Shown: piece by piece, positions 1 through 64,000 of the stretch
Numbering within the stretch: position 1 is the stretch's first letter
Layout of the letters: each line of letters begins with the position of its first letter
Source: Zobellia galactanivorans
GTDB taxonomy: Bacteria; Bacteroidota; Bacteroidia; Flavobacteriales; Flavobacteriaceae
Reading direction: 5' to 3'
Assembly: GCF_000973105.1 (NCBI RefSeq)
Contig: NC_015844.1
Location: 1,670,501 to 1,734,500, forward strand
DNA: 64,000 nucleotides
Notes under the pieces: model-generated
What the model was told of the DNA's origin: nothing
Seen by the model: only the letters and a program-made list of their open reading frames with translations
Database searches by the model: none
Made by a program: the position numbers and the translations under genes

Positions 1-733
1 TCCCTCGTTTGATGGATACACTGATACCCTCATAATCAAAAGGATTTTTACTTCGCATAAACAAAATACCGTTAAAGGCGTTTGCCCCATAAAGTGCAGA
101 TGATGCTCCCGGTAATAATTCAACACTTAAAACATCAGGTTCAACTAAACCCACCAAGTTCCCGATAGGGAAGTTCAATGCCGGTGTTGAGTTGTCCATA
201 CCATCTACCAACTGCATAAAACGCGTATTGGCAAAAGACGCAAACCCTCTTGTATTGACAGATTTAAAGGTTAAACTGTTGGTGTTAACATCAACTCCTT
301 TTAGATTCTCAAGACCTCCATAAAAATCTGCGGCAGTACCGTTCTTTATTTCAGAAACTCCAATTCTTTCTACTGTAACCGGAGATTCAAAAATACGCTC
401 GGGCGTTCTTGAAGCAGAAATAACCACTTCATCCAAAAATGTTTGCGACTCATTAATTACAATGGTCAAGGTTTGATTGTTCGAGGTGACTTCCTCAGTA
501 ACATCGGAATATCCGATACTCGTAATTCTTAACTGAAAAGGGGGTACTTCAGAGGTTTGTAAGCTAAAATTTCCGTCAAAATCCGTTGTGGCACCAATCG
601 CCTTTCCTTCGATAACGATATTGGCCCCTGGTACGGGTTGACTGTTCTGATCTACCACTTTTCCGTTTACCGTCGTTTGCGAAAATCCAAAGCTAGTCGC
701 CAACAGCAAGGCTAAAAATAGTATTGCTCTCAT
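1..733 (-). CDS. TonB-dependent receptor, N-terminal part (runs off the window)
   Basis: Partial gene: 244 codons are visible from the ATG at 733 and the frame is still open at base 1. The product begins with a signal peptide (residues 1 to about 19, ending SFGFSQ), followed by a carboxypeptidase-regulatory-like beta-sandwich (about 22-100, with GKVVDQNSQPVPGANI and a DFDGNF turn). The plug domain starts near residue 108 (ISASRTPERIFESPVTVERI) and holds the usual LPGASSALYGANAFNGIL segment. Such receptors import ligands across the outer membrane using TonB energy. The substrate cannot be told from the plug. No SusD-like partner is visible, but it would lie outside the window. A TATGCATGCATA palindrome lies about 80 bp upstream of the start. 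Family assignment is firm; function is open. Confidence 0.93.
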   Translation of the reverse strand, partial: MRAILFLALLLATSFGFSQTTVNGKVVDQNSQPVPGANIVIEGKAIGATTDFDGNFSLQTSEVPPFQLRITSIGYSDVTEEVTSNNQTLTIVINESQTFLDEVVISASRTPERIFESPVTVERIGVSEIKNGTAADFYGGLENLKGVDVNTNSLTFKSVNTRGFASFANTRFMQLVDGMDNSTPALNFPIGNLVGLVEPDVLSVELLPGASSALYGANAFNGILFMRSKNPFDYEGISVSIKRG

Positions 734-810
734 GTTAAGTTTAAGTTAAATATGTTAGTAACCCGAAGTTACATTTTTTTTTCGACCAATAATCATAAAA
801 TGAAAAAAAT

Positions 811-822
811 TATGCATGCATA
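811..822. promoter_or_regulatory. Palindrome TATGCATGCATA upstream of the TonB receptor
   Basis: A 12-bp perfect palindrome lies about 78-89 bp upstream of the receptor start at 733. Its core ATGCATGCAT recurs within the 20-bp palindrome at 63698-63717. The position and symmetry fit a dimeric regulator site, but no regulator gene is in the window and no consensus TAnnTTTG element was found between this site and the receptor start. Confidence 0.4.
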
Positions 823-864
823 GTATATATTTGCTAAAAAACACCCCTTGAAATTACATATTTA

Positions 865-902
865 CCAAAACAAACAGGCCTTGACGTACGTCAAGGCCTG
901 TT
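865..902 (-). terminator. Intrinsic terminator downstream of glmS
   Basis: Bases 873-902 form a perfect 30-base inverted repeat with 15-base arms (AACAGGCCTTGACGT and its complement). Read on the minus strand it is followed by TTTGTTTTGG. It begins 31 bases after the glmS stop codon, so it should end the glmS transcript before the next minus-strand gene. Confidence 0.8.
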
Positions 903-932
903 AAATGCTGATAATTATATGGTTTTAAGCGC

Positions 933-2780
933 CTACTCTACAGTAACCGATTTTGCCAAGTTTCTAGGCTGATCTACATTACAGCCACGCATAACGGCAA
1001 TATGATAAGACAATAATTGCAATGGAATGGTGTTCAATAAGGGAGAAAGACTTTCAAGGGTCTCTGGAACTTCTACCACATGATCGGCGAGTTCGGTCAC
1101 CTGCGTATCACCTTCAGTAACTATGGCGATTATCTTTCCTTTTCTCGACTTTATCTCTTGAATATTACTGACCACCTTTTCATAATGCCCTTTTTTAGTA
1201 GCAATAACGAAAACCGGCATTTGATCATCAATCAACGCGATAGGTCCATGTTTCATTTCTGCGGCTGGATACCCCTCGGCATGGATATAACTAATTTCCT
1301 TAAGTTTCAACGCTCCTTCCAAGGCCACTGGGAAATTATACCCCCTACCTAAATAGAGGCAGTTGGTAGAATCTTTATACACATCGGCAATAATCTCTAT
1401 AAGGGCGTTGCTCTCCAAAACCTTCTCTACTTTAGCCGGAATGGTCTCAAGCTCGGTCAAAAACTCATGGAACCTAGACTCGGAAAACACTCCTTTTTCT
1501 TTCGCCAATTTCAAGGCCAATAAGGTAAGTACCGTGATCTGGGTCGTAAAAGCCTTAGTTGAAGCCACCCCGATTTCAGGACCGGCATGGGTATAAGCAC
1601 CCGCATCGGTCTCTCGTGCAATAGAAGAACCTACTACATTACATACACCGAAAACAAAGGCTCCCTTTTCTTTAGCCAATTTAATGGCGGCCAAGGTATC
1701 TGCCGTCTCTCCCGATTGTGATATGGCAATAAGAATGTCCTTATCGGTAATCACCGGATTTCTATATCTGAACTCAGAAGCATATTCGACCTCAACAGGA
1801 ATCCTTGCCAAATCTTCAAAAATGTATTCGGCCACTAAACCTGCATGCCATGAGGTACCGCACGCCACAATAATGATGCGATTGGCATTCATGAACTTCT
1901 CAAGGTTTTGGTCAATACCCGCCATCTTTATAAGACCCTGCGATGCACGTAACCTTCCTCTATACGTATCTAAAATAGCTCTTGGTTGCTCGTAAATTTC
2001 CTTTAACATAAAATGATCGTAACCTCCCTTTTCAATTTCCTCGAGGTTCATTTTCAACTCAAGAATATTCGGATACGCTACGGCGTCATTCTTTATTTTA
2101 CGAAGTTTGATTTCCTTTCCCAATCGAATAATTGCCATCTCCTCATCTTCAAGGTATACGGCATTGTTGGTAAACTCGATAAAGGGTGAAGCATCGGAAG
2201 CAATGAAAAACTCATTGTCACCAACACCTATTGCCAATGGACTTCCCAATTTGGCCACCACGATTTCATCGGGCTTCTTTTTGTCAAAAACGGCAATGGC
2301 GTATGCGCCAACCACTTCGTTCAACGCAATCTGAACCGCTTGACCCAGTTTAACACCTTCGGTTTTTTGCACCTCTTCGATCAGGTTGATCAAAACTTCG
2401 GTATCGGTATCCGATTCAAAAGTGTAGCCCCTTTTGGTGAGCTCCTTCTTTACCGATTCGTAGTTTTCGATAATTCCGTTGTGAATGATTACCAAATCAC
2501 CCGAATTGGAATAATGTGGGTGGGAGTTGATGTCGTTGGGTACCCCATGGGTAGCCCAACGTGTATGACCTATACCTAGATTTCCTTTCAATGAAATGGT
2601 ACTTTCCGCCTTTTTCTTAAGGTCTTCCACCTTACCCTTGGTCTTAGCCAAGTTTATTTTTTCGCCGTCAAAGATTGCAACACCGGCACTGTCATAACCT
2701 CTATATTCAAGACGTTGCAAACCTTTTACTATAATCGGATAAGCCTCTCTATGACCTATATAACCTACTATTCCACACAT
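933..2780 (-). CDS. glmS: Glutamine-fructose-6-phosphate aminotransferase (isomerizing)
   Basis: Makes glucosamine-6-phosphate from fructose-6-phosphate and glutamine, the first step towards UDP-GlcNAc for peptidoglycan and lipid A. The 615-residue product starts MCGIVGYIG, placing Cys2 as the N-terminal nucleophile of the glutaminase domain (about 2-230); two SIS sugar-isomerase domains follow (about 300-440 and 470-605, with CGTSWHAG and SQSGETADT), and it ends PRNLAKSVTVE as is usual. The frame is open 16 codons further upstream, but the mature enzyme needs Cys after Met, and an exact TACATTTG promoter element at 2826-2833 would overlap the longer version, so the ATG at 2780 is chosen. It is followed by a strong terminator, suggesting its own transcript. 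Confidence 0.98.
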   Translation of the reverse strand: MCGIVGYIGHREAYPIIVKGLQRLEYRGYDSAGVAIFDGEKINLAKTKGKVEDLKKKAESTISLKGNLGIGHTRWATHGVPNDINSHPHYSNSGDLVIIHNGIIENYESVKKELTKRGYTFESDTDTEVLINLIEEVQKTEGVKLGQAVQIALNEVVGAYAIAVFDKKKPDEIVVAKLGSPLAIGVGDNEFFIASDASPFIEFTNNAVYLEDEEMAIIRLGKEIKLRKIKNDAVAYPNILELKMNLEEIEKGGYDHFMLKEIYEQPRAILDTYRGRLRASQGLIKMAGIDQNLEKFMNANRIIIVACGTSWHAGLVAEYIFEDLARIPVEVEYASEFRYRNPVITDKDILIAISQSGETADTLAAIKLAKEKGAFVFGVCNVVGSSIARETDAGAYTHAGPEIGVASTKAFTTQITVLTLLALKLAKEKGVFSESRFHEFLTELETIPAKVEKVLESNALIEIIADVYKDSTNCLYLGRGYNFPVALEGALKLKEISYIHAEGYPAAEMKHGPIALIDDQMPVFVIATKKGHYEKVVSNIQEIKSRKGKIIAIVTEGDTQVTELADHVVEVPETLESLSPLLNTIPLQLLSYHIAVMRGCNVDQPRNLAKSVTVE

Positions 2781-2825
2781 ACTATCTAAGTTAATTAAAG
2801 TTGGGGAAATACATATACTTCGGCG

Positions 2826-2833
2826 CAAATGTA
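2826..2833 (-). promoter_or_regulatory. Bacteroidota -7 element for glmS (TACATTTG)
   Basis: Exact match to the TAnnTTTG -7 box on the minus strand, putting the transcript start near 2819 and giving a 5' leader of about 40 bases before the ATG at 2780. No clear -33 TTTG was seen at the usual spacing. Confidence 0.5.
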
Positions 2834-2967
2834 ATGGATGCTGCCCAAATCCCCTCAGAATACTCCTATAAAACGTAATTTATCGTTAATTGGTATGATA
2901 AAGCAAAAAGCATGCCCCATATCAACAAACTCACGAGTTATTGTTATCGTAGTCGACTTAAAAACAA

Positions 2968-4803
2968 TTAGTTGGTTTCAGTATAGAAAATTTCAAGCTC
3001 CAATTTCTTATCGGAGTCAGCACCGTCGACTGAGCTACCGTAAAGAACGGTACCCAAAGGTGTCAAGGTATTTGCCACGGGTAATTGTTGTTCGCCACCA
3101 TTCTCTAGCATTGCATTGCCAGTTGCCGTAATAAACGCATTGGCCGTAGCGGTAAGTCCCAAGCTCACATTCTCGGCACTGCCCGACACCAAACTATTAA
3201 GGTAGGTGGTAATATTTATCGTATACGTAGAACTCCCATCTGAATTCGATTTGACCAAATACCCGTCATATTCAGCAGATTGACCATCAGCATCACTAGC
3301 CGACAAAGGCAGTCCGGTATTGGTATCCATATTGTACAAATAAAGTCGGCTAGGCTCTTCCCCTAGATTATCATCGGCCACATGAAATACAAGATTGGCC
3401 TCATTGATAATCCAATTTTTAGACTTGATCTCATCGATTACCTCGCGACTACCTGCACTATCGAACAATTTGATTTCGGCAAAACTACCCGCTCCACCCT
3501 TTAAATAAATCTTCGATGCATTTTCGCCCGTATCAAGACTTTCCGCTATTTCAGTAGGATAGGCCTCATTAACGAAAGTATTCACCGCATTACCATCTAT
3601 TCCGGTAAGCTGGCCCTGAGAACTATACGATTCCCTTACAAAGCCCAAGACAACGTCTTTTTGCTTACCCTGAGGAGTAACATTCCCCTCGGAATCGGCA
3701 CTATCATAACTATAGGAAATTGTAATGTTCGCCGCCCTTATGTTGAACAAGAACATAACATCGCTCTCCACTCCGGAAACCGAAAAATGCAAGCCTCGTA
3801 AAAACTCCTTAAAATTGCTTTGACTGAAGAGTTCGGTCGACCCTTCCTTATCCAAGATATTTTCCTGGAAAAAATCTTTGTCCAAAGCCACGCGGATACC
3901 AGGCGACAAATAACTATACTGGGTAGATTCATCAACATCTTCAGTTGATTCATCGTCTCGCTTCTTCAATTGAATCTGCTTTGAACTGACCACGATAGGT
4001 TCCGACTCGGCACTATCATAAATCACTTCATCAACAAAAGTCGGCGCAAATTCCTGACTTGAATAATACTCTTGCGCTTCCTCAAAATTAGCCGAAGGAT
4101 CCAGGTCTCGCATAAAAAATGTAGACCGCTGCACTTTCAGGTTAAAGCTAGGCACCGGATCTTCCAATTCATCGTACAGTTTTCCACCTACGTAAATACT
4201 GTCCAAATCGAAAGCCTTACGAAACTGGTCCTTTACAAAATCGGCATCGTCTTCGTCATCATTGGGGTCTAACGGGTTCGAACCTTTTGTTTTTTCCTGG
4301 TTATCGGTAAGACCACCACCATCGGTATCGCTATTGGGATCCGTTGGATCTTTATCCAATGCATCTATAAGTCCGTCTAAATCGGCATCACCTGAAGGGT
4401 TGGTCAAAAAAGGAATATAAAGATACACCGAATCGATCGTTTCATTTTCGGGAATCTGCAAAACGGAACTCGGATTCTCCTCTTCTTCTTGTTCCTGGGT
4501 ATACGAACCAAAAATAGGGTTCGCACTGGGCAATAACACTTGAGAGGTCACACTTGCCTCGGTTTTCCCATAAAGGGGATCATCGTATACACCTAATTGG
4601 TAAATGGCCAACCGGTTCGCAGATACGGCCTTTATTTTTTTATTATAGGCAAAGACATCGTAGCTAGCCTTATTATTTTTGAACGGTTCACCCCCGACTA
4701 CGCCCGAGCCGATGGTTGTCAAGTCTTCTTCACATGATGCAAAAATGGTGACAAATACTATTACTGCCAGCGCAGGGAGCTTCAATCTGTTCAAAAAAAT
4801 CAT
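2968..4803 (-). CDS. DUF4270 family lipoprotein
   Basis: A 611-residue exported lipoprotein with a signal peptide and lipobox FASC (Cys24). The residues after Cys24, EED, resemble the acidic export signal that sends Bacteroidota lipoproteins to the cell surface, so surface display is inferred. The N-terminal core matches DUF4270 as found next to panC in Flavobacteriaceae. An acidic Asp/Gly-rich stretch at about 138-187 (DADLDGLIDALDKDPTDPNSD) looks like a pair of thrombospondin type 3 calcium-binding repeats inserted into the domain. It starts 5 bases after the GT5 gene stop, so the two are probably cotranscribed. The molecular function of DUF4270 is unknown to me; the gene call itself is secure. 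Confidence 0.9.
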   Translation of the reverse strand: MIFLNRLKLPALAVIVFVTIFASCEEDLTTIGSGVVGGEPFKNNKASYDVFAYNKKIKAVSANRLAIYQLGVYDDPLYGKTEASVTSQVLLPSANPIFGSYTQEQEEEENPSSVLQIPENETIDSVYLYIPFLTNPSGDADLDGLIDALDKDPTDPNSDTDGGGLTDNQEKTKGSNPLDPNDDEDDADFVKDQFRKAFDLDSIYVGGKLYDELEDPVPSFNLKVQRSTFFMRDLDPSANFEEAQEYYSSQEFAPTFVDEVIYDSAESEPIVVSSKQIQLKKRDDESTEDVDESTQYSYLSPGIRVALDKDFFQENILDKEGSTELFSQSNFKEFLRGLHFSVSGVESDVMFLFNIRAANITISYSYDSADSEGNVTPQGKQKDVVLGFVRESYSSQGQLTGIDGNAVNTFVNEAYPTEIAESLDTGENASKIYLKGGAGSFAEIKLFDSAGSREVIDEIKSKNWIINEANLVFHVADDNLGEEPSRLYLYNMDTNTGLPLSASDADGQSAEYDGYLVKSNSDGSSTYTINITTYLNSLVSGSAENVSLGLTATANAFITATGNAMLENGGEQQLPVANTLTPLGTVLYGSSVDGADSDKKLELEIFYTETN

Positions 4804-4808
4804 TCGGG

Positions 4809-5618
4809 CTAATTTAAAACTTCAGTGTTATAAAAATTGGCGTATGCCTCTTCAAATTCTTGAAGGGTAACGTACGGCAACACAGGTTTTTCAAGGTTGG
4901 ATATATGGCTTTGTAAATCTTCTGGAATATCTTCCGCCGCTAAAATAATGGCATCGGAATGATCTACAGCAACCTTTAACAAATTATTATATGTAGGAGT
5001 TTTTAGCGGAGCTATACTTTCTTCGGCAATACCGTCAAAAGCCACTTTTTTGATCATGTCGGAATCAAGCTCGCCCTCAAAGGACTTACCATATACCGAT
5101 GTCACAATTTTACTGGCATTGAACAAAGGTTCGTCTGCATAGTATTTCTTTAGGTACAATGGCAATAAAGAAGCCATCCAACCATGGACATGGATAATAT
5201 CGGGAGACCAATTCAATTTCTTGACGGTCTCAACTACACCCTTTGCAAAAAAGATGGCGCGCTGATCATTATCTGGAAACAAAGTGCCTTCAGCATCGGT
5301 AAAGGTCGCCTTTCGCTTGAAGTATTCGTCATTGTCTATGAAATACACCTGAATACGCTCTCTCGGTATGGAAGCGACTTTTATAATAAGCGGCATATCG
5401 ATATCGTTGATCACAAGATTCATCCCTGACAGACGTATAACTTCGTGAAGTTGATGCCTTCGCTCATTAATATTTCCGTACCGAGGCATGAATATGCGAA
5501 TTTGGCCACCATTGCTGTTGACCATCCTTGGCGTTTCATAAGACATTAGGGAAACTTCGTTCTCCGGAAGATAGGGTACCAACTCCGATGATACGAACAA
5601 TATCTTTTTACCATTCAT
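4809..5618 (-). CDS. Short glycogen/starch synthase-like protein (GT5 N-domain only)
   Basis: A 269-residue protein starting MNGKKILFVSSELVPYLPEN, which aligns with the N-terminal catalytic half of bacterial glycogen synthase (GT5), including IIHVHGWMASLLPLYLKK. Full GlgA is about 470-490 residues and has a second Rossmann half that binds the nucleotide sugar; here it is entirely absent. The Lys-Thr-Gly-Gly nucleotide-binding loop expected near residues 15-18 is also not recognisable. The same short form is common next to panC in this family, so it is unlikely to be a recent truncation. Whether it transfers sugar at all is doubtful; a binding or regulatory role is possible. It is divergent from panC and shares a 104-base promoter region. 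Confidence 0.8.
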   Translation of the reverse strand: MNGKKILFVSSELVPYLPENEVSLMSYETPRMVNSNGGQIRIFMPRYGNINERRHQLHEVIRLSGMNLVINDIDMPLIIKVASIPRERIQVYFIDNDEYFKRKATFTDAEGTLFPDNDQRAIFFAKGVVETVKKLNWSPDIIHVHGWMASLLPLYLKKYYADEPLFNASKIVTSVYGKSFEGELDSDMIKKVAFDGIAEESIAPLKTPTYNNLLKVAVDHSDAIILAAEDIPEDLQSHISNLEKPVLPYVTLQEFEEAYANFYNTEVLN

Positions 5619-5655
5619 ATTTGCAATGTTTTATGTATTTGGTGCAACGTGCGTG

Positions 5656-5663
5656 CAAAATTA
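5656..5663 (-). promoter_or_regulatory. -7 element for the GT5 gene (TAATTTTG)
   Basis: Exact TAnnTTTG match on the minus strand, 38 bases upstream of the start at 5618. It is part of the divergent promoter region shared with panC. No convincing -33 box was seen. Confidence 0.42.
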
Positions 5664-5694
5664 CAAAAATTATGCACATTAGCCGTAATTATAG

Positions 5695-5702
5695 TAAGTT
5701 TG
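5695..5702 (+). promoter_or_regulatory. -7 element for panC (TAAGTTTG)
   Basis: Exact TAnnTTTG match ending 20 bases before the panC ATG, implying a leader of about 14 bases. It probably drives panC and the genes packed behind it. Confidence 0.5.
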
Positions 5703-5722
5703 CTCGCTTTTAAAACAAACCT

Positions 5723-6565
5723 ATGTTGGTATTCAAAACGAAAAAAGAGCTGACCGAGCACGTTTCAGCACTCCCAAAAACGAACCGTTTAGCATTGGTT
5801 CCTACCATGGGAGCACTCCACAAAGGTCATGTATCATTGGTCGAACAGGCCATTGCCGAAAATGAGACCGTGGTGGTGAGCATCTTTGTAAACCCCACCC
5901 AGTTCAACAACAAAGAAGACCTAGAAAAATATCCACAAACGCTGCAGGCCGACCTCGACCTACTGTCAGCTACCTCCGAAAACATCATCATATTCGCCCC
6001 ATCGGCCGAAGAAGTCTACGATAAGAACGTCAAAGCCAAGACTTATGATTTTGAAGGATTGGACCAAGTTATGGAAGGTGCCTTTAGAGAAGACCATTTT
6101 AATGGCGTAGGCACTATAGTAGAGGCACTTCTTTTGCTCGTAAAACCCGATCGCGCCTATTTTGGCGAAAAAGATTTCCAGCAGCTACAGATTATCAGAA
6201 AACTGGTCGAACAGCAACAAATACCCGTAGAAATCATAGGCTGCCCGATTGTCAGGGAACCTAGCGGACTGGCCATGAGTTCGCGCAATGAAAGGTTATC
6301 GCCCGAATTGCGACAAAAGGCATCGTTCATCTACAGCACCCTACTTGCTGCCAAGGAAAAATTTGGCACGAAAAGTGCTGGTTATGTAGTGGATTGGGTC
6401 AAGAAAGAATTTGACCAACACGAAGACCTAGAACTGGAATACATAGAAATAACCGATGTAAACACGCTACGTCCGATTACAATAAAAAACGAAAACCTAA
6501 AATATAGGGCATTTATCGCCGTTTATGCTGGCGGAGTCCGACTTATAGACAATATTGCCCTATAA
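5723..6565 (+). CDS. panC: Pantoate-beta-alanine ligase (pantothenate synthetase)
   Basis: Joins pantoate and beta-alanine with ATP to make pantothenate, the precursor of coenzyme A. At 280 residues it has the normal length. The nucleotidyl-transferase fold is marked by TMGALHKGH (His33 and His36 of the HIGH-like motif), FVNPTQF, GxKDFQQ-type [10 protein letters not shown] and MSSRNERL, the last being the region that takes the KMSKS role. The start ATG lies just behind an exact -7 box. panD follows after 17 bases, so the enzyme and the source of its beta-alanine substrate are adjacent. Confidence 0.97.
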
Positions 6566-6582
6566 TTAATTATCTTTGTCAC

Positions 6583-6933
6583 ATGCAAATAGAAGTTGTA
6601 AAATCTAAAATACACCGTGTAAAAGTTACCGGGGCCGACCTGAACTATATCGGCAGCATAACTATTGATGAAGATTTGATGGATGCCGCCAATATTATTC
6701 GTGGCGAAAAAGTACAGATCGTCAACAACAACAATGGCGAACGCCTAGAGACCTACGCCATACCGGGCCCACGAAACAGTGGAGAACTTACACTGAACGG
6801 GGCCGCGGCCAGAAAGGTAGCCGTAGGCGACATACTTATTCTGATTACGTATGCACGTATGGATATCGAAGAAGCCAAAACGTTCAACCCCGCGTTGGTT
6901 TTCCCCAATGAAGAGACTAATTTGTTGAAGTAG
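6583..6933 (+). CDS. panD: Aspartate 1-decarboxylase
   Basis: Decarboxylates aspartate to beta-alanine, the second substrate of the upstream ligase. The 116-residue proenzyme self-cleaves between Gly24 and Ser25 (YIGSIT) to form the pyruvoyl cofactor; the downstream [15 protein letters not shown] segment is also typical. A TATCTTTG sequence at 6571-6578 matches the -7 consensus exactly and would place a transcript start at or beside the ATG, so a leaderless internal transcript is possible in addition to read-through from panC. That second promoter is an inference from sequence only. Confidence 0.97.
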
Positions 6934-6935
6934 AC

Positions 6936-7901
6936 TTGAACCAAAAACTCAAAAAAACACTAAAAACAGTACTCCCAATAGCCTTGGGAGTTTTTTTAGT
7001 TTGGTACTCTTACTACAAGACTTCACCAGAAGACAGGGAGCAGATATTATATTACATTAAGGACGCGGACCTTTTCTGGGTCGGCATTTCAATCGTACTC
7101 GGCATACTCGGGCATATTTCCCGTGCCGTACGTTGGAATTACCTACTGGAGCCCTTGGGGTACAAGCCCAAAATCATCAATAACATTTTTATTATCCTAA
7201 TGGCCTATTTTGCAAATTTAGGCATCCCCAGAACCGGGGAAATCCTTCGGGCCACCGCCTTGACCACTTACGAGGACGTACCCTTCGAAAAAGGCTTTGG
7301 CACCATTGTAACCGAACGGGTCATAGATGTCATCATGCTGTTAATGCTTATTGGCCTCACCTTACTCTTACAGACCGACAGCATTCTAGGCTTTTTACAA
7401 AACAAAGGATTTAACTTAAAAGGACTGCTGCTTTTAATGGGCGCGGGACTGTTCGGACTGGTTCTCTTTTTTATTTTCATCAAAAAATCATCACATAGGA
7501 TCGCCCTGAAGATCAAAGGCTTTATCAAGGGACTGATGGAAGGTGTTTTTAGCATCTTTAAAATGAAAAAAAAGTGGGCCTTCGTATTCCACACCCTTTT
7601 CATTTGGGCTTGTTATGTCGGTATGCTGTGGGTAATTAAATTTACCGTGCCCGAAACCATACATTTATCACTGAGCCAACTTATGGTTGCTTTTGTAGCG
7701 GGCTCCTTCGCAATGACCGCCACCAATGGCGGTATAGGCCTTTACCCCATTGCCGTGAGCAGTGCATTGGCCATTTTTGGCATCAGCGCCGTATCGGGCG
7801 ATGCCTTCGGTTGGATTATGTGGATCGCACAAACTCTCATGATCGTAGTTTTTGGGGCAATATCTTTTCTGGTATTACCGTTATTCAACAGAAACCGATA
7901 A
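6936..7901 (+). CDS. YbhN/UPF0104 family membrane protein (flippase-like)
   Basis: A 321-residue polytopic membrane protein related to the membrane half of lysylphosphatidylglycerol synthase (LPG_synthase_TM). Hydrophobic segments are spaced through the protein (about 12-30, 45-65, 85-105, 125-150, 160-185, 220-245, 255-280, 290-315). Family hallmarks are GHISRAVRWNYLLEPLGYKP and IPRTGEILRATALTTYEDVPFEKGFGTIVTERVID. The soluble acyl/aminoacyl transferase half of MprF is absent, so no lipid modification is implied; transport of a lipid-linked substrate is the usual guess. The start is a TTG two bases after the panD stop, consistent with translational coupling. Confidence 0.85.
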   Translation: MNQKLKKTLKTVLPIALGVFLVWYSYYKTSPEDREQILYYIKDADLFWVGISIVLGILGHISRAVRWNYLLEPLGYKPKIINNIFIILMAYFANLGIPRTGEILRATALTTYEDVPFEKGFGTIVTERVIDVIMLLMLIGLTLLLQTDSILGFLQNKGFNLKGLLLLMGAGLFGLVLFFIFIKKSSHRIALKIKGFIKGLMEGVFSIFKMKKKWAFVFHTLFIWACYVGMLWVIKFTVPETIHLSLSQLMVAFVAGSFAMTATNGGIGLYPIAVSSALAIFGISAVSGDAFGWIMWIAQTLMIVVFGAISFLVLPLFNRNR

Positions 7902-7928
7902 GGTTTCGTTGTACCCAAAAACTAAACC

Positions 7929-9071
7929 ATGTTACGCAAACTTACTTTTTTTGCATTCCTACTATGCGCTAGCCTGAATGCCCAGGTTACCCAAGAGATT
8001 TTCGAATCGTTCAAACTACAAGAACGAAGAGATGTAAAATACTACATTCCAGAAGATTACGACAAAGAAAAAAAATACCCCCTAATCGTGGTACTGGATG
8101 GCGAATACCTGTTCGACCAGGTAGTGGCCAACGCTAAGTTTTACAATAAATTCCACGGTATGCCCGCCAGTATCATTGTAGGTATACAACAAGGCAAGAA
8201 GAGCATTCGCCTTGACGATTGCGCCTATGAACCCGACACCGGACTCCCTTCTGAAAAAGCCAAGAATTTCTTTGAGTTTTTGGGGATGGAAATGATACCC
8301 TTCCTCGACCTCACCTATAGCACAGCCCCGTTCAAAATGATCGTCGGATATGATATTACGGCCAATTTCACCAACTACTGGTTATTTAAAGAGAGTTCCC
8401 TCTTCAACGCCTATATAAACATATCTCCCGACTTGGCCCCCGAAATGGAAACTAGGGTGCCCGCTCGCTTGGCCTCTTTTGACAAACAGATATTCTATCA
8501 GCTAATAGTCGAAACCGAGAAAAACGAAAACACCCCGCGCATTCTTCAAATGGACAAGGCCATTAAGGCCATTGACAAAGAATCGCTCCATTACACTTTT
8601 CTACAATACGAAGGTGCCGACCATATTTCTATAGCCACTTACGGACTAGGAAAAGCATTCGACAACATTTTCGGCATGTTCAAGCCTATTAGTCCAAAAG
8701 AGTATAAAACGCAAATATTGACTTCCGAAGATCCTGCATTTCAATATCTAGAGACCAAGTATCAAAGCATAGAAGATTTATTCGGATTCAAAAAAACAGT
8801 AGACCTTAACGACATCATGGCCATATACGCCGCATGCCGAAAAAAGGAAGACGTAGAATCCTTAAAACCTCTTGCCGATCTTTGTAAAAAAGAGTTTCCG
8901 GAAACCATGATGGGCTTCTATTTTGAGGGTGAATACTACGAGCAGATCGGCGAACCCAAAAAAGCGTTCAAAACCTTTGAAAAGGCCTTTGCCATGGATG
9001 AAATAGATTTCTTGACCAAAGAGATGGCCTTGGAAAAAATCGATGCCTTGAAGGCTGATTTCGGATACTAA
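7929..9071 (+). CDS. Secreted esterase-like alpha/beta-fold protein with altered nucleophile
   Basis: A 380-residue exported protein (signal peptide MLRKLTFFAFLLCASLNAQ). Residues about 30-250 follow the enterochelin-esterase/esterase D fold: YYIPEDYDKEKKYPLIVVLDGEYLF, then a beta-strand leading into the nucleophile elbow. The elbow reads VGYDITANF, with Asp142 where the family has Ser in a G-x-S-x-G motif, although a candidate catalytic His is kept in EGADHISIA. The C-terminal 70 residues are helical with a TPR-like pair (EYYEQIGEPKKAFKTFEKAF). Classical serine hydrolase activity is therefore unlikely, and a binding role or a different mechanism should be considered. It sits 27 bases after the membrane protein, on the same strand. 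Confidence 0.82.
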   Translation: MLRKLTFFAFLLCASLNAQVTQEIFESFKLQERRDVKYYIPEDYDKEKKYPLIVVLDGEYLFDQVVANAKFYNKFHGMPASIIVGIQQGKKSIRLDDCAYEPDTGLPSEKAKNFFEFLGMEMIPFLDLTYSTAPFKMIVGYDITANFTNYWLFKESSLFNAYINISPDLAPEMETRVPARLASFDKQIFYQLIVETEKNENTPRILQMDKAIKAIDKESLHYTFLQYEGADHISIATYGLGKAFDNIFGMFKPISPKEYKTQILTSEDPAFQYLETKYQSIEDLFGFKKTVDLNDIMAIYAACRKKEDVESLKPLADLCKKEFPETMMGFYFEGEYYEQIGEPKKAFKTFEKAFAMDEIDFLTKEMALEKIDALKADFGY

Positions 9072-9140
9072 ATAACAACAAGGTACACCCCGCAAATATC
9101 AAACAAAGTTTTACCTTTAAGGCCAACTTAAAAACTAAGT

Positions 9141-10502
9141 ATGGCCAAAACAAAAACAGCCTTTTTCTGCCAGAACTGCGGCACTCAGTACGCCAAATGG
9201 GTGGGACAATGTTCCGCTTGTAAAGAATGGAATACCGTAGTTGAGGAAGTCATTCAAAAGGAAGAAAAAACAAGCTGGAAGGCAAACACTACAACTGTTT
9301 CAAAAATAGCTAAACCCTTACGTGTCAACGAAATAAGCACGAACAAGGAGCTTCGCCTAAACACTTTTGACCTAGAATTCAACCGTGTTCTTGGAGGGGG
9401 GCTCGTTCCAGGGGCATTGGTTTTACTGGGAGGCGAACCCGGCGTAGGTAAAAGTACTTTGCTTTTGCAGATCGCACTAAAACTTCCGTACAGAACGCTT
9501 TATGTTTCAGGGGAAGAAAGCCAAAAACAAATCAAAATGCGGGCGGATAGGATCCACCCCAATAGCGAAACCTGTTTCATTTTAACAGAAACCAAGACCC
9601 AGAACATTTTCAGGCAAATAGAGGCCACCGAACCCGACATTGTCGTCATCGATTCCATTCAAACCCTTCATTCCGATTATATAGAATCGGCCGCAGGAAG
9701 CATATCGCAGGTACGTGAATGCACCGCTGAACTCATCAAGTTTGCCAAAGAAACCAACACCCCCGTCATTTTAATTGGCCACATTACCAAAGACGGCTCT
9801 ATTGCGGGACCAAAGATCCTGGAACACATGGTCGACACCGTATTGCAGTTTGAAGGTGACCGCAACTACGTATACCGCATTCTTAGGGCCCTGAAGAACC
9901 GCTTCGGGTCAACGGCCGAGCTAGGCATCTACGAAATGCAGGGAGGAGGACTCAGACAGGTCAACAACCCTTCCGAAATATTGATTTCCAAAAACGACGA
10001 AGGATTAAGCGGAACGGCCATAGCCTCCACCGTAGAGGGTATGCGCCCCCTGATGATAGAAATACAAGCCTTGGTGAGTACGGCCGTCTACGGTACGCCT
10101 CAGCGCTCTACCACGGGCTATAACGCCAAACGGCTCAATATGCTATTGGCTGTACTTGAAAAAAGGGCCGGATTCAAATTGGGGGCGAAAGATGTCTTTT
10201 TGAATATTACCGGAGGGATATCTGTAGACGACCCCGCCATAGACCTTGCGGTCATCGCCGCCATACTATCGAGCAACGAGGATATACCCATTGAAAAAGG
10301 GGTGTGCTTTGCTGCGGAAGTAGGACTTGCAGGCGAGATACGGCCCGTACAACGGGTCAACCAACGGATTTCGGAAGCGGAAAAACTTGGCTTCACATCA
10401 ATTTATGTCTCCAAGAATAACAAAATCACCCTGAAAAACACGAAAATCGAAATCCATCTCGTTTCAAAAATCGAAGACATGGTCAGCGCTTTGTTCGGCT
10501 AA
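9141..10502 (+). CDS. radA: DNA repair protein RadA
   Basis: A hexameric DnaB-like/RecA-like ATPase that drives branch migration in homologous recombination. The 453-residue protein has all family parts: an N-terminal C4 zinc finger (Cys10, Cys13, Cys24, Cys27), Walker A GGEPGVGKST (97-106), the RadA-specific KNRFGS motif (252-257), and a C-terminal Lon-protease-like domain (from about 275 with GMRPLMIEIQALV to the end) that lacks proteolytic activity in this family. It is the last plus-strand gene of the cluster, convergent with the minus-strand genes that follow. Confidence 0.98.
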   Translation: MAKTKTAFFCQNCGTQYAKWVGQCSACKEWNTVVEEVIQKEEKTSWKANTTTVSKIAKPLRVNEISTNKELRLNTFDLEFNRVLGGGLVPGALVLLGGEPGVGKSTLLLQIALKLPYRTLYVSGEESQKQIKMRADRIHPNSETCFILTETKTQNIFRQIEATEPDIVVIDSIQTLHSDYIESAAGSISQVRECTAELIKFAKETNTPVILIGHITKDGSIAGPKILEHMVDTVLQFEGDRNYVYRILRALKNRFGSTAELGIYEMQGGGLRQVNNPSEILISKNDEGLSGTAIASTVEGMRPLMIEIQALVSTAVYGTPQRSTTGYNAKRLNMLLAVLEKRAGFKLGAKDVFLNITGGISVDDPAIDLAVIAAILSSNEDIPIEKGVCFAAEVGLAGEIRPVQRVNQRISEAEKLGFTSIYVSKNNKITLKNTKIEIHLVSKIEDMVSALFG

Positions 10503-10522
10503 TCCCGAAACTATATCTTCCT

Positions 10523-10621
10523 CTATCGCTTATCGCGGAGTATACGGGCAGTAACCAAGATAATCAAGATTACCGCAACGATTACGATCAATTGCCCGAG
10601 GCCTACTTTTAAAAAAAACAT
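10523..10621 (-). CDS. Possible 32-residue single-pass membrane protein
   Basis: A very small ORF coding for MFFLKVGLGQLIVIVAVILI and then an ILVTAR...KR tail: one hydrophobic helix of about 20 residues followed by a basic C-terminus (RILRDKR), which suits an inner-membrane microprotein with its tail in the cytoplasm. It starts 9 bases after the aldo/keto reductase stop on the same strand, so it may be translated from that mRNA. I do not recognise a family; there is faint likeness to the start of TatA-type proteins but no FG-x-x-K-x-P hinge. Codon-level conservation in relatives would decide whether it is real. Confidence 0.4.
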   Translation of the reverse strand: MFFLKVGLGQLIVIVAVILIILVTARILRDKR

Positions 10622-10630
10622 AATTACGGT

Positions 10631-11671
10631 TTAGGGTGCCGGATTGGGTATGGCGTTATGTATTTCATCTATGCCCTTGAGCACCTCTTCACTTAGGGTC
10701 AAGTCTATACTTGCTATATTTTGGTCTAACTGCTCTATTGAGGTAGCACCGATGATGGTACTGGTAACGAACGGTCGTGTATTTACAAAAGCCAAAGCCA
10801 TTTGTGCCATTGAGAGCCCGTGTTCTTGGGCCAGTTTATGATATTTTTCAGTGGCCCTTACCGCCTGCTCGCTACTATACCGCTTATAATTGGGGAACAA
10901 GGTAATTCTTGCCGTGGCCGGCTGCATACCTCCCAAATATTTTCCTGACAAGGTACCAAAACCCAAAGGGGAATAAGCCAAAAGTCCGACTTTCTCGCGA
11001 ATGGATATTTCCGACAGTCCCACTTCGAATTGACGGTTCAACAGGCTATAGGGGTTTTGAATGGTAATCGCCCTAGGCAAACTGGCATGCACCTTGCTTT
11101 CGGTTAAAAAACGCATGGTTCCCCATGGCGTTTCGTTCGAAATCCCGACCTGCCTGATCTTTCCTTCGCGTATCAAATCTCGCAAGGTCTCAAGAACTTG
11201 GTGAATGTTATCTTCCCAATGGTCGGAAACATCGTGCGTATACCCTCTTTTTCCAAAGTAATTGGTATTCCTTTCCGGCCAATGCAGTTGATAAAGGTCG
11301 ATATAATCGGTCTGAAGACGCTCTAAACTGGCATCGACCGCACTACGGATGGAGTCAGGTGTAAAGCCTGTGGTTCTGATAAATTTCGTAAAATCGGCCT
11401 TTCCGGCAATTTTGGTTCCTAAAATCACCTTATCGCGATTGCCATTTTTCTTAAACCAGGTACCGATGATCTTTTCGGTATCGGAATGACGGTCTGGGTG
11501 CGCAGGAACCGGGTACAATTCGGCCGTATCAAAAAAATTGACCCCTTTATCCAAGGCAAAATCCATCTGCTCATGACCTTCCGCTTCCGTATTCTGGTTG
11601 CCCCAGGTCATAGTGCCGAGACAAATTTTACTGACCTCAATATCGGTGTGGGGCAAAGTAGTATATTCCAT
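10631..11671 (-). CDS. tas: NADP-dependent aldo/keto reductase, Tas family
   Basis: A 346-residue TIM-barrel oxidoreductase closely resembling E. coli Tas along its whole length, from MEYTTLPHTDIEVSKICLGTM to the -NPAP C-terminus. The catalytic tetrad is visible: Asp and Tyr in NFFDTAELYPVP, Lys in ILGTKIAG and His in YQLHWPERN. The NADP-binding C-terminal part is seen in STIIGATSIEQL. Members reduce various aldehydes and ketones; the physiological substrate is not known. It lies between exonuclease III and a tiny membrane ORF on the same strand. Confidence 0.93.
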   Translation of the reverse strand: MEYTTLPHTDIEVSKICLGTMTWGNQNTEAEGHEQMDFALDKGVNFFDTAELYPVPAHPDRHSDTEKIIGTWFKKNGNRDKVILGTKIAGKADFTKFIRTTGFTPDSIRSAVDASLERLQTDYIDLYQLHWPERNTNYFGKRGYTHDVSDHWEDNIHQVLETLRDLIREGKIRQVGISNETPWGTMRFLTESKVHASLPRAITIQNPYSLLNRQFEVGLSEISIREKVGLLAYSPLGFGTLSGKYLGGMQPATARITLFPNYKRYSSEQAVRATEKYHKLAQEHGLSMAQMALAFVNTRPFVTSTIIGATSIEQLDQNIASIDLTLSEEVLKGIDEIHNAIPNPAP

Positions 11672-11801
11672 GTATTCTTTGGGGTATTGATTGAAAAAGT
11701 CTCAAATTTAAGCAATTCATAGGTTAGCAAACAAAGCGAATCGCATGTTTCCGAAAATTCGAATACACACAGTCTTCCTTAGTAGACCTAAAAGCCCCCC
11801 A

Positions 11802-12569
11802 TCAGGGCGTTTCCACCTCGACCAAAATGGGGCAATGATCACTGTGTTTTGCCTCTGAAAGTATCACGGAGCGCTTTAGCCTATCTTTCAAAGGTTCGGC
11901 CACCATTCCGTAATCTAACCTCCACCCTTTATTGTTGTTCCTCGCATTGGCGCGGTAACTCCACCAGGTATAATTATCGGGTTCCTTATTAAAATGACGA
12001 AAACTGTCGATAAAACCGCTATCCATAAAATTACCGATCCACTCACGCTCGACTGGCAAAAAGCCCGAAACATTCTTATTGCGCACCGGATCATGAATGT
12101 CTATGGCCTGATGACAGACATTATAATCACCCAAAACAATAAGGTTCGGGTGGGTCTTTCTAAGTTCATCGGTATATTTCCGAAAGTCGGCCATATACAT
12201 GAGTTTATGTTCCAAACGCGCCAAGTTGGTCCCCGAGGGCAAATACATGCTCATGATGGATATATCCCCAAAATCGGCCCTGATATTGCGCCCCTCAAAA
12301 TCCATATAATCGATACCTGTCCCTTTCTGAACCGCATCAGGCTGTTTCTTTGATAAAATCGCAGTACCACTATAACCTTTTTTCTGGGCACTGAACCAGT
12401 AGTTATTACTATAGCCCGCCTCCTCAAAAAGCGAAAGGTCCAATTGTTCTTCCATGGCCTTGATTTCCTGTAGACAGACTACATCGGGATCTACGGCTTG
12501 CAGCCAATCTAAAAAACCTTTGTTCAATGCGGCTCGAATGCCATTTACGTTATAAGAAATTATTTTCAC
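11802..12569 (-). CDS. xth: Exodeoxyribonuclease III
   Basis: AP endonuclease and 3'-5' exonuclease of base excision repair. It has the EEP-family metal and catalytic motifs: SYNVNGIRAA (Asn), CLQEIKA (Glu), GDYNV (Asp/Asn), and SDHCPILVEV (Asp/His) near the end. A GTG at 12569 (VKIISYNVNG) gives 255 residues, the usual length, and is preferred to an upstream TTG that would add 12 residues and run into the promoter of the divergent TonB receptor. Confidence 0.94.
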   Translation of the reverse strand: MKIISYNVNGIRAALNKGFLDWLQAVDPDVVCLQEIKAMEEQLDLSLFEEAGYSNNYWFSAQKKGYSGTAILSKKQPDAVQKGTGIDYMDFEGRNIRADFGDISIMSMYLPSGTNLARLEHKLMYMADFRKYTDELRKTHPNLIVLGDYNVCHQAIDIHDPVRNKNVSGFLPVEREWIGNFMDSGFIDSFRHFNKEPDNYTWWSYRANARNNNKGWRLDYGMVAEPLKDRLKRSVILSEAKHSDHCPILVEVETP

Positions 12570-12655
12570 AGGTATGCTTTTTACGAAAATACACATTGTT
12601 GACAAAGATGGCCGCTAAGTTTCCTATTTTTACTTTTCCCACAACAAAAGCCTTT

Positions 12656-14737
12656 ATGAAGCATCTCTTTTTTGTTTTCCTTTCCTTCCTTTTACCTCTT
12701 CATATTCACGCACAAGACGACGTTCAAAAAGACCGTGTTACGATACTTGATGAAATTGTACTGACCGATACCCTCACCGTCAAGAACGCCACAGGCATAG
12801 TAGCCTCCAGCTTGATCGGACCAAAAACCTTTCAAAATTACAGTCCGGTAGACATGGTGTCGGCCATCAATCAAATTCCCGGGGTCTTTGTTCTTTCCGG
12901 AGCCCTCAATACCAATAGGATTACTATTAGGGGCATTGGCGCCCGCTCACAATTCGGTACGGACAAGCTACACCTCTACTACAACGATATTCCCATTACC
13001 AATGGCACAGGAGCCTCTACCATTGAAGCCTACGACCTTGAAAACCTAGAGGCCATTGAAGTTATAAAAGGGCCCAAGGGCACGGCTTATGGCGCAGGGC
13101 TTGGAGGTGCCATCATACTTGTTTCCGAAGAAAGCGACGCCGATATCACTTTCTTGAACAACAAACTTACCGTGGGCTCTTACGGACTTCTAAAAGACAA
13201 CCTCAAATTTTCACATACCGATTCCAAACTTTCCCTTCAGTTACAATATGGACATATGGAAAACGATGGCTATCGTGAAAACAATGCCTTCGAAAGAGAC
13301 GGTATCCTTTTAAACGCTTCCTATAAAATCAAACCGAACCAAAAGATTTCCGTCTTACTGAACCATATCGATTATTCCGCCGAAATTCCAAGTTCATTGG
13401 GCCAAACGGCCTTTGAAACAAATCCCAAACAAGCCGATTTCACTTGGAATGCCGCCCAAGGCTACGAAGCCAACAAATACACCTTGGCAGGCCTGTCGTA
13501 CACCCATGACCTCAGCCCCCATCTCAAAAACAGTACTAGCATCTTCTACACCTATCTCGACCACTACGAACCCAGACCGTTCAATATTCTAGATGAAATT
13601 ACGAACGGCTATGGTTTCAGAACCCGATTTTATGGAACATTCGACCTCCTTCGGCGCCCAGCCGAATACACTTTTGGAGGAGAGCTTTACAAAGATGAAT
13701 ACCAGTGGGCCACAATTGAAAATTTATACGAGGAAAACAACGGTAAGGGAAGCCTAGAAGGAAGCCGCATTAGCGACAACAAAGAGTTCAGAAGGCAATT
13801 CAACGTATTCGGAACGCTCACACTGGCCCTTTCGGAAGCTTTTAAGGCCCAATTCGGCCTGAATATCAACAAGACCCATTACGATTTTCGCGATAAGTTC
13901 AACCTAGGAAGCCAAAACAAAAGTGCAAAACGAGATTTCAATACCATTGCCCTCCCTAACCTAAACCTAAACTATCGCCTCCCCTCAGGCTTAAATATAT
14001 TTGCCAATATAAGTAAAGGGTTCTCGAACCCCAGTTTAGAAAAATCACTGACCCCGGATGGAGTTATCAACCCAGATATTGCCCAAGAGACGGGTACAAA
14101 CTATGAAGTGGGCGGAGATACTTATTTCTTAAAAAAGAAACTCTACATCAATATAGCCCTCTACCGTATGAACATAAAAAACTTATTGGTAGACCAACGC
14201 ATTGGCGAAGACCAATATATTGGAAAAAATGCCGGAAGTACCCGACACCAAGGTATCGACACAGAGTTGAACTACACCATAGAACTAGGTCGCCAGATAC
14301 GTCTACGCCCATTTTTCAACTATACGCTCAGCGATTTTAGTTTTATGGAATTCATTGACGGCGACAATGATTATTCGGGAAACCCCTTGACCGGCGTACC
14401 AAAACACCGAATTAGTTCTGGCTTGCAAATTCAGCTCAAGAACGGCTTCTTCTGGAACACGACCTACCAGTATGTGGATAAAATTTCATTGACGGACGCC
14501 AACACCCTATACAGTGCCCCTTTTCAACTAGCACATATGAAAATAGGCTATAGAAGGCAGCTTTCAGACCGTTTGGACCTAGGCCTAAACTTGGGCGTGA
14601 ACAATATCTTCGATACCGCATATGCCCAATCGGTACTTATAAACGCTACCGGTTTTGGAGGAAGGGAGCCCCGATACTTCTACCCTGGAAACGGAAGAAA
14701 TTGGTACGGGGGCCTTAACCTTAAGCTGAAACTCTAG
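12656..14737 (+). CDS. TonB-dependent siderophore/metal-type receptor
   Basis: A 693-residue outer-membrane receptor starting MKHLFFVFLSFLLPLHIHAQ (signal peptide). It lacks the carboxypeptidase-like N-terminal domain of the other receptors here and goes almost straight into the plug (about 45-170: NYSPVDMVSAINQIPGVFVL, ITIRGIGARSQFGTDKLHLY, VIKGPKGTAYGAGLGGAIIL). The rest is a 22-strand barrel ending in an alternating aromatic strand. This compact build is typical of FecA/iron-chelate receptors rather than SusC sugar receptors, but the ligand is not determinable. The frame is open 43 codons upstream; the signal peptide fixes the ATG at 12656. It overlaps the convergent glycyl-tRNA synthetase gene by 4 bases. 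Confidence 0.9.
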   Translation: MKHLFFVFLSFLLPLHIHAQDDVQKDRVTILDEIVLTDTLTVKNATGIVASSLIGPKTFQNYSPVDMVSAINQIPGVFVLSGALNTNRITIRGIGARSQFGTDKLHLYYNDIPITNGTGASTIEAYDLENLEAIEVIKGPKGTAYGAGLGGAIILVSEESDADITFLNNKLTVGSYGLLKDNLKFSHTDSKLSLQLQYGHMENDGYRENNAFERDGILLNASYKIKPNQKISVLLNHIDYSAEIPSSLGQTAFETNPKQADFTWNAAQGYEANKYTLAGLSYTHDLSPHLKNSTSIFYTYLDHYEPRPFNILDEITNGYGFRTRFYGTFDLLRRPAEYTFGGELYKDEYQWATIENLYEENNGKGSLEGSRISDNKEFRRQFNVFGTLTLALSEAFKAQFGLNINKTHYDFRDKFNLGSQNKSAKRDFNTIALPNLNLNYRLPSGLNIFANISKGFSNPSLEKSLTPDGVINPDIAQETGTNYEVGGDTYFLKKKLYINIALYRMNIKNLLVDQRIGEDQYIGKNAGSTRHQGIDTELNYTIELGRQIRLRPFFNYTLSDFSFMEFIDGDNDYSGNPLTGVPKHRISSGLQIQLKNGFFWNTTYQYVDKISLTDANTLYSAPFQLAHMKIGYRRQLSDRLDLGLNLGVNNIFDTAYAQSVLINATGFGGREPRYFYPGNGRNWYGGLNLKLKL

Positions 14738-16284
14738 AGTTTCTGCATTTTCATAAGCCAGGTCTTCATATCTACGGCTTTATGAATAATTTCTTTTAAG
14801 CTAGAAATGGACACACGTTCTTGTTCCATAGAATCACGATGACGAATGGTAACCGTTCGGTCTTCCAAGGTCTGGTGATCGACGGTAATACAAAAAGGAG
14901 TACCATTGGCATCTTGTCTCCTATAACGACGTCCTACCGCATCCTTTTCATCGTAAGTGACGTTAAAATCCCATTTCAGGTCTTCAATAATTTCGTGGGC
15001 CACTTCGGGAAGACCATCTTTTTTTACCAATGGCAAGATAGCCGCTTTGGTCGGTGCCAAGACCGCAGGAAGCTTAAGTACGGTTCTAGTTGATCCGTTC
15101 TCGAGTTCTTCCTCGACCAAAGAGTTTGAAAAGACCGCCAAGAACATACGATCAAGACCTATGGAAGTCTCTAGCACATAAGGCACATAGCTTTCCCTTG
15201 TTTCCGGGTCAAAATACTGAAGTTTCTTTCCTGAGAATTTCTCATGGCTAGACAAGTCGAAATCGGTTCGTGAGTGAATTCCCTCCAGTTCTTTGAACCC
15301 GAATGGAAAACGGAATTCTATATCTGCAGCGGCATCGGCGTAGTGGGCCAATTTTTCGTGATCGTGAAAACGATAGTTATCTTCACCAAGACCTAATGAA
15401 AGGTGCCACTTCATTCTATTCTCCTTCCACTTTTCGTACCACTCTTGCTGCGTACCCGGTTTAATGAAATATTGCATTTCCATTTGTTCAAATTCACGCA
15501 TGCGGAATATAAACTGACGGGCAACAATTTCGTTTCGGAAGGCTTTTCCGGTTTGTGCGATTCCAAAAGGAATTTTCATCCGTCCGGTTTTCTGAACGTT
15601 CAAAAAGTTGACAAAAATACCCTGTGCGGTTTCGGGGCGAAGGTACAGATCCATGGCGCTGTCTGCCGTTGCCCCTAATTTTGTACCGAACATAAGGTTA
15701 AACTGTTTTACCTCGGTCCAGTTCTTTGAACCTGACATAGGGCAGGCAATATCCAATTCCTCTATCAACTTCTTAACATCGGCAAGGTCTTCGTTTTCGA
15801 GAGACCTGCCCAATCTTTTCAAAATGGCAGTGGCCTGCTCTTGGTAATCGACTACCCTTTGGTTGGTAGCCAAAAACTGTTCCTTGTCAAACTTATCGCC
15901 AAAGCGTTTGGCCGCCTTAGCCACCTCTTTTTCTATTTTGGCCTCGATTTTTGCCACATGGTCTTCAACCAATACATCGGCACGATACCTTTTTTTGGAG
16001 TCTTTGTTATCGATCAATGGGTCGTTGAAAGCATCAACGTGTCCTGAAGCCTTCCAAGTAGTGGGGTGCATAAATATGGCCGCATCGATCCCGACAATAT
16101 TGTCGTTGAGCTGAACCATGGCTTTCCACCAATACTCCCTTATATTTTTTTTGAGTTCCGCACCGTTTTGTGCGTAATCGTAAACGGCACTAAGTCCGTC
16201 GTAAATCTCACTTGATTGAAATACGTACCCATACTCCTTTGCATGGGATATTACTTTCTTAAAATCGTCTTCTTGTTTTGCCAT
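14734..16284 (-). CDS. glyS: Glycine-tRNA ligase (single-chain, alpha2 type)
   Basis: Charges tRNA-Gly. At 516 residues it is the one-polypeptide homodimeric class II enzyme of the archaeal/eukaryal kind that Bacteroidota use, not the GlyQ/GlyS tetramer. Class II landmarks are YLRPETAQGIFVNF, the motif 2 region FRNEIVARQFIFRMREFEQMEM split around the Arg, and motif 3 near the end (TSIGLDRMFLAV), followed by the anticodon-binding domain (about 395-510, PTKAAILPL). It is the last gene before a convergent TonB receptor. Confidence 0.97.
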   Translation of the reverse strand: MAKQEDDFKKVISHAKEYGYVFQSSEIYDGLSAVYDYAQNGAELKKNIREYWWKAMVQLNDNIVGIDAAIFMHPTTWKASGHVDAFNDPLIDNKDSKKRYRADVLVEDHVAKIEAKIEKEVAKAAKRFGDKFDKEQFLATNQRVVDYQEQATAILKRLGRSLENEDLADVKKLIEELDIACPMSGSKNWTEVKQFNLMFGTKLGATADSAMDLYLRPETAQGIFVNFLNVQKTGRMKIPFGIAQTGKAFRNEIVARQFIFRMREFEQMEMQYFIKPGTQQEWYEKWKENRMKWHLSLGLGEDNYRFHDHEKLAHYADAAADIEFRFPFGFKELEGIHSRTDFDLSSHEKFSGKKLQYFDPETRESYVPYVLETSIGLDRMFLAVFSNSLVEEELENGSTRTVLKLPAVLAPTKAAILPLVKKDGLPEVAHEIIEDLKWDFNVTYDEKDAVGRRYRRQDANGTPFCITVDHQTLEDRTVTIRHRDSMEQERVSISSLKEIIHKAVDMKTWLMKMQKL

Positions 16285-16321
16285 GCGGCAAAAATAGGAT
16301 ATTAGCCCAATGTCAGAAAAT

Positions 16322-17218
16322 TTATTTTAGCTCAAATTCGGATGAAGTGAGGAGTTTTTGATTTTCAAAAATATTCAGCCTATAGACCCCTTCCTTCAGA
16401 GAGCCTTGAGGAAGCGTAATAAAGTCGCAAATATTGGTCTCTTCGCCACTGAATAAAAACTGCACCCTCTTGCTGTAAATGTTTCCGTTGACCGAAATGG
16501 TATTGGCATTATCTTCCAGTACGCGCATATTGGGATCCAAAAACTGGAAATAGATGACTTTTTCCGAATTAGGCTCATTGCCATCGGGCGCTACAGTAAC
16601 GCAGCCGCGTAATTTTTCGATCAAGGAGGCCTTGTTGGTCTTTATGGGTTTGCCCGAACGCAAGCGAAAACCGCTTCCTTCGGGATTGTTCAAGGCCAAA
16701 TATCGCTTCGCCTTAAGTTCTTTGTTCAGTTCGGTTATTTTTTTGCGCTGCATGGCCTCGGCCTCGGCCAAAGAACTGCTCTTTCCGCGCAGTAACTCTA
16801 TCTGTTTTTTGGTTTCTTGATACTTCTCGGACAACACCATGTTGTTATATTTCAAGAAGTTGTTCTTTAACTTCAGGCTATCGTTCTTGGCCTCTAAGCG
16901 CCTAAGTTCGCTTTTGTACTCCCTTAGCTTCTCTACCGTAAAGTTTAACCTCCCAACAGAATCCAACAATTGTTGCACCCTATATTTAGAGCTTTCCAGT
17001 TCTATTTCGTTGACCTCGTTAAGTGCCGAAAGCCGATCTACGTCGGTCTTCATTAAGGTCAAATCTTTTACAAGCAGTTCCTTTTCTTGCTCCAAAAAGG
17101 CAATTTGACTTCTTGATTGGGCATAGCTGTAATAAAAGGCTATCAAAATGCCTATTATAACGGCAACCAATGCAGTAAGTATTATTTTATAGTTGAATTT
17201 AGTATCTTGAACGTCCAT
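16322..17218 (-). CDS. Membrane-anchored coiled-coil protein
   Basis: A 298-residue protein with a short cytoplasmic N-terminus, one membrane helix (about 10-32, IILTALVAVIIGILIAFYYS), a long coiled coil (about 40-170, rich in Leu/Glu/Lys with heptad spacing) and a compact C-terminal beta domain (about 190-298) containing two Cys (CVTV, NICDF). Homologues in flavobacteria are often labelled 'chromosome partitioning protein ParA', but no Walker motif is present, so that label is not supported. The likely topology puts the coiled coil and the C-terminal domain in the periplasm. Its 5' end is divergent from comF, whose start lies 57 bases away. Confidence 0.8.
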   Translation of the reverse strand: MDVQDTKFNYKIILTALVAVIIGILIAFYYSYAQSRSQIAFLEQEKELLVKDLTLMKTDVDRLSALNEVNEIELESSKYRVQQLLDSVGRLNFTVEKLREYKSELRRLEAKNDSLKLKNNFLKYNNMVLSEKYQETKKQIELLRGKSSSLAEAEAMQRKKITELNKELKAKRYLALNNPEGSGFRLRSGKPIKTNKASLIEKLRGCVTVAPDGNEPNSEKVIYFQFLDPNMRVLEDNANTISVNGNIYSKRVQFLFSGEETNICDFITLPQGSLKEGVYRLNIFENQKLLTSSEFELK

Positions 17219-17275
17219 TGGGGCGTGTTGGGCTTTTATGGTAAGCTTGGTTTGGCTAAGAAATTGAAGTTTAAA

Positions 17276-17983
17276 ATGTTAACAAATATACTAAATGATA
17301 TCAATTCAATCTTAGCTCCACGGGTCTGTTTTGGATGTAATGCTCATTTATACGGAGGAGAGCAACTCCTCTGTACCATTTGCCGAAACGATTTGCCGCT
17401 TACCGATTATTCTTTTAACGATGAAAACCCCGTAGACCGTATATTTTACGGTAGAATTAACATAAAAAAGGCCAGTTCTATGCTTTTTTTCTCAAACAGG
17501 GGCATCGTCCGCGAACTGATTCACTACCTAAAGTACAGAAATCAAGAGCAAATAGGCACATTTCTCGGGGATTGGTACGGGCAAATCTTGAAAGACAACC
17601 ACGAGCTCACCGATACCATCGACATGGTCATACCTGTTCCACTACATCGAAAAAAACTAAAGAAACGCGGCTATAACCAGGTTGCCTCCTTCGCCAAGCG
17701 ATTGGCCTTTCACCTTAAAACGGCCTATGTCGACCATATTTTGGTCAAATCCGCAAACACCAAAACCCAGACTAAAAAAAGTAGAATCGGGAGATGGCAA
17801 AGCGACAAGATGCTTTACACGGTAACCGATATTGAATTCATCAAGAACAAACATATTCTGTTGGTAGACGACGTAATCACCACCGGCGCCACTATGGAAC
17901 TGTGCGCCCGGGCATTGGCCAAAGCGCCGGGAACCACCTTGTACGTAGCCAGTATGGCCGTAGTACACAAGTTATGGAATTAA
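17276..17983 (+). CDS. comF: ComF family phosphoribosyltransferase-like protein
   Basis: A 235-residue protein with an N-terminal four-Cys zinc motif (CFGC at about 18-21, CTIC about 36-39) and a type I phosphoribosyltransferase domain whose PRPP loop is ILLVDDVITTGATME. Members help DNA uptake or handling in competent bacteria, though the enzyme activity is not settled. The frame is open 53 codons further upstream, but that extension overlaps the divergent coiled-coil gene, while MLTNILNDINSILAPRVCFG is the usual family start, so the ATG at 17276 is chosen. Confidence 0.9.
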   Translation: MLTNILNDINSILAPRVCFGCNAHLYGGEQLLCTICRNDLPLTDYSFNDENPVDRIFYGRINIKKASSMLFFSNRGIVRELIHYLKYRNQEQIGTFLGDWYGQILKDNHELTDTIDMVIPVPLHRKKLKKRGYNQVASFAKRLAFHLKTAYVDHILVKSANTKTQTKKSRIGRWQSDKMLYTVTDIEFIKNKHILLVDDVITTGATMELCARALAKAPGTTLYVASMAVVHKLWN

Positions 17984-18021
17984 GAAAAATTAGTTGTTTC
18001 TTTGTGTCATAGTTGAGCAAT

Positions 18022-19632
18022 ATGGTGCGTCGTTTTGTGTCTTTTTTATTTTTATTTTTAATCGTTGCGGTATTATGGCAGTGCGCGCGAAGAGGTAGCC
18101 CGAGCGGTGGCCCGAAAGATATTACCCCACCTACGCTTACCAAGACGGAGCCCGACAGTATGACTACCAACTTTAAGGCCAGTCGTATTCGTCTTTATTT
18201 TGATGAATTCATCAAGTTAAAGGATATTCAGGAACAATTGATCGTCTCGCCTCCGCTAAAATACCAACCCGACATAACACCACAGGGCGGGGCCAGTAAA
18301 TATGTTGAGATAAAATTCAAGGACACCTTACACGAAAACACCACCTACACCTTAAATTTCGGTCAAAGTATTCAAGACAACAACGAAGGCAATCCCAGTA
18401 GTTTTCTAACCTATGTTTTTTCCACGGGAGACTATATCGATTCCCTTGCCCTTACGGGTGCGGTAAAAGATGCCTTTAAGAAAAAAGCGGACGAGTTCAT
18501 CAGTGTGATGCTCTACAAAATCGATACGGCCTATACCGATTCTACCATCTTTAAAAAACCGCCCAACTACATCACCAATACCTTGGACAGTGCCGTTATT
18601 TTTAGATTGAAAAACCTAAAGGAAGGACAGTACAAACTATTTGCCCTAAAAGACGAGGCAAAAAATAACATCTTCGATCAAAACGTAGACAAAATAGCCT
18701 TTCTTCAAGACACGATCACCCTTCCCACAGATTCTACCTATGTGTTGACCCTGTTTAAGGAAGTACCCAACTACAGTATGTCCGTACCGAGTTTAGTGGC
18801 CAAAAACCGTATCATTTTCGGTTATTACGGGGATGCCTCCGGGGTCGAGATCAAGCCCTTAACCGTCTTGCCCGATACCGTAAAGACCAAAATATTAAAG
18901 GAAAAAAACAAAGACACCCTTAATTTTTGGTTTACGCCCTATGAAATGGATTCTATCGTGTTTACGGCCACCAACGAAAAATTAAAAGTAATAGACACCT
19001 TTACCGTAAAGAGTCGAAAAGTAGGTGTTGACTCTTTACAGTTGCGCCCCAATCAGAACGGCACACTCAATTTCAGCGACCCTTTCTACATTGCCGCCAA
19101 TACCCCTATCACCACAATCGACTCAACCCTATTTTTCATGACGGACCAAGATTCACTTGCCGTCAATTTCAAAACCGAGTTAGACACGGTAGAGAATAAA
19201 ATAGATATCGATTTTACCATTGAACCGAACCAAAGCTACCAATTGGACCTTCTTCCCGGGGCCATCAGCGATTTATTCGGACAGTCGAATGACACCATAT
19301 CATATTACCTATCTACAGGAAGCTATGCCGATTACGGAAACTTGAGGTTTAATATCACAGGAGGAGACTACCCTTTAATCGTTCAGTTGACCGACGAAAA
19401 AGGCGTCTTAAAAAGGGAAATTATAGCCACCGAGCCAAAAGTTTTTGAATTCAACCACCTTGAACCCGCTAAATACCTAATTCGGGTCATTTTTGATGCC
19501 AACGGTAACGGGAAATGGGATACCGGTAATTTTCTTAAAAAACGACAACCCGAAAAAATTAGTTACTACCCCGACATTATTGAGGTAAGGGCCAATTGGG
19601 AAATGGAACAAACCTTTATTCTTCCAGAATAA
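18022..19632 (+). CDS. Ig-like domain lipoprotein
   Basis: A 536-residue exported lipoprotein: a hydrophobic N-terminus ends in LWQC (Cys21), followed by ARRGSPSGGPKD, a basic/neutral tail unlike the acidic surface-export signal, so periplasmic placement is more likely. Residues about 30-135 form a bacterial Ig-like (Big_5/SbsA type) domain (DITPPTLTKTEPDS, FDEFIKLKDI, TTYTLNFG). The remainder is beta-rich and ends with a SpaA/Cna-like module (FDANGNGKWDTGNF). The molecular role is unknown. The ATG at 18022 is chosen over a TTG three codons upstream. Its 3' end overlaps the convergent nitrilase gene by 17 bases. Confidence 0.85.
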   Translation: MVRRFVSFLFLFLIVAVLWQCARRGSPSGGPKDITPPTLTKTEPDSMTTNFKASRIRLYFDEFIKLKDIQEQLIVSPPLKYQPDITPQGGASKYVEIKFKDTLHENTTYTLNFGQSIQDNNEGNPSSFLTYVFSTGDYIDSLALTGAVKDAFKKKADEFISVMLYKIDTAYTDSTIFKKPPNYITNTLDSAVIFRLKNLKEGQYKLFALKDEAKNNIFDQNVDKIAFLQDTITLPTDSTYVLTLFKEVPNYSMSVPSLVAKNRIIFGYYGDASGVEIKPLTVLPDTVKTKILKEKNKDTLNFWFTPYEMDSIVFTATNEKLKVIDTFTVKSRKVGVDSLQLRPNQNGTLNFSDPFYIAANTPITTIDSTLFFMTDQDSLAVNFKTELDTVENKIDIDFTIEPNQSYQLDLLPGAISDLFGQSNDTISYYLSTGSYADYGNLRFNITGGDYPLIVQLTDEKGVLKREIIATEPKVFEFNHLEPAKYLIRVIFDANGNGKWDTGNFLKKRQPEKISYYPDIIEVRANWEMEQTFILPE

Positions 19633-20401
19633 AAGAATCCCTATCGTTCAAGAACTTTAGTTTGTCGCGAACTTCCTTAATATGTTTTTTCGACAAGGTA
19701 ACGGTCACGACTTCTTCAGTTGTGCTAAACACCATCTCTTGTCCCAAACCGTCAAGAACCACAGAATGCCCTGGGTATTGATGTCCCGAATCATCAGCCC
19801 CGATTCTATTTACACCAATGCAATAGGCCATATTTTCTATAGACCGTGCTTTTAACAAAGCATCCCACGCATTGATTCGAGGCTCCGGCCAATTGGCAAC
19901 ATAGAGCAATACATCATAGTCTTCGGTATTTCTGGCCCATACGGGAAAACGGAGATCATAACAGATCAACGGGCATATTCTAAATCCTTTATAACGCACC
20001 AATAAACGTTCATTGCCCGCATGGTACACCTTATCTTCCCCCGCAAGGGTAAAGGTGTGCCGTTTATCATAGACCGAAGTTGTACCATCAGGTTCTACAA
20101 AGAAGAGTCGGTTGGTATAGACTGCATTATCGAAGTACACCAAACTACCGGTGATGGCGGCGTTTTTTTGTCGCGCCATCGTTTTCATCCAATCAAGGGT
20201 CTTGGGCCCTTCTTCTTTTCCTATGTGCTGCGGATTCATGGTAAAACCGGTGGTAAACATCTCAGGAAGCACAATCAGGTCAACATCTGAAGCAAGCCCC
20301 CCTAATTTCTTTTCCAGTTCCAATCGATTCGCACGGGGGTCTTCCCATACCAGTGCGGTTTGTACCAAGGCTACCTTCAATAGTTTATCCATAGAAAACA
20401 T
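19616..20401 (-). CDS. Nitrilase-family amidohydrolase (omega-amidase-like)
   Basis: A 261-residue carbon-nitrogen hydrolase with the full Glu-Lys-Cys triad: Glu47 in VLPEMF, Lys113 in YDKRHTF, Cys147 in PLICYDLRFP. The closest described type is YafV/omega-amidase, which hydrolyses alpha-ketoglutaramate and related omega-amides, a metabolite-repair reaction; that substrate is inferred from the family. The chosen ATG (20401) overlaps the Nudix stop as TGATG, which suggests translational coupling; another ATG three codons later is possible. Pairing of a Nudix hydrolase with an amidase suits a two-gene metabolite clean-up operon. Confidence 0.88.
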   Translation of the reverse strand: MFSMDKLLKVALVQTALVWEDPRANRLELEKKLGGLASDVDLIVLPEMFTTGFTMNPQHIGKEEGPKTLDWMKTMARQKNAAITGSLVYFDNAVYTNRLFFVEPDGTTSVYDKRHTFTLAGEDKVYHAGNERLLVRYKGFRICPLICYDLRFPVWARNTEDYDVLLYVANWPEPRINAWDALLKARSIENMAYCIGVNRIGADDSGHQYPGHSVVLDGLGQEMVFSTTEEVVTVTLSKKHIKEVRDKLKFLNDRDSFILEE

Positions 20402-21015
20402 CAATCAAAATACACTTCCGTTTTATTTTCAATTGCCATGGCGTGCAATTGTTTAAGTTGGGAAACCAAAATACGGTCTTTTGATATTTCGGGCAAATCG
20501 TCAATATCAAAAAAAGCGGCCCCACGCATATCGAAACCAGGGATAAGCTTGCCCCCGCTAAGTCGGCATAAAAAACACAGTTTATATACGTAAAAAGGCT
20601 GTGGCGGATGCGGATGCGATTGCTTATCATAAACGGCCATAAGCCTTACCACATTGGTAATCAACCCCGTTTCTTCTTCTATCTCCTTCATAATGCAAGC
20701 CGAGGGCGAATAACCCACCTCCGCCCATCCACCGGGTATGGTCCATTTGCCGTCTACACTTTCCTTGGCCATCAAAATCTGATTTTTCTCGTTAAGGACC
20801 AATCCACGTACATCGACTTTAGGGGTGGGATAATCCGTAACCGGCATATAAAAATCATCTAAAACCGACAAAGGTTTATCAGCTACCGAGGCCAAAAGTT
20901 CAAGGGCAAGCTGTTTGAGTTCGGTATAGCGTTCGCGGTTGTATTCATCTTCGGCATATACAAGTCCCGTTTCCGCCAGCGCCTTTATACGTTTAATTTG
21001 CTCTAATTGCTTCAT
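20401..21015 (-). CDS. Nudix hydrolase with N-terminal helical domain
   Basis: A 204-residue protein with an N-terminal helical region (about 1-60, MKQLEQIKRIKALAETGLVY) as in the NUDIX_N_2/YjhB group, then a Nudix fold (about 65-195). The Nudix box is GWAEVGYSPSACIMKEIEEE followed by TGL: the REUxEE core is kept (as KEIEEE), whereas the first Glu of the consensus is Tyr, a change I recall from YjhB-like members. It cleaves a nucleoside diphosphate linked to some group X; the substrate is not predictable. It is coupled to the nitrilase gene by a one-base TGATG overlap and stands 13 bases from the ankyrin gene, though all three need not form one operon. Confidence 0.9.
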   Translation of the reverse strand: MKQLEQIKRIKALAETGLVYAEDEYNRERYTELKQLALELLASVADKPLSVLDDFYMPVTDYPTPKVDVRGLVLNEKNQILMAKESVDGKWTIPGGWAEVGYSPSACIMKEIEEETGLITNVVRLMAVYDKQSHPHPPQPFYVYKLCFLCRLSGGKLIPGFDMRGAAFFDIDDLPEISKDRILVSQLKQLHAMAIENKTEVYFD

Positions 21016-21027
21016 TCCCTCCCTAAA

Positions 21028-21501
21028 TTAAAGCTCAGCGGCCAACAACTCTATCAATTCGGGCACACCTTGCATTTTTGCATGATCATGGGCCGTGTTG
21101 CCCCTAGCATCTTTAGCCGTAGTATCGGCCCCGTGTTCCAGCAAGAGTTTGGCAATTTCCGGCCGATTGAAGGTAGCGGCATAAATAAGGCTGGTAGCCC
21201 CCATAGAATTCCGTTCGTTCACATTCGCCCCTCTTTCGATCAACATTTCTGCAATGCCCGCAAATCCCTTAAAGCACACCCCCATTAGCGCGGTGTTCCC
21301 GGACCCATCTATGGCATCGATCTTAGCACCTTTGTCCAACAACAATTCGGCTATTTCCATTTGATCGTAATACGTAGCCAAAATAAGGGGGGTAGAGCCC
21401 CTTTGATCTACGGCATCTACCAATTCGGGATTATCATTTAACATATGGGTTACCGCTTCTAGGTTGCCCAGGCGTATTTCATTAAAAAACCTATCGCTCA
21501 T
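21028..21501 (-). CDS. Ankyrin-repeat protein, catalase-associated
   Basis: A 157-residue soluble protein made of about four ankyrin repeats (GSTPLILATYYDQMEIAELL, GNTALMGVCFKGFAGIAEML, GATSLIYAATFNRPEIAKLL, GNTAHDHAKMQGVPELIELL), spaced about 33 residues. It lies downstream of the catalase gene on the same strand. In Pseudomonas aeruginosa an ankyrin protein next to katB (AnkB) is needed for full catalase activity; by analogy this protein may assist catalase. There is no signal peptide, so it is probably cytoplasmic, unlike periplasmic AnkB. The start MSDRFFNEIRLG at 21501 is preferred to an ATG 12 codons upstream. Confidence 0.88.
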   Translation of the reverse strand: MSDRFFNEIRLGNLEAVTHMLNDNPELVDAVDQRGSTPLILATYYDQMEIAELLLDKGAKIDAIDGSGNTALMGVCFKGFAGIAEMLIERGANVNERNSMGATSLIYAATFNRPEIAKLLLEHGADTTAKDARGNTAHDHAKMQGVPELIELLAAEL

Positions 21502-21570
21502 AATCTCACTTGTCTTTATTTGTCTTATGGTATTCAACCATAAACTTTCGTTTTATAAATTTAAACAAAA

Positions 21571-21590
21571 GAGCCACGGTATGTGCCGTG
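21571..21590 (-). terminator. Weak hairpin after the catalase gene
   Basis: CACGG at 21575-21579 pairs with CCGTG at 21586-21590 around a 6-base loop. On the minus strand it is followed by CTCTTTTGTTT. The stem is only 5-6 bp, so termination may be partial, which would allow some read-through from catalase into the ankyrin gene. Confidence 0.4.
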
Positions 21591-21646
21591 ACCCTAGTGT
21601 TATTTTAATGGATTTCTATTTTGGAAATCCCCGTTCGGTTCAGGAA

Positions 21647-23137
21647 CTATGCCCCGACCTCTTCGGGCCTTACATTTGAATTAGGGTCGAGTCCTCCTTT
21701 TTGGTCACTTAGCGCCTTTTCAACCCCTGCCCCATAGGCTGGGTCGGCTGCGTAAAAATGTTTCAATTGACGTTGCACTATTTCTTCGGAAACGCCTTCC
21801 ATGGCCGTAGCAATATTATTGAACAAACGTTGTCTTTGGCCTTCATCGAACATACGGAACAAATCTCCCGGCTGCTTATAGTCGCCCAGAGTATCGTTTT
21901 CTTCATATCGCATCACATCACCACTTATTTTCATTGGCGGCTCCTCTGCACTTGGCACCTCTTCCGGCCCTCCTTTTGAATTAGGCTCATAATACGCATC
22001 CGGATTACCAAAATCATTCGTAAAAAAGCGCATTGCCCCGTCTTTATGATAGTGGTTCAGTTCGTTGATAGGTGCATTTGCAGGCAGTGCCTCGTAGTGG
22101 GTTCCCAAACGATACCTATGTGCATCGGCATAGCTAAAAATACGGGCCTGTAATACTTTGTCGGGAGAAAAGCCTATACCCGGTACAACATTAGAGGGCG
22201 AATACGCCGCATTCTCAACAAACTGCCAATAATTATCGGGATTCTTGTTCAACTCTAGCTCACCTACCTCGATTAAAGGGTAATCGGCATGTGGCCATAC
22301 CTTGGTAAGGTCGAAAGGGTTATAAGGTGTTTTTTCGGCATCGGCTTCGGGCATAATCTGCACTTTCAATGTCCATTTCGGATAATTGCCCGCTTCAATG
22401 GCCCCAAAAAGTTCTTCTTGATACTTTTCCCGGGTCTGACCGATGATTTCCGCCGATTCTTCATTCGTATAATGCTTATGTCCTTGTTGGGTCTTGAAAT
22501 GGAACTTTACCCAAAACCGCTCGCCATCATTGTTCCAAAAGCTATACGTGTGTGAGCCGTAGCCATTCATATGCATTGGCGTAATAGGGATACCCCTGTC
22601 CGACATCAATATGGTTACTTGATGAAGGCTTTCAGGTGAAAGTGACCAATAATCCCACATGGCTTCCGGCGAACGCAAATTGGTTTTAGGATGTCTTTTT
22701 TGGGTATGGATAAAATCGGGGAATTTATAACCGTCCCTTAAGAAGAAAACGGGGGTATTGTTACCCACCATGTCCCAATTGCCTTCTTCGGTATAAAACT
22801 TGACCGAGAACCCCCTAACATCACGTTCGGTATCGGCTGCTCCCATTTCTCCGGCCACGGTAGAAAACCTTGAGAGAACGGGCGTCTTCTTTCCTATCTC
22901 GGAAAATATTTTCGCACAAGTATATTTTGATATATCGTGTGTTACGGTGAAGGTACCCATGGCGCCCCAACCTTTGGCATGCACTACACGTTCGGGTATT
23001 CTTTCCCTATTCTGATGTGCAAGTTTCTCTAAAAGCTTGTAGTCTTGAACGACTACCGGACCTCGTTCTCCTGCGGTTTTTGATCGTTGATTATTAGATA
23101 CCGGTGCTCCTGCTGATGTAGTTAGTTTTTTCTTCAT
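21647..23137 (-). CDS. katA: Monofunctional haem catalase
   Basis: Breaks hydrogen peroxide into water and oxygen. At 496 residues it is a small-subunit catalase. Active-site His53 is in [13 protein letters not shown], Asn126 in [10 protein letters not shown], and the proximal haem ligand Tyr336 in [14 protein letters not shown]. The N-terminus [20 protein letters not shown] shows no signal peptide, so it is cytoplasmic. The 3' neighbour is an ankyrin protein that may support it. The upstream 349 bases are AT-rich and shared with a divergent sensor kinase; no textbook OxyR site was clear to me. Confidence 0.97.
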
Positions 23138-23486
23138 GGTTCTAATTGTTGTTTATATATGTTGTATAATGAGTGATTAAATTGATAATCAAGCAATTCT
23201 ATTTGTAAATTTACCTAAAACACAAAGACAACTATAAAATTTTTATATTAAATAATTATCTTGACATAGATTTTTACTATTAAATAAGATACTAAGCAGT
23301 GCGTTAATAGAACATGAATTTGCCCCTATTGAAGGTTTTCAGGCTTTGTTCATACAGATTAGAAAGTTTTTCAGTATCTTTTTAGATTATAGCTACATAA
23401 CTCTTGTTGGAATACAGACATCGACTGGGACGGTAAATTCTCACAACAAAGTGTAGCGCTCATATTTTTAACATAAACCCCCCAAC
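23138..23486. other. Divergent intergenic region between katA and the sensor kinase
   Basis: A 349-base AT-rich region without a convincing ORF. It must hold the katA promoter (leftward) and the kinase-operon promoter (rightward). Near katA I see an imperfect inverted repeat AATTG...CAATT at 23179-23197 containing TTGATAATCAA, and a near-consensus TAAATTTA on the minus strand around 23205-23212. Neither is strong enough to call a regulator site. Confidence 0.5.
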
Positions 23487-25700
23487 TTGCAAACACTATC
23501 AATCACATCCCTAATAAAAGACTCCCCTAGCGCAGTTGCCATTTTAAATACCGAGCTATGCTTTGTTGCCTATTCCCAGGTCTGGCTCAACGATTTTTGT
23601 AAAGATCAAAGCTCGATTGCCGGAAAAAATTACCTTGATGTCTTGCCCCGTACACCAGAGGCCCTCAACTCGATATTGGAAGAGTGCTTATCAAAGGGAG
23701 CAAAAAACGTATGTGAAGGCCAAAAATTCATCTATCCAGATGGTACGCTTCAGTGGTTAAAATGGAAAATCAATGCTTGGACGGATGACTCCGGAGAGAT
23801 CGGAGGCCTTATTATACTCTTGGAAGACGTAACCGAAGCAAAGCGACGGGAAGAAATATTAGCAAAGGCTGAACGCGTTGGCCGGATCGGCGGCTGGGAA
23901 ATTGACTTGTCTACGAACCAACTTTTTTGGACGGATATCACTAGAGAAATTCACGAAGTGCCTAACGATTTTCAACCCGATATTGAAACGGGAATCAATT
24001 TTTACAAGGAAGGCATACATCGGGAAGAGATTACCCGCCTTATATCAAACGCTTTTGCCGATGGCACACCTTGGGACACGGAACTCATTCTTGTTACCGC
24101 TAAGGGAAACGAAATATGGGTAAGGGCCAAGGGCGAGGTAGAAATGGCCAACGGAAAGTGTGTCAGGATATTCGGCACCTTTCAAGATATCAATCACAAA
24201 AAGAAGATTGAGCTTGGTTTTAAAAAAGTAAGGGAACGCCTTGCTTTGGCCACCCAAGGAGCAGGTGTTGGCATTTGGGAATACGACCTAGTTTCAAAGA
24301 CCATGGTATGGGACAACATCATGTTCAGGCTTTTTGGACTAGAGTACAACCCAAACGACCTGAGCTATGAGACTTGGCAAAATAGTATTCACCCAGACGA
24401 TAGAAGGGATGGAGACATTGAAATTGCCAAGGCCATATCAGGAACAAAAAATTTAGACGCCCAATATAGGGCGGTTTGGCCCAACGGCGATATACGCCAT
24501 ATGCGCGCCATCGGCGTAACGCAAAAAGATTCGAACGGGAAGGTCGTAAAAATAGTCGGGGCCAACTATGACATTACCGAATTGAAGAATACCCAAATGA
24601 GGCTCAAAGAGAGTGAAGATTCTTTTTACGGCGCATTTGAGCATTCGAACACAGGTATGGCCATTGTGGCATTAGACGGTTCCTTTGAAAAGGTCAACCA
24701 GAGCCTATGTGACTGCCTTGGCTACACTATGGACGAATTGACCCAAATGAGTTTTCTAGAAATCACCCACCCCGATGATTTCAAAAACGATGTCCATTTG
24801 TTAAAACAAATTGTCAGCGGCCTGAAACCAAGCTATAAACTTGAAAAGAGGTATATTCATAAAAACGGCCATATCGTTTACGGCATCTTAACGGCAACAG
24901 CGGTTACCGATATGAACGGAAAAGTGCTTCATTATGTCTCCCAGGTTACCGATATTACCCCGCAAATAAGAACGGAAAAGAAACTCACCCGTTTGGTGAG
25001 CATCACTTCTGAACAGAATGAGAGACTCTTAAATTTTGCGCATATCGTTTCCCATAACTTACGGTCGCACTCAAGCAATTTATCTATGTTGACCAATTTC
25101 TTGACAAAAGAAAAGAACGATGAGGAACGGAAGAATCTGTTGACCATGCTAAGAGGCGCGTCAGACAGCCTTAATGAGACCATAATGCACTTGAACGAGG
25201 TGGTACAAGTGAAAATCGGGGCACATGAAAAAAAGAAGCCCGTTAATTTATACGACACGCTTAAAAATGTGGAAAACAACCTCAGTCAATTGATTCAGGA
25301 AAAGAACGCTACCTTTGAACTTAAGATACCTAGGGATTTGACCATCAAAGCTATACCGGCGTATCTTGACAGCATTGTTCTTAACCTAATTTCCAATGGG
25401 CTCAAATACAGTTCGCCCAAAAGAAAGCCGCTTATACAAATAAGTGCCGAGTTAGCTCACGATGCTATAATAATATCATTCAAAGACAACGGGATGGGCA
25501 TCGACTTGACCCGACACCAAAAAAAAATCTTTGGCATGTACAAAACTTTTCATCGCAATAAAGACGCCAAGGGCATTGGTTTGTTCATTACCAAAAACCA
25601 AATAGAAGCCATGAACGGAAAGATTGAGGTCGAAAGCACAGTAGGTGTAGGCAGTACATTTAAACTTTATTTTGAGAACCATGAACATTACAAAAATTAG
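23487..25700 (+). CDS. Multi-PAS sensor histidine kinase
   Basis: A 737-residue soluble kinase with no membrane segment: four PAS/PAC units (about 8-120, 125-240, 248-368, 375-493), then a dimerisation domain with phospho-acceptor His523 in IVSHNLRSHSSNL, and an HATPase domain (about 585-737) with N box NLISNGLKYSS, G1 DNGMGID and G2 KGIGLF. PAS2 and PAS3 resemble the PAS_3 fold (FWTDITREIHEVP, FRLFGLEYNPNDLSYETW). The ligands are unknown; a cytoplasmic cue such as redox state is a fair guess given the catalase next door. Translation seems to start at a TTG (23487), since the first PAS strand begins within 15 residues of it; this start is uncertain. It overlaps the first receiver gene by 20 bases. 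Confidence 0.9.
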   Translation: MQTLSITSLIKDSPSAVAILNTELCFVAYSQVWLNDFCKDQSSIAGKNYLDVLPRTPEALNSILEECLSKGAKNVCEGQKFIYPDGTLQWLKWKINAWTDDSGEIGGLIILLEDVTEAKRREEILAKAERVGRIGGWEIDLSTNQLFWTDITREIHEVPNDFQPDIETGINFYKEGIHREEITRLISNAFADGTPWDTELILVTAKGNEIWVRAKGEVEMANGKCVRIFGTFQDINHKKKIELGFKKVRERLALATQGAGVGIWEYDLVSKTMVWDNIMFRLFGLEYNPNDLSYETWQNSIHPDDRRDGDIEIAKAISGTKNLDAQYRAVWPNGDIRHMRAIGVTQKDSNGKVVKIVGANYDITELKNTQMRLKESEDSFYGAFEHSNTGMAIVALDGSFEKVNQSLCDCLGYTMDELTQMSFLEITHPDDFKNDVHLLKQIVSGLKPSYKLEKRYIHKNGHIVYGILTATAVTDMNGKVLHYVSQVTDITPQIRTEKKLTRLVSITSEQNERLLNFAHIVSHNLRSHSSNLSMLTNFLTKEKNDEERKNLLTMLRGASDSLNETIMHLNEVVQVKIGAHEKKKPVNLYDTLKNVENNLSQLIQEKNATFELKIPRDLTIKAIPAYLDSIVLNLISNGLKYSSPKRKPLIQISAELAHDAIIISFKDNGMGIDLTRHQKKIFGMYKTFHRNKDAKGIGLFITKNQIEAMNGKIEVESTVGVGSTFKLYFENHEHYKN

Positions 25701-26097
25701 AAGTGTCTGTATTATTGACGACGACCCTATTTTCATCTATGGCACCAAGCGCATTATGAAAGAGGTTGATTTCAGCGACGAAATTATTGTTTACAACAAT
25801 GGGCAAGACGCCATAGAAGGATTACAGCAAATAACGGATAATGGAAAGGAACTCCCTTCGATCATCTTTCTCGACCTAAATATGCCCATAATGAACGGTT
25901 GGGAATTTTTAGACCACTTCACCGAAAAGCCCAACAACAACCAAGAAGATATCCTAATCTATATAATCAGTTCATCTGTAGACCCTCGTGATATTGCAAG
26001 AATTCAGGACTATGACATTGTCAACAATTATATACTAAAGCCCATCACTATTGAGGATCTCCACAAAATTCTCAAGAATACCGGTGGATTCAATTGA
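25681..26097 (+). CDS. Single-domain response regulator (receiver 1)
   Basis: A 138-residue protein consisting only of a receiver domain: acidic cluster IIDDDP (Asp13-15), phospho-acceptor Asp65 in FLDLNMP, Ser in ISSS and Lys120 in ILKPI. There is no DNA-binding or enzymatic output domain. The ATG at 25681 lies inside the last codons of the kinase gene, so the two are translationally coupled and are very probably cognate. Like Rcp1-type receivers it could act by protein contact or as a phosphorelay carrier. Confidence 0.93.
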   Translation: MNITKIRSVCIIDDDPIFIYGTKRIMKEVDFSDEIIVYNNGQDAIEGLQQITDNGKELPSIIFLDLNMPIMNGWEFLDHFTEKPNNNQEDILIYIISSSVDPRDIARIQDYDIVNNYILKPITIEDLHKILKNTGGFN

Positions 26098-26154
26098 TGT
26101 TATTTGGTATGACATAAAACCAGTCTATTTTTCATATCCAAACCATATCAAAAA

Positions 26155-26550
26155 ATGAGCAATTATAAAAAAATATGTATCATAGACGATGACGCCATTG
26201 CGGTTTTCGGCCTCAAACGGGGGCTACAATCCATGAAGTCTATACCAGACCCCCTTATTTATGAAAACGGCCTTCAGGCTATTGAAGGTTTTAAAAAAAT
26301 GATAGAAGAAGATGCCGAACTTCCCACCTTTATTCTATTGGATATAAACATGCCCGTTATGGGCGGTTGGGATTTTATCTCGCAGATGAACGAGATTTGG
26401 CCTAAAGACAAGGAAAAACCGACCATTTATATGATGACCTCATCGATCAGCGACCAAGATGTTGAAAAGGCCAGAACCTTCAATCTAGAGAAAAACTACC
26501 TTATTAAACCGGTCTTCGCAGAAACCCTAGTACGTATTCTGCTACCCTAA
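26155..26550 (+). CDS. Single-domain response regulator (receiver 2)
   Basis: A 131-residue stand-alone receiver with CIIDDDA (Asp11-13), phospho-acceptor Asp63 in LLDINMP, Thr/Ser in MMTSS and Lys118 in LIKPV. It is clearly a paralogue of the gene 57 bases upstream (same frame of motifs, same GW(E/D)F after the phosphorylation loop) and probably arose by tandem duplication. It belongs to the same operon. Two carriers behind one kinase suggest a branched or buffered phosphate flow; this is inference. Confidence 0.93.
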   Translation: MSNYKKICIIDDDAIAVFGLKRGLQSMKSIPDPLIYENGLQAIEGFKKMIEEDAELPTFILLDINMPVMGGWDFISQMNEIWPKDKEKPTIYMMTSSISDQDVEKARTFNLEKNYLIKPVFAETLVRILLP

Positions 26551-26556
26551 CAACCA

Positions 26557-27936
26557 TCAACCTTGATTCTTTGGGGTAAAATCATCGGGGGCCTTTTGGG
26601 GCAGACGGGTTGTTCCCGCATCTCCAGAGTCGTTAAATATGTGCCATTCCTTAAAATCGTAGGTGGTACTACCCTTTAAGATTTCCGGTTTCCGTACGGC
26701 CCTGCCATCTTCAAACTCATGATCGGTCCCAGAACCATCTTCCCCTACAACCCCAAAAACATCAATAACGGTATCAAAGGGATCTACTAATCGCAGGTTG
26801 TCGTCACCGTTTGAATCTGCCGGACTATTCGTACCTACGGCCAAATCGGGCGAAAAACCATAAACGGACTTAAACTCCGCTGCATTAGGGGAAATCACCA
26901 CATAACCACCAGCATCTATGGTCAAGGGAGACAAGTCGATTTTCGACCCCACTTCGGTATTTGCATTGGTATATCGTTCCAACGTCCATCCCTTTAGGCT
27001 CAGTGCCCCATCGGAAGCGTTGTAGAGCTCCACAAACCGGGCGGAAGCATTATTGTCGGGATCGGCCAATTCGGAAATAAGAATTTGTTCAGAAGTAAAC
27101 TCATCTATCAACTCAGCACATCGTTCCTGATCAAAGTCGATATCGTCCAAGTTCCGGATACGCATCATATAACTATCGTTCTCACGTAACAAAACTCCCG
27201 TTAATCTACCCCTACCATCAGGAAGTGTCTCTGACTGAAAATCGGAAAAACCGCTATTCAAGACCACAATCTCCTTATCGGCACAATCGGTTAAAAGACG
27301 TTCGGTCTCCTCTCCGACTTCGGCAAAATTCTGCTCCAATACATTTTCCACAAACTCCACATCGTTCAAGGTCACTAAGGTATTGGTCTGTTCTTTTTCT
27401 ATATCCGAAATAACAATCTGGGTAGGTTCGATGACGGCATCCCCATTACAAAACCTAAAAATATGTTCATTTACGACAGCTGCAGGCAGTCTCCCCACGG
27501 AAATATTCCCGAAAGACATAAAGCTTCCTCCCAATTTGAACACATCTTTACTCTTACCTAAGTACAAGCCTTTTAATTTGATTCCGATCTTACTGTCTAC
27601 CGGATAAAACAAATGCGAATCACGGAGGTCGATCTCAATTTGAAAGCCCTGTGTCGGATTTGAGGGACTGTCTTGAAAATACAATACACTAAAAAAATTA
27701 CCCGCCGCATCGGAAGAAACGACAAAGCCTTCTATGATCAGATCCTCTTGAATCTGGATCGTCTCACCCTTATACAAATTTTTCACTTCGGAATAAGTGG
27801 CATTGGCCTTTACATTGGAAAGGCAAGCGACAGGAGGCACATCATAACTGCGGTTTTTTACACAAGCGGCAAGCCATACGACCATAAGCGCCGAAAATCC
27901 CATAAACACCCTCTTCCAACAAAATGTGTTTCTCAT
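26557..27936 (-). CDS. DUF5689 / lamin-tail domain lipoprotein
   Basis: A 459-residue lipoprotein: signal peptide with lipobox WLAAC (Cys25). Residues about 35-280 match DUF5689, a beta-rich OB-like domain (TYSEVKNLYKGETIQIQEDL, IIEGFVVSSDAAGNFFSVLY, GIKLKGLYLGKS). Residues about 290-410 form a lamin-tail (LTD) domain (ILISELADPDNNASARFVEL, LSLKGWTLERYTN). Bacterial LTD and OB-like modules are often linked to secreted nucleases and phosphoesterases. The gene starts 10 bases after the stop of the TonB receptor on the same strand, so it is likely the surface-exposed partner of that receptor, much as SusD serves SusC, though the folds are unrelated. The bound ligand is unknown. Confidence 0.85.
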   Translation of the reverse strand: MRNTFCWKRVFMGFSALMVVWLAACVKNRSYDVPPVACLSNVKANATYSEVKNLYKGETIQIQEDLIIEGFVVSSDAAGNFFSVLYFQDSPSNPTQGFQIEIDLRDSHLFYPVDSKIGIKLKGLYLGKSKDVFKLGGSFMSFGNISVGRLPAAVVNEHIFRFCNGDAVIEPTQIVISDIEKEQTNTLVTLNDVEFVENVLEQNFAEVGEETERLLTDCADKEIVVLNSGFSDFQSETLPDGRGRLTGVLLRENDSYMMRIRNLDDIDFDQERCAELIDEFTSEQILISELADPDNNASARFVELYNASDGALSLKGWTLERYTNANTEVGSKIDLSPLTIDAGGYVVISPNAAEFKSVYGFSPDLAVGTNSPADSNGDDNLRLVDPFDTVIDVFGVVGEDGSGTDHEFEDGRAVRKPEILKGSTTYDFKEWHIFNDSGDAGTTRLPQKAPDDFTPKNQG

Positions 27937-27946
27937 TTACTGTATT

Positions 27947-30676
27947 TTAGAAGCTGTACGCTAAATTCAAAAAGTAAGTGCGACCGTAACCGTACCAATA
28001 TTTTGGGGCAAAAGATGGGGTGCCACTCAAATTATCCTGTTTGAACTGTCCGTAATTCCCATTGCGACTTTGTTCATACCCACCTGTTCTGAACACACCG
28101 TCAAATACATTGTTGATGCTGGCAAAAACACTGATATATTTTCCGTTTTTTAACCAAGATTTGCCTCCGACTAGATTCAGAAGATAAAAATTGTCCAAGG
28201 GTTTTTGCGCCAATATCTTATGAACATTTTCTTCCGTAGCATCTACAAAAGGCTCATTTGTTTCAGGGTTCAAATAAAAGCTTCGGGTTCTGGAAACCGT
28301 AGAAATATTGGTGTAGTTGTTCGCCAAATAATTTGCTGTGGCCCCTACCCACCAATATTTCGGGTCACGATACTCTATACCTATTGCATAGGCCTGTTGC
28401 GGCCCCTGTGCCAATTTGTAATCTTTGATTTTGGCCACCCCTAAATCCACGGCACCTTCTAGGTTGATCAGATCCTCTTCCCTGCCCGCGGTATCAAAAT
28501 TGATCGTTACATTCGGGTCACTCGCATAGACATATTTACCTACGGCCGCTACAGCGCTTAATTTCACAGAAGACGACACTTTATACTCCAATCCTAGTTC
28601 GGCGCCCATATGCAGTTTGTCAAGCCCCGTGAGGACCTCTTGAACGAAGTCCGACCCCACACCGGTATCGACAAAAAAGAAATTCACATCGGTGGTATTT
28701 TGAAAGCGGGTATAAAAACCCGTAAGCCTACCGGTCATTTGGGGAAGGCGATAAAAATAATTAAGATCAAGACTCGTATTCGTTTCAGCCTGAATGTCGG
28801 GTACGACACTATTATTCTCACGCGGGTTGACAAAAACATTCTGCAATACCGGAGGCTTCACAAGGTATGCCCCGTGTGCGGCAAACCAGTGCCTTCCGGT
28901 CAATTTATAGGCCAACCCCGATTTAAGGCCATAGGTATTGAATGTAATTTCATCACTCTCCCCCAATGAACTATCGGGATAGCGCCCATTGTGAAAAAAT
29001 CCCTTACGACGGTATTGGGTAGCGGCATACTTTGCTGCGGCAAAGGCATTCCATTTTTTACGCTCATACCTAAACTGAACAAACGATTCAAGGGCATCGG
29101 CCGTCATTCGATAGTTATAACCGAACACATCATCTTCCCGTTTCTCGACCGTACCATTACTATCGTTCAAGGTATTTGAAAAGGGGTCGACATCCATATG
29201 ATAATCCGCGCCCAGCAAATCGTCGATCCTTGCATAATTATGAGATTCCAGATTTTTATAGCTCACACCAAAATCAGCAAAAAGCCCATCGGCCAGAGAC
29301 AGGTTTCCAGTGGTATTGAAACTCAATTGAGTGTCGTCGGAAACATCGTCATACAACACATAGGCCGCCTGCCCCTGTGCATTCGCACTATAGAGCAGGT
29401 CCCAATCGATTTGCGCATTTTTCAAAAAACCTTCCTTTATCGTATGGGCACTGATGAAATTGGCCCCAATAGGACTATTAATATAGAAACTGGGGAGGTA
29501 GCGATAATATGTCGGGTCGGGGTTCGGGGCGTTGAAGTAACCTAATCTACTTCTAAAATTTGTTCCAAACTGATAGGCAACGCCCGTATTTAAATTAAAC
29601 TTATCGGAACTGAAGTAATGGTTGAACATAAGTATAGGCTCTGCGATCATACGTTCCCGAGAATTTCGGATCTCACCGTCTTGTTCTCCCCAATAAGGGT
29701 TGTATGTACTCCCCCCTAAATCAAAAACCTCTTGGGTAATGGCCGATGAACGCCCCCTACGATTTGAAGCCCATAGCGCAGTTAGCGCAATGCTATGGTC
29801 TTGGTCGAATTGGTATTCCACAGCGCCAAAAAGCGAAAAAGCATCGTACAAGGTCCCTTCTATATACCCTTCCTTTGCCCATCTTCTCGAACCCGATACC
29901 GTATAGGCCAAGCCATTTTTATGGAGTCTCGATGTATAAGTAGCCATAAGGCGACCGGCATAGGTTCGATTGGAATATGAAGAGGACAACCTGGTGCCCG
30001 GCCGCAAACCGGAAGGACGTGTATCTATATTGGTGCTCCCAAAAATACCTCCAAAAGTATAATCGGATACTTCCAGGCCATTTGAGAACTGTTGGTTTCG
30101 CGTAACGTCGTTCATTCCTCCCCAATTATTCCATTGGGGCCTGCCATCGTAAAATTTGTTCATTTCGATTCCGTTCAAAAGCACTTTTCCGTATTGCGAA
30201 TCATAGCCCCGTACACGAAAAAAAGCTTGTCCAAAATCAAAGGCGGCCCTATTAAGAAATACATCTCGAGTAGCCCTTAGCAAGGCCGAAGAATTAGAGT
30301 TGACCTCATCATCCAACAGCTCGGAATCGCTTAAGGAAATGAGGTTATCGGCTTGTTCCGCCCGAATATCCTCTTCTAAATAAAGTGCTCCTAAATCAAT
30401 ATTTTCATTTTCTATGGAAATAGGAAGCCGTTTTACCGAATAGTCGGCGGCCGTAATCGTTAGAATATATTCGCCTGCGTCGGGAACCTTAAGCCCGAAC
30501 CTTCCTTGGTCATCCGCTTGGGTAGATATCAGAAGTCCCTCAAGACCGATTTTAGCATTGGTGATTGGCAATTCCGACCGACGGGAGACAATTTTTCCCT
30601 CTACGGAAAAGCTCGTTTGAGCCCATGCGGGGCCATAGCAGAAAACCATGAAAAAAGCGACAAAGGAAAATCGCAT
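27947..30676 (-). CDS. TonB-dependent receptor paired with the DUF5689 lipoprotein
   Basis: A 909-residue outer-membrane receptor: signal peptide MRFSFVAFFMVFCYGPAWAQ, a carboxypeptidase-regulatory-like domain (about 22-105, FSVEGKIVSRRSELPITNAK), a plug with AFFRVRGYDSQYGKVLLNGI and FGGIFGSTNIDTRPS, and a barrel ending YFLNLAYSF. The frame is open to a TTG eight codons upstream, but the ATG at 30676 gives a clean signal peptide. It is followed directly by the DUF5689/LTD lipoprotein and is divergent from a secreted EEP-family hydrolase 121 bases away. This arrangement suggests uptake of a product released by the hydrolase, such as nucleic-acid or phosphoester fragments. Confidence 0.9.
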   Translation of the reverse strand: MRFSFVAFFMVFCYGPAWAQTSFSVEGKIVSRRSELPITNAKIGLEGLLISTQADDQGRFGLKVPDAGEYILTITAADYSVKRLPISIENENIDLGALYLEEDIRAEQADNLISLSDSELLDDEVNSNSSALLRATRDVFLNRAAFDFGQAFFRVRGYDSQYGKVLLNGIEMNKFYDGRPQWNNWGGMNDVTRNQQFSNGLEVSDYTFGGIFGSTNIDTRPSGLRPGTRLSSSYSNRTYAGRLMATYTSRLHKNGLAYTVSGSRRWAKEGYIEGTLYDAFSLFGAVEYQFDQDHSIALTALWASNRRGRSSAITQEVFDLGGSTYNPYWGEQDGEIRNSRERMIAEPILMFNHYFSSDKFNLNTGVAYQFGTNFRSRLGYFNAPNPDPTYYRYLPSFYINSPIGANFISAHTIKEGFLKNAQIDWDLLYSANAQGQAAYVLYDDVSDDTQLSFNTTGNLSLADGLFADFGVSYKNLESHNYARIDDLLGADYHMDVDPFSNTLNDSNGTVEKREDDVFGYNYRMTADALESFVQFRYERKKWNAFAAAKYAATQYRRKGFFHNGRYPDSSLGESDEITFNTYGLKSGLAYKLTGRHWFAAHGAYLVKPPVLQNVFVNPRENNSVVPDIQAETNTSLDLNYFYRLPQMTGRLTGFYTRFQNTTDVNFFFVDTGVGSDFVQEVLTGLDKLHMGAELGLEYKVSSSVKLSAVAAVGKYVYASDPNVTINFDTAGREEDLINLEGAVDLGVAKIKDYKLAQGPQQAYAIGIEYRDPKYWWVGATANYLANNYTNISTVSRTRSFYLNPETNEPFVDATEENVHKILAQKPLDNFYLLNLVGGKSWLKNGKYISVFASINNVFDGVFRTGGYEQSRNGNYGQFKQDNLSGTPSFAPKYWYGYGRTYFLNLAYSF

Positions 30677-30797
30677 TAACCAAGATTTAATATTCCACAA
30701 ACCCTTTCAATATATAAAAATTTTATAAATTCCTACAAAAATACCCTACAATAATCACTGTTTTTTCGTTAATTGAAATTTTTATATCGCTGATACT

Positions 30798-31844
30798 ATG
30801 AAATTTAGAATTACCCTTGTTTTTCTTTTGCTCGTATTCTTGGCCAATTCACAGCAAAACAAACCCTACCGTATTCGCACCATTGCATTCTACAACCTCG
30901 AAAATCTATTCGACACCGAAAACGACAGTCTTACATTCGATGACGACCGCACACCCGAAGGAAAAGACCAATGGACCCCGGAACGTTATAGAAAGAAACT
31001 TGACCACCTTTCCCAGGTTCTATCGGAAATTGGATCTAACATCAGTAAGACTTCACCAGATATCATCGGTGTTTGTGAAGTTGAAAACCGCAAGGTTATA
31101 GAAGACCTGCTACATCACCCAAATTTGATTACAAAAAATTACGGCGTCGTACATTACGATTCGCCCGACGAACGAGGTATAGATGTTGCCCTACTCTACA
31201 AAAAAAAGGTATTCTTGCCCACCTCATCTTCAAGTCATCGTTTGGTATTGACTAACGAGGACGGCGAAAGAAACTATACTAGGGACCAACTCATAGTCGG
31301 CGGCCTATTGGATGACGAGCAACTATTTTTTATCGTAAACCATTGGCCCTCGCGTAGTGGGGGAGAAGCGAGAAGTAGACCCAACCGAATGGCCGCCGCC
31401 AAACTCAACAAACACATTATGGATTCGGTTCAGCGGCTAGATGCGAATGCCAAAATTATAAGCATGGGCGATTTTAACGATGATCCGACCAACGACAGCT
31501 TCAAAAAAGTGCTCAAAACCGTTGGCAAAGTCAGTCAACTGAAAGGTAACGACCTATACAACCCCATGGAGAAATTATACAAAAAAGGAATAGGTTCTTT
31601 GGCCTATAGGGACCAATGGAATTTGTTTGACCAGATATTCTTCACCCAAAACCTGTTGCAAGCTTCGGAAGGAGGTTATAAATTTTGGAAAGCAGGGATT
31701 TTCAACGCCCCTTACCTGGTCACAAAAAAGGGTCGATACAAAGGGTATCCGAAACGGACCTATTCGGGAGGCAGTTATACGGGCGGGTATTCGGACCATT
31801 TTCCGGTCTATATATATTTAATCAAACCGATATTACACCCCTAA
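30798..31844 (+). CDS. Secreted endonuclease/exonuclease/phosphatase-family hydrolase
   Basis: A 348-residue EEP-superfamily enzyme with a signal peptide (MKFRITLVFLLLVFLANSQ). The metal and catalytic motifs are present: FYNLENLFD (Asn), CEVENRKV (Glu), NHWPSRSGGE (His), GDFNDDP (Asp/Asn) and the terminal YSDHFPVYIY (Asp-His). The family includes DNases, RNases and phospholipid or inositol phosphatases, so the substrate is a phosphodiester or monoester of unknown type. It is divergently placed from the receptor/DUF5689-LTD pair, and EEP enzymes and LTD domains tend to co-occur, so a common nucleic-acid or phosphate scavenging function is inferred. Confidence 0.9.
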   Translation: MKFRITLVFLLLVFLANSQQNKPYRIRTIAFYNLENLFDTENDSLTFDDDRTPEGKDQWTPERYRKKLDHLSQVLSEIGSNISKTSPDIIGVCEVENRKVIEDLLHHPNLITKNYGVVHYDSPDERGIDVALLYKKKVFLPTSSSSHRLVLTNEDGERNYTRDQLIVGGLLDDEQLFFIVNHWPSRSGGEARSRPNRMAAAKLNKHIMDSVQRLDANAKIISMGDFNDDPTNDSFKKVLKTVGKVSQLKGNDLYNPMEKLYKKGIGSLAYRDQWNLFDQIFFTQNLLQASEGGYKFWKAGIFNAPYLVTKKGRYKGYPKRTYSGGSYTGGYSDHFPVYIYLIKPILHP

Positions 31845-31900
31845 AAAAACGAACCGGAAAGGCCATTAAAGTACTCAATGTATGACATTAGGGACTGCCG

Positions 31901-33031
31901 CTAATCAAATCTTTTTTCGGAAACCTGACTGCCGTTTTCAAATTGAATCTCTCTAGTTACTTTTCCCGCTTTGTAATACTTCCATTTCCCTTCTCGCTGC
32001 CCCTTGACATATTGCCCTTCCTTGGCCAATTCCCCACTAGGATAATATTCCTTATAGATACCATCTACGATGTCAACCTTATATTCTTTTTCAATATATT
32101 TGTTACCTGTATTGAAATTATAGGTAATATCTACGCCTTGCAAACGTCCGTCAACATAAGGGGTATGCCTTGTTTTTATCCCTTTCTTATTATATTCCTC
32201 CCTAACCCCAATAGGTCCATTAGCATTATAAGTAGCGGAAAAGGCCAATTTACCATTGTCATGGTACTTTTTTTCCATGACCTTGAGACCTTGATCGTAT
32301 TTGGATTCTTCTTTTTTAAAACCGTTAGCATAGTACGATTCCTGTTTACCGTTTCTCTTCCCGTCGGCATAAGTCTCCAACGATCGCACTTTTCCATTTT
32401 CAAAATATTTGGTTTCGGTATATGATTTGGGACCTGTATATACTTTTAACCAAATACTCTTACCGTCTCCATTTTTGCTCTCCCATTTTCCAGTTGGTTG
32501 ATTTGCCTTATAATACTCCGTTGTCGTTGAAGTTACCTTACCGTTAGAATCTCGAGTAATACTTGTCCATTTTCCCTCTTTTGAACCTTCTTTGTAATTC
32601 TCTATTTTATATACTCCCTTGGCATTTCGATAGGTCCATTCCCCGTCATTTTCCCCATTCTTATACATATATGTATTAAGTACGCTACCATCTTGGGCAT
32701 ATGATTCTCCTTTACCATGACCCACTCCCATAGCAAAAGTAGAGTAAAACTCAAGTTTCCCAGAACTATCGTAAGCCATCCATTTTCCATCCGGTTTTCC
32801 ATCTATAAAATTGGCTTCACTGTAAGCACCCGACCTTTCGGCTATTTTAAAAGTACCATTGAGCACCTCATTGTTTTCCCCGTAATAAACGATTTCCTTC
32901 CCAAATTTAGCCGTACGCACATACTCTATAGTCTTTGCCCCGTTCTTCTGGGCAATAGCCATAGTCGTTACGAACATTACTAAAAATAAAACCAAAATAC
33001 CTTTAGGTGATTTTTTACTATTGGATTTCAT
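31901..33031 (-). CDS. Secreted MORN-like (YwqK-type) repeat protein
   Basis: A 376-residue exported protein: signal peptide to about residue 28 (FVTTMAIAQ), then about a dozen copies of a 20-25-residue beta-hairpin repeat of the form G-x-W-x-x-Y-x-x-x-G-x-x-x-x-x-x-x-Y-x-x-G (for example GKWMAYDSSGKLEFYSTFAM, GEWTYRNAKGVYKIENYKEG, GKWKYYKAGKVTREIQFENG). It resembles the YwqK 'antitoxin' family in databases, but no toxin partner is adjacent and it is exported, so a toxin-antitoxin role is unlikely here. A structural or binding role at the cell envelope is more plausible. Base composition looks AT-richer than that of the genes to the left. Confidence 0.8.
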   Translation of the reverse strand: MKSNSKKSPKGILVLFLVMFVTTMAIAQKNGAKTIEYVRTAKFGKEIVYYGENNEVLNGTFKIAERSGAYSEANFIDGKPDGKWMAYDSSGKLEFYSTFAMGVGHGKGESYAQDGSVLNTYMYKNGENDGEWTYRNAKGVYKIENYKEGSKEGKWTSITRDSNGKVTSTTTEYYKANQPTGKWESKNGDGKSIWLKVYTGPKSYTETKYFENGKVRSLETYADGKRNGKQESYYANGFKKEESKYDQGLKVMEKKYHDNGKLAFSATYNANGPIGVREEYNKKGIKTRHTPYVDGRLQGVDITYNFNTGNKYIEKEYKVDIVDGIYKEYYPSGELAKEGQYVKGQREGKWKYYKAGKVTREIQFENGSQVSEKRFD

Positions 33032-33348
33032 AATGAGATTACAATTATCTGTTATTTATAAAAAGGCCAGTAAATAATAAAGGCCGAACAACTCACATTT
33101 GCCCTTCCTTTACAAATTTGACATAAAAAACTAAAATAGGTGTAAGTTTATTCTGCTTACACCTATTGGATAACGTCTTAATGTCTGAAAATATTTTAGG
33201 GATTCTAGCAAAAAATAATTTTTACCGGTATTTGAAAGCACCCTTAGAAGACCCTACCTTCAAGACATCGACCAAATGCTATTCTACTTAAAAAAAATTG
33301 ATTATTCCGCTCTCGACGGAGCATCTAATCAAGCCTGTAGACTCGTTT
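33032..33348. other. Intergenic region with one strong hairpin
   Basis: A 317-base gap between two minus-strand genes. It carries the 12-bp hairpin at 33135-33167 (listed as a terminator) and otherwise no convincing gene. Short open stretches on the plus strand (for example an ATG at 33276 with 29 codons, running into the DUF1080 gene) have no ribosome-site or domain support. Confidence 0.5.
33125..33167 (-). terminator. Probable terminator for the DUF1080 transcript
   Basis: AATAGGTGTAAG (33135-33146) and CTTACACCTATT (33156-33167) form a 12-bp stem with a 9-base loop; on the minus strand it is followed by TTAGTTTTTT. It lies about 180 bases after the DUF1080 stop, a rather long 3' untranslated region. 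Confidence 0.6.
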
Positions 33349-33942
33349 TTACTGAAGTAATTTAATCTTAATATTTCTCCATTTCACTTTAATACCACCA
33401 CCATCGTGAATCTGAAGTGCTACAGAACCTTCTCCCGCACCAATGGTCTCATCGGTAAGCGTAATCATTTCGGTACCGTTCAACCATGAGGTAATGGTAT
33501 CTCCATTGACCCTAATTTTCATGGTATTCCACTCTCCCATTTTCAGGGCTTTATCTTTCTCGGCTTCAGGTTTTATCAACCAGCCACGACCGTATGATTC
33601 GTACACACCTCCGGTACTATGCCCAGGAGGAGCTACCTCTACCTGCCAACCGCTTACCTTGGTACCATCGACCGTTGAGCGAATAAAGACACCACTATTA
33701 CCGTTTGCCTCTTGTTTAAATTCTAAGGTCAACTCAAAATTTTTGTAGTGCTTATCCGTGGCCAAATAACCATATTGTTTATCGGGACCACTTTCGCAAA
33801 TCAACAGCCCGTCTTCTACATACCATTTTTCGGTGCCATAGACGGTCCATCCCTCAAGGTCCTTCCCGTTAAAAAGTTCTTTTTCTTGAGCAAAGGTCGT
33901 GAACGTAAAAAGCAGCAATACGGCTAGGGTAATGTGTTTCAT
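33349..33942 (-). CDS. Secreted DUF1080 (3-keto-disaccharide hydrolase-like) protein
   Basis: A 197-residue exported protein with a signal peptide (MKHITLAVLLLFTFTTFAQ) and one DUF1080 domain, a concanavalin-like beta-sandwich (ELFNGKDLEGWTVYG, FIRSTVDGTKVSGWQVEV, VKWRNIKIKLL). Some members hydrolyse 3-keto-glycosides, others only bind glycans; the activity here is unproven. The ATG at 33942 is chosen for its signal peptide over an upstream extension of 22 codons that would overlap the next gene. That gene, a small membrane protein, ends 45 bases upstream. Confidence 0.88.
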   Translation of the reverse strand: MKHITLAVLLLFTFTTFAQEKELFNGKDLEGWTVYGTEKWYVEDGLLICESGPDKQYGYLATDKHYKNFELTLEFKQEANGNSGVFIRSTVDGTKVSGWQVEVAPPGHSTGGVYESYGRGWLIKPEAEKDKALKMGEWNTMKIRVNGDTITSWLNGTEMITLTDETIGAGEGSVALQIHDGGGIKVKWRNIKIKLLQ

Positions 33943-33986
33943 TTTATAAAATTTAAGTTGGTTTTTAAAGTGATATTCGCCTGGAA

Positions 33987-34427
33987 CTAATTGAGCCATT
34001 GGCCCCAAGGAATACGACTGAGAATCAATACAAGTCCCAAACCATAGAAAATGGCAATGCTCTTGAATTTTTTATTCCCTTCCACAAACTTTTTATGACG
34101 TGACCAACCTATGGTAATCAAGACAATGGCGATAATGTTAATGAACGGGTGCTCTACTGCCAATAATCGTGACGCAGCGTTTAGTCCTCCCATACCAAGG
34201 GTTTGAATTGCCTGTAATCCGCTCGGAGAGACAAAATATAAGATTAGGCCTATCAACAGCTGAATATGGGCTAGAATCAAGGTAAAAAGACTTAGGCGCA
34301 AGTCCTTTTCCATGGTAAACATTTTATTGCCTACCAAGCCCATTATGGCATTGGCGACCGCAAAGAATAAAAGGCCAAGAACAACATAAGCCAAGTAAGA
34401 GTGAACAACTTGAATAATTTCGTACAT
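33987..34427 (-). CDS. Small four-helix membrane protein, possibly haem-binding
   Basis: A 146-residue protein with four predicted membrane helices (about 8-30, 45-68, 90-112, 125-142). Conserved-looking His residues sit in or near the helices (VVHSYLAY, LAHIQLLIG, VEHPFINI, SRHKKF), as in b-type cytochrome-like proteins; flavobacterial homologues are sometimes labelled 'cytochrome B'. Haem binding is an inference from these His residues. It is upstream of DUF1080 on the same strand. Confidence 0.75.
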   Translation of the reverse strand: MYEIIQVVHSYLAYVVLGLLFFAVANAIMGLVGNKMFTMEKDLRLSLFTLILAHIQLLIGLILYFVSPSGLQAIQTLGMGGLNAASRLLAVEHPFINIIAIVLITIGWSRHKKFVEGNKKFKSIAIFYGLGLVLILSRIPWGQWLN

Positions 34428-34470
34428 AGTAGTTATATTTTAAGCTTTAAATGTACTGAATTTTGAGCAT

Positions 34471-34497
34471 AAAAAAACCCTGCCGATGGGCAGGGTT
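34471..34497 (-). terminator. Intrinsic terminator after the TonB receptor at 34519
   Basis: AACCCTGCC (34476-34484) pairs with GGCAGGGTT (34489-34497) around a 4-base loop; on the minus strand the stem is followed by a run of T (complement of 34471-34475). It lies 22 bases after the receptor stop, separating it from the small membrane protein gene. Confidence 0.85.
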
Positions 34498-34518
34498 ATA
34501 TCCCGTATTACTTTTTAA

Positions 34519-37074
34519 TTAAAAGCTATACCTAAGACTTACGTTCCAAGTTCTACCTAAACCAAAATAAGCATAGTTAGATAATGCAATCCCATCATAG
34601 GTTTGCTCACCCGCAACTGGCAAATCTGCAGAGGTTAGTTCAGATATATATATTTTGTGCAATGCATTATTAACATTAACCCTCAAACTTAGATTATTTT
34701 CTGCACTTATTGGGAAATTATAGGTAGCCCCTAAATCAAGAATACCAAAACTAGGTAGTTCCAAATTCTCTTTGACAGCACCTACATCCGCGTAAAGCTT
34801 ATCATAAAATCTATAATCAGCATCTGCCGAAAAGTTCTCCAGTATTTGGTAATCAGCACCTAAACCAAAAGTTAATTGAGCAGCATCACCAACTTTTCCT
34901 CCATCAACATCTTCAGTTACCTCAGATAAAAGGTTTCTATCCTCGTCTCTCACAACAGTTCTTGAATCCCCCGAGTATTCCCAATTACCTATGGATAAAA
35001 ACCCTCGCAACATTAATTGGTTGATATGACCTTTAGCATCTATCTCAATACCCGAGTGCAGCTGTTTTACCCCATAGTTAGATGTATAGATTTGCTCACC
35101 AGTTATATCGTCGGTAGTCGCAGAAGTAACCACTCTATCTTCCCAAGAAGTTCTATATAGGTTTATATTAGCAGAGAAATTATTCAGACGTAGTCCATAA
35201 CCCGCTTCCAAACCGAATATTTTCTCATTCTCTGTAAGTGGGTTTATCTCATTTCCAAAATTCAGATAAATATTATCATGATAAGGTTGTCTTGAATAGT
35301 ATCCGGTATTTGCATAAATACTATGAACCCCATCAATTTTATAGCTTCCTCCCGCTTTTACATTGAAGCCAGGATTAGTCACTTTCTCAGACTCTTCGTT
35401 AGCTTCATCATATTGATACCTATCCCATCGAACATGTGACTGTGAAGATGCTGCTCCTTGCACAAACAATGAGAAATCATCAACAGCATACTCAAGTTGG
35501 GTGAATATTCCACCGTAATTAATTCTCTCATCATAATCCCACGCATACCTTTCACCTTCATCCGCATAATTAGTAAGCGCGCTCCATGGATTAGCTTTAA
35601 AAGTTGCTGTAATTTGATTTCCAGAAGGATACCTTACATTTCCATTATCTTCAAAATAATCAGCACCTAACAAATCGTGAATTTGCCTAAAGTGAGACCC
35701 TTTGTAAGTACGCAAATCAAAACCTACATTCCAATCAAGATTATCGCTCAATTCAAGATTGTAGTTGGTTACCAAACCATACCAAGAATGATTATTGACC
35801 GAGTTACGCAAAGCATAAGTTGACGATCCATCTGCACTTGCCTCATTATTAGCGACTATAGCTCCCCAATTTATATAACCGTCTTCCGTACGCACTCTGC
35901 TACCAACATTACCTACACTTCCTCCTCTACCCCAAGAAGCATATAAAACTGTTGAAAGCTGTGATTTATCATTTATATCAAAATCCCAGTTTAAATTAGC
36001 TACAGGTTTATGATAGTAATTACCACGCTCAGAAATAAACTTATCCCCCAGATAACCATAATTATTATTATACTTTCGTCCATACTCCAAATATGTAGAA
36101 ATAGGTTTTGAGTAATTCTGGTCATGATATTGTGGGGCTCCGGTCAACAAAAAGTTCAAATTATGACGATCACTTGGGGCATAGCCAAAGGAAATAAAAT
36201 AATTTTGACCATACCCTTCGGTACCATCATTATACCCGTTACCCTGCCAATGGCTCAACATAACACTTACTCCAAAACCATTTTCATTCATTCCTGTACT
36301 ATAACCTAAAGTACCTTTATAATAACTATCATTTGCCATACCAAAAGAAGCAAAACCACCTTCTTTTTTATCAGTAGCCTTGGTAACAAAATTAACTGTA
36401 CCACCAACAGAAGATATTGCTAGTTTAGAAGAACCAAGCCCCCTTTGAATCTGAACACCATTCGCTATATCAGCCAGACCAGACCAGTTAGACCAGTACA
36501 TTAATCCATCTTCCATACCGTTTATTGGTTGTCCATTTAACAAAAAGGCGGTGTTATCTTGACCAAAACCACGAACTGACATTCGAGAGTCCCCATAACC
36601 ACTAGATTGTCCAGCGACGTATACAGATGGAGTGTTGACCATTGTCATGGTAATATCCTGCGTCCCAATCTTCTCTTGAATTTGCTTAGCAGGAATAGAA
36701 GATACTGCTATAGGAGTTTCTCTATCATTTGCTAAATCGATAATACCTGTACCAATTACAACAACTTCACCTAATTGCTCCGCATCTGGTTCCAACACAA
36801 TCCGACCGATATCACCAGCACTGGTAAAGGCCACTTTTTTAGATGTATATCCAATATAAGAAACGAGAAGCGTTCCTGTGTTTTTGGTCGTTTCAATTTT
36901 GAACTGACCATCAAAATCTGTCGAGGTTCCGTTGGTCGTTCCTTGCAGAACAACACTAGCCCCTGGAAGTGGTTCATTAAGTTCGCCATCAATAACAGTA
37001 CCTGTAATGGTTCCCTGTGAAAATGCGATAGTCGTCATTAGAAATGCGACCCAAGCGAAGTACATTTTTTTCAT
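34519..37074 (-). CDS. TonB-dependent receptor (carboxypeptidase-like N-terminus, no SusD partner)
   Basis: An 851-residue outer-membrane receptor: signal peptide (MKKMYFAWVAFLMTTIAFSQ), carboxypeptidase-regulatory-like domain (about 22-105, GTVIDGELNEPLPGASVVLQ), plug (about 115-235: GTGIIDLANDRETPIAVSSI, MSVRGFGQDNTAFLLNGQPI, GSSKLAISSVGGTVNFVTKA) and a barrel ending GRTWNVSLRYSF. It is monocistronic, with its own promoter and terminator and no SusD-like neighbour. The many asparagines and the AT-rich codons set it apart from its neighbours. The ligand is unknown. A 16-base inverted repeat next to its -7 box suggests specific control. Confidence 0.92.
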   Translation of the reverse strand: MKKMYFAWVAFLMTTIAFSQGTITGTVIDGELNEPLPGASVVLQGTTNGTSTDFDGQFKIETTKNTGTLLVSYIGYTSKKVAFTSAGDIGRIVLEPDAEQLGEVVVIGTGIIDLANDRETPIAVSSIPAKQIQEKIGTQDITMTMVNTPSVYVAGQSSGYGDSRMSVRGFGQDNTAFLLNGQPINGMEDGLMYWSNWSGLADIANGVQIQRGLGSSKLAISSVGGTVNFVTKATDKKEGGFASFGMANDSYYKGTLGYSTGMNENGFGVSVMLSHWQGNGYNDGTEGYGQNYFISFGYAPSDRHNLNFLLTGAPQYHDQNYSKPISTYLEYGRKYNNNYGYLGDKFISERGNYYHKPVANLNWDFDINDKSQLSTVLYASWGRGGSVGNVGSRVRTEDGYINWGAIVANNEASADGSSTYALRNSVNNHSWYGLVTNYNLELSDNLDWNVGFDLRTYKGSHFRQIHDLLGADYFEDNGNVRYPSGNQITATFKANPWSALTNYADEGERYAWDYDERINYGGIFTQLEYAVDDFSLFVQGAASSQSHVRWDRYQYDEANEESEKVTNPGFNVKAGGSYKIDGVHSIYANTGYYSRQPYHDNIYLNFGNEINPLTENEKIFGLEAGYGLRLNNFSANINLYRTSWEDRVVTSATTDDITGEQIYTSNYGVKQLHSGIEIDAKGHINQLMLRGFLSIGNWEYSGDSRTVVRDEDRNLLSEVTEDVDGGKVGDAAQLTFGLGADYQILENFSADADYRFYDKLYADVGAVKENLELPSFGILDLGATYNFPISAENNLSLRVNVNNALHKIYISELTSADLPVAGEQTYDGIALSNYAYFGLGRTWNVSLRYSF

Positions 37075-37143
37075 TTGTTCTGTTTTTACGTTTTTTCAGT
37101 TTGCTGCAAAAGTGCTGCATTTTAGGTGTACGAATGTTAAGGG

Positions 37144-37159
37144 AAGGTTAAATAACCTT
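37144..37159. promoter_or_regulatory. Inverted repeat next to the receptor promoter
   Basis: AAGGTTA-AA-TAACCTT: two perfect 7-base arms around two bases, directly downstream of the -7 box at 37164-37171 and covering the expected transcript start. This is where a repressor site would be expected; it could also be a hairpin at the 5' end of the mRNA. Confidence 0.45.
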
Positions 37160-37163
37160 TTCG

Positions 37164-37171
37164 CAAATATA
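37164..37171 (-). promoter_or_regulatory. -7 element for the TonB receptor (TATATTTG)
   Basis: Exact TAnnTTTG on the minus strand, 90 bases upstream of the receptor ATG, predicting a leader of about 80 bases. The -33 box is not clear. Confidence 0.5.
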
Positions 37172-37245
37172 CTAATATGAAGACGAATTACCCCTTAAAA
37201 ACAGGAAGTTACGCCCACATTTACAAAAACTGAGAAAACTTCATT

Positions 37246-38883
37246 TTAACTCTTAAAATATCTTAAAAGTTGCAAAGTAGAACCGTCATGATCAGCAATT
37301 TCCGAACCTTGAATATCCTTCAAAATTGTACCCGCCAACTGCTTGCCTAATTCAACACCCCATTGATCATAACTGAAGATATTCCAAATCACGCCTTGAA
37401 CAAATATTTTATGCTCGTACAACGCAATTAAGCTACCCAAGCTCTTAGGCGTCAATTGGTCTATCAGAATTGTATTGGTGGGCTTGTTACCTTCAAAGAC
37501 TTTGAAAGGCGATAATTTTTCCATCTCGTTTTCACTCATTCCCTTACTTTCCAACTCTTCACGCACCTGCTCTTCGGTTTTACCGTTCATTAACGCCTCG
37601 GTCTGTGCAAAGAAATTGGCCATGAGTTTATTGTGGTGATCCACATCACCATGCAAGGACTTCTTATAACCAATAAAATCAACAGGGATGATTTTTGTTC
37701 CCTGATGGATCAACTGAAAGAAGGCGTGTTGTGAATTGGTTCCCGGTTCGCCCCATATAATGGTGCCGGTTTCATAACCAACACGTTTACCATTGCGATC
37801 TACGCTTTTACCATTACTCTCCATTATACCTTGTTGCAAATAGGCGGAAAACCTACTCAAATATTGGGCATAGGGTATGATGGCCTCGGTTTCGGCCCCA
37901 TAGAAGTTATTGTACCAAACGCTCAATAGCGCCAATACAACGGGAATATTATCTTTAAAATCGGTGTTTTTGAAATGCTCGTCCATTTCATTGGCTCCCG
38001 ATAGCAGCTCATCAAAATGATCAAAACCCACTGCCAAAGCAATCGAAAGTCCTACAGCGCTCCATAAGGAAAAACGGCCACCGACCCAATCCCACATCGG
38101 AAATACATTTTCGGCAGCAATACCGAACTCGGCAATGGCCTCGGTATTTGTAGATACCGCGGCAAAATGCTTGGCAATATCTTCTTGTCTGCCATGTTTT
38201 AAGAACCATTTTTTTATGGTAGTAGCATTACTGAGGGTTTCCTGCGTGGTAAAGGTCTTCGACACCACAACAAAAAGAGTGGTCTCTGGATCTAGGTCTT
38301 TTAACACCTCGTTGACATGGTCGCCATCTACATTGCTGACGAAATGAAGTTTCAGGTGGTTCTTATAGAATTTTAAGGCCTCAACGACCATTGCGGGACC
38401 TAAATCAGACCCACCAATACCAATATTTACGACATCGGTAAACGCCTTGCCGGTATATCCTGTGGCTGTTCCTGAAATTACATTATCAGTAAACGCCTTT
38501 ATATGTTCCTTCACCTGATAGACCTCCTCTACAACATTCTTGCCGTCAACGAGAATGGTATCGGACTTTTTGGCCCTTAATGCCGTATGTAGTACCGCAC
38601 GCCCTTCGGTTTGGTTGATCAGGTCACCATCGAATTGTTTTTTAATCGCCTCGGCCAAATTCACTTCTTCGGCCAGCTGCAAAAGCAACTCCATCGTTTC
38701 CTCCGTGATTCTGTTTTTTGAAAAGTCGACCAAGAAATCGTTCCACTTTAAAGTGAACTTCTCCGCCCTCGACGGATCGGACGCAAAAAGGTCTTTTACC
38801 TTTTCCGCCTGACTGTTTGTATAGTGTTGGGTAAGTTTCTCCCAAATAGGAGTTTCCGTAGGGTTCGTGCTCTGTAAAGACAT
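37246..38883 (-). CDS. pgi: Glucose-6-phosphate isomerase
   Basis: Interconverts glucose-6-phosphate and fructose-6-phosphate in glycolysis and gluconeogenesis, also supplying the GlmS substrate. The 545-residue enzyme carries [12 protein letters not shown], the signature [27 protein letters not shown], the catalytic Glu region and [19 protein letters not shown] near the end, all typical. It is preceded by a 79-base gap after the M23 peptidase gene; they may be read together. Confidence 0.98.
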
Positions 38884-38962
38884 TCTGGTTTATTTTAGGT
38901 GTTAGCAATTGTCCATGGCGAAAATAAGCCATATTCAAACTAAACCAAAACCTCTACAGACC

Positions 38963-40258
38963 TTATTTTTCTGCCGACGCCAAATCTTCGGCCTCTATAA
39001 TTTCTTCCGTTGGAATTTCCGGGTAAGACATACAGTCAAGTTGATCCTTTATCGGACCGATGTAGTCGAAGTATTCGGGCTGCAACGATTCGTCCAAAGG
39101 CTCTGCCAAAGGAAGTTCTTCTTTCAACGGATCTACCTGCCTACCGTTTTTCCAGAAACGATAGCAAACATGTGGACCACTGGTATTACCTGTCATACCG
39201 ATCCAACCGATCACATCGCCTTGTCTTACATACTGACCACGTTTTACATTCTGCTTTTTCATGTGCAGATACTGCGTAGAGTAGGTTCCGTTATGCCTGA
39301 TTTTTACATACTTACCGTTACCACCCCTTCTTGTAGATTCCGTAACCGTACCATCGGCAGTGGCCAAAATAGGCGTTCCTAAAGGCGCAGCATAATCGGT
39401 TCCCTTATGGGGCCTGATGCGGTTTCCGTAATATTTTATTCTACGCTTAAGGTTATACCTCGATGAGATACGGCTAAACTGAACCGGAGCCCTTAAAAAG
39501 GTCCTTCTTAAATTATTTGCTTCCTCATCAAAATAATCACGAATGTTTTTTAAAGAATCGTTCTCGTAAGAAAAGGCATAAATCGGTCTTCCATTATGCT
39601 CAAAATAAGCTGCTTCAATTGGGCCGGCTCCAGCATATATCGAATCGTTTATGTATTTTTCCTTGTAGATTACCTTGAATTTATCTCCTTTTTGAAGACG
39701 GAAGAAGTCAATGGTCCAAGCATACACTTCAGAAAGGCTATTGGTTACCGTATAGTCTATCCCTTGATCTAGAATAGCCTGCGACAAAGAAGTTTCAATT
39801 ACCCCAGAAGCTTCACGCTCTACATAAGTAACTTCCTTTTTGTCTTTATAGGCCTTTACGGTATCCCTTAAATCGACAACGGTATAATTGATCGCATCGT
39901 TCTCATAAATAAAGACCTGAGCCGCTTCCGTAGTATCCTTCGACTTTAAAATCAGGTAGGGTTTGCCCACACGGATTTTCCGAACGTCGAAAGTATCTTT
40001 AAAATCTTGGGTTATCTTGGCAATCTTGGGGTATTCCACTTTATGCTGTAACATGAGCTCCCCAAAACTATCACCATTTTTCACGGTGTCCAATTGCACG
40101 GTGAACTCATCTAGATTGAACCCAAACTGTTTCATTACGGGTTTTTCGGGTACTACAACAGCCAACTCTTTATCGACCGGCTCCTTAAGGACTGGCCGAT
40201 CATCTTTACAGGATAAGGATAATAAAACGATTAAAAAAAGGCCCCAATATTTTTGCAT
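38963..40258 (-). CDS. M23 family peptidoglycan endopeptidase lipoprotein
   Basis: A 431-residue lipoprotein (lipobox LSLSC, Cys17, followed by KDD, which fits the acidic surface-export signal). A long N-terminal half resembles the domains ahead of the catalytic part in other M23 enzymes. The LytM/M23 peptidase domain is at about 280-390: zinc-site motif HKGTDYAAP, GNGKYVKIRHNG, QYLHMK and GPHVCYRFW, which supply the His/Asp ligands and catalytic His, so it should be active on peptide cross-links. It begins one base after the tryptophan dioxygenase stop, suggesting cotranscription with a gene of unrelated function. Confidence 0.92.
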   Translation of the reverse strand: MQKYWGLFLIVLLSLSCKDDRPVLKEPVDKELAVVVPEKPVMKQFGFNLDEFTVQLDTVKNGDSFGELMLQHKVEYPKIAKITQDFKDTFDVRKIRVGKPYLILKSKDTTEAAQVFIYENDAINYTVVDLRDTVKAYKDKKEVTYVEREASGVIETSLSQAILDQGIDYTVTNSLSEVYAWTIDFFRLQKGDKFKVIYKEKYINDSIYAGAGPIEAAYFEHNGRPIYAFSYENDSLKNIRDYFDEEANNLRRTFLRAPVQFSRISSRYNLKRRIKYYGNRIRPHKGTDYAAPLGTPILATADGTVTESTRRGGNGKYVKIRHNGTYSTQYLHMKKQNVKRGQYVRQGDVIGWIGMTGNTSGPHVCYRFWKNGRQVDPLKEELPLAEPLDESLQPEYFDYIGPIKDQLDCMSYPEIPTEEIIEAEDLASAEK

Positions 40259-40259
40259 G

Positions 40260-41231
40260 CTAATGTGTTTGTTTCTTTTCTGGGTTAAAGATATGGTCTA
40301 CCCACTCTTTGCCCCAATCATTTAACTCTTGTTTAGAATATATCTCAGGAAAAAATATGACTTTTTGAAAACTTGGCGGCAAATAGTTTTTCCAATTGGT
40401 TCCACCAGTGGCCTCTATTTCCTCTTTGTCCTTTGCCAAGTAACGATGGGCAGAGCCCATATGCATCAAAGGCCAGTTGACGTTCGCATTCATATCCAAA
40501 GTCTTTAACGCATCTATCAGCTCTTTATTATCTTTCTTGCCCTCAGGCAATTGCAGATATTTTTGATATATGGTATTTCCTTCTATTTGTTTGGCAATTC
40601 GTATCAATCGCGGCGTATATCTGTACTCGAACTGCTTCAATGTCAAGGTCTTCTCCCCGGTAGCCAAATCCGTAGCCCCCTTTTTCCAATATATCTCCTC
40701 GTACAGTTCCTCTATACTGTTCGCCGACGAAAAATTGTCGCGTTGGGTGTGATGCACCAAATTTTCTAAAGGCGTGGCATAAATCTCGATCATTCGGTAT
40801 TGGGCCGACTGAAATCCACTAGCAGGCAACAAAGCCATTCTATACTGTAGAAACTGCTCGCGCTCCATACCTTTGATCATAATACTGAAAGAAGAAATCA
40901 GGGCTTTGAAATAACTATTGATCCGCCTGGCCTTTTCTATAAAGAAATCAATATTCTGTGATTTATCATCTACCAACTGCTTTTGTTCGTGCAAAATAAG
41001 CTTAAAATAAAGCTCGGTAATCTGATGGTACATGATAAAAATTTCCTCATCGGGAAAGTAGGTACGGGGAACTTGTAGACTTAACAGCGTATCAAGATGG
41101 ATATAATCCCAATAGGTAAGGTAACGTTGGTACAAAAGGCCATCTAAATAAGAGCTCAAATCTTGACCAGAATCTTTATATTTTTCTTCTAGTTTTGAAA
41201 TTTGTGAATCTATTCGCTCTTTATCTCTCAT
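40260..41231 (-). CDS. kynA: Tryptophan 2,3-dioxygenase
   Basis: Opens the indole ring of tryptophan with oxygen to give N-formylkynurenine, the first step of the kynurenine route. The 323-residue all-helical haem protein shows YLTYWDYIHLDTLLSLQ, MYHQITELYFKLILHE, the haem-proximal His region MHMGSAHRYL and the substrate loop EATGGTNWKNYLPP. The N-terminus begins with a charged helix. No other kynurenine-pathway gene is in the window. It starts 5 bases after the DUF3108 gene, whose product is envelope-related. Confidence 0.94.
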   Translation of the reverse strand: MRDKERIDSQISKLEEKYKDSGQDLSSYLDGLLYQRYLTYWDYIHLDTLLSLQVPRTYFPDEEIFIMYHQITELYFKLILHEQKQLVDDKSQNIDFFIEKARRINSYFKALISSFSIMIKGMEREQFLQYRMALLPASGFQSAQYRMIEIYATPLENLVHHTQRDNFSSANSIEELYEEIYWKKGATDLATGEKTLTLKQFEYRYTPRLIRIAKQIEGNTIYQKYLQLPEGKKDNKELIDALKTLDMNANVNWPLMHMGSAHRYLAKDKEEIEATGGTNWKNYLPPSFQKVIFFPEIYSKQELNDWGKEWVDHIFNPEKKQTH

Positions 41232-41236
41232 CAGGC

Positions 41237-42016
41237 TTAGTCCATTATTATCTTGAACTGGTGTTTTAGTCCGTTATAACCGTCAAGGTCGGCTTTAATA
41301 GACCCCACCGCCAAATCTGCTTGTATACGGATAGGAATCCTATTATCGTCTGCCGAAACCCATAACGAAAGGCTCTCCCTTTCTTTAAAAACACGACCGG
41401 ACTGCACCAAGGGTCTAAATTTATAACATTCTACCTTACCGAACTTGGTTTTAAGTATTTCTGTTCCCAAATATTTAAGCTTAAAATTGAAAATTCCGTC
41501 ATCATCGTACAACATTTTCAATTTTATGGCTTCCCCAACTACCAAATCGCTTGGTTCGTAGTTGTTTCGAAGATAATAGAAGGCAGATAGCAAATCTTGA
41601 ATACTGTCCTTTAGTTCAAATTTATACTTTTTATTGTGTTTTTTATCGTACAGGACAGCTTTATCTTCCTTATAATCGAAATTTATCTCAATATCCTTGG
41701 TATAACCACCTTCGTCAATTTTACGAATGAACCTATACGGGCGACCGTCTTCCTTCCCGAAATAACTTTCATAGGTATCGTCTACCTTAAAGAACACACT
41801 GGCAAACCCAGTTGTTCGGCCCTTTCCTACGACGTGATATACCGGAATTCCATCAATATCAGAAGTCTTTAAGTGCAAGGTCGCATAACTGGCATTCAAA
41901 AAACCGTAATGCATTCTAAACTTCAACCACTCACCGGGTTGAAAAGCAGATTTACTTTGCTGGGAATAGGAAGAAAAAACAGTAAAGAGCAAAAATAGGG
42001 CAAAGGCGTTTTTCAT
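41237..42016 (-). CDS. Secreted DUF3108 family protein
   Basis: A 259-residue exported protein: signal peptide MKNAFALFLLFTVFSSYSQ, then a DUF3108 beta-rich domain (FQPGEWLKFRMHYGFLNASY, YHVVGKGRTTGFASVFFKVD, GKVECYKFRPLVQSGRVF, LSLWVSADDNRIPIRIQADL). Such proteins are predicted to sit in the periplasm or outer membrane; the role is unknown. The ATG at 42016 is preferred over 16 further open codons because it gives the signal peptide. It heads a tight run with tryptophan dioxygenase and the M23 peptidase. Confidence 0.9.
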   Translation of the reverse strand: MKNAFALFLLFTVFSSYSQQSKSAFQPGEWLKFRMHYGFLNASYATLHLKTSDIDGIPVYHVVGKGRTTGFASVFFKVDDTYESYFGKEDGRPYRFIRKIDEGGYTKDIEINFDYKEDKAVLYDKKHNKKYKFELKDSIQDLLSAFYYLRNNYEPSDLVVGEAIKLKMLYDDDGIFNFKLKYLGTEILKTKFGKVECYKFRPLVQSGRVFKERESLSLWVSADDNRIPIRIQADLAVGSIKADLDGYNGLKHQFKIIMD

Positions 42017-42503
42017 AGCTATAGTATTACGATAAAAATACAAAATGCACTTGTATATTATCACGGACTCACAATTACTTAAACAAAATTTATTCCAAAG
42101 TATTGCATGTATCGCTATGCCTGACTATTTAGTTTTTGACGCGACCTAAAAACTAGGTCCCGAATTTACATAAAACAACTCCTCGGGGCGAAAACAAAGG
42201 AACGACCCCTTTATACAGAAAAAAAGCCCCAACATTATATGTCAGGGCTTTTCCTAAATAACCAACCAAACTTTAAATTATGAAAAACCAATACTTAAAG
42301 TTGTAAGGGAACCACCCCTTACGCCAACAAATTTAAGGCAAACCTTTAAACCTCAAACCCTTTTAACTTACTTTAACTATTACATTAACAGTTCTTTTTA
42401 CTTACAGCAAGGATTTTGGCATTTCATTAAGAAGTTGTGCTGTGCTATGCCTTAAAATAGCGGCCTTCAAAGCTCAAAGTTTGGCCGTGGAAAAATTTCG
42501 AAT
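42017..42503. other. 487-base region with two hairpins and a mini-ORF
   Basis: Between DUF3108 and hppD, both minus-strand. It contains a strong terminator hairpin (42222-42252), a second 7-bp hairpin GTAAGGG/CCCTTAC at 42303-42322, and on the plus strand an 8-codon ORF MKNQYLKL (42280-42306) preceded by a leader-like ACCAACCAAACTTTAAATT. The mini-ORF stop codon lies in the second hairpin. No plus-strand gene follows, so it is either a gene remnant or part of an hppD 3' transcript. No longer ORF is supported. Confidence 0.5.
42216..42252 (-). terminator. Intrinsic terminator downstream of hppD
   Basis: AAAAGCCC (42222-42229) pairs with GGGCTTTT (42245-42252); the stem continues inwards through GU wobbles to ACAT/ATGT with a 3-base loop. 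On the minus strand it ends in a run of seven T. It is about 250 bases beyond the hppD stop, leaving a long 3' untranslated region. Confidence 0.75.
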
Positions 42504-43646
42504 TTACAGGGTACCCCTAGATTCCTGCTCCCTTTCAATCGCTTCAAAAAGGGCTTTAAAATTTCCTTTGCCAAACGATTTGGCCCCCTTACGTTGAATA
42601 ATTTCTATGAACATTGTCGGGCGATCCAAAATAGGCTTTGTAAAAATCTGAAGCAAGTAGCCCTCATCATCCCTATCGATAAGAATCCCCAGCTCACTAA
42701 GCGGTACCAAATCCTCATCAATTTCACCCACACGATCCAAAACGTCTTCATAGTAGCTCGCGGGTACGGTCAAAAACTCAATACCGCGGTCACGTAAAGA
42801 AGAGACGGTTTCTATAATATTATCCGTAGCAAGGGCCATGTGTTGTACCCCCGCACCATTATAGAATTCTATATACTCCTCTATTTGTGATTTTTTTCTG
42901 CCGTCCGCAGGTTCGTTTATCGGAAACTTTATACGACCGTTTCCATTGCTCATAACCTTGCTCATCAAGGCCGTGTATTCCGTAGATATGTCTTTATCGT
43001 CAAAAGACACCAACTGGGCAAAGCCCATGACCTTGGCGTAGAATTCACACCACTTGTTCATTTCGTTCCAACCCACGTTACCGACCATATGGTCCACATA
43101 CTTCAGGCCTACGTTGGTTGGCTGGTAATAAGGCTTCCAAGCTTTGAAGCCTGGCATAAATACCCCTTTATAATTTTTTCGTTCTACGAAAACATGTACG
43201 GTTTCCCCATAAGTGTGAATACCCGATAGTACAACCTCCCCTTCCCCATCTTGTAAGGTCTTAGGCTCAAAATAGGCTTCCGCCCCACGTTTCACGGTCT
43301 CATTAAAACTATGGCGCGCATCATCTACCCAAAGGGCTATGGCCTTTACGCCATCACCGTGAGAATCTATATGTTTATTGATCTCGCCTCCAGGTTTTAA
43401 AGGCGAAGTAAGTATCAAACGTATTTTCCCCTGCTCCAATACATAAGAGACACGGTCTTTCAGGCCCGTTTCCAGACCGGCATACGCTAGTGGCTGAAAG
43501 CCCCAAGCCGACATATAATAATGGGCGGCCTGTTTGGCGTTACCCACATATAGTTCTACATAATCGGTTCCCAATAACGGAAGAAAATCTTCTGCCTGCG
43601 GGTTTTCTTTTGGTAATTGTAACGAGGTATTATCTAAAGTTGACAT
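42504..43646 (-). CDS. hppD: 4-hydroxyphenylpyruvate dioxygenase
   Basis: Converts 4-hydroxyphenylpyruvate to homogentisate in tyrosine breakdown (also a route to pyomelanin). The 380-residue protein has two vicinal-oxygen-chelate domains; the iron ligands of the C-terminal domain are visible as His in YVDHMVGNV, His in VQHMALAT and Glu in MFIEIIQRKGA. The C-terminus GNFKALFEAIEREQESRGTL is typical. Homogentisate dioxygenase, the next enzyme, is not in the window. It lies on the same strand as tryptophan dioxygenase but behind a terminator, so they are separate transcripts. Confidence 0.97.
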   Translation of the reverse strand: MSTLDNTSLQLPKENPQAEDFLPLLGTDYVELYVGNAKQAAHYYMSAWGFQPLAYAGLETGLKDRVSYVLEQGKIRLILTSPLKPGGEINKHIDSHGDGVKAIALWVDDARHSFNETVKRGAEAYFEPKTLQDGEGEVVLSGIHTYGETVHVFVERKNYKGVFMPGFKAWKPYYQPTNVGLKYVDHMVGNVGWNEMNKWCEFYAKVMGFAQLVSFDDKDISTEYTALMSKVMSNGNGRIKFPINEPADGRKKSQIEEYIEFYNGAGVQHMALATDNIIETVSSLRDRGIEFLTVPASYYEDVLDRVGEIDEDLVPLSELGILIDRDDEGYLLQIFTKPILDRPTMFIEIIQRKGAKSFGKGNFKALFEAIEREQESRGTL

Positions 43647-43833
43647 AAGCGTATTTTTAAATGAAAGTGAAATAATATAACCAAAGGCCTTTAAGGCAAT
43701 AAAATGCCCTTAGCGGAAACCCGCCCCAATTCATTTCACTTACCACATAGCCCTCAAGTGCGAGGTAATATCAACTCGTAGCTCTAACATACTTACAAAT
43801 ATCGCAAAAAATAATAAAGACCGGCAAACCTCA

Positions 43834-46125
43834 TCAAAACCAATACCCAAAACTAAAGAAGAAATTCCCCTGACTACCCTCTGGGGTCCAGGTGTAGTGT
43901 ACTTGTAGCGGACCTAAAAAAGACTCCCATCCATAACCGACACCATACCCCGAATAAATGGGCAGGTCAAACCATTCGCCAGTTCTAAAAAGGTCATCAT
44001 CAACATTGGCATAGTTGGCGGTGAACATAAAATGGTTTTTGGGCGCAAACTCAAGGTCGAGGCGACCATACCCCTTTACAAAGGCGTTTCCGGGCAACGA
44101 TAAAAAATCATAGCCGAAAAAGGGCCGAAAGTTGTTGATAAGGTTCGTTCCGTAACCCCCAAGTACAAAATCGAAAGAGGTGACATTTGAGGTCCCCAAT
44201 TTAAAACCTCCCTCAATTTCCGTATTCAAAGACAGATTGCCGATCAAGGGTATGGCCAAGCCCGCCCTGGCCTTGGCTATTGAAAACTCCTTAAAGTTGT
44301 CGTTAAAATCGGAAGACAATACATAAAAGTGGAAATCCCCGTCAAAATACAGTCCTTTGGAGGGGAAGTATTTATCGTTGTACGTATCAAAGGTCAACTG
44401 CCCAAAAGCACTGTAAAAATTACTTTTTTCAAATATGGTCCGCTCATCTTGGTCTTGACCGGCAGGTAAATTTACATCTCGCCTCAAGGTTTTAGTGGTA
44501 TATTTTAAAAATTTGTGTTCCAAGCCCATTCTAAAGGCAAACTCTTCCCGAAGTACGGTTTGGACATACACCTGATTGGTAAGATCTGTAACATCCATGT
44601 TAATGGTATTTACATTCAATCCGGCCTGAACATCAAAGTTTTCGCGCAATAAATCGAAATTAACCTCCTTTTCAAACTTATTGAACCTTGAGTTGAAGCC
44701 AAAACTCCAGTAAAACCCCTTATCGACATAGTATTGTAGATTGTACCTAAGGTTATCGCCTACAATAAAATCAAAGGAAGAAACATCATCTCGGGTAATC
44801 AGGCTTTTCCTTGTATAATTGAGTATTGCAGCGGTCTTATAGAGATTATCGTAATGGGCCCCGAGGCGGATAAACGATTTGGTCTTGGTTTCGTCGAGGT
44901 CAAGCTCGATTATTCGCTCATCGTCATTATCGCGTAATTGATAGTGAATGGTTTGAAAATTTCCGGTCGCCGCAAGATTGCTGATCCCTTGCTGAAGTTT
45001 AGAGAACGTAGTAGGCTTATCGGTATCGAACCTAAGCTTACCCTTTACGTAACCTCGAGAGTAATTAGGACTTTCACGAATGATCAAACGGTCTATGGAC
45101 AAGGTATCCGAAGGCACAATTTTAGCCCGCTCCGAAGGCTTTTCCTTTTGTTTTTCGGCCAATGCTTTTAAGGCATCTATATTTTTGAGCGCCGCATCTT
45201 CCCCACTTTTAATCAGCACATCGTGCAAATCGAAATCCATCATAGAAAACTCACTCATGTTGGGCTTGATATAAATATCGGTCTTTTTAGACTTTTCCTT
45301 CATATCGAGCACCGTTCTATAATTGTTTATCTGTAATAAGATTTCGGTTGCCGTCAATAGCGATTCACGGTTTCTGAGTCCGTGCTGCACGTCGACCCCT
45401 ATGACGATATCGGCCCCCATTTCTTTCACCTCGTCAATAGGGTAATTATTGACCACCCCACCGTCGATCAACACTTTTCCGTTAATTTTTGCCGGTTCAA
45501 AAAGCGAGGGCAAGGTTCCGCTTGCCATTACCGCTTCCGGAAGGTAGCCTTCCTTTAAAATAACCTCATTGCCCGTTTCGACATCGGTTGCGATACAAAC
45601 GAACGGGATCGGCAACTCGTCGAACTTGGTTATATTTCTTACCGGGTACAAAAACTTCACAAGTTCGTTATACACGTTCTGTCCACCTGAATAGGCCGGA
45701 GGCACGGAAACCTTGAATCCATCGAACGGAAGGGTTATTGCATATTTTTCGGAATTTTCCTTTTCATAAAACGTTTTTGCGCTACGGGGCAGGTTGTCCT
45801 GTATCAGGTTGGTAAAATCCGTTGCCCTAAAAATGGAATCCAATTGATCACCGGTATAACCCGCCGCGTACAAAGACCCGACGATAGCCCCCATACTGGT
45901 GCCCCCGATATAATCGATTTTTATACCCGCTTCCTCTATCACCTTTATCGCGCCGATATGTGCCATACCCTTGGCCCCACCACCGCTGAGAACCAGGCCT
46001 ACCTTTATACCATCTTCCCCTGATGGCTGCGCCATAGCAGGCCCAACCACAAAAAACAGGCATAATAAGAACATACATGTTCTCACGAAACGCAACCCAC
46101 AGTAATATTTAATGAAATGCTTCAT
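43834..46125 (-). CDS. Patatin-like phospholipase fused to an outer-membrane barrel (type Vd-like)
   Basis: A 763-residue protein with a signal peptide (to about residue 32, MAQ), a patatin lipase domain (about 40-320) with oxyanion motif GGGAKG (48-53), nucleophile Ser77 in GTSMG and catalytic Asp221 in DGG, a POTRA-like linker (about 345-420), and a C-terminal 16-strand BamA/TpsB-type barrel (about 430-763) that ends in Phe as BAM substrates do. The build matches PlpD/FplA autotransporters, in which the lipase is displayed or held at the outer membrane. The ATG at 46125 lies within the last codons of uvrC (17-base overlap), so the two genes are likely cotranscribed. Confidence 0.93.
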   Translation of the reverse strand: MKHFIKYYCGLRFVRTCMFLLCLFFVVGPAMAQPSGEDGIKVGLVLSGGGAKGMAHIGAIKVIEEAGIKIDYIGGTSMGAIVGSLYAAGYTGDQLDSIFRATDFTNLIQDNLPRSAKTFYEKENSEKYAITLPFDGFKVSVPPAYSGGQNVYNELVKFLYPVRNITKFDELPIPFVCIATDVETGNEVILKEGYLPEAVMASGTLPSLFEPAKINGKVLIDGGVVNNYPIDEVKEMGADIVIGVDVQHGLRNRESLLTATEILLQINNYRTVLDMKEKSKKTDIYIKPNMSEFSMMDFDLHDVLIKSGEDAALKNIDALKALAEKQKEKPSERAKIVPSDTLSIDRLIIRESPNYSRGYVKGKLRFDTDKPTTFSKLQQGISNLAATGNFQTIHYQLRDNDDERIIELDLDETKTKSFIRLGAHYDNLYKTAAILNYTRKSLITRDDVSSFDFIVGDNLRYNLQYYVDKGFYWSFGFNSRFNKFEKEVNFDLLRENFDVQAGLNVNTINMDVTDLTNQVYVQTVLREEFAFRMGLEHKFLKYTTKTLRRDVNLPAGQDQDERTIFEKSNFYSAFGQLTFDTYNDKYFPSKGLYFDGDFHFYVLSSDFNDNFKEFSIAKARAGLAIPLIGNLSLNTEIEGGFKLGTSNVTSFDFVLGGYGTNLINNFRPFFGYDFLSLPGNAFVKGYGRLDLEFAPKNHFMFTANYANVDDDLFRTGEWFDLPIYSGYGVGYGWESFLGPLQVHYTWTPEGSQGNFFFSFGYWF

Positions 46126-47896
46126 AAACTTTTTTGGCCCTAGACACACCCACCACTTCGGTCAAGTTTTCTATGGATGCTTCCTTTATACGTTTTACCG
46201 ATTTGAATTTTTTCAACAGCTCTTCCGCTGTTTTTGCCCCGATACCATCTATACTTTCCAACTTGGAATCTATAGCGGCCTTACTCCTTTTATTCCTATG
46301 GAAAGTTATACCAAAACGGTGGGCTTCGTTCCTGAGCTGTTGTATTATTTTTAAGCTTTCCGATTTTTTATCAAGATACAACGGAATCGGATCTTCTGGA
46401 AAAAAGATCTCCTCTAAACGCTTGGCAATGCCTATAATCGCAATTGTCCCCCTAAGCCCTAAAGCATCGAGACTTTTCAAGGCCGACGACAATTGCCCCT
46501 TTCCCCCATCGATAACAATGAGTTGCGGCAAGGGCTCTTCTTCTTCCAACAAACGCTTGTAGCGCCTAAAAACCACTTCCTCCATAGAAGCAAAATCATC
46601 GGGCCCCGTAACGGTCTTAATATTGAAATGCCGGTAATCTTTTTTTGAAGGTTTTCCATCCTTAAAGACTACACAGGCGGCCACAGGATTGCTTCCTTGA
46701 ATATTGCTATTGTCAAAACACTCTATATGCCTTGGCTCTGCGGACAGGTGCAGGTCCTTTTTCATCTGGGCCATAATACGGTTGGTATGCCGATCGGGAT
46801 CGATGATCTTGATCTGCTTGAACCGTTCTTGCCTATAGAATTTGGCGTTCCGCTCCGATAGATCTAAAATTTTCCGCTTATCACCCAATTTTGGTATCGT
46901 AACTTTAAGATGAGACTCGACCGGCACTTCAAACGGCAGATAAATCTCCCTTGAAAGGGAATTAAACCGCTGGCGGATTTCTATAATGGCCAAGGCCAAC
47001 AACTCCGCATCGGTCTCATTGAGTTTCTTCTTCATTTCGAGCGTATGCGAACGTATTATGGACCCGTGCGACAATTGCAAGAAATTCACATAACCGTGGG
47101 ATTCGTCAGAAATAATGGAAAACACGTCAACATTATTGATTTTCGGGTTAACAATAGTAGATTTCACCTGATAGTTTTCAAGTATCTCTATTTTCTCCTT
47201 TACTTGCTGGGCTTCCTCAAACTTCATTTCCGATGCCAAGGATTTCATTTGCGTTCGAAAATAGCTCAACGATGATTTAAAATCACCTTTTATGATTTTT
47301 CTGATATCCTCAATTTGGGCGTGATACTCTTCGGCATCCTGCAAGCCTTCACAGGGACCTTTACAGTTGCCGAGGTGGTATTCGAGACAGACCTTATACT
47401 TGCCACTCTCTATTTTTTCCTTGGAAAGGTCGTAGTTACATGTTCGCAGGGGATACACCCCCTTGACCAAATCAAGCAAGGTCCGAACCGTTTTCATACT
47501 GGTATACGGACCAAAATATTCACTTCCATCCTTAATCATTTTCCGCGTAGGAAATATTCTGGGGAAGCGTTCATTTTTGATACATATCCACGGATACGAT
47601 TTATCGTCTTTCAACAAGACGTTGTACCTCGGCCTATATTTTTTAATAAGGTTGTTCTCCAAAAGCAAGGCATCGGATTCGGTCGGCACAACGATATGCT
47701 TGATCCTTCGGATCTTTTTGACCAGCACTCTCGTCTTACCGTACTCGTGATTTTTGGTAAAATAAGAGGAGACCCTTTTTTTTAGGTTTTTTGCTTTTCC
47801 TACATATAATATTTTATCGTCAGCATCATAAAATTGATAAACACCGGGACTTTTGGGCAAGGTACTAAGCTGTACGTCTATAGGTACTTGGGGCAT
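46109..47896 (-). CDS. uvrC: Excinuclease ABC subunit C
   Basis: Makes the two incisions in nucleotide excision repair with UvrA and UvrB. The 595-residue protein has the GIY-YIG nuclease domain (about 14-95: SPGVYQFYDADDKILYVGKA), a UvrB-binding UVR motif (about 205-240), the RNase H-like second nuclease (about 380-540, ECFDNSNIQGSNPVAACVVF) and C-terminal helix-hairpin-helix repeats (IDGIGAKTAEELLKKF). The ATG at 47896 (MPQVPIDVQL) is preferred over a TTG six codons upstream. Confidence 0.97.
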   Translation of the reverse strand: MPQVPIDVQLSTLPKSPGVYQFYDADDKILYVGKAKNLKKRVSSYFTKNHEYGKTRVLVKKIRRIKHIVVPTESDALLLENNLIKKYRPRYNVLLKDDKSYPWICIKNERFPRIFPTRKMIKDGSEYFGPYTSMKTVRTLLDLVKGVYPLRTCNYDLSKEKIESGKYKVCLEYHLGNCKGPCEGLQDAEEYHAQIEDIRKIIKGDFKSSLSYFRTQMKSLASEMKFEEAQQVKEKIEILENYQVKSTIVNPKINNVDVFSIISDESHGYVNFLQLSHGSIIRSHTLEMKKKLNETDAELLALAIIEIRQRFNSLSREIYLPFEVPVESHLKVTIPKLGDKRKILDLSERNAKFYRQERFKQIKIIDPDRHTNRIMAQMKKDLHLSAEPRHIECFDNSNIQGSNPVAACVVFKDGKPSKKDYRHFNIKTVTGPDDFASMEEVVFRRYKRLLEEEEPLPQLIVIDGGKGQLSSALKSLDALGLRGTIAIIGIAKRLEEIFFPEDPIPLYLDKKSESLKIIQQLRNEAHRFGITFHRNKRSKAAIDSKLESIDGIGAKTAEELLKKFKSVKRIKEASIENLTEVVGVSRAKKVYEAFH

Positions 47897-48029
47897 TATA
47901 AATTCGTTTATCAATTGTAGCGGCAGACCATCGTGGTTCTACCACGTTAAATTACTACGTTTTATTAAAAGGACTAGGTCTTTTACGCTTTTTTAACGAA
48001 ACATCTAAGGCTATTTTTAACGTAAGAAG

Positions 48030-48037
48030 CAAAAGTA
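48030..48037 (-). promoter_or_regulatory. -7 element for uvrC (TACTTTTG)
   Basis: Exact TAnnTTTG match on the minus strand about 134 bases before the uvrC ATG, implying a leader of roughly 125 bases. There is no clear -33 box. Confidence 0.35.
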
Positions 48038-48211
48038 GGAAACCTCTTTGTTTTGTTTGTTTTAAGAAAATATTTGCACACTGTTGCACATGATTTGACC
48101 CATTTCTGTTAAAAAAACACTAAAAAATGTATTTCACCGATAAAAACTTGCACTTAAAAGTGTTTTCAATCATTTTTTTATTTAGATTTAAACATCAAAA
48201 TCACATACCAC

Positions 48212-48298
48212 ATGGATAAATATATCATAACCCTCGGCCTGTATCTTATCTTAATGATATCTTTTAAGATATATTACGCAGTGTCTGTAAAAGAATAG
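48212..48298 (+). CDS. Possible 28-residue membrane protein
   Basis: A small ORF beginning MDKYIITLGLYLILMISFKI and ending YYAVSVKE: a single hydrophobic helix flanked by charged ends, with an AT-rich A-run leader typical of Bacteroidota translation starts (ACATCAAAATCACATACCAC before the ATG). It ends 40 bases before the 5-formyl-THF cyclo-ligase gene on the same strand. I do not recognise a family. The ordered composition (no stop, one clean helix, sensible termini) makes it a fair microprotein candidate, but chance cannot be excluded for this length. Confidence 0.42.
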   Translation: MDKYIITLGLYLILMISFKIYYAVSVKE

Positions 48299-48338
48299 AC
48301 GTACTCGAAGTTTCCCATTTCAAAAGAGATTACGCTCA

Positions 48339-48902
48339 ATGCTTAAGAACGATTTACGATCTCTTTACAAGACCAAAAGAGCTTCTTTAGATCAAGAATC
48401 CCTCTCCGATTCTAGTTTAAGTATTGCCAACGCATTACTCCACTTGCCGATATGGTCTTTCAGTTATTACCATATCTTTTTGCCGATTACCGAAAATAAG
48501 GAAATAGATACCTCTTTCATTCTGACTATCCTTCAAGGGAAAGACAAGAATATCGTCTTGCCCAAAATGGCCGATGGCGCAACTTTACAACACTATCTGC
48601 TGACCGACTCTACCCGTATCCAGAAAAACCATTGGAATATACCCGAACCCATTGACGGTATTGAGGTACCGCTAAATAAAATCGATGTTGTTTTCATTCC
48701 CTTGCTGGCCTTTGACAAAAAAGGCAACCGAGTGGGCTACGGCAAAGGCTTTTACGATGGCTTTTTAGCCCAATGCCGACCCGATGTCATCAAGATAGGC
48801 CTATCCCTGTTTTCTCCAGAAGAAGAATTAATAGAGGACACCAATAGCAACGATGTGGGTTTAGATTACTGCGTAACGCCCGTAAAAACGTATTCTTTTT
48901 AA
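48339..48902 (+). CDS. 5-formyltetrahydrofolate cyclo-ligase
   Basis: Recycles 5-formyl-THF to 5,10-methenyl-THF using ATP. The 187-residue product has the family's basic N-terminus (LRSLYKTKRASL), the ATP/substrate site VFIPLLAFDKKGNRVGYGKG followed by FYDGFL, and a closing VGLDYCVTPVKTY. The length is normal. It is divergent from uvrC and ends 3 bases before the convergent lspA stop. Confidence 0.95.
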   Translation: MLKNDLRSLYKTKRASLDQESLSDSSLSIANALLHLPIWSFSYYHIFLPITENKEIDTSFILTILQGKDKNIVLPKMADGATLQHYLLTDSTRIQKNHWNIPEPIDGIEVPLNKIDVVFIPLLAFDKKGNRVGYGKGFYDGFLAQCRPDVIKIGLSLFSPEEELIEDTNSNDVGLDYCVTPVKTYSF

Positions 48903-48905
48903 AAA

Positions 48906-49547
48906 CTACTCCGTTTCTTCTACAGACTCATCACCTGCTTTGCCAAAGGCTTTCTTATTAAATACCAAAAGTATACCTACACCTGTACTTATAGCCATAT
49001 CGGCAATATTGAAGACAGGTTCAAAGAAGCGAAAACTAGACCCGCCCAAATAGGGTACCCATGAAGGCCAGGTAGTATCTACCATAGGAAAATAGAGCAT
49101 ATCTACGACCTTTCCGTAAAAAAGACTTCCGTAAGGCTCATCGGAAAAGGCAGTAGCCAGCTGTTGATAGCTATCACTAAATATTACGCCGTAAAAAACC
49201 GAATCTATTATATTGCCCAATGCACCGGCAAAGATCAGACACACCGCAAGAACGAGTGTTTGGGAAGATTTTTTACGTACGGTATCGTACAGCCAATATC
49301 CGATTCCGGCAACGGCAAATAAACGGAATACGGTCAGCACCAACTTACCGGAAGGTTCCGATATAGGAAGGAAATCACTTAGTTTAGCTCCCCAGGCCGC
49401 ACCAGAGTTCTCAATGAACAATATTTTGAACCAACTGAAAACCTCAACCGACTCGCCCAGTTGAAAATTGGTCTTGATATAGATTTTGCTCAGCTGATCT
49501 ATGATTAAAACAGCTATAATAATGAGCAACGATTTCTTTAAGTTCAT
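48906..49547 (-). CDS. lspA: Lipoprotein signal peptidase (signal peptidase II)
   Basis: Cleaves signal peptides of prolipoproteins in the inner membrane, so it processes the many lipoproteins coded in this window. The 213-residue protein has four membrane helices and the catalytic Asp pair in GNIIDSVFYG and FNIADMAIS. Between them is the long loop usual in Bacteroidota (about 125-175, DEPYGSLFYGKVVDMLYFPM). The ATG at 49547 is chosen since the open frame upstream of it runs through the neighbouring gene's end. It forms the last gene of the ileS cluster. Confidence 0.96.
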   Translation of the reverse strand: MNLKKSLLIIIAVLIIDQLSKIYIKTNFQLGESVEVFSWFKILFIENSGAAWGAKLSDFLPISEPSGKLVLTVFRLFAVAGIGYWLYDTVRKKSSQTLVLAVCLIFAGALGNIIDSVFYGVIFSDSYQQLATAFSDEPYGSLFYGKVVDMLYFPMVDTTWPSWVPYLGGSSFRFFEPVFNIADMAISTGVGILLVFNKKAFGKAGDESVEETE

Positions 49548-49584
49548 GGTACGTATACAAGTTGAATCCGCAAAAATAAGTATA

Positions 49585-50199
49585 TTATTCGGTTTTCGTA
49601 ATTTGAATATCCCCTGTAACGGTAGTAAGCGTATACTTCGTATCCCCAACGGGAATATTATCCCTTTCAACACTACCGTATTTATTAATCACATGGATAT
49701 TCCCGCTTTTCGCGGCAAGCAATATGCTCCCGCTTTGGGTATGCACGTTCACGTTTTCAGAAACGTTTGAAAGCGCACAGCGGCCGTCGTTTAAAGAAAC
49801 GTTCAGATCCGTATAGTCTCCACTCATCAACACGTTACAGCTTGTACCGAACACGGTCACGTATTTGTACTGAGGCAACACCACTTTCAATTCTATTGAA
49901 ACCACTTTATGGGCACTAAGCTTATCGTTAGGATTGTGAAAATTGGGTTGGAACCCACTACTGACCATAATAGAGTTACCCTCTTTTTTTACCGAAACCA
50001 AAAGGTCTTTCATGTACTCCCCGTCTATGGTGGCCTCTACCGACATTTCGGCCCCTGGTGCCGTTTCCACCGCTAATTTGTAGCAATTGGTCACATCAAT
50101 GTTAATTGAGGTGATTTCGCTGTTTACCAATGATTTTCTCACCACCTTTTGGGCCGACAAAAGATGGAAGGACAAAAATAAAAACACGAACAACCTCAT
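49585..50199 (-). CDS. Secreted adhesin-like beta-helix protein (GIN/DUF4097-like)
   Basis: A 204-residue exported protein: signal peptide MRLFVFLFLSFHLLSAQ, then a right-handed beta-rich repeat fold of the putative auto-transporter adhesin kind (DYTDLNVSLNDGRCALSNVS, ENVNVHTQSGSILLAAKSGN, TTVTGDIQITKTE), with short repeats each giving one beta rung. The function is unknown. It is inserted between the DksA-like gene and lspA on the same strand, where flavobacterial genomes often have these two close together. Confidence 0.72.
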   Translation of the reverse strand: MRLFVFLFLSFHLLSAQKVVRKSLVNSEITSINIDVTNCYKLAVETAPGAEMSVEATIDGEYMKDLLVSVKKEGNSIMVSSGFQPNFHNPNDKLSAHKVVSIELKVVLPQYKYVTVFGTSCNVLMSGDYTDLNVSLNDGRCALSNVSENVNVHTQSGSILLAAKSGNIHVINKYGSVERDNIPVGDTKYTLTTVTGDIQITKTE

Positions 50200-50269
50200 A
50201 GGTACAGATATAAAAAAACCCACAAGAATACACTTCTCGTGGGTTCGATAATTTTTACAGAGCAGAAAA

Positions 50270-50653
50270 TTACTTTTGCATGTTCTTCGCCTCGATGCTC
50301 AAAGTAGCATGGGGAACCAACTTCAAACGTTCCTTGGCGATAAGCTTACCGGTAACCCGACAAATGCCGTATGTTTTGTTCTCGATACGCAAAAGCGCAT
50401 TCTTAAGGTCTCTAATAAATTTCTCTTGACGGATGGCCAATTGGGTGTTCGCCTCTTTGCTCATGGTTTCGGACCCTTCTTCAAAAGCCTTAAAGGTAGG
50501 CGAAGTATCGTCCGTACCATTATTACCGTCGTTCATATATGAGCTTTTCAATAACTCCAAGTGACTCTTAGCCTTCTCGATCTTGTCTTCGATCAACTCC
50601 CTGAATTCGGCCAGATCCTTGTCCGAATATCTAACTTTTAAATCTTCTGCCAT
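50270..50653 (-). CDS. DksA/TraR-family protein with a degenerate zinc finger
   Basis: A 127-residue protein matching the DksA/TraR layout: an N-terminal coiled-coil hairpin (about 8-95) that in DksA enters the RNA polymerase secondary channel, and a C-terminal zinc-finger region. In the coiled-coil tip there is an acidic run (NDGNNGTDDTS, about 41-51). The finger reads GICRVTGKLI...PHATLSIEAK, where only Cys98 remains of the four expected Cys, so zinc binding is doubtful. RNA polymerase modulation is inferred from the fold. The ATG at 50653 follows 4 bases after the ileS stop, so it is cotranscribed with ileS. Confidence 0.88.
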   Translation of the reverse strand: MAEDLKVRYSDKDLAEFRELIEDKIEKAKSHLELLKSSYMNDGNNGTDDTSPTFKAFEEGSETMSKEANTQLAIRQEKFIRDLKNALLRIENKTYGICRVTGKLIAKERLKLVPHATLSIEAKNMQK

Positions 50654-50657
50654 TATC

Positions 50658-53600
50658 TTAATGTTTTTCAATAAATAATTTAGTTTTAACTTCATCAAAG
50701 GCAACCTCAGTCCCCCTATCCAAGCTTTCTTCAAAAACAAGTTCGGCAGTCAACGTTTCGGTTTTGATATAACCGAGGTTATTCGATACCGCTTTTTCAA
50801 CAAAACCGTCTTTAAGAATCTTGATATCAATCTTATCGGTCACCTCGAACCCAGAATCTTTTCTCAAGTTCTGAATTCTATTTACAAGCTCTCGAGCTAT
50901 ACCTTCTTCCCTCAAATCTTGATTGATTGTTACGTCCAGCGCTACGGTAAGCGTACCAGAACTTGCAACCAACCAACCTTCGATATCTTGCGAGGCTATC
51001 TCTACATCTTGCAGTTGTAATGTAATAATTTTATCGTCAATGTCAAGCGAAATTTCGCCATTCTGCTCAATTTTTTGGATATCATCTTGACCCAATTGCG
51101 CAACGGCCTGGGCAATTTTCTTCATATCCTTACCGTATTTAGGGCCTAGCACCTTGAAATTCGGCTTAATTTGCTTCACTAAAATGCCCGATGCATCATC
51201 AAGCAATTCTATTTCCTTTACGTTCACCTCCGACATGATCAAATCGGCCACCGCTTCGATCTCGTGCTTTTGATTTTCATCAAGAACAGGTATCATTATC
51301 TTTTGTAAGGGCTGACGGACCTTTATCTTTTCTTTCTGACGGATCGAGAGTACCAAGGACGAAATGGTCTGTGCTTTTTCCATCTTACTTTCTAGGTCCT
51401 TATCTACGACTGCCTCATCATACTTCGGGAATTCGGCCAAATGTACACTTTCAAATGCTTCCTTTTTGGTCGTATTCGTTAAATCTTTGTACAATCGGTC
51501 CATAAAGAAGGGTGCCACGGGTGCCGAAAGTTTGGCTACGGTTTCCAAACAGGTATATAAAGTCTGGTAAGCCGATATCTTATCCTTTTCATAACTTCCT
51601 TTCCAAAAGCGTCTTCTACACAAGCGTACGTACCAGTTGCTCAAATTCTCTTGAACATAATCTGAAATGGCACGTGTAGCCTTGGTAGGCTCGTAATCGG
51701 CATAGGCTTCGTCAACGGTTTTAATCAACGAATGTAGTTCCGATAAGATCCACCGGTCGATTTCAGGTCTTTCGTTCAGCGGAATTTCCGCCTCTGAATA
51801 ATCAAAAGCATCGATATTGGCATAAAGGCCAAAGAACGAATAGGTATTGTAAAGTGTTCCGAAGAATTTGCGCTTCACCTCAACGATACCCTCGGTATCG
51901 AACTTTAAATTATCCCAAGGGTTCGCATTCGAAATCATGTACCAACGTGTAGCATCCGCCCCATGTTCGTTCATGGTATCGAAGGGATCCACGGCATTGC
52001 CCAAGCGCTTTGACATTTTTTTGCCCTCCTTGTCCAACACAAGTCCGTTAGACACTACATTTTTATAGGCTACGGAATCGAAAACCATTGTAGCTATGGC
52101 GTGTAAGGTATAGAACCACCCTCTTGTCTGGTCGACCCCTTCGGCAATAAAGTCGGCAGGATAGGTCTTGCCCTCATCGATCAAGTCTTTGTTTTCAAAT
52201 GGATAATGCCATTGGGCATAAGGCATGGAACCACTATCGAACCAAACATCGATCAGATCACTTTCGCGCTTCATCGGTTTGCCCGAAGTGGAAACCAAAA
52301 CCACCTGATCAACGATATTCTTGTGAAGGTCTATTTTTTCATAGTTTTCGTCAGATAGGTCACCAACCACGAAATCGTCAAAAATATCCTTTTCCATTAC
52401 ACCGGCAGCCACAGCCTTTGCCATTTCCGACTTCAGTTCGGCCACAGATCCAATGATCATTTCCTCTTTTCCGTCTTCGGTCCTCCAAATAGGAAGTGGT
52501 ATACCCCAATACCTAGACCTAGAAAGGTTCCAGTCATTGGCATTCGCCAACCAGTTACCAAAACGGCCTTCCCCGGTAGATTTCGGCTTCCAATTAATGG
52601 TTTGGTTCAAGGCGAACATACGATCCTTCACATCGCTGATCTTAATAAACCATGAATCTAAGGGGTAATATAAAATAGGCTTATCGGTACGCCAGCAGTT
52701 GGGATAACTGTGTACGTACTTCTCCACCTTAAATGCTTTGTTCTCTTCTTTGAGCTTTATGGCAATTTCCACATCGACCGAACGTTCGGGCTCTTCCCCT
52801 GCCGTATAATATTCGTTTTTAACATATTTGCCCCCGAACTCTTTCATTTCAGGACGGAACTTCCCTTGCAAATCTACCAATGGAACCGGATTTTTATTTT
52901 CATCCAATACCAATAGGGGCGGAACTTCGGGCACAGCCTGTTTGGCCACCAAGGCATCATCGGCACCAAAAGTAGGGGCCGTATGTACAATACCGGTACC
53001 GTCTTCCGTAGTTACGAAATCACCGGCAATTACACGAAATGCATTTTCAGGGTTTTGATAAGGAAGGGCATACTCAAGGAGTTGCTCATATCGAATACCC
53101 ACTAAATCTTTACCAACAAATTCCTTTACTACGTAAAAAGGTATTTTCTTATCTCCGGCTTGGTACGCCAACAAATCGGATTTGGCTTCCACTTGCTCGA
53201 ACTTCCCTGAAAACTGCTTCCCTACCAAACTTTTGGCCAGAACTACGTTCATGGGCTTAAAAGTGTACTGGTTATAAGTTTCCACCAAAACGTAATCTAT
53301 TTTGGGCCCTACGGTCAACGCGGTGTTCGAAGGCAGTGTCCATGGGGTGGTCGTCCACGCCAAGAAATATACATCACCCTCATTCTGGAGAAAATCGGGC
53401 AGCGATTCTTCTATCGTCTTAAATTGTGCCACTACCGTAGTATCGGTCACATCTTGATATGTACCCGGTTGGTTAAGCTCATGCGAACTTAAGCCCGTAC
53501 CCGCCTTAGGTGAATACGGCTGTATCGTGTACCCCTTATAGATCAAGCCTTTGTCGTATATCTGCTTCAATAACCACCAAACAGACTCCATATATTTTGG

Positions 53601-54056
53601 CTTGTAGGTAATATATGGGTCGTTCATGTCTACCCAATAGCCTACTTGTTCGGTCATTCGGTTCCACACATCGGTATAGCGCATAACCGCCTTCTTGCAG
53701 GCCGCGTTATATTCTTCTACGGATATTTTTTTACCGATATCCTCCTTGGTTATCCCCAATTCTTTCTCTACACCCAGTTCAATAGGCAATCCGTGTGTAT
53801 CCCAACCGGCCTTACGCTTCACTTGAAAACCCTTCATGGTCTTGTACCTCGGAAAGATATCCTTGATCGTTCGCGCCATGACATGGTGGATCCCTGGCAT
53901 ACCGTTTGCCGACGGCGGACCTTCATAAAAAACATAACTAGGTTTACCCTCCCTAGAGGAAATACTTTTCTCGAAAATCTGGTTTTGCTTCCAATAATCG
54001 AGTATATCTTCAGCTACTTTGGGCAAATCCAATCCTTTATATTCCGCAAACTTCAT
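50658..54056 (-). CDS. ileS: Isoleucine-tRNA ligase (type 2, G-I-H-H signature)
   Basis: Charges tRNA-Ile. The 1132-residue class I enzyme has a Rossmann core split by an editing domain (about 195-390, with TTPWTLPSNTALTVG), a KMSKR loop (around residue 690, DKEGKKMSKRLGNAVDP), an anticodon-binding domain (about 780-930) and a long C-terminal extension. The KMSKR ending and the extension mark the eukaryote-like IleRS2 class. The first signature motif is altered: residues 55-58 read G-I-H-H (GMPGIHHVMART), whereas nearly all class I synthetases have H-x-G-H. A GxHH form has been reported in certain type 2 IleRS that are hyper-resistant to mupirocin; resistance here is predicted, not shown. It heads the ileS / DksA-like / adhesin / lspA run. 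Confidence 0.97.
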   Translation of the reverse strand: MKFAEYKGLDLPKVAEDILDYWKQNQIFEKSISSREGKPSYVFYEGPPSANGMPGIHHVMARTIKDIFPRYKTMKGFQVKRKAGWDTHGLPIELGVEKELGITKEDIGKKISVEEYNAACKKAVMRYTDVWNRMTEQVGYWVDMNDPYITYKPKYMESVWWLLKQIYDKGLIYKGYTIQPYSPKAGTGLSSHELNQPGTYQDVTDTTVVAQFKTIEESLPDFLQNEGDVYFLAWTTTPWTLPSNTALTVGPKIDYVLVETYNQYTFKPMNVVLAKSLVGKQFSGKFEQVEAKSDLLAYQAGDKKIPFYVVKEFVGKDLVGIRYEQLLEYALPYQNPENAFRVIAGDFVTTEDGTGIVHTAPTFGADDALVAKQAVPEVPPLLVLDENKNPVPLVDLQGKFRPEMKEFGGKYVKNEYYTAGEEPERSVDVEIAIKLKEENKAFKVEKYVHSYPNCWRTDKPILYYPLDSWFIKISDVKDRMFALNQTINWKPKSTGEGRFGNWLANANDWNLSRSRYWGIPLPIWRTEDGKEEMIIGSVAELKSEMAKAVAAGVMEKDIFDDFVVGDLSDENYEKIDLHKNIVDQVVLVSTSGKPMKRESDLIDVWFDSGSMPYAQWHYPFENKDLIDEGKTYPADFIAEGVDQTRGWFYTLHAIATMVFDSVAYKNVVSNGLVLDKEGKKMSKRLGNAVDPFDTMNEHGADATRWYMISNANPWDNLKFDTEGIVEVKRKFFGTLYNTYSFFGLYANIDAFDYSEAEIPLNERPEIDRWILSELHSLIKTVDEAYADYEPTKATRAISDYVQENLSNWYVRLCRRRFWKGSYEKDKISAYQTLYTCLETVAKLSAPVAPFFMDRLYKDLTNTTKKEAFESVHLAEFPKYDEAVVDKDLESKMEKAQTISSLVLSIRQKEKIKVRQPLQKIMIPVLDENQKHEIEAVADLIMSEVNVKEIELLDDASGILVKQIKPNFKVLGPKYGKDMKKIAQAVAQLGQDDIQKIEQNGEISLDIDDKIITLQLQDVEIASQDIEGWLVASSGTLTVALDVTINQDLREEGIARELVNRIQNLRKDSGFEVTDKIDIKILKDGFVEKAVSNNLGYIKTETLTAELVFEESLDRGTEVAFDEVKTKLFIEKH

Positions 54057-54247
54057 AATAAGTGGCTCTACTGCATTAATTTAAGGCTGCAAAATTAGCA
54101 ATTTTTACCCGAATTAAGTCGATTTGAAAGAATTGAAATACGCCGTATTAAACAAGCTTGTAAGAAAATGTTAAAATATAGCGTCTAAAATGTCGTTTCA
54201 TACGTATATTCAGAAAACAATTAAACAAAAACTTTAAACACAAAATC

Positions 54248-54655
54248 ATGAAAAAAGTAATTTTAAGTTCCGTTTTGATGCTTGCCCTAAGTATCTCTTT
54301 CGTTTCTTGTAGAGACGCCGCAGACAAAGCAAAAAGCGCTACCGACGAAGCTGGTGCCGCAATGGAACAAGCTGGCGAGGATGCCAAAGAAATGGGCACC
54401 GAAGCCATGGAAGACGCCAAAGAAGCTGGTAGCGAAGCTATGGAGCAGGCCGAAGAAGCCGGTGAAGAAATCAAAGCTGGTGCAGAAGATGCCGCCAACG
54501 ACCTAAAATCAAAAGCTGAAGAAGCTGGTGACGACATCAAGGAAAAAGCCAATGAAGCTGCCAGTGATGTTAAAGATGCCGCCAACGATGCTACGGACAA
54601 GGCCAAAGACGCCGCCAACAGTGCTGCTGACAAAGCCAAGGCTGCCGTCAACTAA
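54248..54655 (+). CDS. Amphipathic-repeat (LEA/apolipoprotein-like) lipoprotein
   Basis: A 135-residue lipoprotein: signal peptide with lipobox FVSC (Cys21), then an almost wholly Ala/Glu/Lys/Asp sequence from residue 22 to the end, with repeats of about 11 residues (KDAANDATDKA, KDAANSAADKA, EEAGDDIKEKA). The pattern predicts a long amphipathic helix like late-embryogenesis-abundant or apolipoprotein repeats, or one that is unfolded when free. A membrane-stabilising or stress-protection role is plausible but unproven. It is monocistronic, followed by a strong terminator. The gene is strongly expressed-looking in codon choice (GCC, GAA, AAA), which is an impression only. Confidence 0.88.
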   Translation: MKKVILSSVLMLALSISFVSCRDAADKAKSATDEAGAAMEQAGEDAKEMGTEAMEDAKEAGSEAMEQAEEAGEEIKAGAEDAANDLKSKAEEAGDDIKEKANEAASDVKDAANDATDKAKDAANSAADKAKAAVN

Positions 54656-54678
54656 TATACCTTATACATATAACAACG

Positions 54679-54720
54679 AAAGCCCCCTGGCCATTGGTCG
54701 GGGGGCTTTATTTTTTTTTA
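54679..54720 (+). terminator. Intrinsic terminator after the amphipathic lipoprotein
   Basis: AAAGCCCCC (54679-54687) pairs with GGGGGCTTT (54701-54709), followed by A and nine T. It is about 25 bases after the stop. It also forms a boundary to the convergent TonB receptor. Confidence 0.9.
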
Positions 54721-54731
54721 ACAGGCCAGCA

Positions 54732-57143
54732 CTAAAACCGATAGTCGACTCCCAATACCAAGCTAACACCTGGCGCCACAATACCCGAAGAATATGAACG
54801 ATAACGCTGATCCGTAATATTTTCAACTCCAAGGGAAGTTTTTAATGCGTTGGTAATAGCATACTGTGCGCGTAAATTGAGGGTGTACCAAGAAGGGGAG
54901 AAAGGATTGCCCTCTTCATCGACCGCATAGATATATGTTTTACTTCTTTCGGAAGTCGCCAAATCACCATAGGAAATCTCGCCATTATAATTCAGGAACA
55001 AATCGGCCGTTAGCTTCTGGCCTTTGTAAATGAAGTGCAAATCGCCGAAAGTAGGTGCCACATGCCTTCCCGGAGATTCCGTACCGTCATCTTCCTCTTC
55101 GATACCCTCCGTAAGCGTAAGGTTGGCCACGGCCGAGAGCTTATCCCCAAAAAACACCTCAGCCCCAAACTCAAGCCCGTATACATAGGCCTTAGCGGCA
55201 TTCTGTATGGCCTGCACACTACTGAGTTCCCCATTGTACATAATGGCATCTTCCCCATTGAACTTATAGTCCCTTCGTACCAATGCATCTACCAAGTAGG
55301 TATAAAAAGCGGCACTTTTAAGCACCACCCGGTCATTAAAGTTTTTCTGTACCCCCAGTTCCACGTTATAGGCATACTCCGGTTCCAAATCGGGATTGGG
55401 CACCACTACCGCCCCAGGTTCCGAGTCAAATATCTTGCCTACATCGTCAAGGTTCGGCGCCCTAAAACCGGTAGAGCCGTTCAAGGTAATCTGTAAATCG
55501 GCCTTTGGGAACCAACTAAAACCGATGCTTCCCGTCAATGCCCCATTATCAAGCATTGCATCATCGAAAGGGAAGGGGTAGAAGGTTTTGTCGAAAACGG
55601 CATTGATCCAGACGTGACTGTACCTAAGGCCCGACAAAAGGGTAAAATTAGGCTTTGCCCTATACTCCCCGTTCACATAACCGGCCAAGGTTTGCCAAGT
55701 GGCGCCATCGGGATAGCGCGAAGCGCCCTCGACCAGCTCCTTGGTTTCAATATTTACCTGCTCTCCCGTTGACCCGACCTTGTTGAAGATATATTCCCCT
55801 CCATAGTACAAGCGAAGGTCTCCGATTTTCTTGTTTTCAAAATCGACATTCGCAGAAAGGGCATCTACTTTTTCTTCGGTGGTGTAACGTAGCAGATCTC
55901 CAAAATCACGATCATTTCTACTCTCCTCAAAATGTTGGTAGGCAGTAGTTATTTTTAATCCGTCGTAAAAAATACCTTTCCCCCTTTTGCTCATCTGCAA
56001 ATTGCCCATAAACCATTTTTGTGGCCCATAGAACCATTCCGCCGACCGAAGTCCGTCACCTGCCTTATTCGGGCGTATCAAGCGATCGTACCTAGCGTAA
56101 TCGGAGGTTTCGGAATAGTGTAGCCCAAGCTTGTGCTCCCAAGTATTGTTAGGTGTATAGGCTATTTTTTGCATTAGGTTAAGTTGACTATAGCCTGTTG
56201 GGGTTTGTTTTTTAGGATTTTCATTAGGAAGCAAGACATCCGTACCGTTCAAGCTGCCGACAAAGTTTTTTCTAAGATAGGATTCCGGACCGTGGGCCCC
56301 CATTTTTAAATCACCAAAATCATTATAGGAAGCACTGGTCAAAAACGCCCACTTCCTTTTTCCCAAATTAAAATCGAAATGAAAGGTATTCTCAGAATTG
56401 GCCGAAGCAAAACGATACTTGGCCCCACCTGAGAACGAAAGACTGTCGGAGGTTGAAAATTCGGCCTTTTTGGTATAAAAATTCATTACCCCGCCTATGG
56501 CATCACTACCATAAATTACAGAGCCCGGACCAAAGATAACTTCAGTGTTCTGTATGGTGTATGGGTCAATGGAGATTACATTCTGCAGATTCCCTCCCCT
56601 AAAAATGGCATTGTTCATACGTACCCCATCTACCGACAACAACAAGCGGTTGGTAGCAAAGCCCCGTATCATAGGGCTCCCTCCCCCCAATTGACTCTTT
56701 TGAACGAATACCTTTCCACTGCTTTGCAACAGGTCTGCCGAAGTCTGTGGGTTAGTAAAGGCGATATCACGGGCGTTGATGACCGCAATCTTGTTGGGAA
56801 TATCTTTTTTCTGCTGTTCCCACTTCGACACCGACATCACCACCTCATCAAGCTCTTCGGCCTTCATGCTCAAAAAAAATCGGTCTCCATGCCTTTGTAT
56901 CTGGGCTTTTGTAGTTCTTCCGAGTTGATAACTCAAGTGCCGAAAGGTAATACGTTCGTCAACCCCGAACACCTTCAAGTCTACCTTACCGTCAAAGTCG
57001 GTCAATGCCGTTTTCGTTCGATCGTAATTATATATGGCCACATTGGAAATAGGTTCACGGGTATCAAAATCCAAGACCGTTACCTCTTGGGAAAAGACAA
57101 CTTGGGTACACAAAAAAATAAGCAAAAACAGAACTTTGTTCAT
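54732..57143 (-). CDS. TonB-dependent receptor, haem/haemoglobin type
   Basis: An 803-residue outer-membrane receptor: signal peptide (MNKVLFLLIFLCTQVVFSQ), a carboxypeptidase-like domain (about 20-95), a plug typical of the TonB-haemoglobin/transferrin family (VFVQKSQLGGGSPMIRGFAT, NRLLLSVDGVRMNNAIFRGG) and a barrel. The haem-receptor box FRAP plus NPDL is present (TGFRAPNLDDVG ... VVPNPDLEPE), as in HmuR-like proteins, which supports haem or haemoprotein uptake; the specific ligand is inferred. It starts one base after the recO stop, so it is cotranscribed with a DNA repair gene. No HmuY-like partner is near. Confidence 0.88.
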   Translation of the reverse strand: MNKVLFLLIFLCTQVVFSQEVTVLDFDTREPISNVAIYNYDRTKTALTDFDGKVDLKVFGVDERITFRHLSYQLGRTTKAQIQRHGDRFFLSMKAEELDEVVMSVSKWEQQKKDIPNKIAVINARDIAFTNPQTSADLLQSSGKVFVQKSQLGGGSPMIRGFATNRLLLSVDGVRMNNAIFRGGNLQNVISIDPYTIQNTEVIFGPGSVIYGSDAIGGVMNFYTKKAEFSTSDSLSFSGGAKYRFASANSENTFHFDFNLGKRKWAFLTSASYNDFGDLKMGAHGPESYLRKNFVGSLNGTDVLLPNENPKKQTPTGYSQLNLMQKIAYTPNNTWEHKLGLHYSETSDYARYDRLIRPNKAGDGLRSAEWFYGPQKWFMGNLQMSKRGKGIFYDGLKITTAYQHFEESRNDRDFGDLLRYTTEEKVDALSANVDFENKKIGDLRLYYGGEYIFNKVGSTGEQVNIETKELVEGASRYPDGATWQTLAGYVNGEYRAKPNFTLLSGLRYSHVWINAVFDKTFYPFPFDDAMLDNGALTGSIGFSWFPKADLQITLNGSTGFRAPNLDDVGKIFDSEPGAVVVPNPDLEPEYAYNVELGVQKNFNDRVVLKSAAFYTYLVDALVRRDYKFNGEDAIMYNGELSSVQAIQNAAKAYVYGLEFGAEVFFGDKLSAVANLTLTEGIEEEDDGTESPGRHVAPTFGDLHFIYKGQKLTADLFLNYNGEISYGDLATSERSKTYIYAVDEEGNPFSPSWYTLNLRAQYAITNALKTSLGVENITDQRYRSYSSGIVAPGVSLVLGVDYRF

Positions 57144-57144
57144 A

Positions 57145-57864
57145 CTAGCTGAATACTTCGTTTAAGATGGCCAGGGATTTTGGTTTTCTAAACCCCTGTA
57201 AATGCAACTCGTAAAACAGCACAAGCGATTGTAAAAGTTCTTGACGGTTGCCTTTATTCATTTTGATATGATGTATCCCATCAAAATTTATGCCCAAGAA
57301 GGTTTTAAAGTAGGTAAGATTTTCCCCACTAAGAATAGGGTTCAACGATGGCGTATCGGTAAACTCCCCTTCGAGCAAATCAAAACTACTTGCGCCCATC
57401 TGTTCGGTATCTGGGTAAAAGCCCAAATATTTGGTAAGCCGAATCAAAAAGTAAATATGGAAATTAGCAAAATCAACCTGTGTATCAAGCCATTGCAAGC
57501 TTACCTCTATAAACTCGAAAAGCGAAGGGTTGGGCTCTTCCTCGTGAATGCTGTTGGCCAACATTTCAGAGAGAAACATGGTCATGGCATTTTTTGAGAT
57601 ATCGGAATGCAGCGTCTGGTACGCATAATGTATCTTCGCCTCCCGTATACTTTCGAGGGCTCCCTTATTTCTATGGTTGGCAACAATCTCCAACTGGGTC
57701 AAGGGTTGAAAATAGGCCGATTTCAATTTTCCCTTTTTAGATGCCAGAACCCCTCGCAGCAAATAGGGTTTTACCCCATCGGAAACCGTAAAAGCCTTTA
57801 CGATCAAGCTCGTGTCGCCATATTTAAGCGAAGAAAGTACTATAGCTTTGGTGGTTAGCTGCAT
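57145..57864 (-). CDS. recO: DNA repair protein RecO
   Basis: Loads RecA onto single-stranded DNA with RecR in the RecFOR pathway. The 239-residue protein has the N-terminal OB fold (about 1-80, TKAIVLSSLKYGDTSLIVKA) and a helical C-terminal domain (about 85-239). The four-Cys zinc motif found in some RecO proteins is absent, as is common in Bacteroidota. The TonB receptor begins one base downstream. Confidence 0.94.
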   Translation of the reverse strand: MQLTTKAIVLSSLKYGDTSLIVKAFTVSDGVKPYLLRGVLASKKGKLKSAYFQPLTQLEIVANHRNKGALESIREAKIHYAYQTLHSDISKNAMTMFLSEMLANSIHEEEPNPSLFEFIEVSLQWLDTQVDFANFHIYFLIRLTKYLGFYPDTEQMGASSFDLLEGEFTDTPSLNPILSGENLTYFKTFLGINFDGIHHIKMNKGNRQELLQSLVLFYELHLQGFRKPKSLAILNEVFS

Positions 57865-57930
57865 TTATGTGATAGGGTTTAGCACAAATATAGCTTTAAA
57901 ATCTACGTAGTGGAAAACACGGTCAACCCT

Positions 57931-57964
57931 AAAAAGACCCGTAACTTTCAAAAGCTACGGGTCT
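57931..57964 (-). terminator. Intrinsic terminator after gdhA
   Basis: AGACCCGTA (57935-57943) pairs with TACGGGTCT (57956-57964); the minus-strand run of T follows (complement of 57931-57935). It is 29 bases after the gdhA stop. Confidence 0.85.
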
Positions 57965-57992
57965 CGTCTATTTACTATTATTAAGTTACCTA

Positions 57993-59363
<1,371 letters not shown>

Positions 59364-59443
59364 TTAGATTTTGATAGTCTCGGTAAAATTATGTTATTAT
59401 TAAGAATAAAAAAGCCGATTTTTCAAAAAATCCCCCGTGACGC

Positions 59444-60598
59444 TTATCCTATAGCCTGCTCCAAATCGGCTATCAAATCGTCCTTATCTTCGATACCCAC
59501 ACTCAAGCGGATCAAAGCATCGACCACCCCGCTCTTCTCCCGTTCTTCTTTGGGTATACTCGCATGGGTCATACTGGCCGGATGTCCTGCCAAACTCTCC
59601 ACCCCTCCCAAGGATTCGGCCAAGGTGAACAATTTAAGCCGCTCAACTATCTTTATAGCCTCCTCATAACTACTGCCCTTTGTTACAAAGGAAATCATGC
59701 CCCCGTATCCGTTCATTTGACTTTTGGCGACTTCATGGTTGGGGTGGCTCTCAAAACCGGGCCAATACACCTTTTCGATTTTGGGATGATTTTCCAAATA
59801 TCGCGCAACGGCTTCGCCGTTCTCACAATGGCGCTGCATACGCACATGCAATGTTTTTATACCTCTCAAAATCAAAAAGCTATCCATAGGTCCACATACC
59901 GCCCCACTAGCATTCTGGATGAAATAAAGTTGGTCTGCCAGTTCTTTGTTCTTAACGACCAAGGCCCCTGCGACCACATCGCTATGCCCGCCTAAATATT
60001 TGGTCGCGGAATGCATAACGATATCCGCCCCCAAATCCAAGGGAGTCTGCAAATACGGTGTGGCAAATGTATTATCTACCGCTAACAACACATTGTGTTT
60101 TTTGGCAACTGCGGCCACCGCCTTAATATCTATAATATTCATCATAGGGTTGGTCGGGGTCTCGACCCATATCAACTTCGTATTTCCTGTAATGGCCGCT
60201 TCGATGGTATCGGTATCTTGCATGCCGACAAAATTGAATTTTATGCCATATTTCTCGAATATCTGTTTGAACAATCGGTAGCTTCCCCCGTATAAGTCGT
60301 TTGTTGAAACCACCTCATCACCCGGGCCAAGTAATTTTATAACGGCATCAATAGCCGCCAAGCCACTTGCAAAGGCCAAACCATAGGTGCCATTCTCAAT
60401 GCTGGCCAATGAATTCTCCAATGCCGTTCGGGTGGGGTTGGCACTTCGCGAATACTCGTAGCCCTTATGTCCACCAGGAGTGGTCTGTGCATAGGTAGAT
60501 GTTTGATAAATAGGAGGCATAACGGCGCCATAGGCCTTGTCTGGCTGCTGCCCTCCGTGTATTGTCTTACTGTTGAATTTTAACGTTTTTTCGCCCAT
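59444..60598 (-). CDS. Cystathionine gamma-synthase/lyase family PLP enzyme
   Basis: A 384-residue PLP-dependent enzyme of the Cys/Met metabolism family. The PLP lysine is in HSATKYLGGHSDVVAGALV; YEYSRSANPTRTALE and the C-terminal SLGGVESLAGHPASMTHASI are family marks. Cystathionine gamma-synthase and gamma-lyase cannot be told apart safely from sequence alone, and no methionine-pathway neighbour helps. It is divergent from a DUF3298 lipoprotein. Confidence 0.95.
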   Translation of the reverse strand: MGEKTLKFNSKTIHGGQQPDKAYGAVMPPIYQTSTYAQTTPGGHKGYEYSRSANPTRTALENSLASIENGTYGLAFASGLAAIDAVIKLLGPGDEVVSTNDLYGGSYRLFKQIFEKYGIKFNFVGMQDTDTIEAAITGNTKLIWVETPTNPMMNIIDIKAVAAVAKKHNVLLAVDNTFATPYLQTPLDLGADIVMHSATKYLGGHSDVVAGALVVKNKELADQLYFIQNASGAVCGPMDSFLILRGIKTLHVRMQRHCENGEAVARYLENHPKIEKVYWPGFESHPNHEVAKSQMNGYGGMISFVTKGSSYEEAIKIVERLKLFTLAESLGGVESLAGHPASMTHASIPKEEREKSGVVDALIRLSVGIEDKDDLIADLEQAIG

Positions 60599-60628
60599 TT
60601 TTTATATTTATTCGTTCAAATCTATCAT

Positions 60629-60636
60629 TATCTTTG
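60629..60636 (+). promoter_or_regulatory. -7 element for the DUF3298 gene (TATCTTTG)
   Basis: Exact TAnnTTTG match, 49 bases before the ATG at 60686. Directly behind it, GCTGGA-CAA-TCCAGC (60639-60653) would lie at or near the transcript start, as an operator or a 5' hairpin. Confidence 0.48.
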
Positions 60637-60685
60637 ATGCTGGACAATCCAGCTTATTTTTATTCTACCCCAACTAAATTTCACT

Positions 60686-61426
60686 ATGAGAACCCAAGTT
60701 ACCTATATCATTTTACTTTTGGTATTTGTCGGCTGCCAAAAAGAAAACAAACTGACCTTTGAGACCTTAAACCTCGATGAGACACGCTGTTCGGAGTGTC
60801 CGACGGTTGAAATACAGATTCCAAAAGCCCTTGAGAATTCAAAGATGGCCAAGACGATCAATACCGCCCTGAAAGAAGAAATCATTGAAACCCTAAACTA
60901 CGACGATGAGCTAGAGGCATCATCGATAAAAGATGCCGTTGAATCTTTTAGCAATGGCTATTGGGAGCTTAAAAAGCTATACCCCGAAGAGGCTACCCGT
61001 TGGGAGGCCAATATAGAAGGTAAGGTGTCGTATGAAGACAACGACTTTCTTACCATTGAGCTAAATTCCTATATTTTCACCGGAGGCGCCCACGGTTACG
61101 GCTCTCAGCGTTTTTTGAATTTTGACAAGCACAAAGCCAAAGAACTGGAGAACTGGCAACTTTTTCAAGACCGTAAAGATTTTGAAAAGTTCGCCGAACA
61201 AAAATTCAGGGACCAAGAACACATCCCCCAAGACAGTCCGATCAATAGTACCGGGTTTATGTTCGAGAGCGATGTATTCCACTTGCCTGAAAACATCGGG
61301 TTTACCGAAGAAGGCATAAGGTTGTTATACAACCCTTATGAGGTGGCGTCCTATGCGGATGGCCCCATAGTTCTAACCTTACCATTCTCAGAAATAAAAC
61401 CGTATTTGGCCAAAAACAAATCGTAA
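60686..61426 (+). CDS. DUF3298/DUF4163 lipoprotein (RsiV-like)
   Basis: A 246-residue lipoprotein with lipobox VFVGC (Cys17) and following QKEN, close to the Bacteroidota surface-export signal. Residues about 35-135 fit DUF4163 and about 140-240 fit DUF3298 (IFTGGAHGYGSQRFLNFDKH, RLLYNPYEVASYADGPIVL). These domains form the lysozyme-binding part of RsiV in Bacillus; here no sigma factor lies alongside, so a sensing role is not implied. Monocistronic, with a predicted promoter. Confidence 0.9.
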   Translation: MRTQVTYIILLLVFVGCQKENKLTFETLNLDETRCSECPTVEIQIPKALENSKMAKTINTALKEEIIETLNYDDELEASSIKDAVESFSNGYWELKKLYPEEATRWEANIEGKVSYEDNDFLTIELNSYIFTGGAHGYGSQRFLNFDKHKAKELENWQLFQDRKDFEKFAEQKFRDQEHIPQDSPINSTGFMFESDVFHLPENIGFTEEGIRLLYNPYEVASYADGPIVLTLPFSEIKPYLAKNKS

Positions 61427-61429
61427 ATA

Positions 61430-61891
61430 TTACTTTCCTACCACTTTGAGCAAGGCGATAATGGCAGCGGCATGCAATCCTTCGTGATACAAGTTAAAGG
61501 TAAGTGCATCTTCAGCCGATGTTAAGGTAACCCCCGCACTGGTAGTATAGGTAGTGTAGTCTTGAAAAAGACCTGCCTCGTAGTCTTCCTTGGCCCATTC
61601 TACCGTAGAGATCAAGAAATCGGCAATAAGCTTCATTTCTTCCTCGGTGGCAGTTCCGTCAGGCTTGGTGCCCTTCATAAACTTTTCAACAAGCTCACCG
61701 GGAACCCGCATTTGAAGCTTACCCAATTTGTATACCAATATTTGTGTAGTGATTACGGTATGGGCAATATTCCACCAAACGTTATTGTTGAAACCCTTGG
61801 GTATTTCAAGCAGTTGCTCCTTAGGGGTTTCGGTAAGTATCTTATAAAGACGTTTTCTGTTCTCTAGAGTAACATCAAAAATTTTCTCCAC
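61430..61891 (-). CDS. DinB family protein
   Basis: A 153-residue four-helix-bundle protein. The metal-site His residues of the family are seen in WWNIAHTVITT and in LYHEGLHAAAIIAL. DinB-like proteins are thiol S-transferase or damage-related helical proteins; the reaction here is unknown. The start is a GTG (61891), with no better ATG nearby. The 3' end lies 3 bases from the convergent DUF3298 gene. Confidence 0.85.
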   Translation of the reverse strand: MEKIFDVTLENRKRLYKILTETPKEQLLEIPKGFNNNVWWNIAHTVITTQILVYKLGKLQMRVPGELVEKFMKGTKPDGTATEEEMKLIADFLISTVEWAKEDYEAGLFQDYTTYTTSAGVTLTSAEDALTFNLYHEGLHAAAIIALLKVVGK

Positions 61892-61978
61892 GGCAATTGA
61901 ATTTTAATAGTAGGCCCCAAAAATAGTACAATTGAACTGAATTGGGTTTCTTTGCAAAGTGAATTTATGTTAAGAAGA

Positions 61979-62332
61979 ATGAAAAAGATTTACTACCTCT
62001 CCACCTGTGACACCTGTAAAAGAATACTCAAGGAATTAGCGCCCTTAGATGGCATTGCCCTTCAAGATATCAAAACGGAGGCCATGACGCCCGAACAGGT
62101 AGAACAAATGCAAGCACTTGCCGGAAGCTACGAAGCCTTGTTCAGCAAACGCGCCCGCCTTTACCGACAACTGGGACTACACGAAAAGCAGCCTTCGGAA
62201 AGCGAGTTGAAAGATTTGATCCTAAAGCACTATACTTTTCTAAAACGGCCGGTCATCATTGTAGACGGGCAAATTTTTGTGGGGAACAGCAAAAAAACAG
62301 TTGAAGAAGCCAAAGTCGCCTTACACCATTGA
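61979..62332 (+). CDS. ArsC/Spx-family thioredoxin-fold protein
   Basis: A 117-residue protein of the arsenate reductase/Spx fold: STCDTCKRIL with a CxxC redox pair near the N-terminus and the cis-Pro region LKRPVIIVDGQIFVG. No other arsenic-resistance gene is near, so a thiol-regulatory or general reductase role is as likely as arsenate reduction. The ATG at 61979 is chosen as the family start. Its stop overlaps the TTG start of the EamA gene (TTGA). Confidence 0.88.
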   Translation: MKKIYYLSTCDTCKRILKELAPLDGIALQDIKTEAMTPEQVEQMQALAGSYEALFSKRARLYRQLGLHEKQPSESELKDLILKHYTFLKRPVIIVDGQIFVGNSKKTVEEAKVALHH

Positions 62333-63231
62333 GCCGGCGCACACTAGCCATATTGGCCGCCATCGGCGCAACCATAATCTACGCCTTGAACCATACGATT
62401 GCCAAAGGGGTAATGCCGAACCATGTACAGCCCTTTGGGTTTATCATGTTGCGGGTCATTGGCGCATCAATATTGTTTTGGAGCGTTTCCTTCTTTGGCC
62501 CCAAGGAAAAGATTGAAAAAAAGGATTATCCGAGAATGTTCATCTGCGCGCTTTTGGGCATGGGCCTCAATATGCTGGTGTTCTTCAAGGGCCTTTCTTT
62601 ATCTACCCCTATCAATAGCGCTGTCTTAATCACCACCACACCGATTATAGTGGTATTGCTCTCGGCGGTTTTGATCAAGGAAAAAATCATACCCCAAAAA
62701 ATGATAGGTATCTTGATAGGCCTTTTAGGCGCACTTGGACTTATCTTTTTCGGAACGGAACTAAGAGCGGACGCCCCCAATATTCCCTTGGGAAATTTTC
62801 TGATTTTTATGAATTCGGTATTCTACGGTTCATACCTGATCGGAGCAAAAACCTTAATTGCCAAGTACCACCCCTTTACCTTTATGAAATGGCTTTTTAC
62901 CATCGGCATATTTATCTGTCTTCCGTTCGGATATCATGAACTTATGGCCATAGACTGGCCCAACCTACCTTTTGAAGCCTTGTGGAAAATTGCATTTGTA
63001 GTTTTAGGAACTACATTTTGCACCTATCTGTTCAACATTTTTGCCTTGACCCAGTTGAAAGCCTCTACCCTAAGTGCCTTTGTATACATTCAACCCTTAA
63101 TAGGCATACTCTTTGCGGTGGCCACAGGGCAGGACAAACTTACGACACTTAAAATACTCGCTGGTTGCTTGGTATTTTTAGGCGTATACTTGGCCAGTAA
63201 AAAACCTAAACCAAATCCCTTGGAGCCTTAG
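62329..63231 (+). CDS. EamA/DMT-superfamily transporter
   Basis: A 300-residue membrane protein with ten predicted helices in two EamA halves (about 5-135 and 150-285). These transporters export or import small metabolites; the substrate is unknown. It starts with TTG overlapping the upstream stop by 4 bases, a coupled arrangement. Its 3' end overlaps the convergent thioesterase gene by 26 bases. Confidence 0.92.
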   Translation: MSRRTLAILAAIGATIIYALNHTIAKGVMPNHVQPFGFIMLRVIGASILFWSVSFFGPKEKIEKKDYPRMFICALLGMGLNMLVFFKGLSLSTPINSAVLITTTPIIVVLLSAVLIKEKIIPQKMIGILIGLLGALGLIFFGTELRADAPNIPLGNFLIFMNSVFYGSYLIGAKTLIAKYHPFTFMKWLFTIGIFICLPFGYHELMAIDWPNLPFEALWKIAFVVLGTTFCTYLFNIFALTQLKASTLSAFVYIQPLIGILFAVATGQDKLTTLKILAGCLVFLGVYLASKKPKPNPLEP

Positions 63232-63682
63232 CGAACCTTCTAGTATCCTCTTTGGTCAATACCTTAAACCCTTCGGCCTTTTCAATAGCACTGAATTTTT
63301 CCAACAAATCGTTGGTCAAACCGGTGAGCTTACGGGTCTTCAGGTCGATCCAGGCACCCATCATTTCACAATGGGCAAAATTCCTTCCCTTATAATCGTA
63401 AAAATTATGATGGAATTCAAAGAACTGTGCATCTTCGCTCATTCCCATAATTTCCATGGAAACCTTTACGGGCTTACCGGGAAAAGCCTCTTTGAAGTAG
63501 TACATATGTTCGTAAAAAACCACCGGACCGATCTCTCTCTCCAGTAGTGTTCGATGGCTAAAACCGATTTCGGTCAAATAACTCATCCGTGTGTGGCTCA
63601 TAAAATTCAGATAAGCAGAATTGGCCAAATGCCGGTTTGCGTCAACATCGCTCCAGCGAATTTCAAACTCTTTTAGATACAT
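63206..63682 (-). CDS. Acyl-CoA thioesterase (4HBT fold)
   Basis: A 158-residue hotdog-fold thioesterase, with the 4-hydroxybenzoyl-CoA-type motif EIRWSDVDANRHLANSAYLN containing the catalytic Asp region. It hydrolyses an acyl-CoA of unknown type. A 20-bp palindrome lies 16 bases before the start and would cover the transcript start site. The -7 box TATTTTTG is at 63721-63728. The palindrome suggests control by a small-molecule-responsive repressor, an inference from position only. Confidence 0.92.
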   Translation of the reverse strand: MYLKEFEIRWSDVDANRHLANSAYLNFMSHTRMSYLTEIGFSHRTLLEREIGPVVFYEHMYYFKEAFPGKPVKVSMEIMGMSEDAQFFEFHHNFYDYKGRNFAHCEMMGAWIDLKTRKLTGLTNDLLEKFSAIEKAEGFKVLTKEDTRRFAKAPRDLV

Positions 63683-63697
63683 ATTTTGCGAATTAAT

Positions 63698-63717
63698 TTC
63701 TTATGCATGCATAAGAA
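63698..63717. promoter_or_regulatory. 20-bp palindrome, probable operator
   Basis: TTCTTATGCATGCATAAGAA is a perfect 20-bp palindrome. It lies 16 bases before the thioesterase ATG and covers the site where transcription should start given the -7 box at 63721-63728. It is also 88 bases upstream of the divergent nitronate monooxygenase ATG, so one regulator could control both genes. A shorter copy of the core is at 811-822. The size and symmetry suit a MarR/TetR-type dimer, but the regulator is not in the window. Confidence 0.6.
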
Positions 63718-63720
63718 TAG

Positions 63721-63728
63721 CAAAAATA
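63721..63728 (-). promoter_or_regulatory. -7 element for the thioesterase (TATTTTTG)
   Basis: Exact TAnnTTTG on the minus strand, with a TTTG 16 bases upstream (slightly short spacing) as a -33 box. The start site is predicted near 63714, inside the palindrome. Confidence 0.55.
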
Positions 63729-63804
63729 CCATAGTTTTGAAAAACAAAGGAATTTCTAGCCTTAAAGTTTACTGCTAATTTAATTCTATCTAATACCGAT
63801 ACAT

Positions 63805-64000
63805 ATGAGTGCTAAACCTTCATTTATAGACGAATTGGCGCTGCCAGCCATTGCAGCCCCCATGTTTTTGATATCAAGCCCAAAACTAGTTGTAGAATGT
63901 TGTAAAAACGGTATTGTCGGAACATTTCCCGCCCTTAACCAGCGCACTAGCGAGGGTTTTGAAGAGTGGCTTATCGAGATCAAAACCGAACTTGAAAATT
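63805..64000 (+). CDS. Nitronate monooxygenase, N-terminal part (runs off the window)
   Basis: A partial gene, 65 codons from the ATG at 63805 to the window edge, frame still open. The protein starts MSAKPSFIDELALPAIAAPM and continues FLISSPKLVVECCKNGIVGT, the first strand-helix pair and the glycine-rich opening of the FMN-dependent nitronate monooxygenase (2-nitropropane dioxygenase) TIM barrel. It oxidises toxic nitronates in better-known members; the substrate here is unknown. It is divergent from the thioesterase and shares its palindromic control region. Confidence 0.8.
   Translation, partial: MSAKPSFIDELALPAIAAPMFLISSPKLVVECCKNGIVGTFPALNQRTSEGFEEWLIEIKTELEN

What the first reader, a model, noticed from the sequence alone, without database searches (positions are those of the whole stretch)
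53883..53894. Isoleucyl-tRNA synthetase with G-I-H-H in place of the class I H-x-G-H motif
Residues 55-58 of IleRS read G-I-H-H (in GMPGIHHVMA), so the first and third residues of H-x-G-H are swapped. The enzyme also carries KMSKR and a long C-terminal extension, which mark the eukaryote-like IleRS2 class. A GxHH form has been described in a few type 2 IleRS enzymes that resist mupirocin extremely strongly. What I read directly is the motif; the resistance is predicted from that work. It appears to be the sole ileS here, so it would be a housekeeping enzyme rather than a resistance copy.
Basis: partly seen in the sequence, partly recalled or inferred. Interest (0 to 1): 0.7.

Follow-up and report, generated by a model that had tools for sequence, protein, structure and literature searches.

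The report
Phylum-wide swapped IleRS signature motif
This bacterium's only isoleucine tRNA-charging enzyme carries a swapped version (GIHH) of the usual HIGH catalytic motif, a known variant tied elsewhere to extreme mupirocin resistance, which turns out to be the normal form in its phylum and goes along with one further residue on the same helix.

Summary
Residues 55-58 of the 1132-aa IleRS (window 54056..50658, minus strand) read GIHH at 53894..53883. They align without a gap with HVGH/GVHH of solved type 2 IleRS, and no HxGH occurs elsewhere in the protein. It is the only ileS found in the one-contig 5.52-Mb genome and sits beside traR/dksA and lspA: a housekeeping gene. The motif is a described variant (Brkic et al. 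2023, PMC10485003: G/AXHH in 86 of 163 IleRS2, millimolar mupirocin Ki), not one of "a few" enzymes. A NGxPG(hydrophobic)HH DNA pattern occurs in 392 of 395 drawn genomes of the phylum, 371 of 371 good ones, 170 of 170 genera. KMSKR is not an IleRS2 marker. Resistance of this enzyme is inferred, not shown. A further result: among the positions scanned, only residue 61 (four after the third motif residue, same helix) follows the motif. Thr there occurs in 38 of 45 canonical IleRS2 and 0 of 339 G/AXHH, and appears with loss of the third His in about five lineages. I found no mention of this coupling; few independent events and possible short-tract recombination limit it. Ordinary for its phylum, with one testable new detail.

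The parts
50658..54056 (-). ileS, type 2 isoleucyl-tRNA synthetase, 1132 aa
   Evidence: ORF; TIGR00392 ileS 1005 bits, cut-off 621; AlphaFold model pLDDT 90.0, best four PDB matches are P. megaterium IleRS2
53883..53894 (-). G-I-H-H, residues 55-58, in place of H-x-G-H
   Evidence: codons read; aligned to GVHH/HVGH of solved IleRS2
53874..53876 (-). residue Ala61, i+4 from the third motif residue on one helix (model helix 56-74); the one other scanned position that follows the motif
   Evidence: column scan and trees; helix from model
52194..52208 (-). HYPFE, residues 617-621, eukaryote-like/IleRS2 signature
   Evidence: signature described in PMC4861432 (passage)
52005..52019 (-). KMSKR loop, residues 680-684
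50664..51245 (-). C-terminal DUF5915 (PF19302) region, residues 938-1131
   Evidence: Pfam 9.1e-60
50270..50650 (-). TraR/DksA-type zinc finger protein, downstream neighbour (start not settled)
   Evidence: PF01258; same order ileS-traR-lspA in Riemerella L083
48906..49673 (-). lspA, signal peptidase II (ORF start probably further in)
   Evidence: PF01252

Best explanation
This is the single housekeeping type 2 IleRS of a Bacteroidota (flavobacterial) genome, carrying the naturally swapped class I signature motif G-x-H-H that is the normal form in this phylum. The third-position His (His57) most likely does the work of the missing first His in stabilising the activation step, which the displaced tip of helix alpha1 in IleRS2 allows; the same His would clash with mupirocin, so the enzyme should be hyper-resistant (Ki in the millimolar range). 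The small residue Ala61, one helical turn further on, is part of the arrangement: a Thr there was seen only with a non-His third residue. Shown here: motif, register, sole copy, near-universal presence in the phylum draw, the residue-61 association. Inferred from Brkic et al. 2023: catalytic substitution by the third His and hyper-resistance. Inferred here: that residue 61 gates the motif form.
For: GIHH confirmed and no HxGH elsewhere. Register against solved IleRS2 and IleRS2-first fold matches. TIGR00392 over cut-off once in G000; the other matches lie in ORFs of 902, 983 and 704 aa, taken to be ValRS, LeuRS and MetRS. ileS-traR-lspA order as in Riemerella. NGxPG(hydrophobic)HH in 392 of 395 phylum genomes; the three misses G291, G338, G354 are 81-88% complete and have weak best IleRS matches (E 7.5e-98, 9.4e-15, 1.7e-20). 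70 of 70 distinct Bacteroidota IleRS read are GxHH (16 of the loci behind them were located through motif-pattern hits, so this count is not independent). PMC10485003 (parts 1-3 of 7 and Discussion read, other passages by find): ALHH DrIleRS2 Ki 6.6 mM, falling 823-fold on change to HVGH; the opposite change raised Ki from 0.20 to 35 uM (T. thermophilus) and 1.08 to 460 uM (P. megaterium); in the GVHH P. megaterium structure the third His takes the place of the first. Thr61 in 0 of 339 G/AXHH and 38 of 45 HXGH IleRS2.
Against: No kinetics, MIC or structure of this enzyme, and none of a Bacteroidota IleRS came up in my searches. Introducing GVHH into P. megaterium and T. thermophilus IleRS2 cost up to 10-fold in kcat or KM, so equivalence of His57 is not certain. 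The residue-61 link rests on about five events, two of them single sequences, and is not significant by a strict independent-pairs test.
Confidence: 0.92

Rival explanations
1. The gene is an acquired mupirocin-resistance copy (mupA-like) beside or replacing a normal ileS.
For: IleRS2 genes do move: 142 of 182 plasmid records matched are Staphylococcus, those listed being annotated mupA (60 of 182 listed).
Against: Sole ileS, neighbourhood shared with Riemerella, presence across the phylum; the listed mupA genes are about 37% identical.
Confidence: 0.02
2. The motif is not kept for mupirocin at all: GxHH is simply the inherited (perhaps ancestral) IleRS2 state, and HxGH inside IleRS2 is a set of reversions.
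For: On my FastTree tree parsimony puts one change at the base of IleRS2 and four or five later losses of the third His; on the 83-row tree 6 changes in all. Presence throughout a phylum of many habitats does not look like drug-driven selection (inference).
Against: Brkic et al. reconstruct HXGH at the root of the major IleRS2 clade and at least two gains of GXHH. My set has no archaeal or eukaryotic IleRS, few HXGH phyla, and long branches, so the root state is not settled here.
Confidence: 0.4
3. The residue-61 association comes from transfer of a short DNA tract carrying HxGH and Thr together, not from structural coupling.
For: The two sites are four codons apart. In L157 and L217 residues 54-61 are nearer to Bacillota HXGH enzymes than to their own clade (mean 0.87 against 0.48 and 0.50), which both explanations predict; but residues 62-91 are also somewhat nearer to Bacillota on average (0.72 against 0.62; 0.73 against 0.66), which leaves room for a longer tract.
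Against: Further out the own clade is as near or nearer in L217 (160-199: 0.78 against 0.64) and the two are about equal in L157 (100-129: 0.57 against 0.54; 120-159: 0.54 against 0.58), and residues just after 61 (VFK, VYK) are not the Bacillota ones shown. The AU test rejects one clade of these two with Bacillota HXGH for the rest of the protein (p 2.9e-5), which shows separate enzymes but not separate motif origins. L360 has Thr61 with a different motif (TIAH), and the HYGH group with a different context.
Confidence: 0.3

Closest known systems
G/AXHH type 2 IleRS (D. radiodurans ALHH, S. griseus; Brkic et al. 2023, PMC10485003)
   Same: IleRS2 with first and third signature residues swapped; GIHH in the same register
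   Different: No kinetic data here; the paper's main text does not name Bacteroidota (0 occurrences of 'bacteroid'; figures and supplements not seen); it reports no single residue accompanying the swap in the text I read
P. megaterium IleRS2 (8c8u, 8c8v, 8c8w, 8c9d)
   Same: 38% identity and the best structural matches; its engineered GVHH form (8c8w) models this motif
   Different: Natural motif is HVGH; residue equivalent to 61 is Gly; a second IleRS beside IleRS1 in that organism
T. thermophilus IleRS2 (1ile)
   Same: 40% identity in the structure search; IleRS2
   Different: HVGH, said by Brkic et al. to be a natural reversion; residue equivalent to 61 is Ala
MupA/MupB plasmid IleRS
   Same: Type 2 IleRS; models matched at 731 and 760 bits
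   Different: Far below their own cut-off of 1900 bits; an extra copy on plasmids; their motif was not read here

Membership tests
Isoleucyl-tRNA synthetase (TIGR00392) | Score over curated cut-off | tested here: met
   1005.1 bits against 621.4
Type 2 (eukaryote-like) IleRS | Clusters with IleRS2, not IleRS1 | tested here: met
   IQ-TREE quick tree places it in a set of 21 Bacteroidota, Gemmatimonadota and Bacillota IleRS2 (SH-aLRT 99), away from B. velezensis and E. coli IleRS1; FastTree agrees
Type 2 (eukaryote-like) IleRS | HYPFE present, NKIL signature absent (PMC4861432, passages) | tested here: met
   HYPFE at 617; motif followed by VMAR, not xxNKIL
   Present here, but not a marker: 30 of 70 Bacteroidota IleRS2 have KMSKS
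G/AXHH IleRS2 of Brkic et al. 2023 | Gly/Ala first, hydrophobic second, His third and fourth, in register with HXGH | tested here: met
   GIHH, residues 55-58
G/AXHH IleRS2 of Brkic et al. 2023 | Mupirocin Ki in the millimolar range with near-normal activity | not testable with these tools
   needs purified enzyme
Acquired mupirocin-resistance IleRS (MupA/MupB) | Score over cut-off; additional to a chromosomal ileS | tested here: not met
   731 and 760 bits against 1900; sole ileS

The most novel reading that the evidence does not exclude
Residue 61 (i+4 from the third motif residue on helix alpha1; by my count Asn70 of P. megaterium IleRS1, a mupirocin contact) is the gate that decides which form of the class I signature motif an IleRS can carry. 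His at the third motif position excludes a Thr at 61; when the third His is lost, Thr appears. This would help explain why the two canonical IleRS2 known to tolerate the swap in vitro (Gly and Ala at this site) do so. A single IleRS from a Poribacteria-phylum genome (L360, TIAH/Thr) suggests that a third form of the motif exists. (Probability lowered from 0.5 after re-reading.)
Probability: 0.45. Interest if true: 0.5.

Novelty: new member of a known kind. Interest (0 to 1): 0.33.

Why it matters
It corrects the picture from 'odd enzyme of one genome' to 'normal housekeeping form of a phylum', so Bacteroidota as a group are predicted to be insensitive to mupirocin at the target, which would bear on selective media and on the use of mupirocin to induce the stringent response in them (inference). 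The residue-61 association offers a simple, checkable partner residue where published mutagenesis of the surroundings found 'no simple mechanism' for how IleRS2 remodels its active site.

Tried and rejected
Rejected: second ileS; an HxGH elsewhere; frameshift or misread start (one open frame of 1132 aa; nearest relatives of about the same length); mupA-like acquisition. First pattern GKPGIHHV was too narrow: it found 109 of 395 and missed the window itself; replaced. Literature searches for mupirocin susceptibility of Bacteroidota (listings only) gave nothing decisive: a P. gingivalis ppGpp paper uses mupirocin with E. faecalis as control, and its legend does not settle whether P. gingivalis was also given it (PMC6994654, two passages); a Flavobacterium spartansii genome paper lists predicted mupirocin resistance without a test (PMC5714932, one passage). 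find_trnas: no tRNA in the window. The branch-placement test is lenient because it ignores uncertainty of the tree; the strict independent-pairs test has 4 supported pairs, of which 2 or 3 (mean 2.8) go the same way and 0 the other way, and cannot reach 0.05. Nine of 398 rows were dropped before the tree (L120, L145, L146, L156, L159, L167, L340, L407, L414: motif missing, cut or misaligned). The tree used 83 rows of 398 chosen by me. Rows fetched were chosen by me from listings, so counts of GxHH and HxGH rows are not frequencies. Microbacterium L086 is in four pieces and was not read through.

Full report
Observation. The minus-strand ORF 54056..50658 encodes 1132 residues. Residues 51-62 read N-G-M-P-G-I-H-H-V-M-A-R, with codons GGG ATC CAC CAT for 55-58, window 53894..53883. 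The protein is ileS by TIGR00392 (1005 bits, cut-off 621), has the class I catalytic domain, anticodon domain and DUF5915 C-terminus, HYPFE at 617 and KMSKR at 680, and no H-x-G-H anywhere. phmmer aligns it with P. megaterium IleRS2 and T. thermophilus IleRS2 without a gap across the motif, GIHH over GVHH or HVGH. An AlphaFold model (mean pLDDT 90.0) has a helix 56-74 starting in the motif; its best PDB matches are the four P. megaterium IleRS2 entries (E 8.5e-101 to 2.3e-96), with yeast, Candida and T. thermophilus IleRS2 next and IleRS1 entries weaker (best 3.9e-60).

Copy number and setting. In the one-contig genome (G000, 5.52 Mb, 100% complete) only this gene passes the ileS cut-off. Other matches are 25-33% identical and lie in ORFs of 902 and 983 aa; one search adds one of 704 aa; I take them to be ValRS, LeuRS and MetRS. 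The gene is followed by a TraR/DksA zinc-finger gene and lspA, the same order as on a Riemerella anatipestifer record, whose ileS is 66.6% identical.

How common is it. Of 395 genomes drawn from the phylum, all 395 have an IleRS match and 392 hold the DNA pattern for N-G-x-P-G-(hydrophobic)-H-H; among genomes at least 90% complete and at most 5% contaminated it is 371 of 371, by genus 170 of 170. The control pattern read backwards hit once; by my count 12 genomes show more than one forward hit, so a few presences could be chance. The three without a match (G291, G338, G354) are 81-88% complete and have weak best IleRS matches. All 70 distinct Bacteroidota IleRS that I read are GIHH (63) or GVHH (7); 16 of the 20 regions were located through motif-pattern hits, so this count is not independent. 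Outside the phylum, a scan that used a domain away from the motif and an actinobacterial first sequence matched 591 stretches and kept the best 80 named loci, of which 72 were readable by a simple rule: 64 GxHH and 8 HxGH. I then drew from Bacillota (158 of 159 genomes with an IleRS match of either type; 52 of 199 at E 1e-145 or better), Chloroflexota (118 of 121), Gemmatimonadota (110 of 111) and the Poribacteria phylum (77 of 84); phylum names are inferred from the named loci that gave the handles. Aligning 398 rows gave 335 GxHH, 4 AxHH, 48 HxGH, 1 TxAH, 1 HxGT (IleRS1-like L406) and 9 cut or misaligned rows. Of the 48 HxGH rows 45 fall inside the IleRS2 part of the tree; the others, with Asn at position 61, I take to be two IleRS1 controls and the window genome's ValRS.

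What is known. Brkic et al. 2023 (PMC10485003; parts 1-3 of 7 and the Discussion read, plus passages) described G/AXHH in 86 of 163 IleRS2 and none in 158 IleRS1, measured 6.6 mM mupirocin Ki for the ALHH D. radiodurans enzyme, an 823-fold fall on changing it to HVGH, and rises from 0.20 to 35 uM and from 1.08 to 460 uM in the opposite exchange; in their GVHH P. megaterium structure the third His can take the role of the first. The main text never names Bacteroidota (0 occurrences of 'bacteroid'). So the kind is known; its near-universal presence in this phylum is, in the text I could search, not spelt out (searches: listings; figures and supplements not seen).

A partner residue. While reading contexts I saw HxGH followed by V-x-T-R but GxHH by V-x-(A/S)-R. 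In the 398-row alignment, residue 61 in 335 GxHH rows is A 214, G 60, S 57, N 4; in 4 AxHH rows A 3, G 1; Thr never (0 of 339). In 45 HxGH IleRS2 it is T 38, G 3, A 2, P 2. A scan over reference positions with at least 200 G/AXHH letters, for a residue that is the majority in all four HXGH lineages of IleRS2 and at most 15% in G/AXHH, returned only positions 55, 57 and 61; with three lineages it also returned 792 and 1026, weakly. Two of the four lineages are single sequences (L157, L217), one has 5 rows, and the Bacillota one was entered with 34 of its 38 rows; the scan looked in one direction only. On a FastTree tree built without columns 44-70, the third His is lost five times and Thr61 gained five times, four on the same branch and the fifth on a nested, poorly supported branch; none of 200,000 random placements by branch length gave four coincidences. 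On an IQ-TREE quick tree of 83 rows the strict test has 4 supported pairs, 2 or 3 going the same way (mean 2.8), 0 the other, and cannot reach significance; L157 lies in no starred set there, and Bacillota HXGH is one side of a branch only at 68. An AU test rejects a single clade of Bacillota HXGH with L157 and L217 (p 2.9e-5) and with L217 alone (p 0.0049), the groups having been named after a tree was seen. Against a pure size rule: Asn occurs with the third His in 4 rows. Against coevolution: a short transferred tract could bring both sites; residues 62-91 of L157 and L217 are on average somewhat nearer to Bacillota HXGH than to their own kin (0.72 against 0.62; 0.73 against 0.66), while further stretches are mixed. 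After re-reading this I raised that rival from 0.25 to 0.3 and lowered the novel case from 0.5 to 0.45. Residues 57 and 61 are i and i+4 of one helix in the model. By alignment, position 61 is the Asn of the IleRS1 NKIL signature (E. coli numbering 71, PMC4861432 passage) and, by my count along the sequence, Asn70 of P. megaterium IleRS1, which Brkic et al. list as a mupirocin contact absent in IleRS2. Both canonical IleRS2 in which they made the swap have a small residue there (Gly in P. megaterium, Ala in T. thermophilus).

Mechanism. Most likely the enzyme is an ordinary, active housekeeping IleRS in which His57 replaces the first His of HxGH in stabilising the activation step, while its bulk at the third position blocks mupirocin. 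The structural part is inferred from the engineered P. megaterium enzyme. Ala61 leaves room one turn below His57; a Thr there was seen only when the third residue is not His. That last step is a hypothesis.

Direction of change. On my sampling parsimony favours GxHH at the base of IleRS2 with later returns to HxGH, opposite to the published reconstruction of HXGH at the root of the major clade. My set lacks archaeal and eukaryotic IleRS, so I do not claim it.

Verdict. Observation confirmed; interpretation partly right; an ordinary, phylum-wide state of a known variant, with a new, modest and testable residue coupling.

Noticed in passing
L360 (G832:C267, Poribacteria-phylum genome): The only IleRS match of that genome reads T-I-A-H in place of HxGH/GxHH, with Thr at position 61, an open frame of 1045 aa and KMSKS but no exact HYPFE; its sister L359 is GVHH/Ser. 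EcTrpRS has TIGN at this place (one passage of PMC10201369), so a Thr in first position has a precedent.
   Followed up: partly
L406 (G817:C24, Gemmatimonadota genome): An IleRS1-like protein (open frame 934 aa) reads H-L-G-T, with the fourth His replaced.
   Followed up: no
L083 (NZ_CP072187.1, 104,567 bp, Riemerella anatipestifer): A record labelled plasmid carries ileS, traR, lspA and lepA; it may be a piece of chromosome or a chromid.
   Followed up: no
G726 (Gemmatimonadota) and G872 (Poribacteria phylum): Two type 2-like IleRS matches each; in G726 one of them (L403) has the HYGH context.
   Followed up: no
window 49585..50223 (-): A 212-aa ORF with a signal-peptide-like start and no Pfam match lies between traR and lspA; in Riemerella L083 these two are adjacent.
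   Followed up: no
Chloroflexota loci such as L254, L265, L274, L298, L306: A deep, distinct IleRS2 group with contexts like GPITANNPMGVHHAWGR also carries GVHH, with Gly or Asn at position 61; it probably corresponds to the 'minor clade' of Brkic et al..
   Followed up: partly
window 54248..54655 (+): Divergent upstream neighbour of ileS: a 135-aa lipoprotein-like, Ala/Glu/Lys-rich protein with weak, below-cut-off apolipoprotein and YtxH similarity.
   Followed up: no
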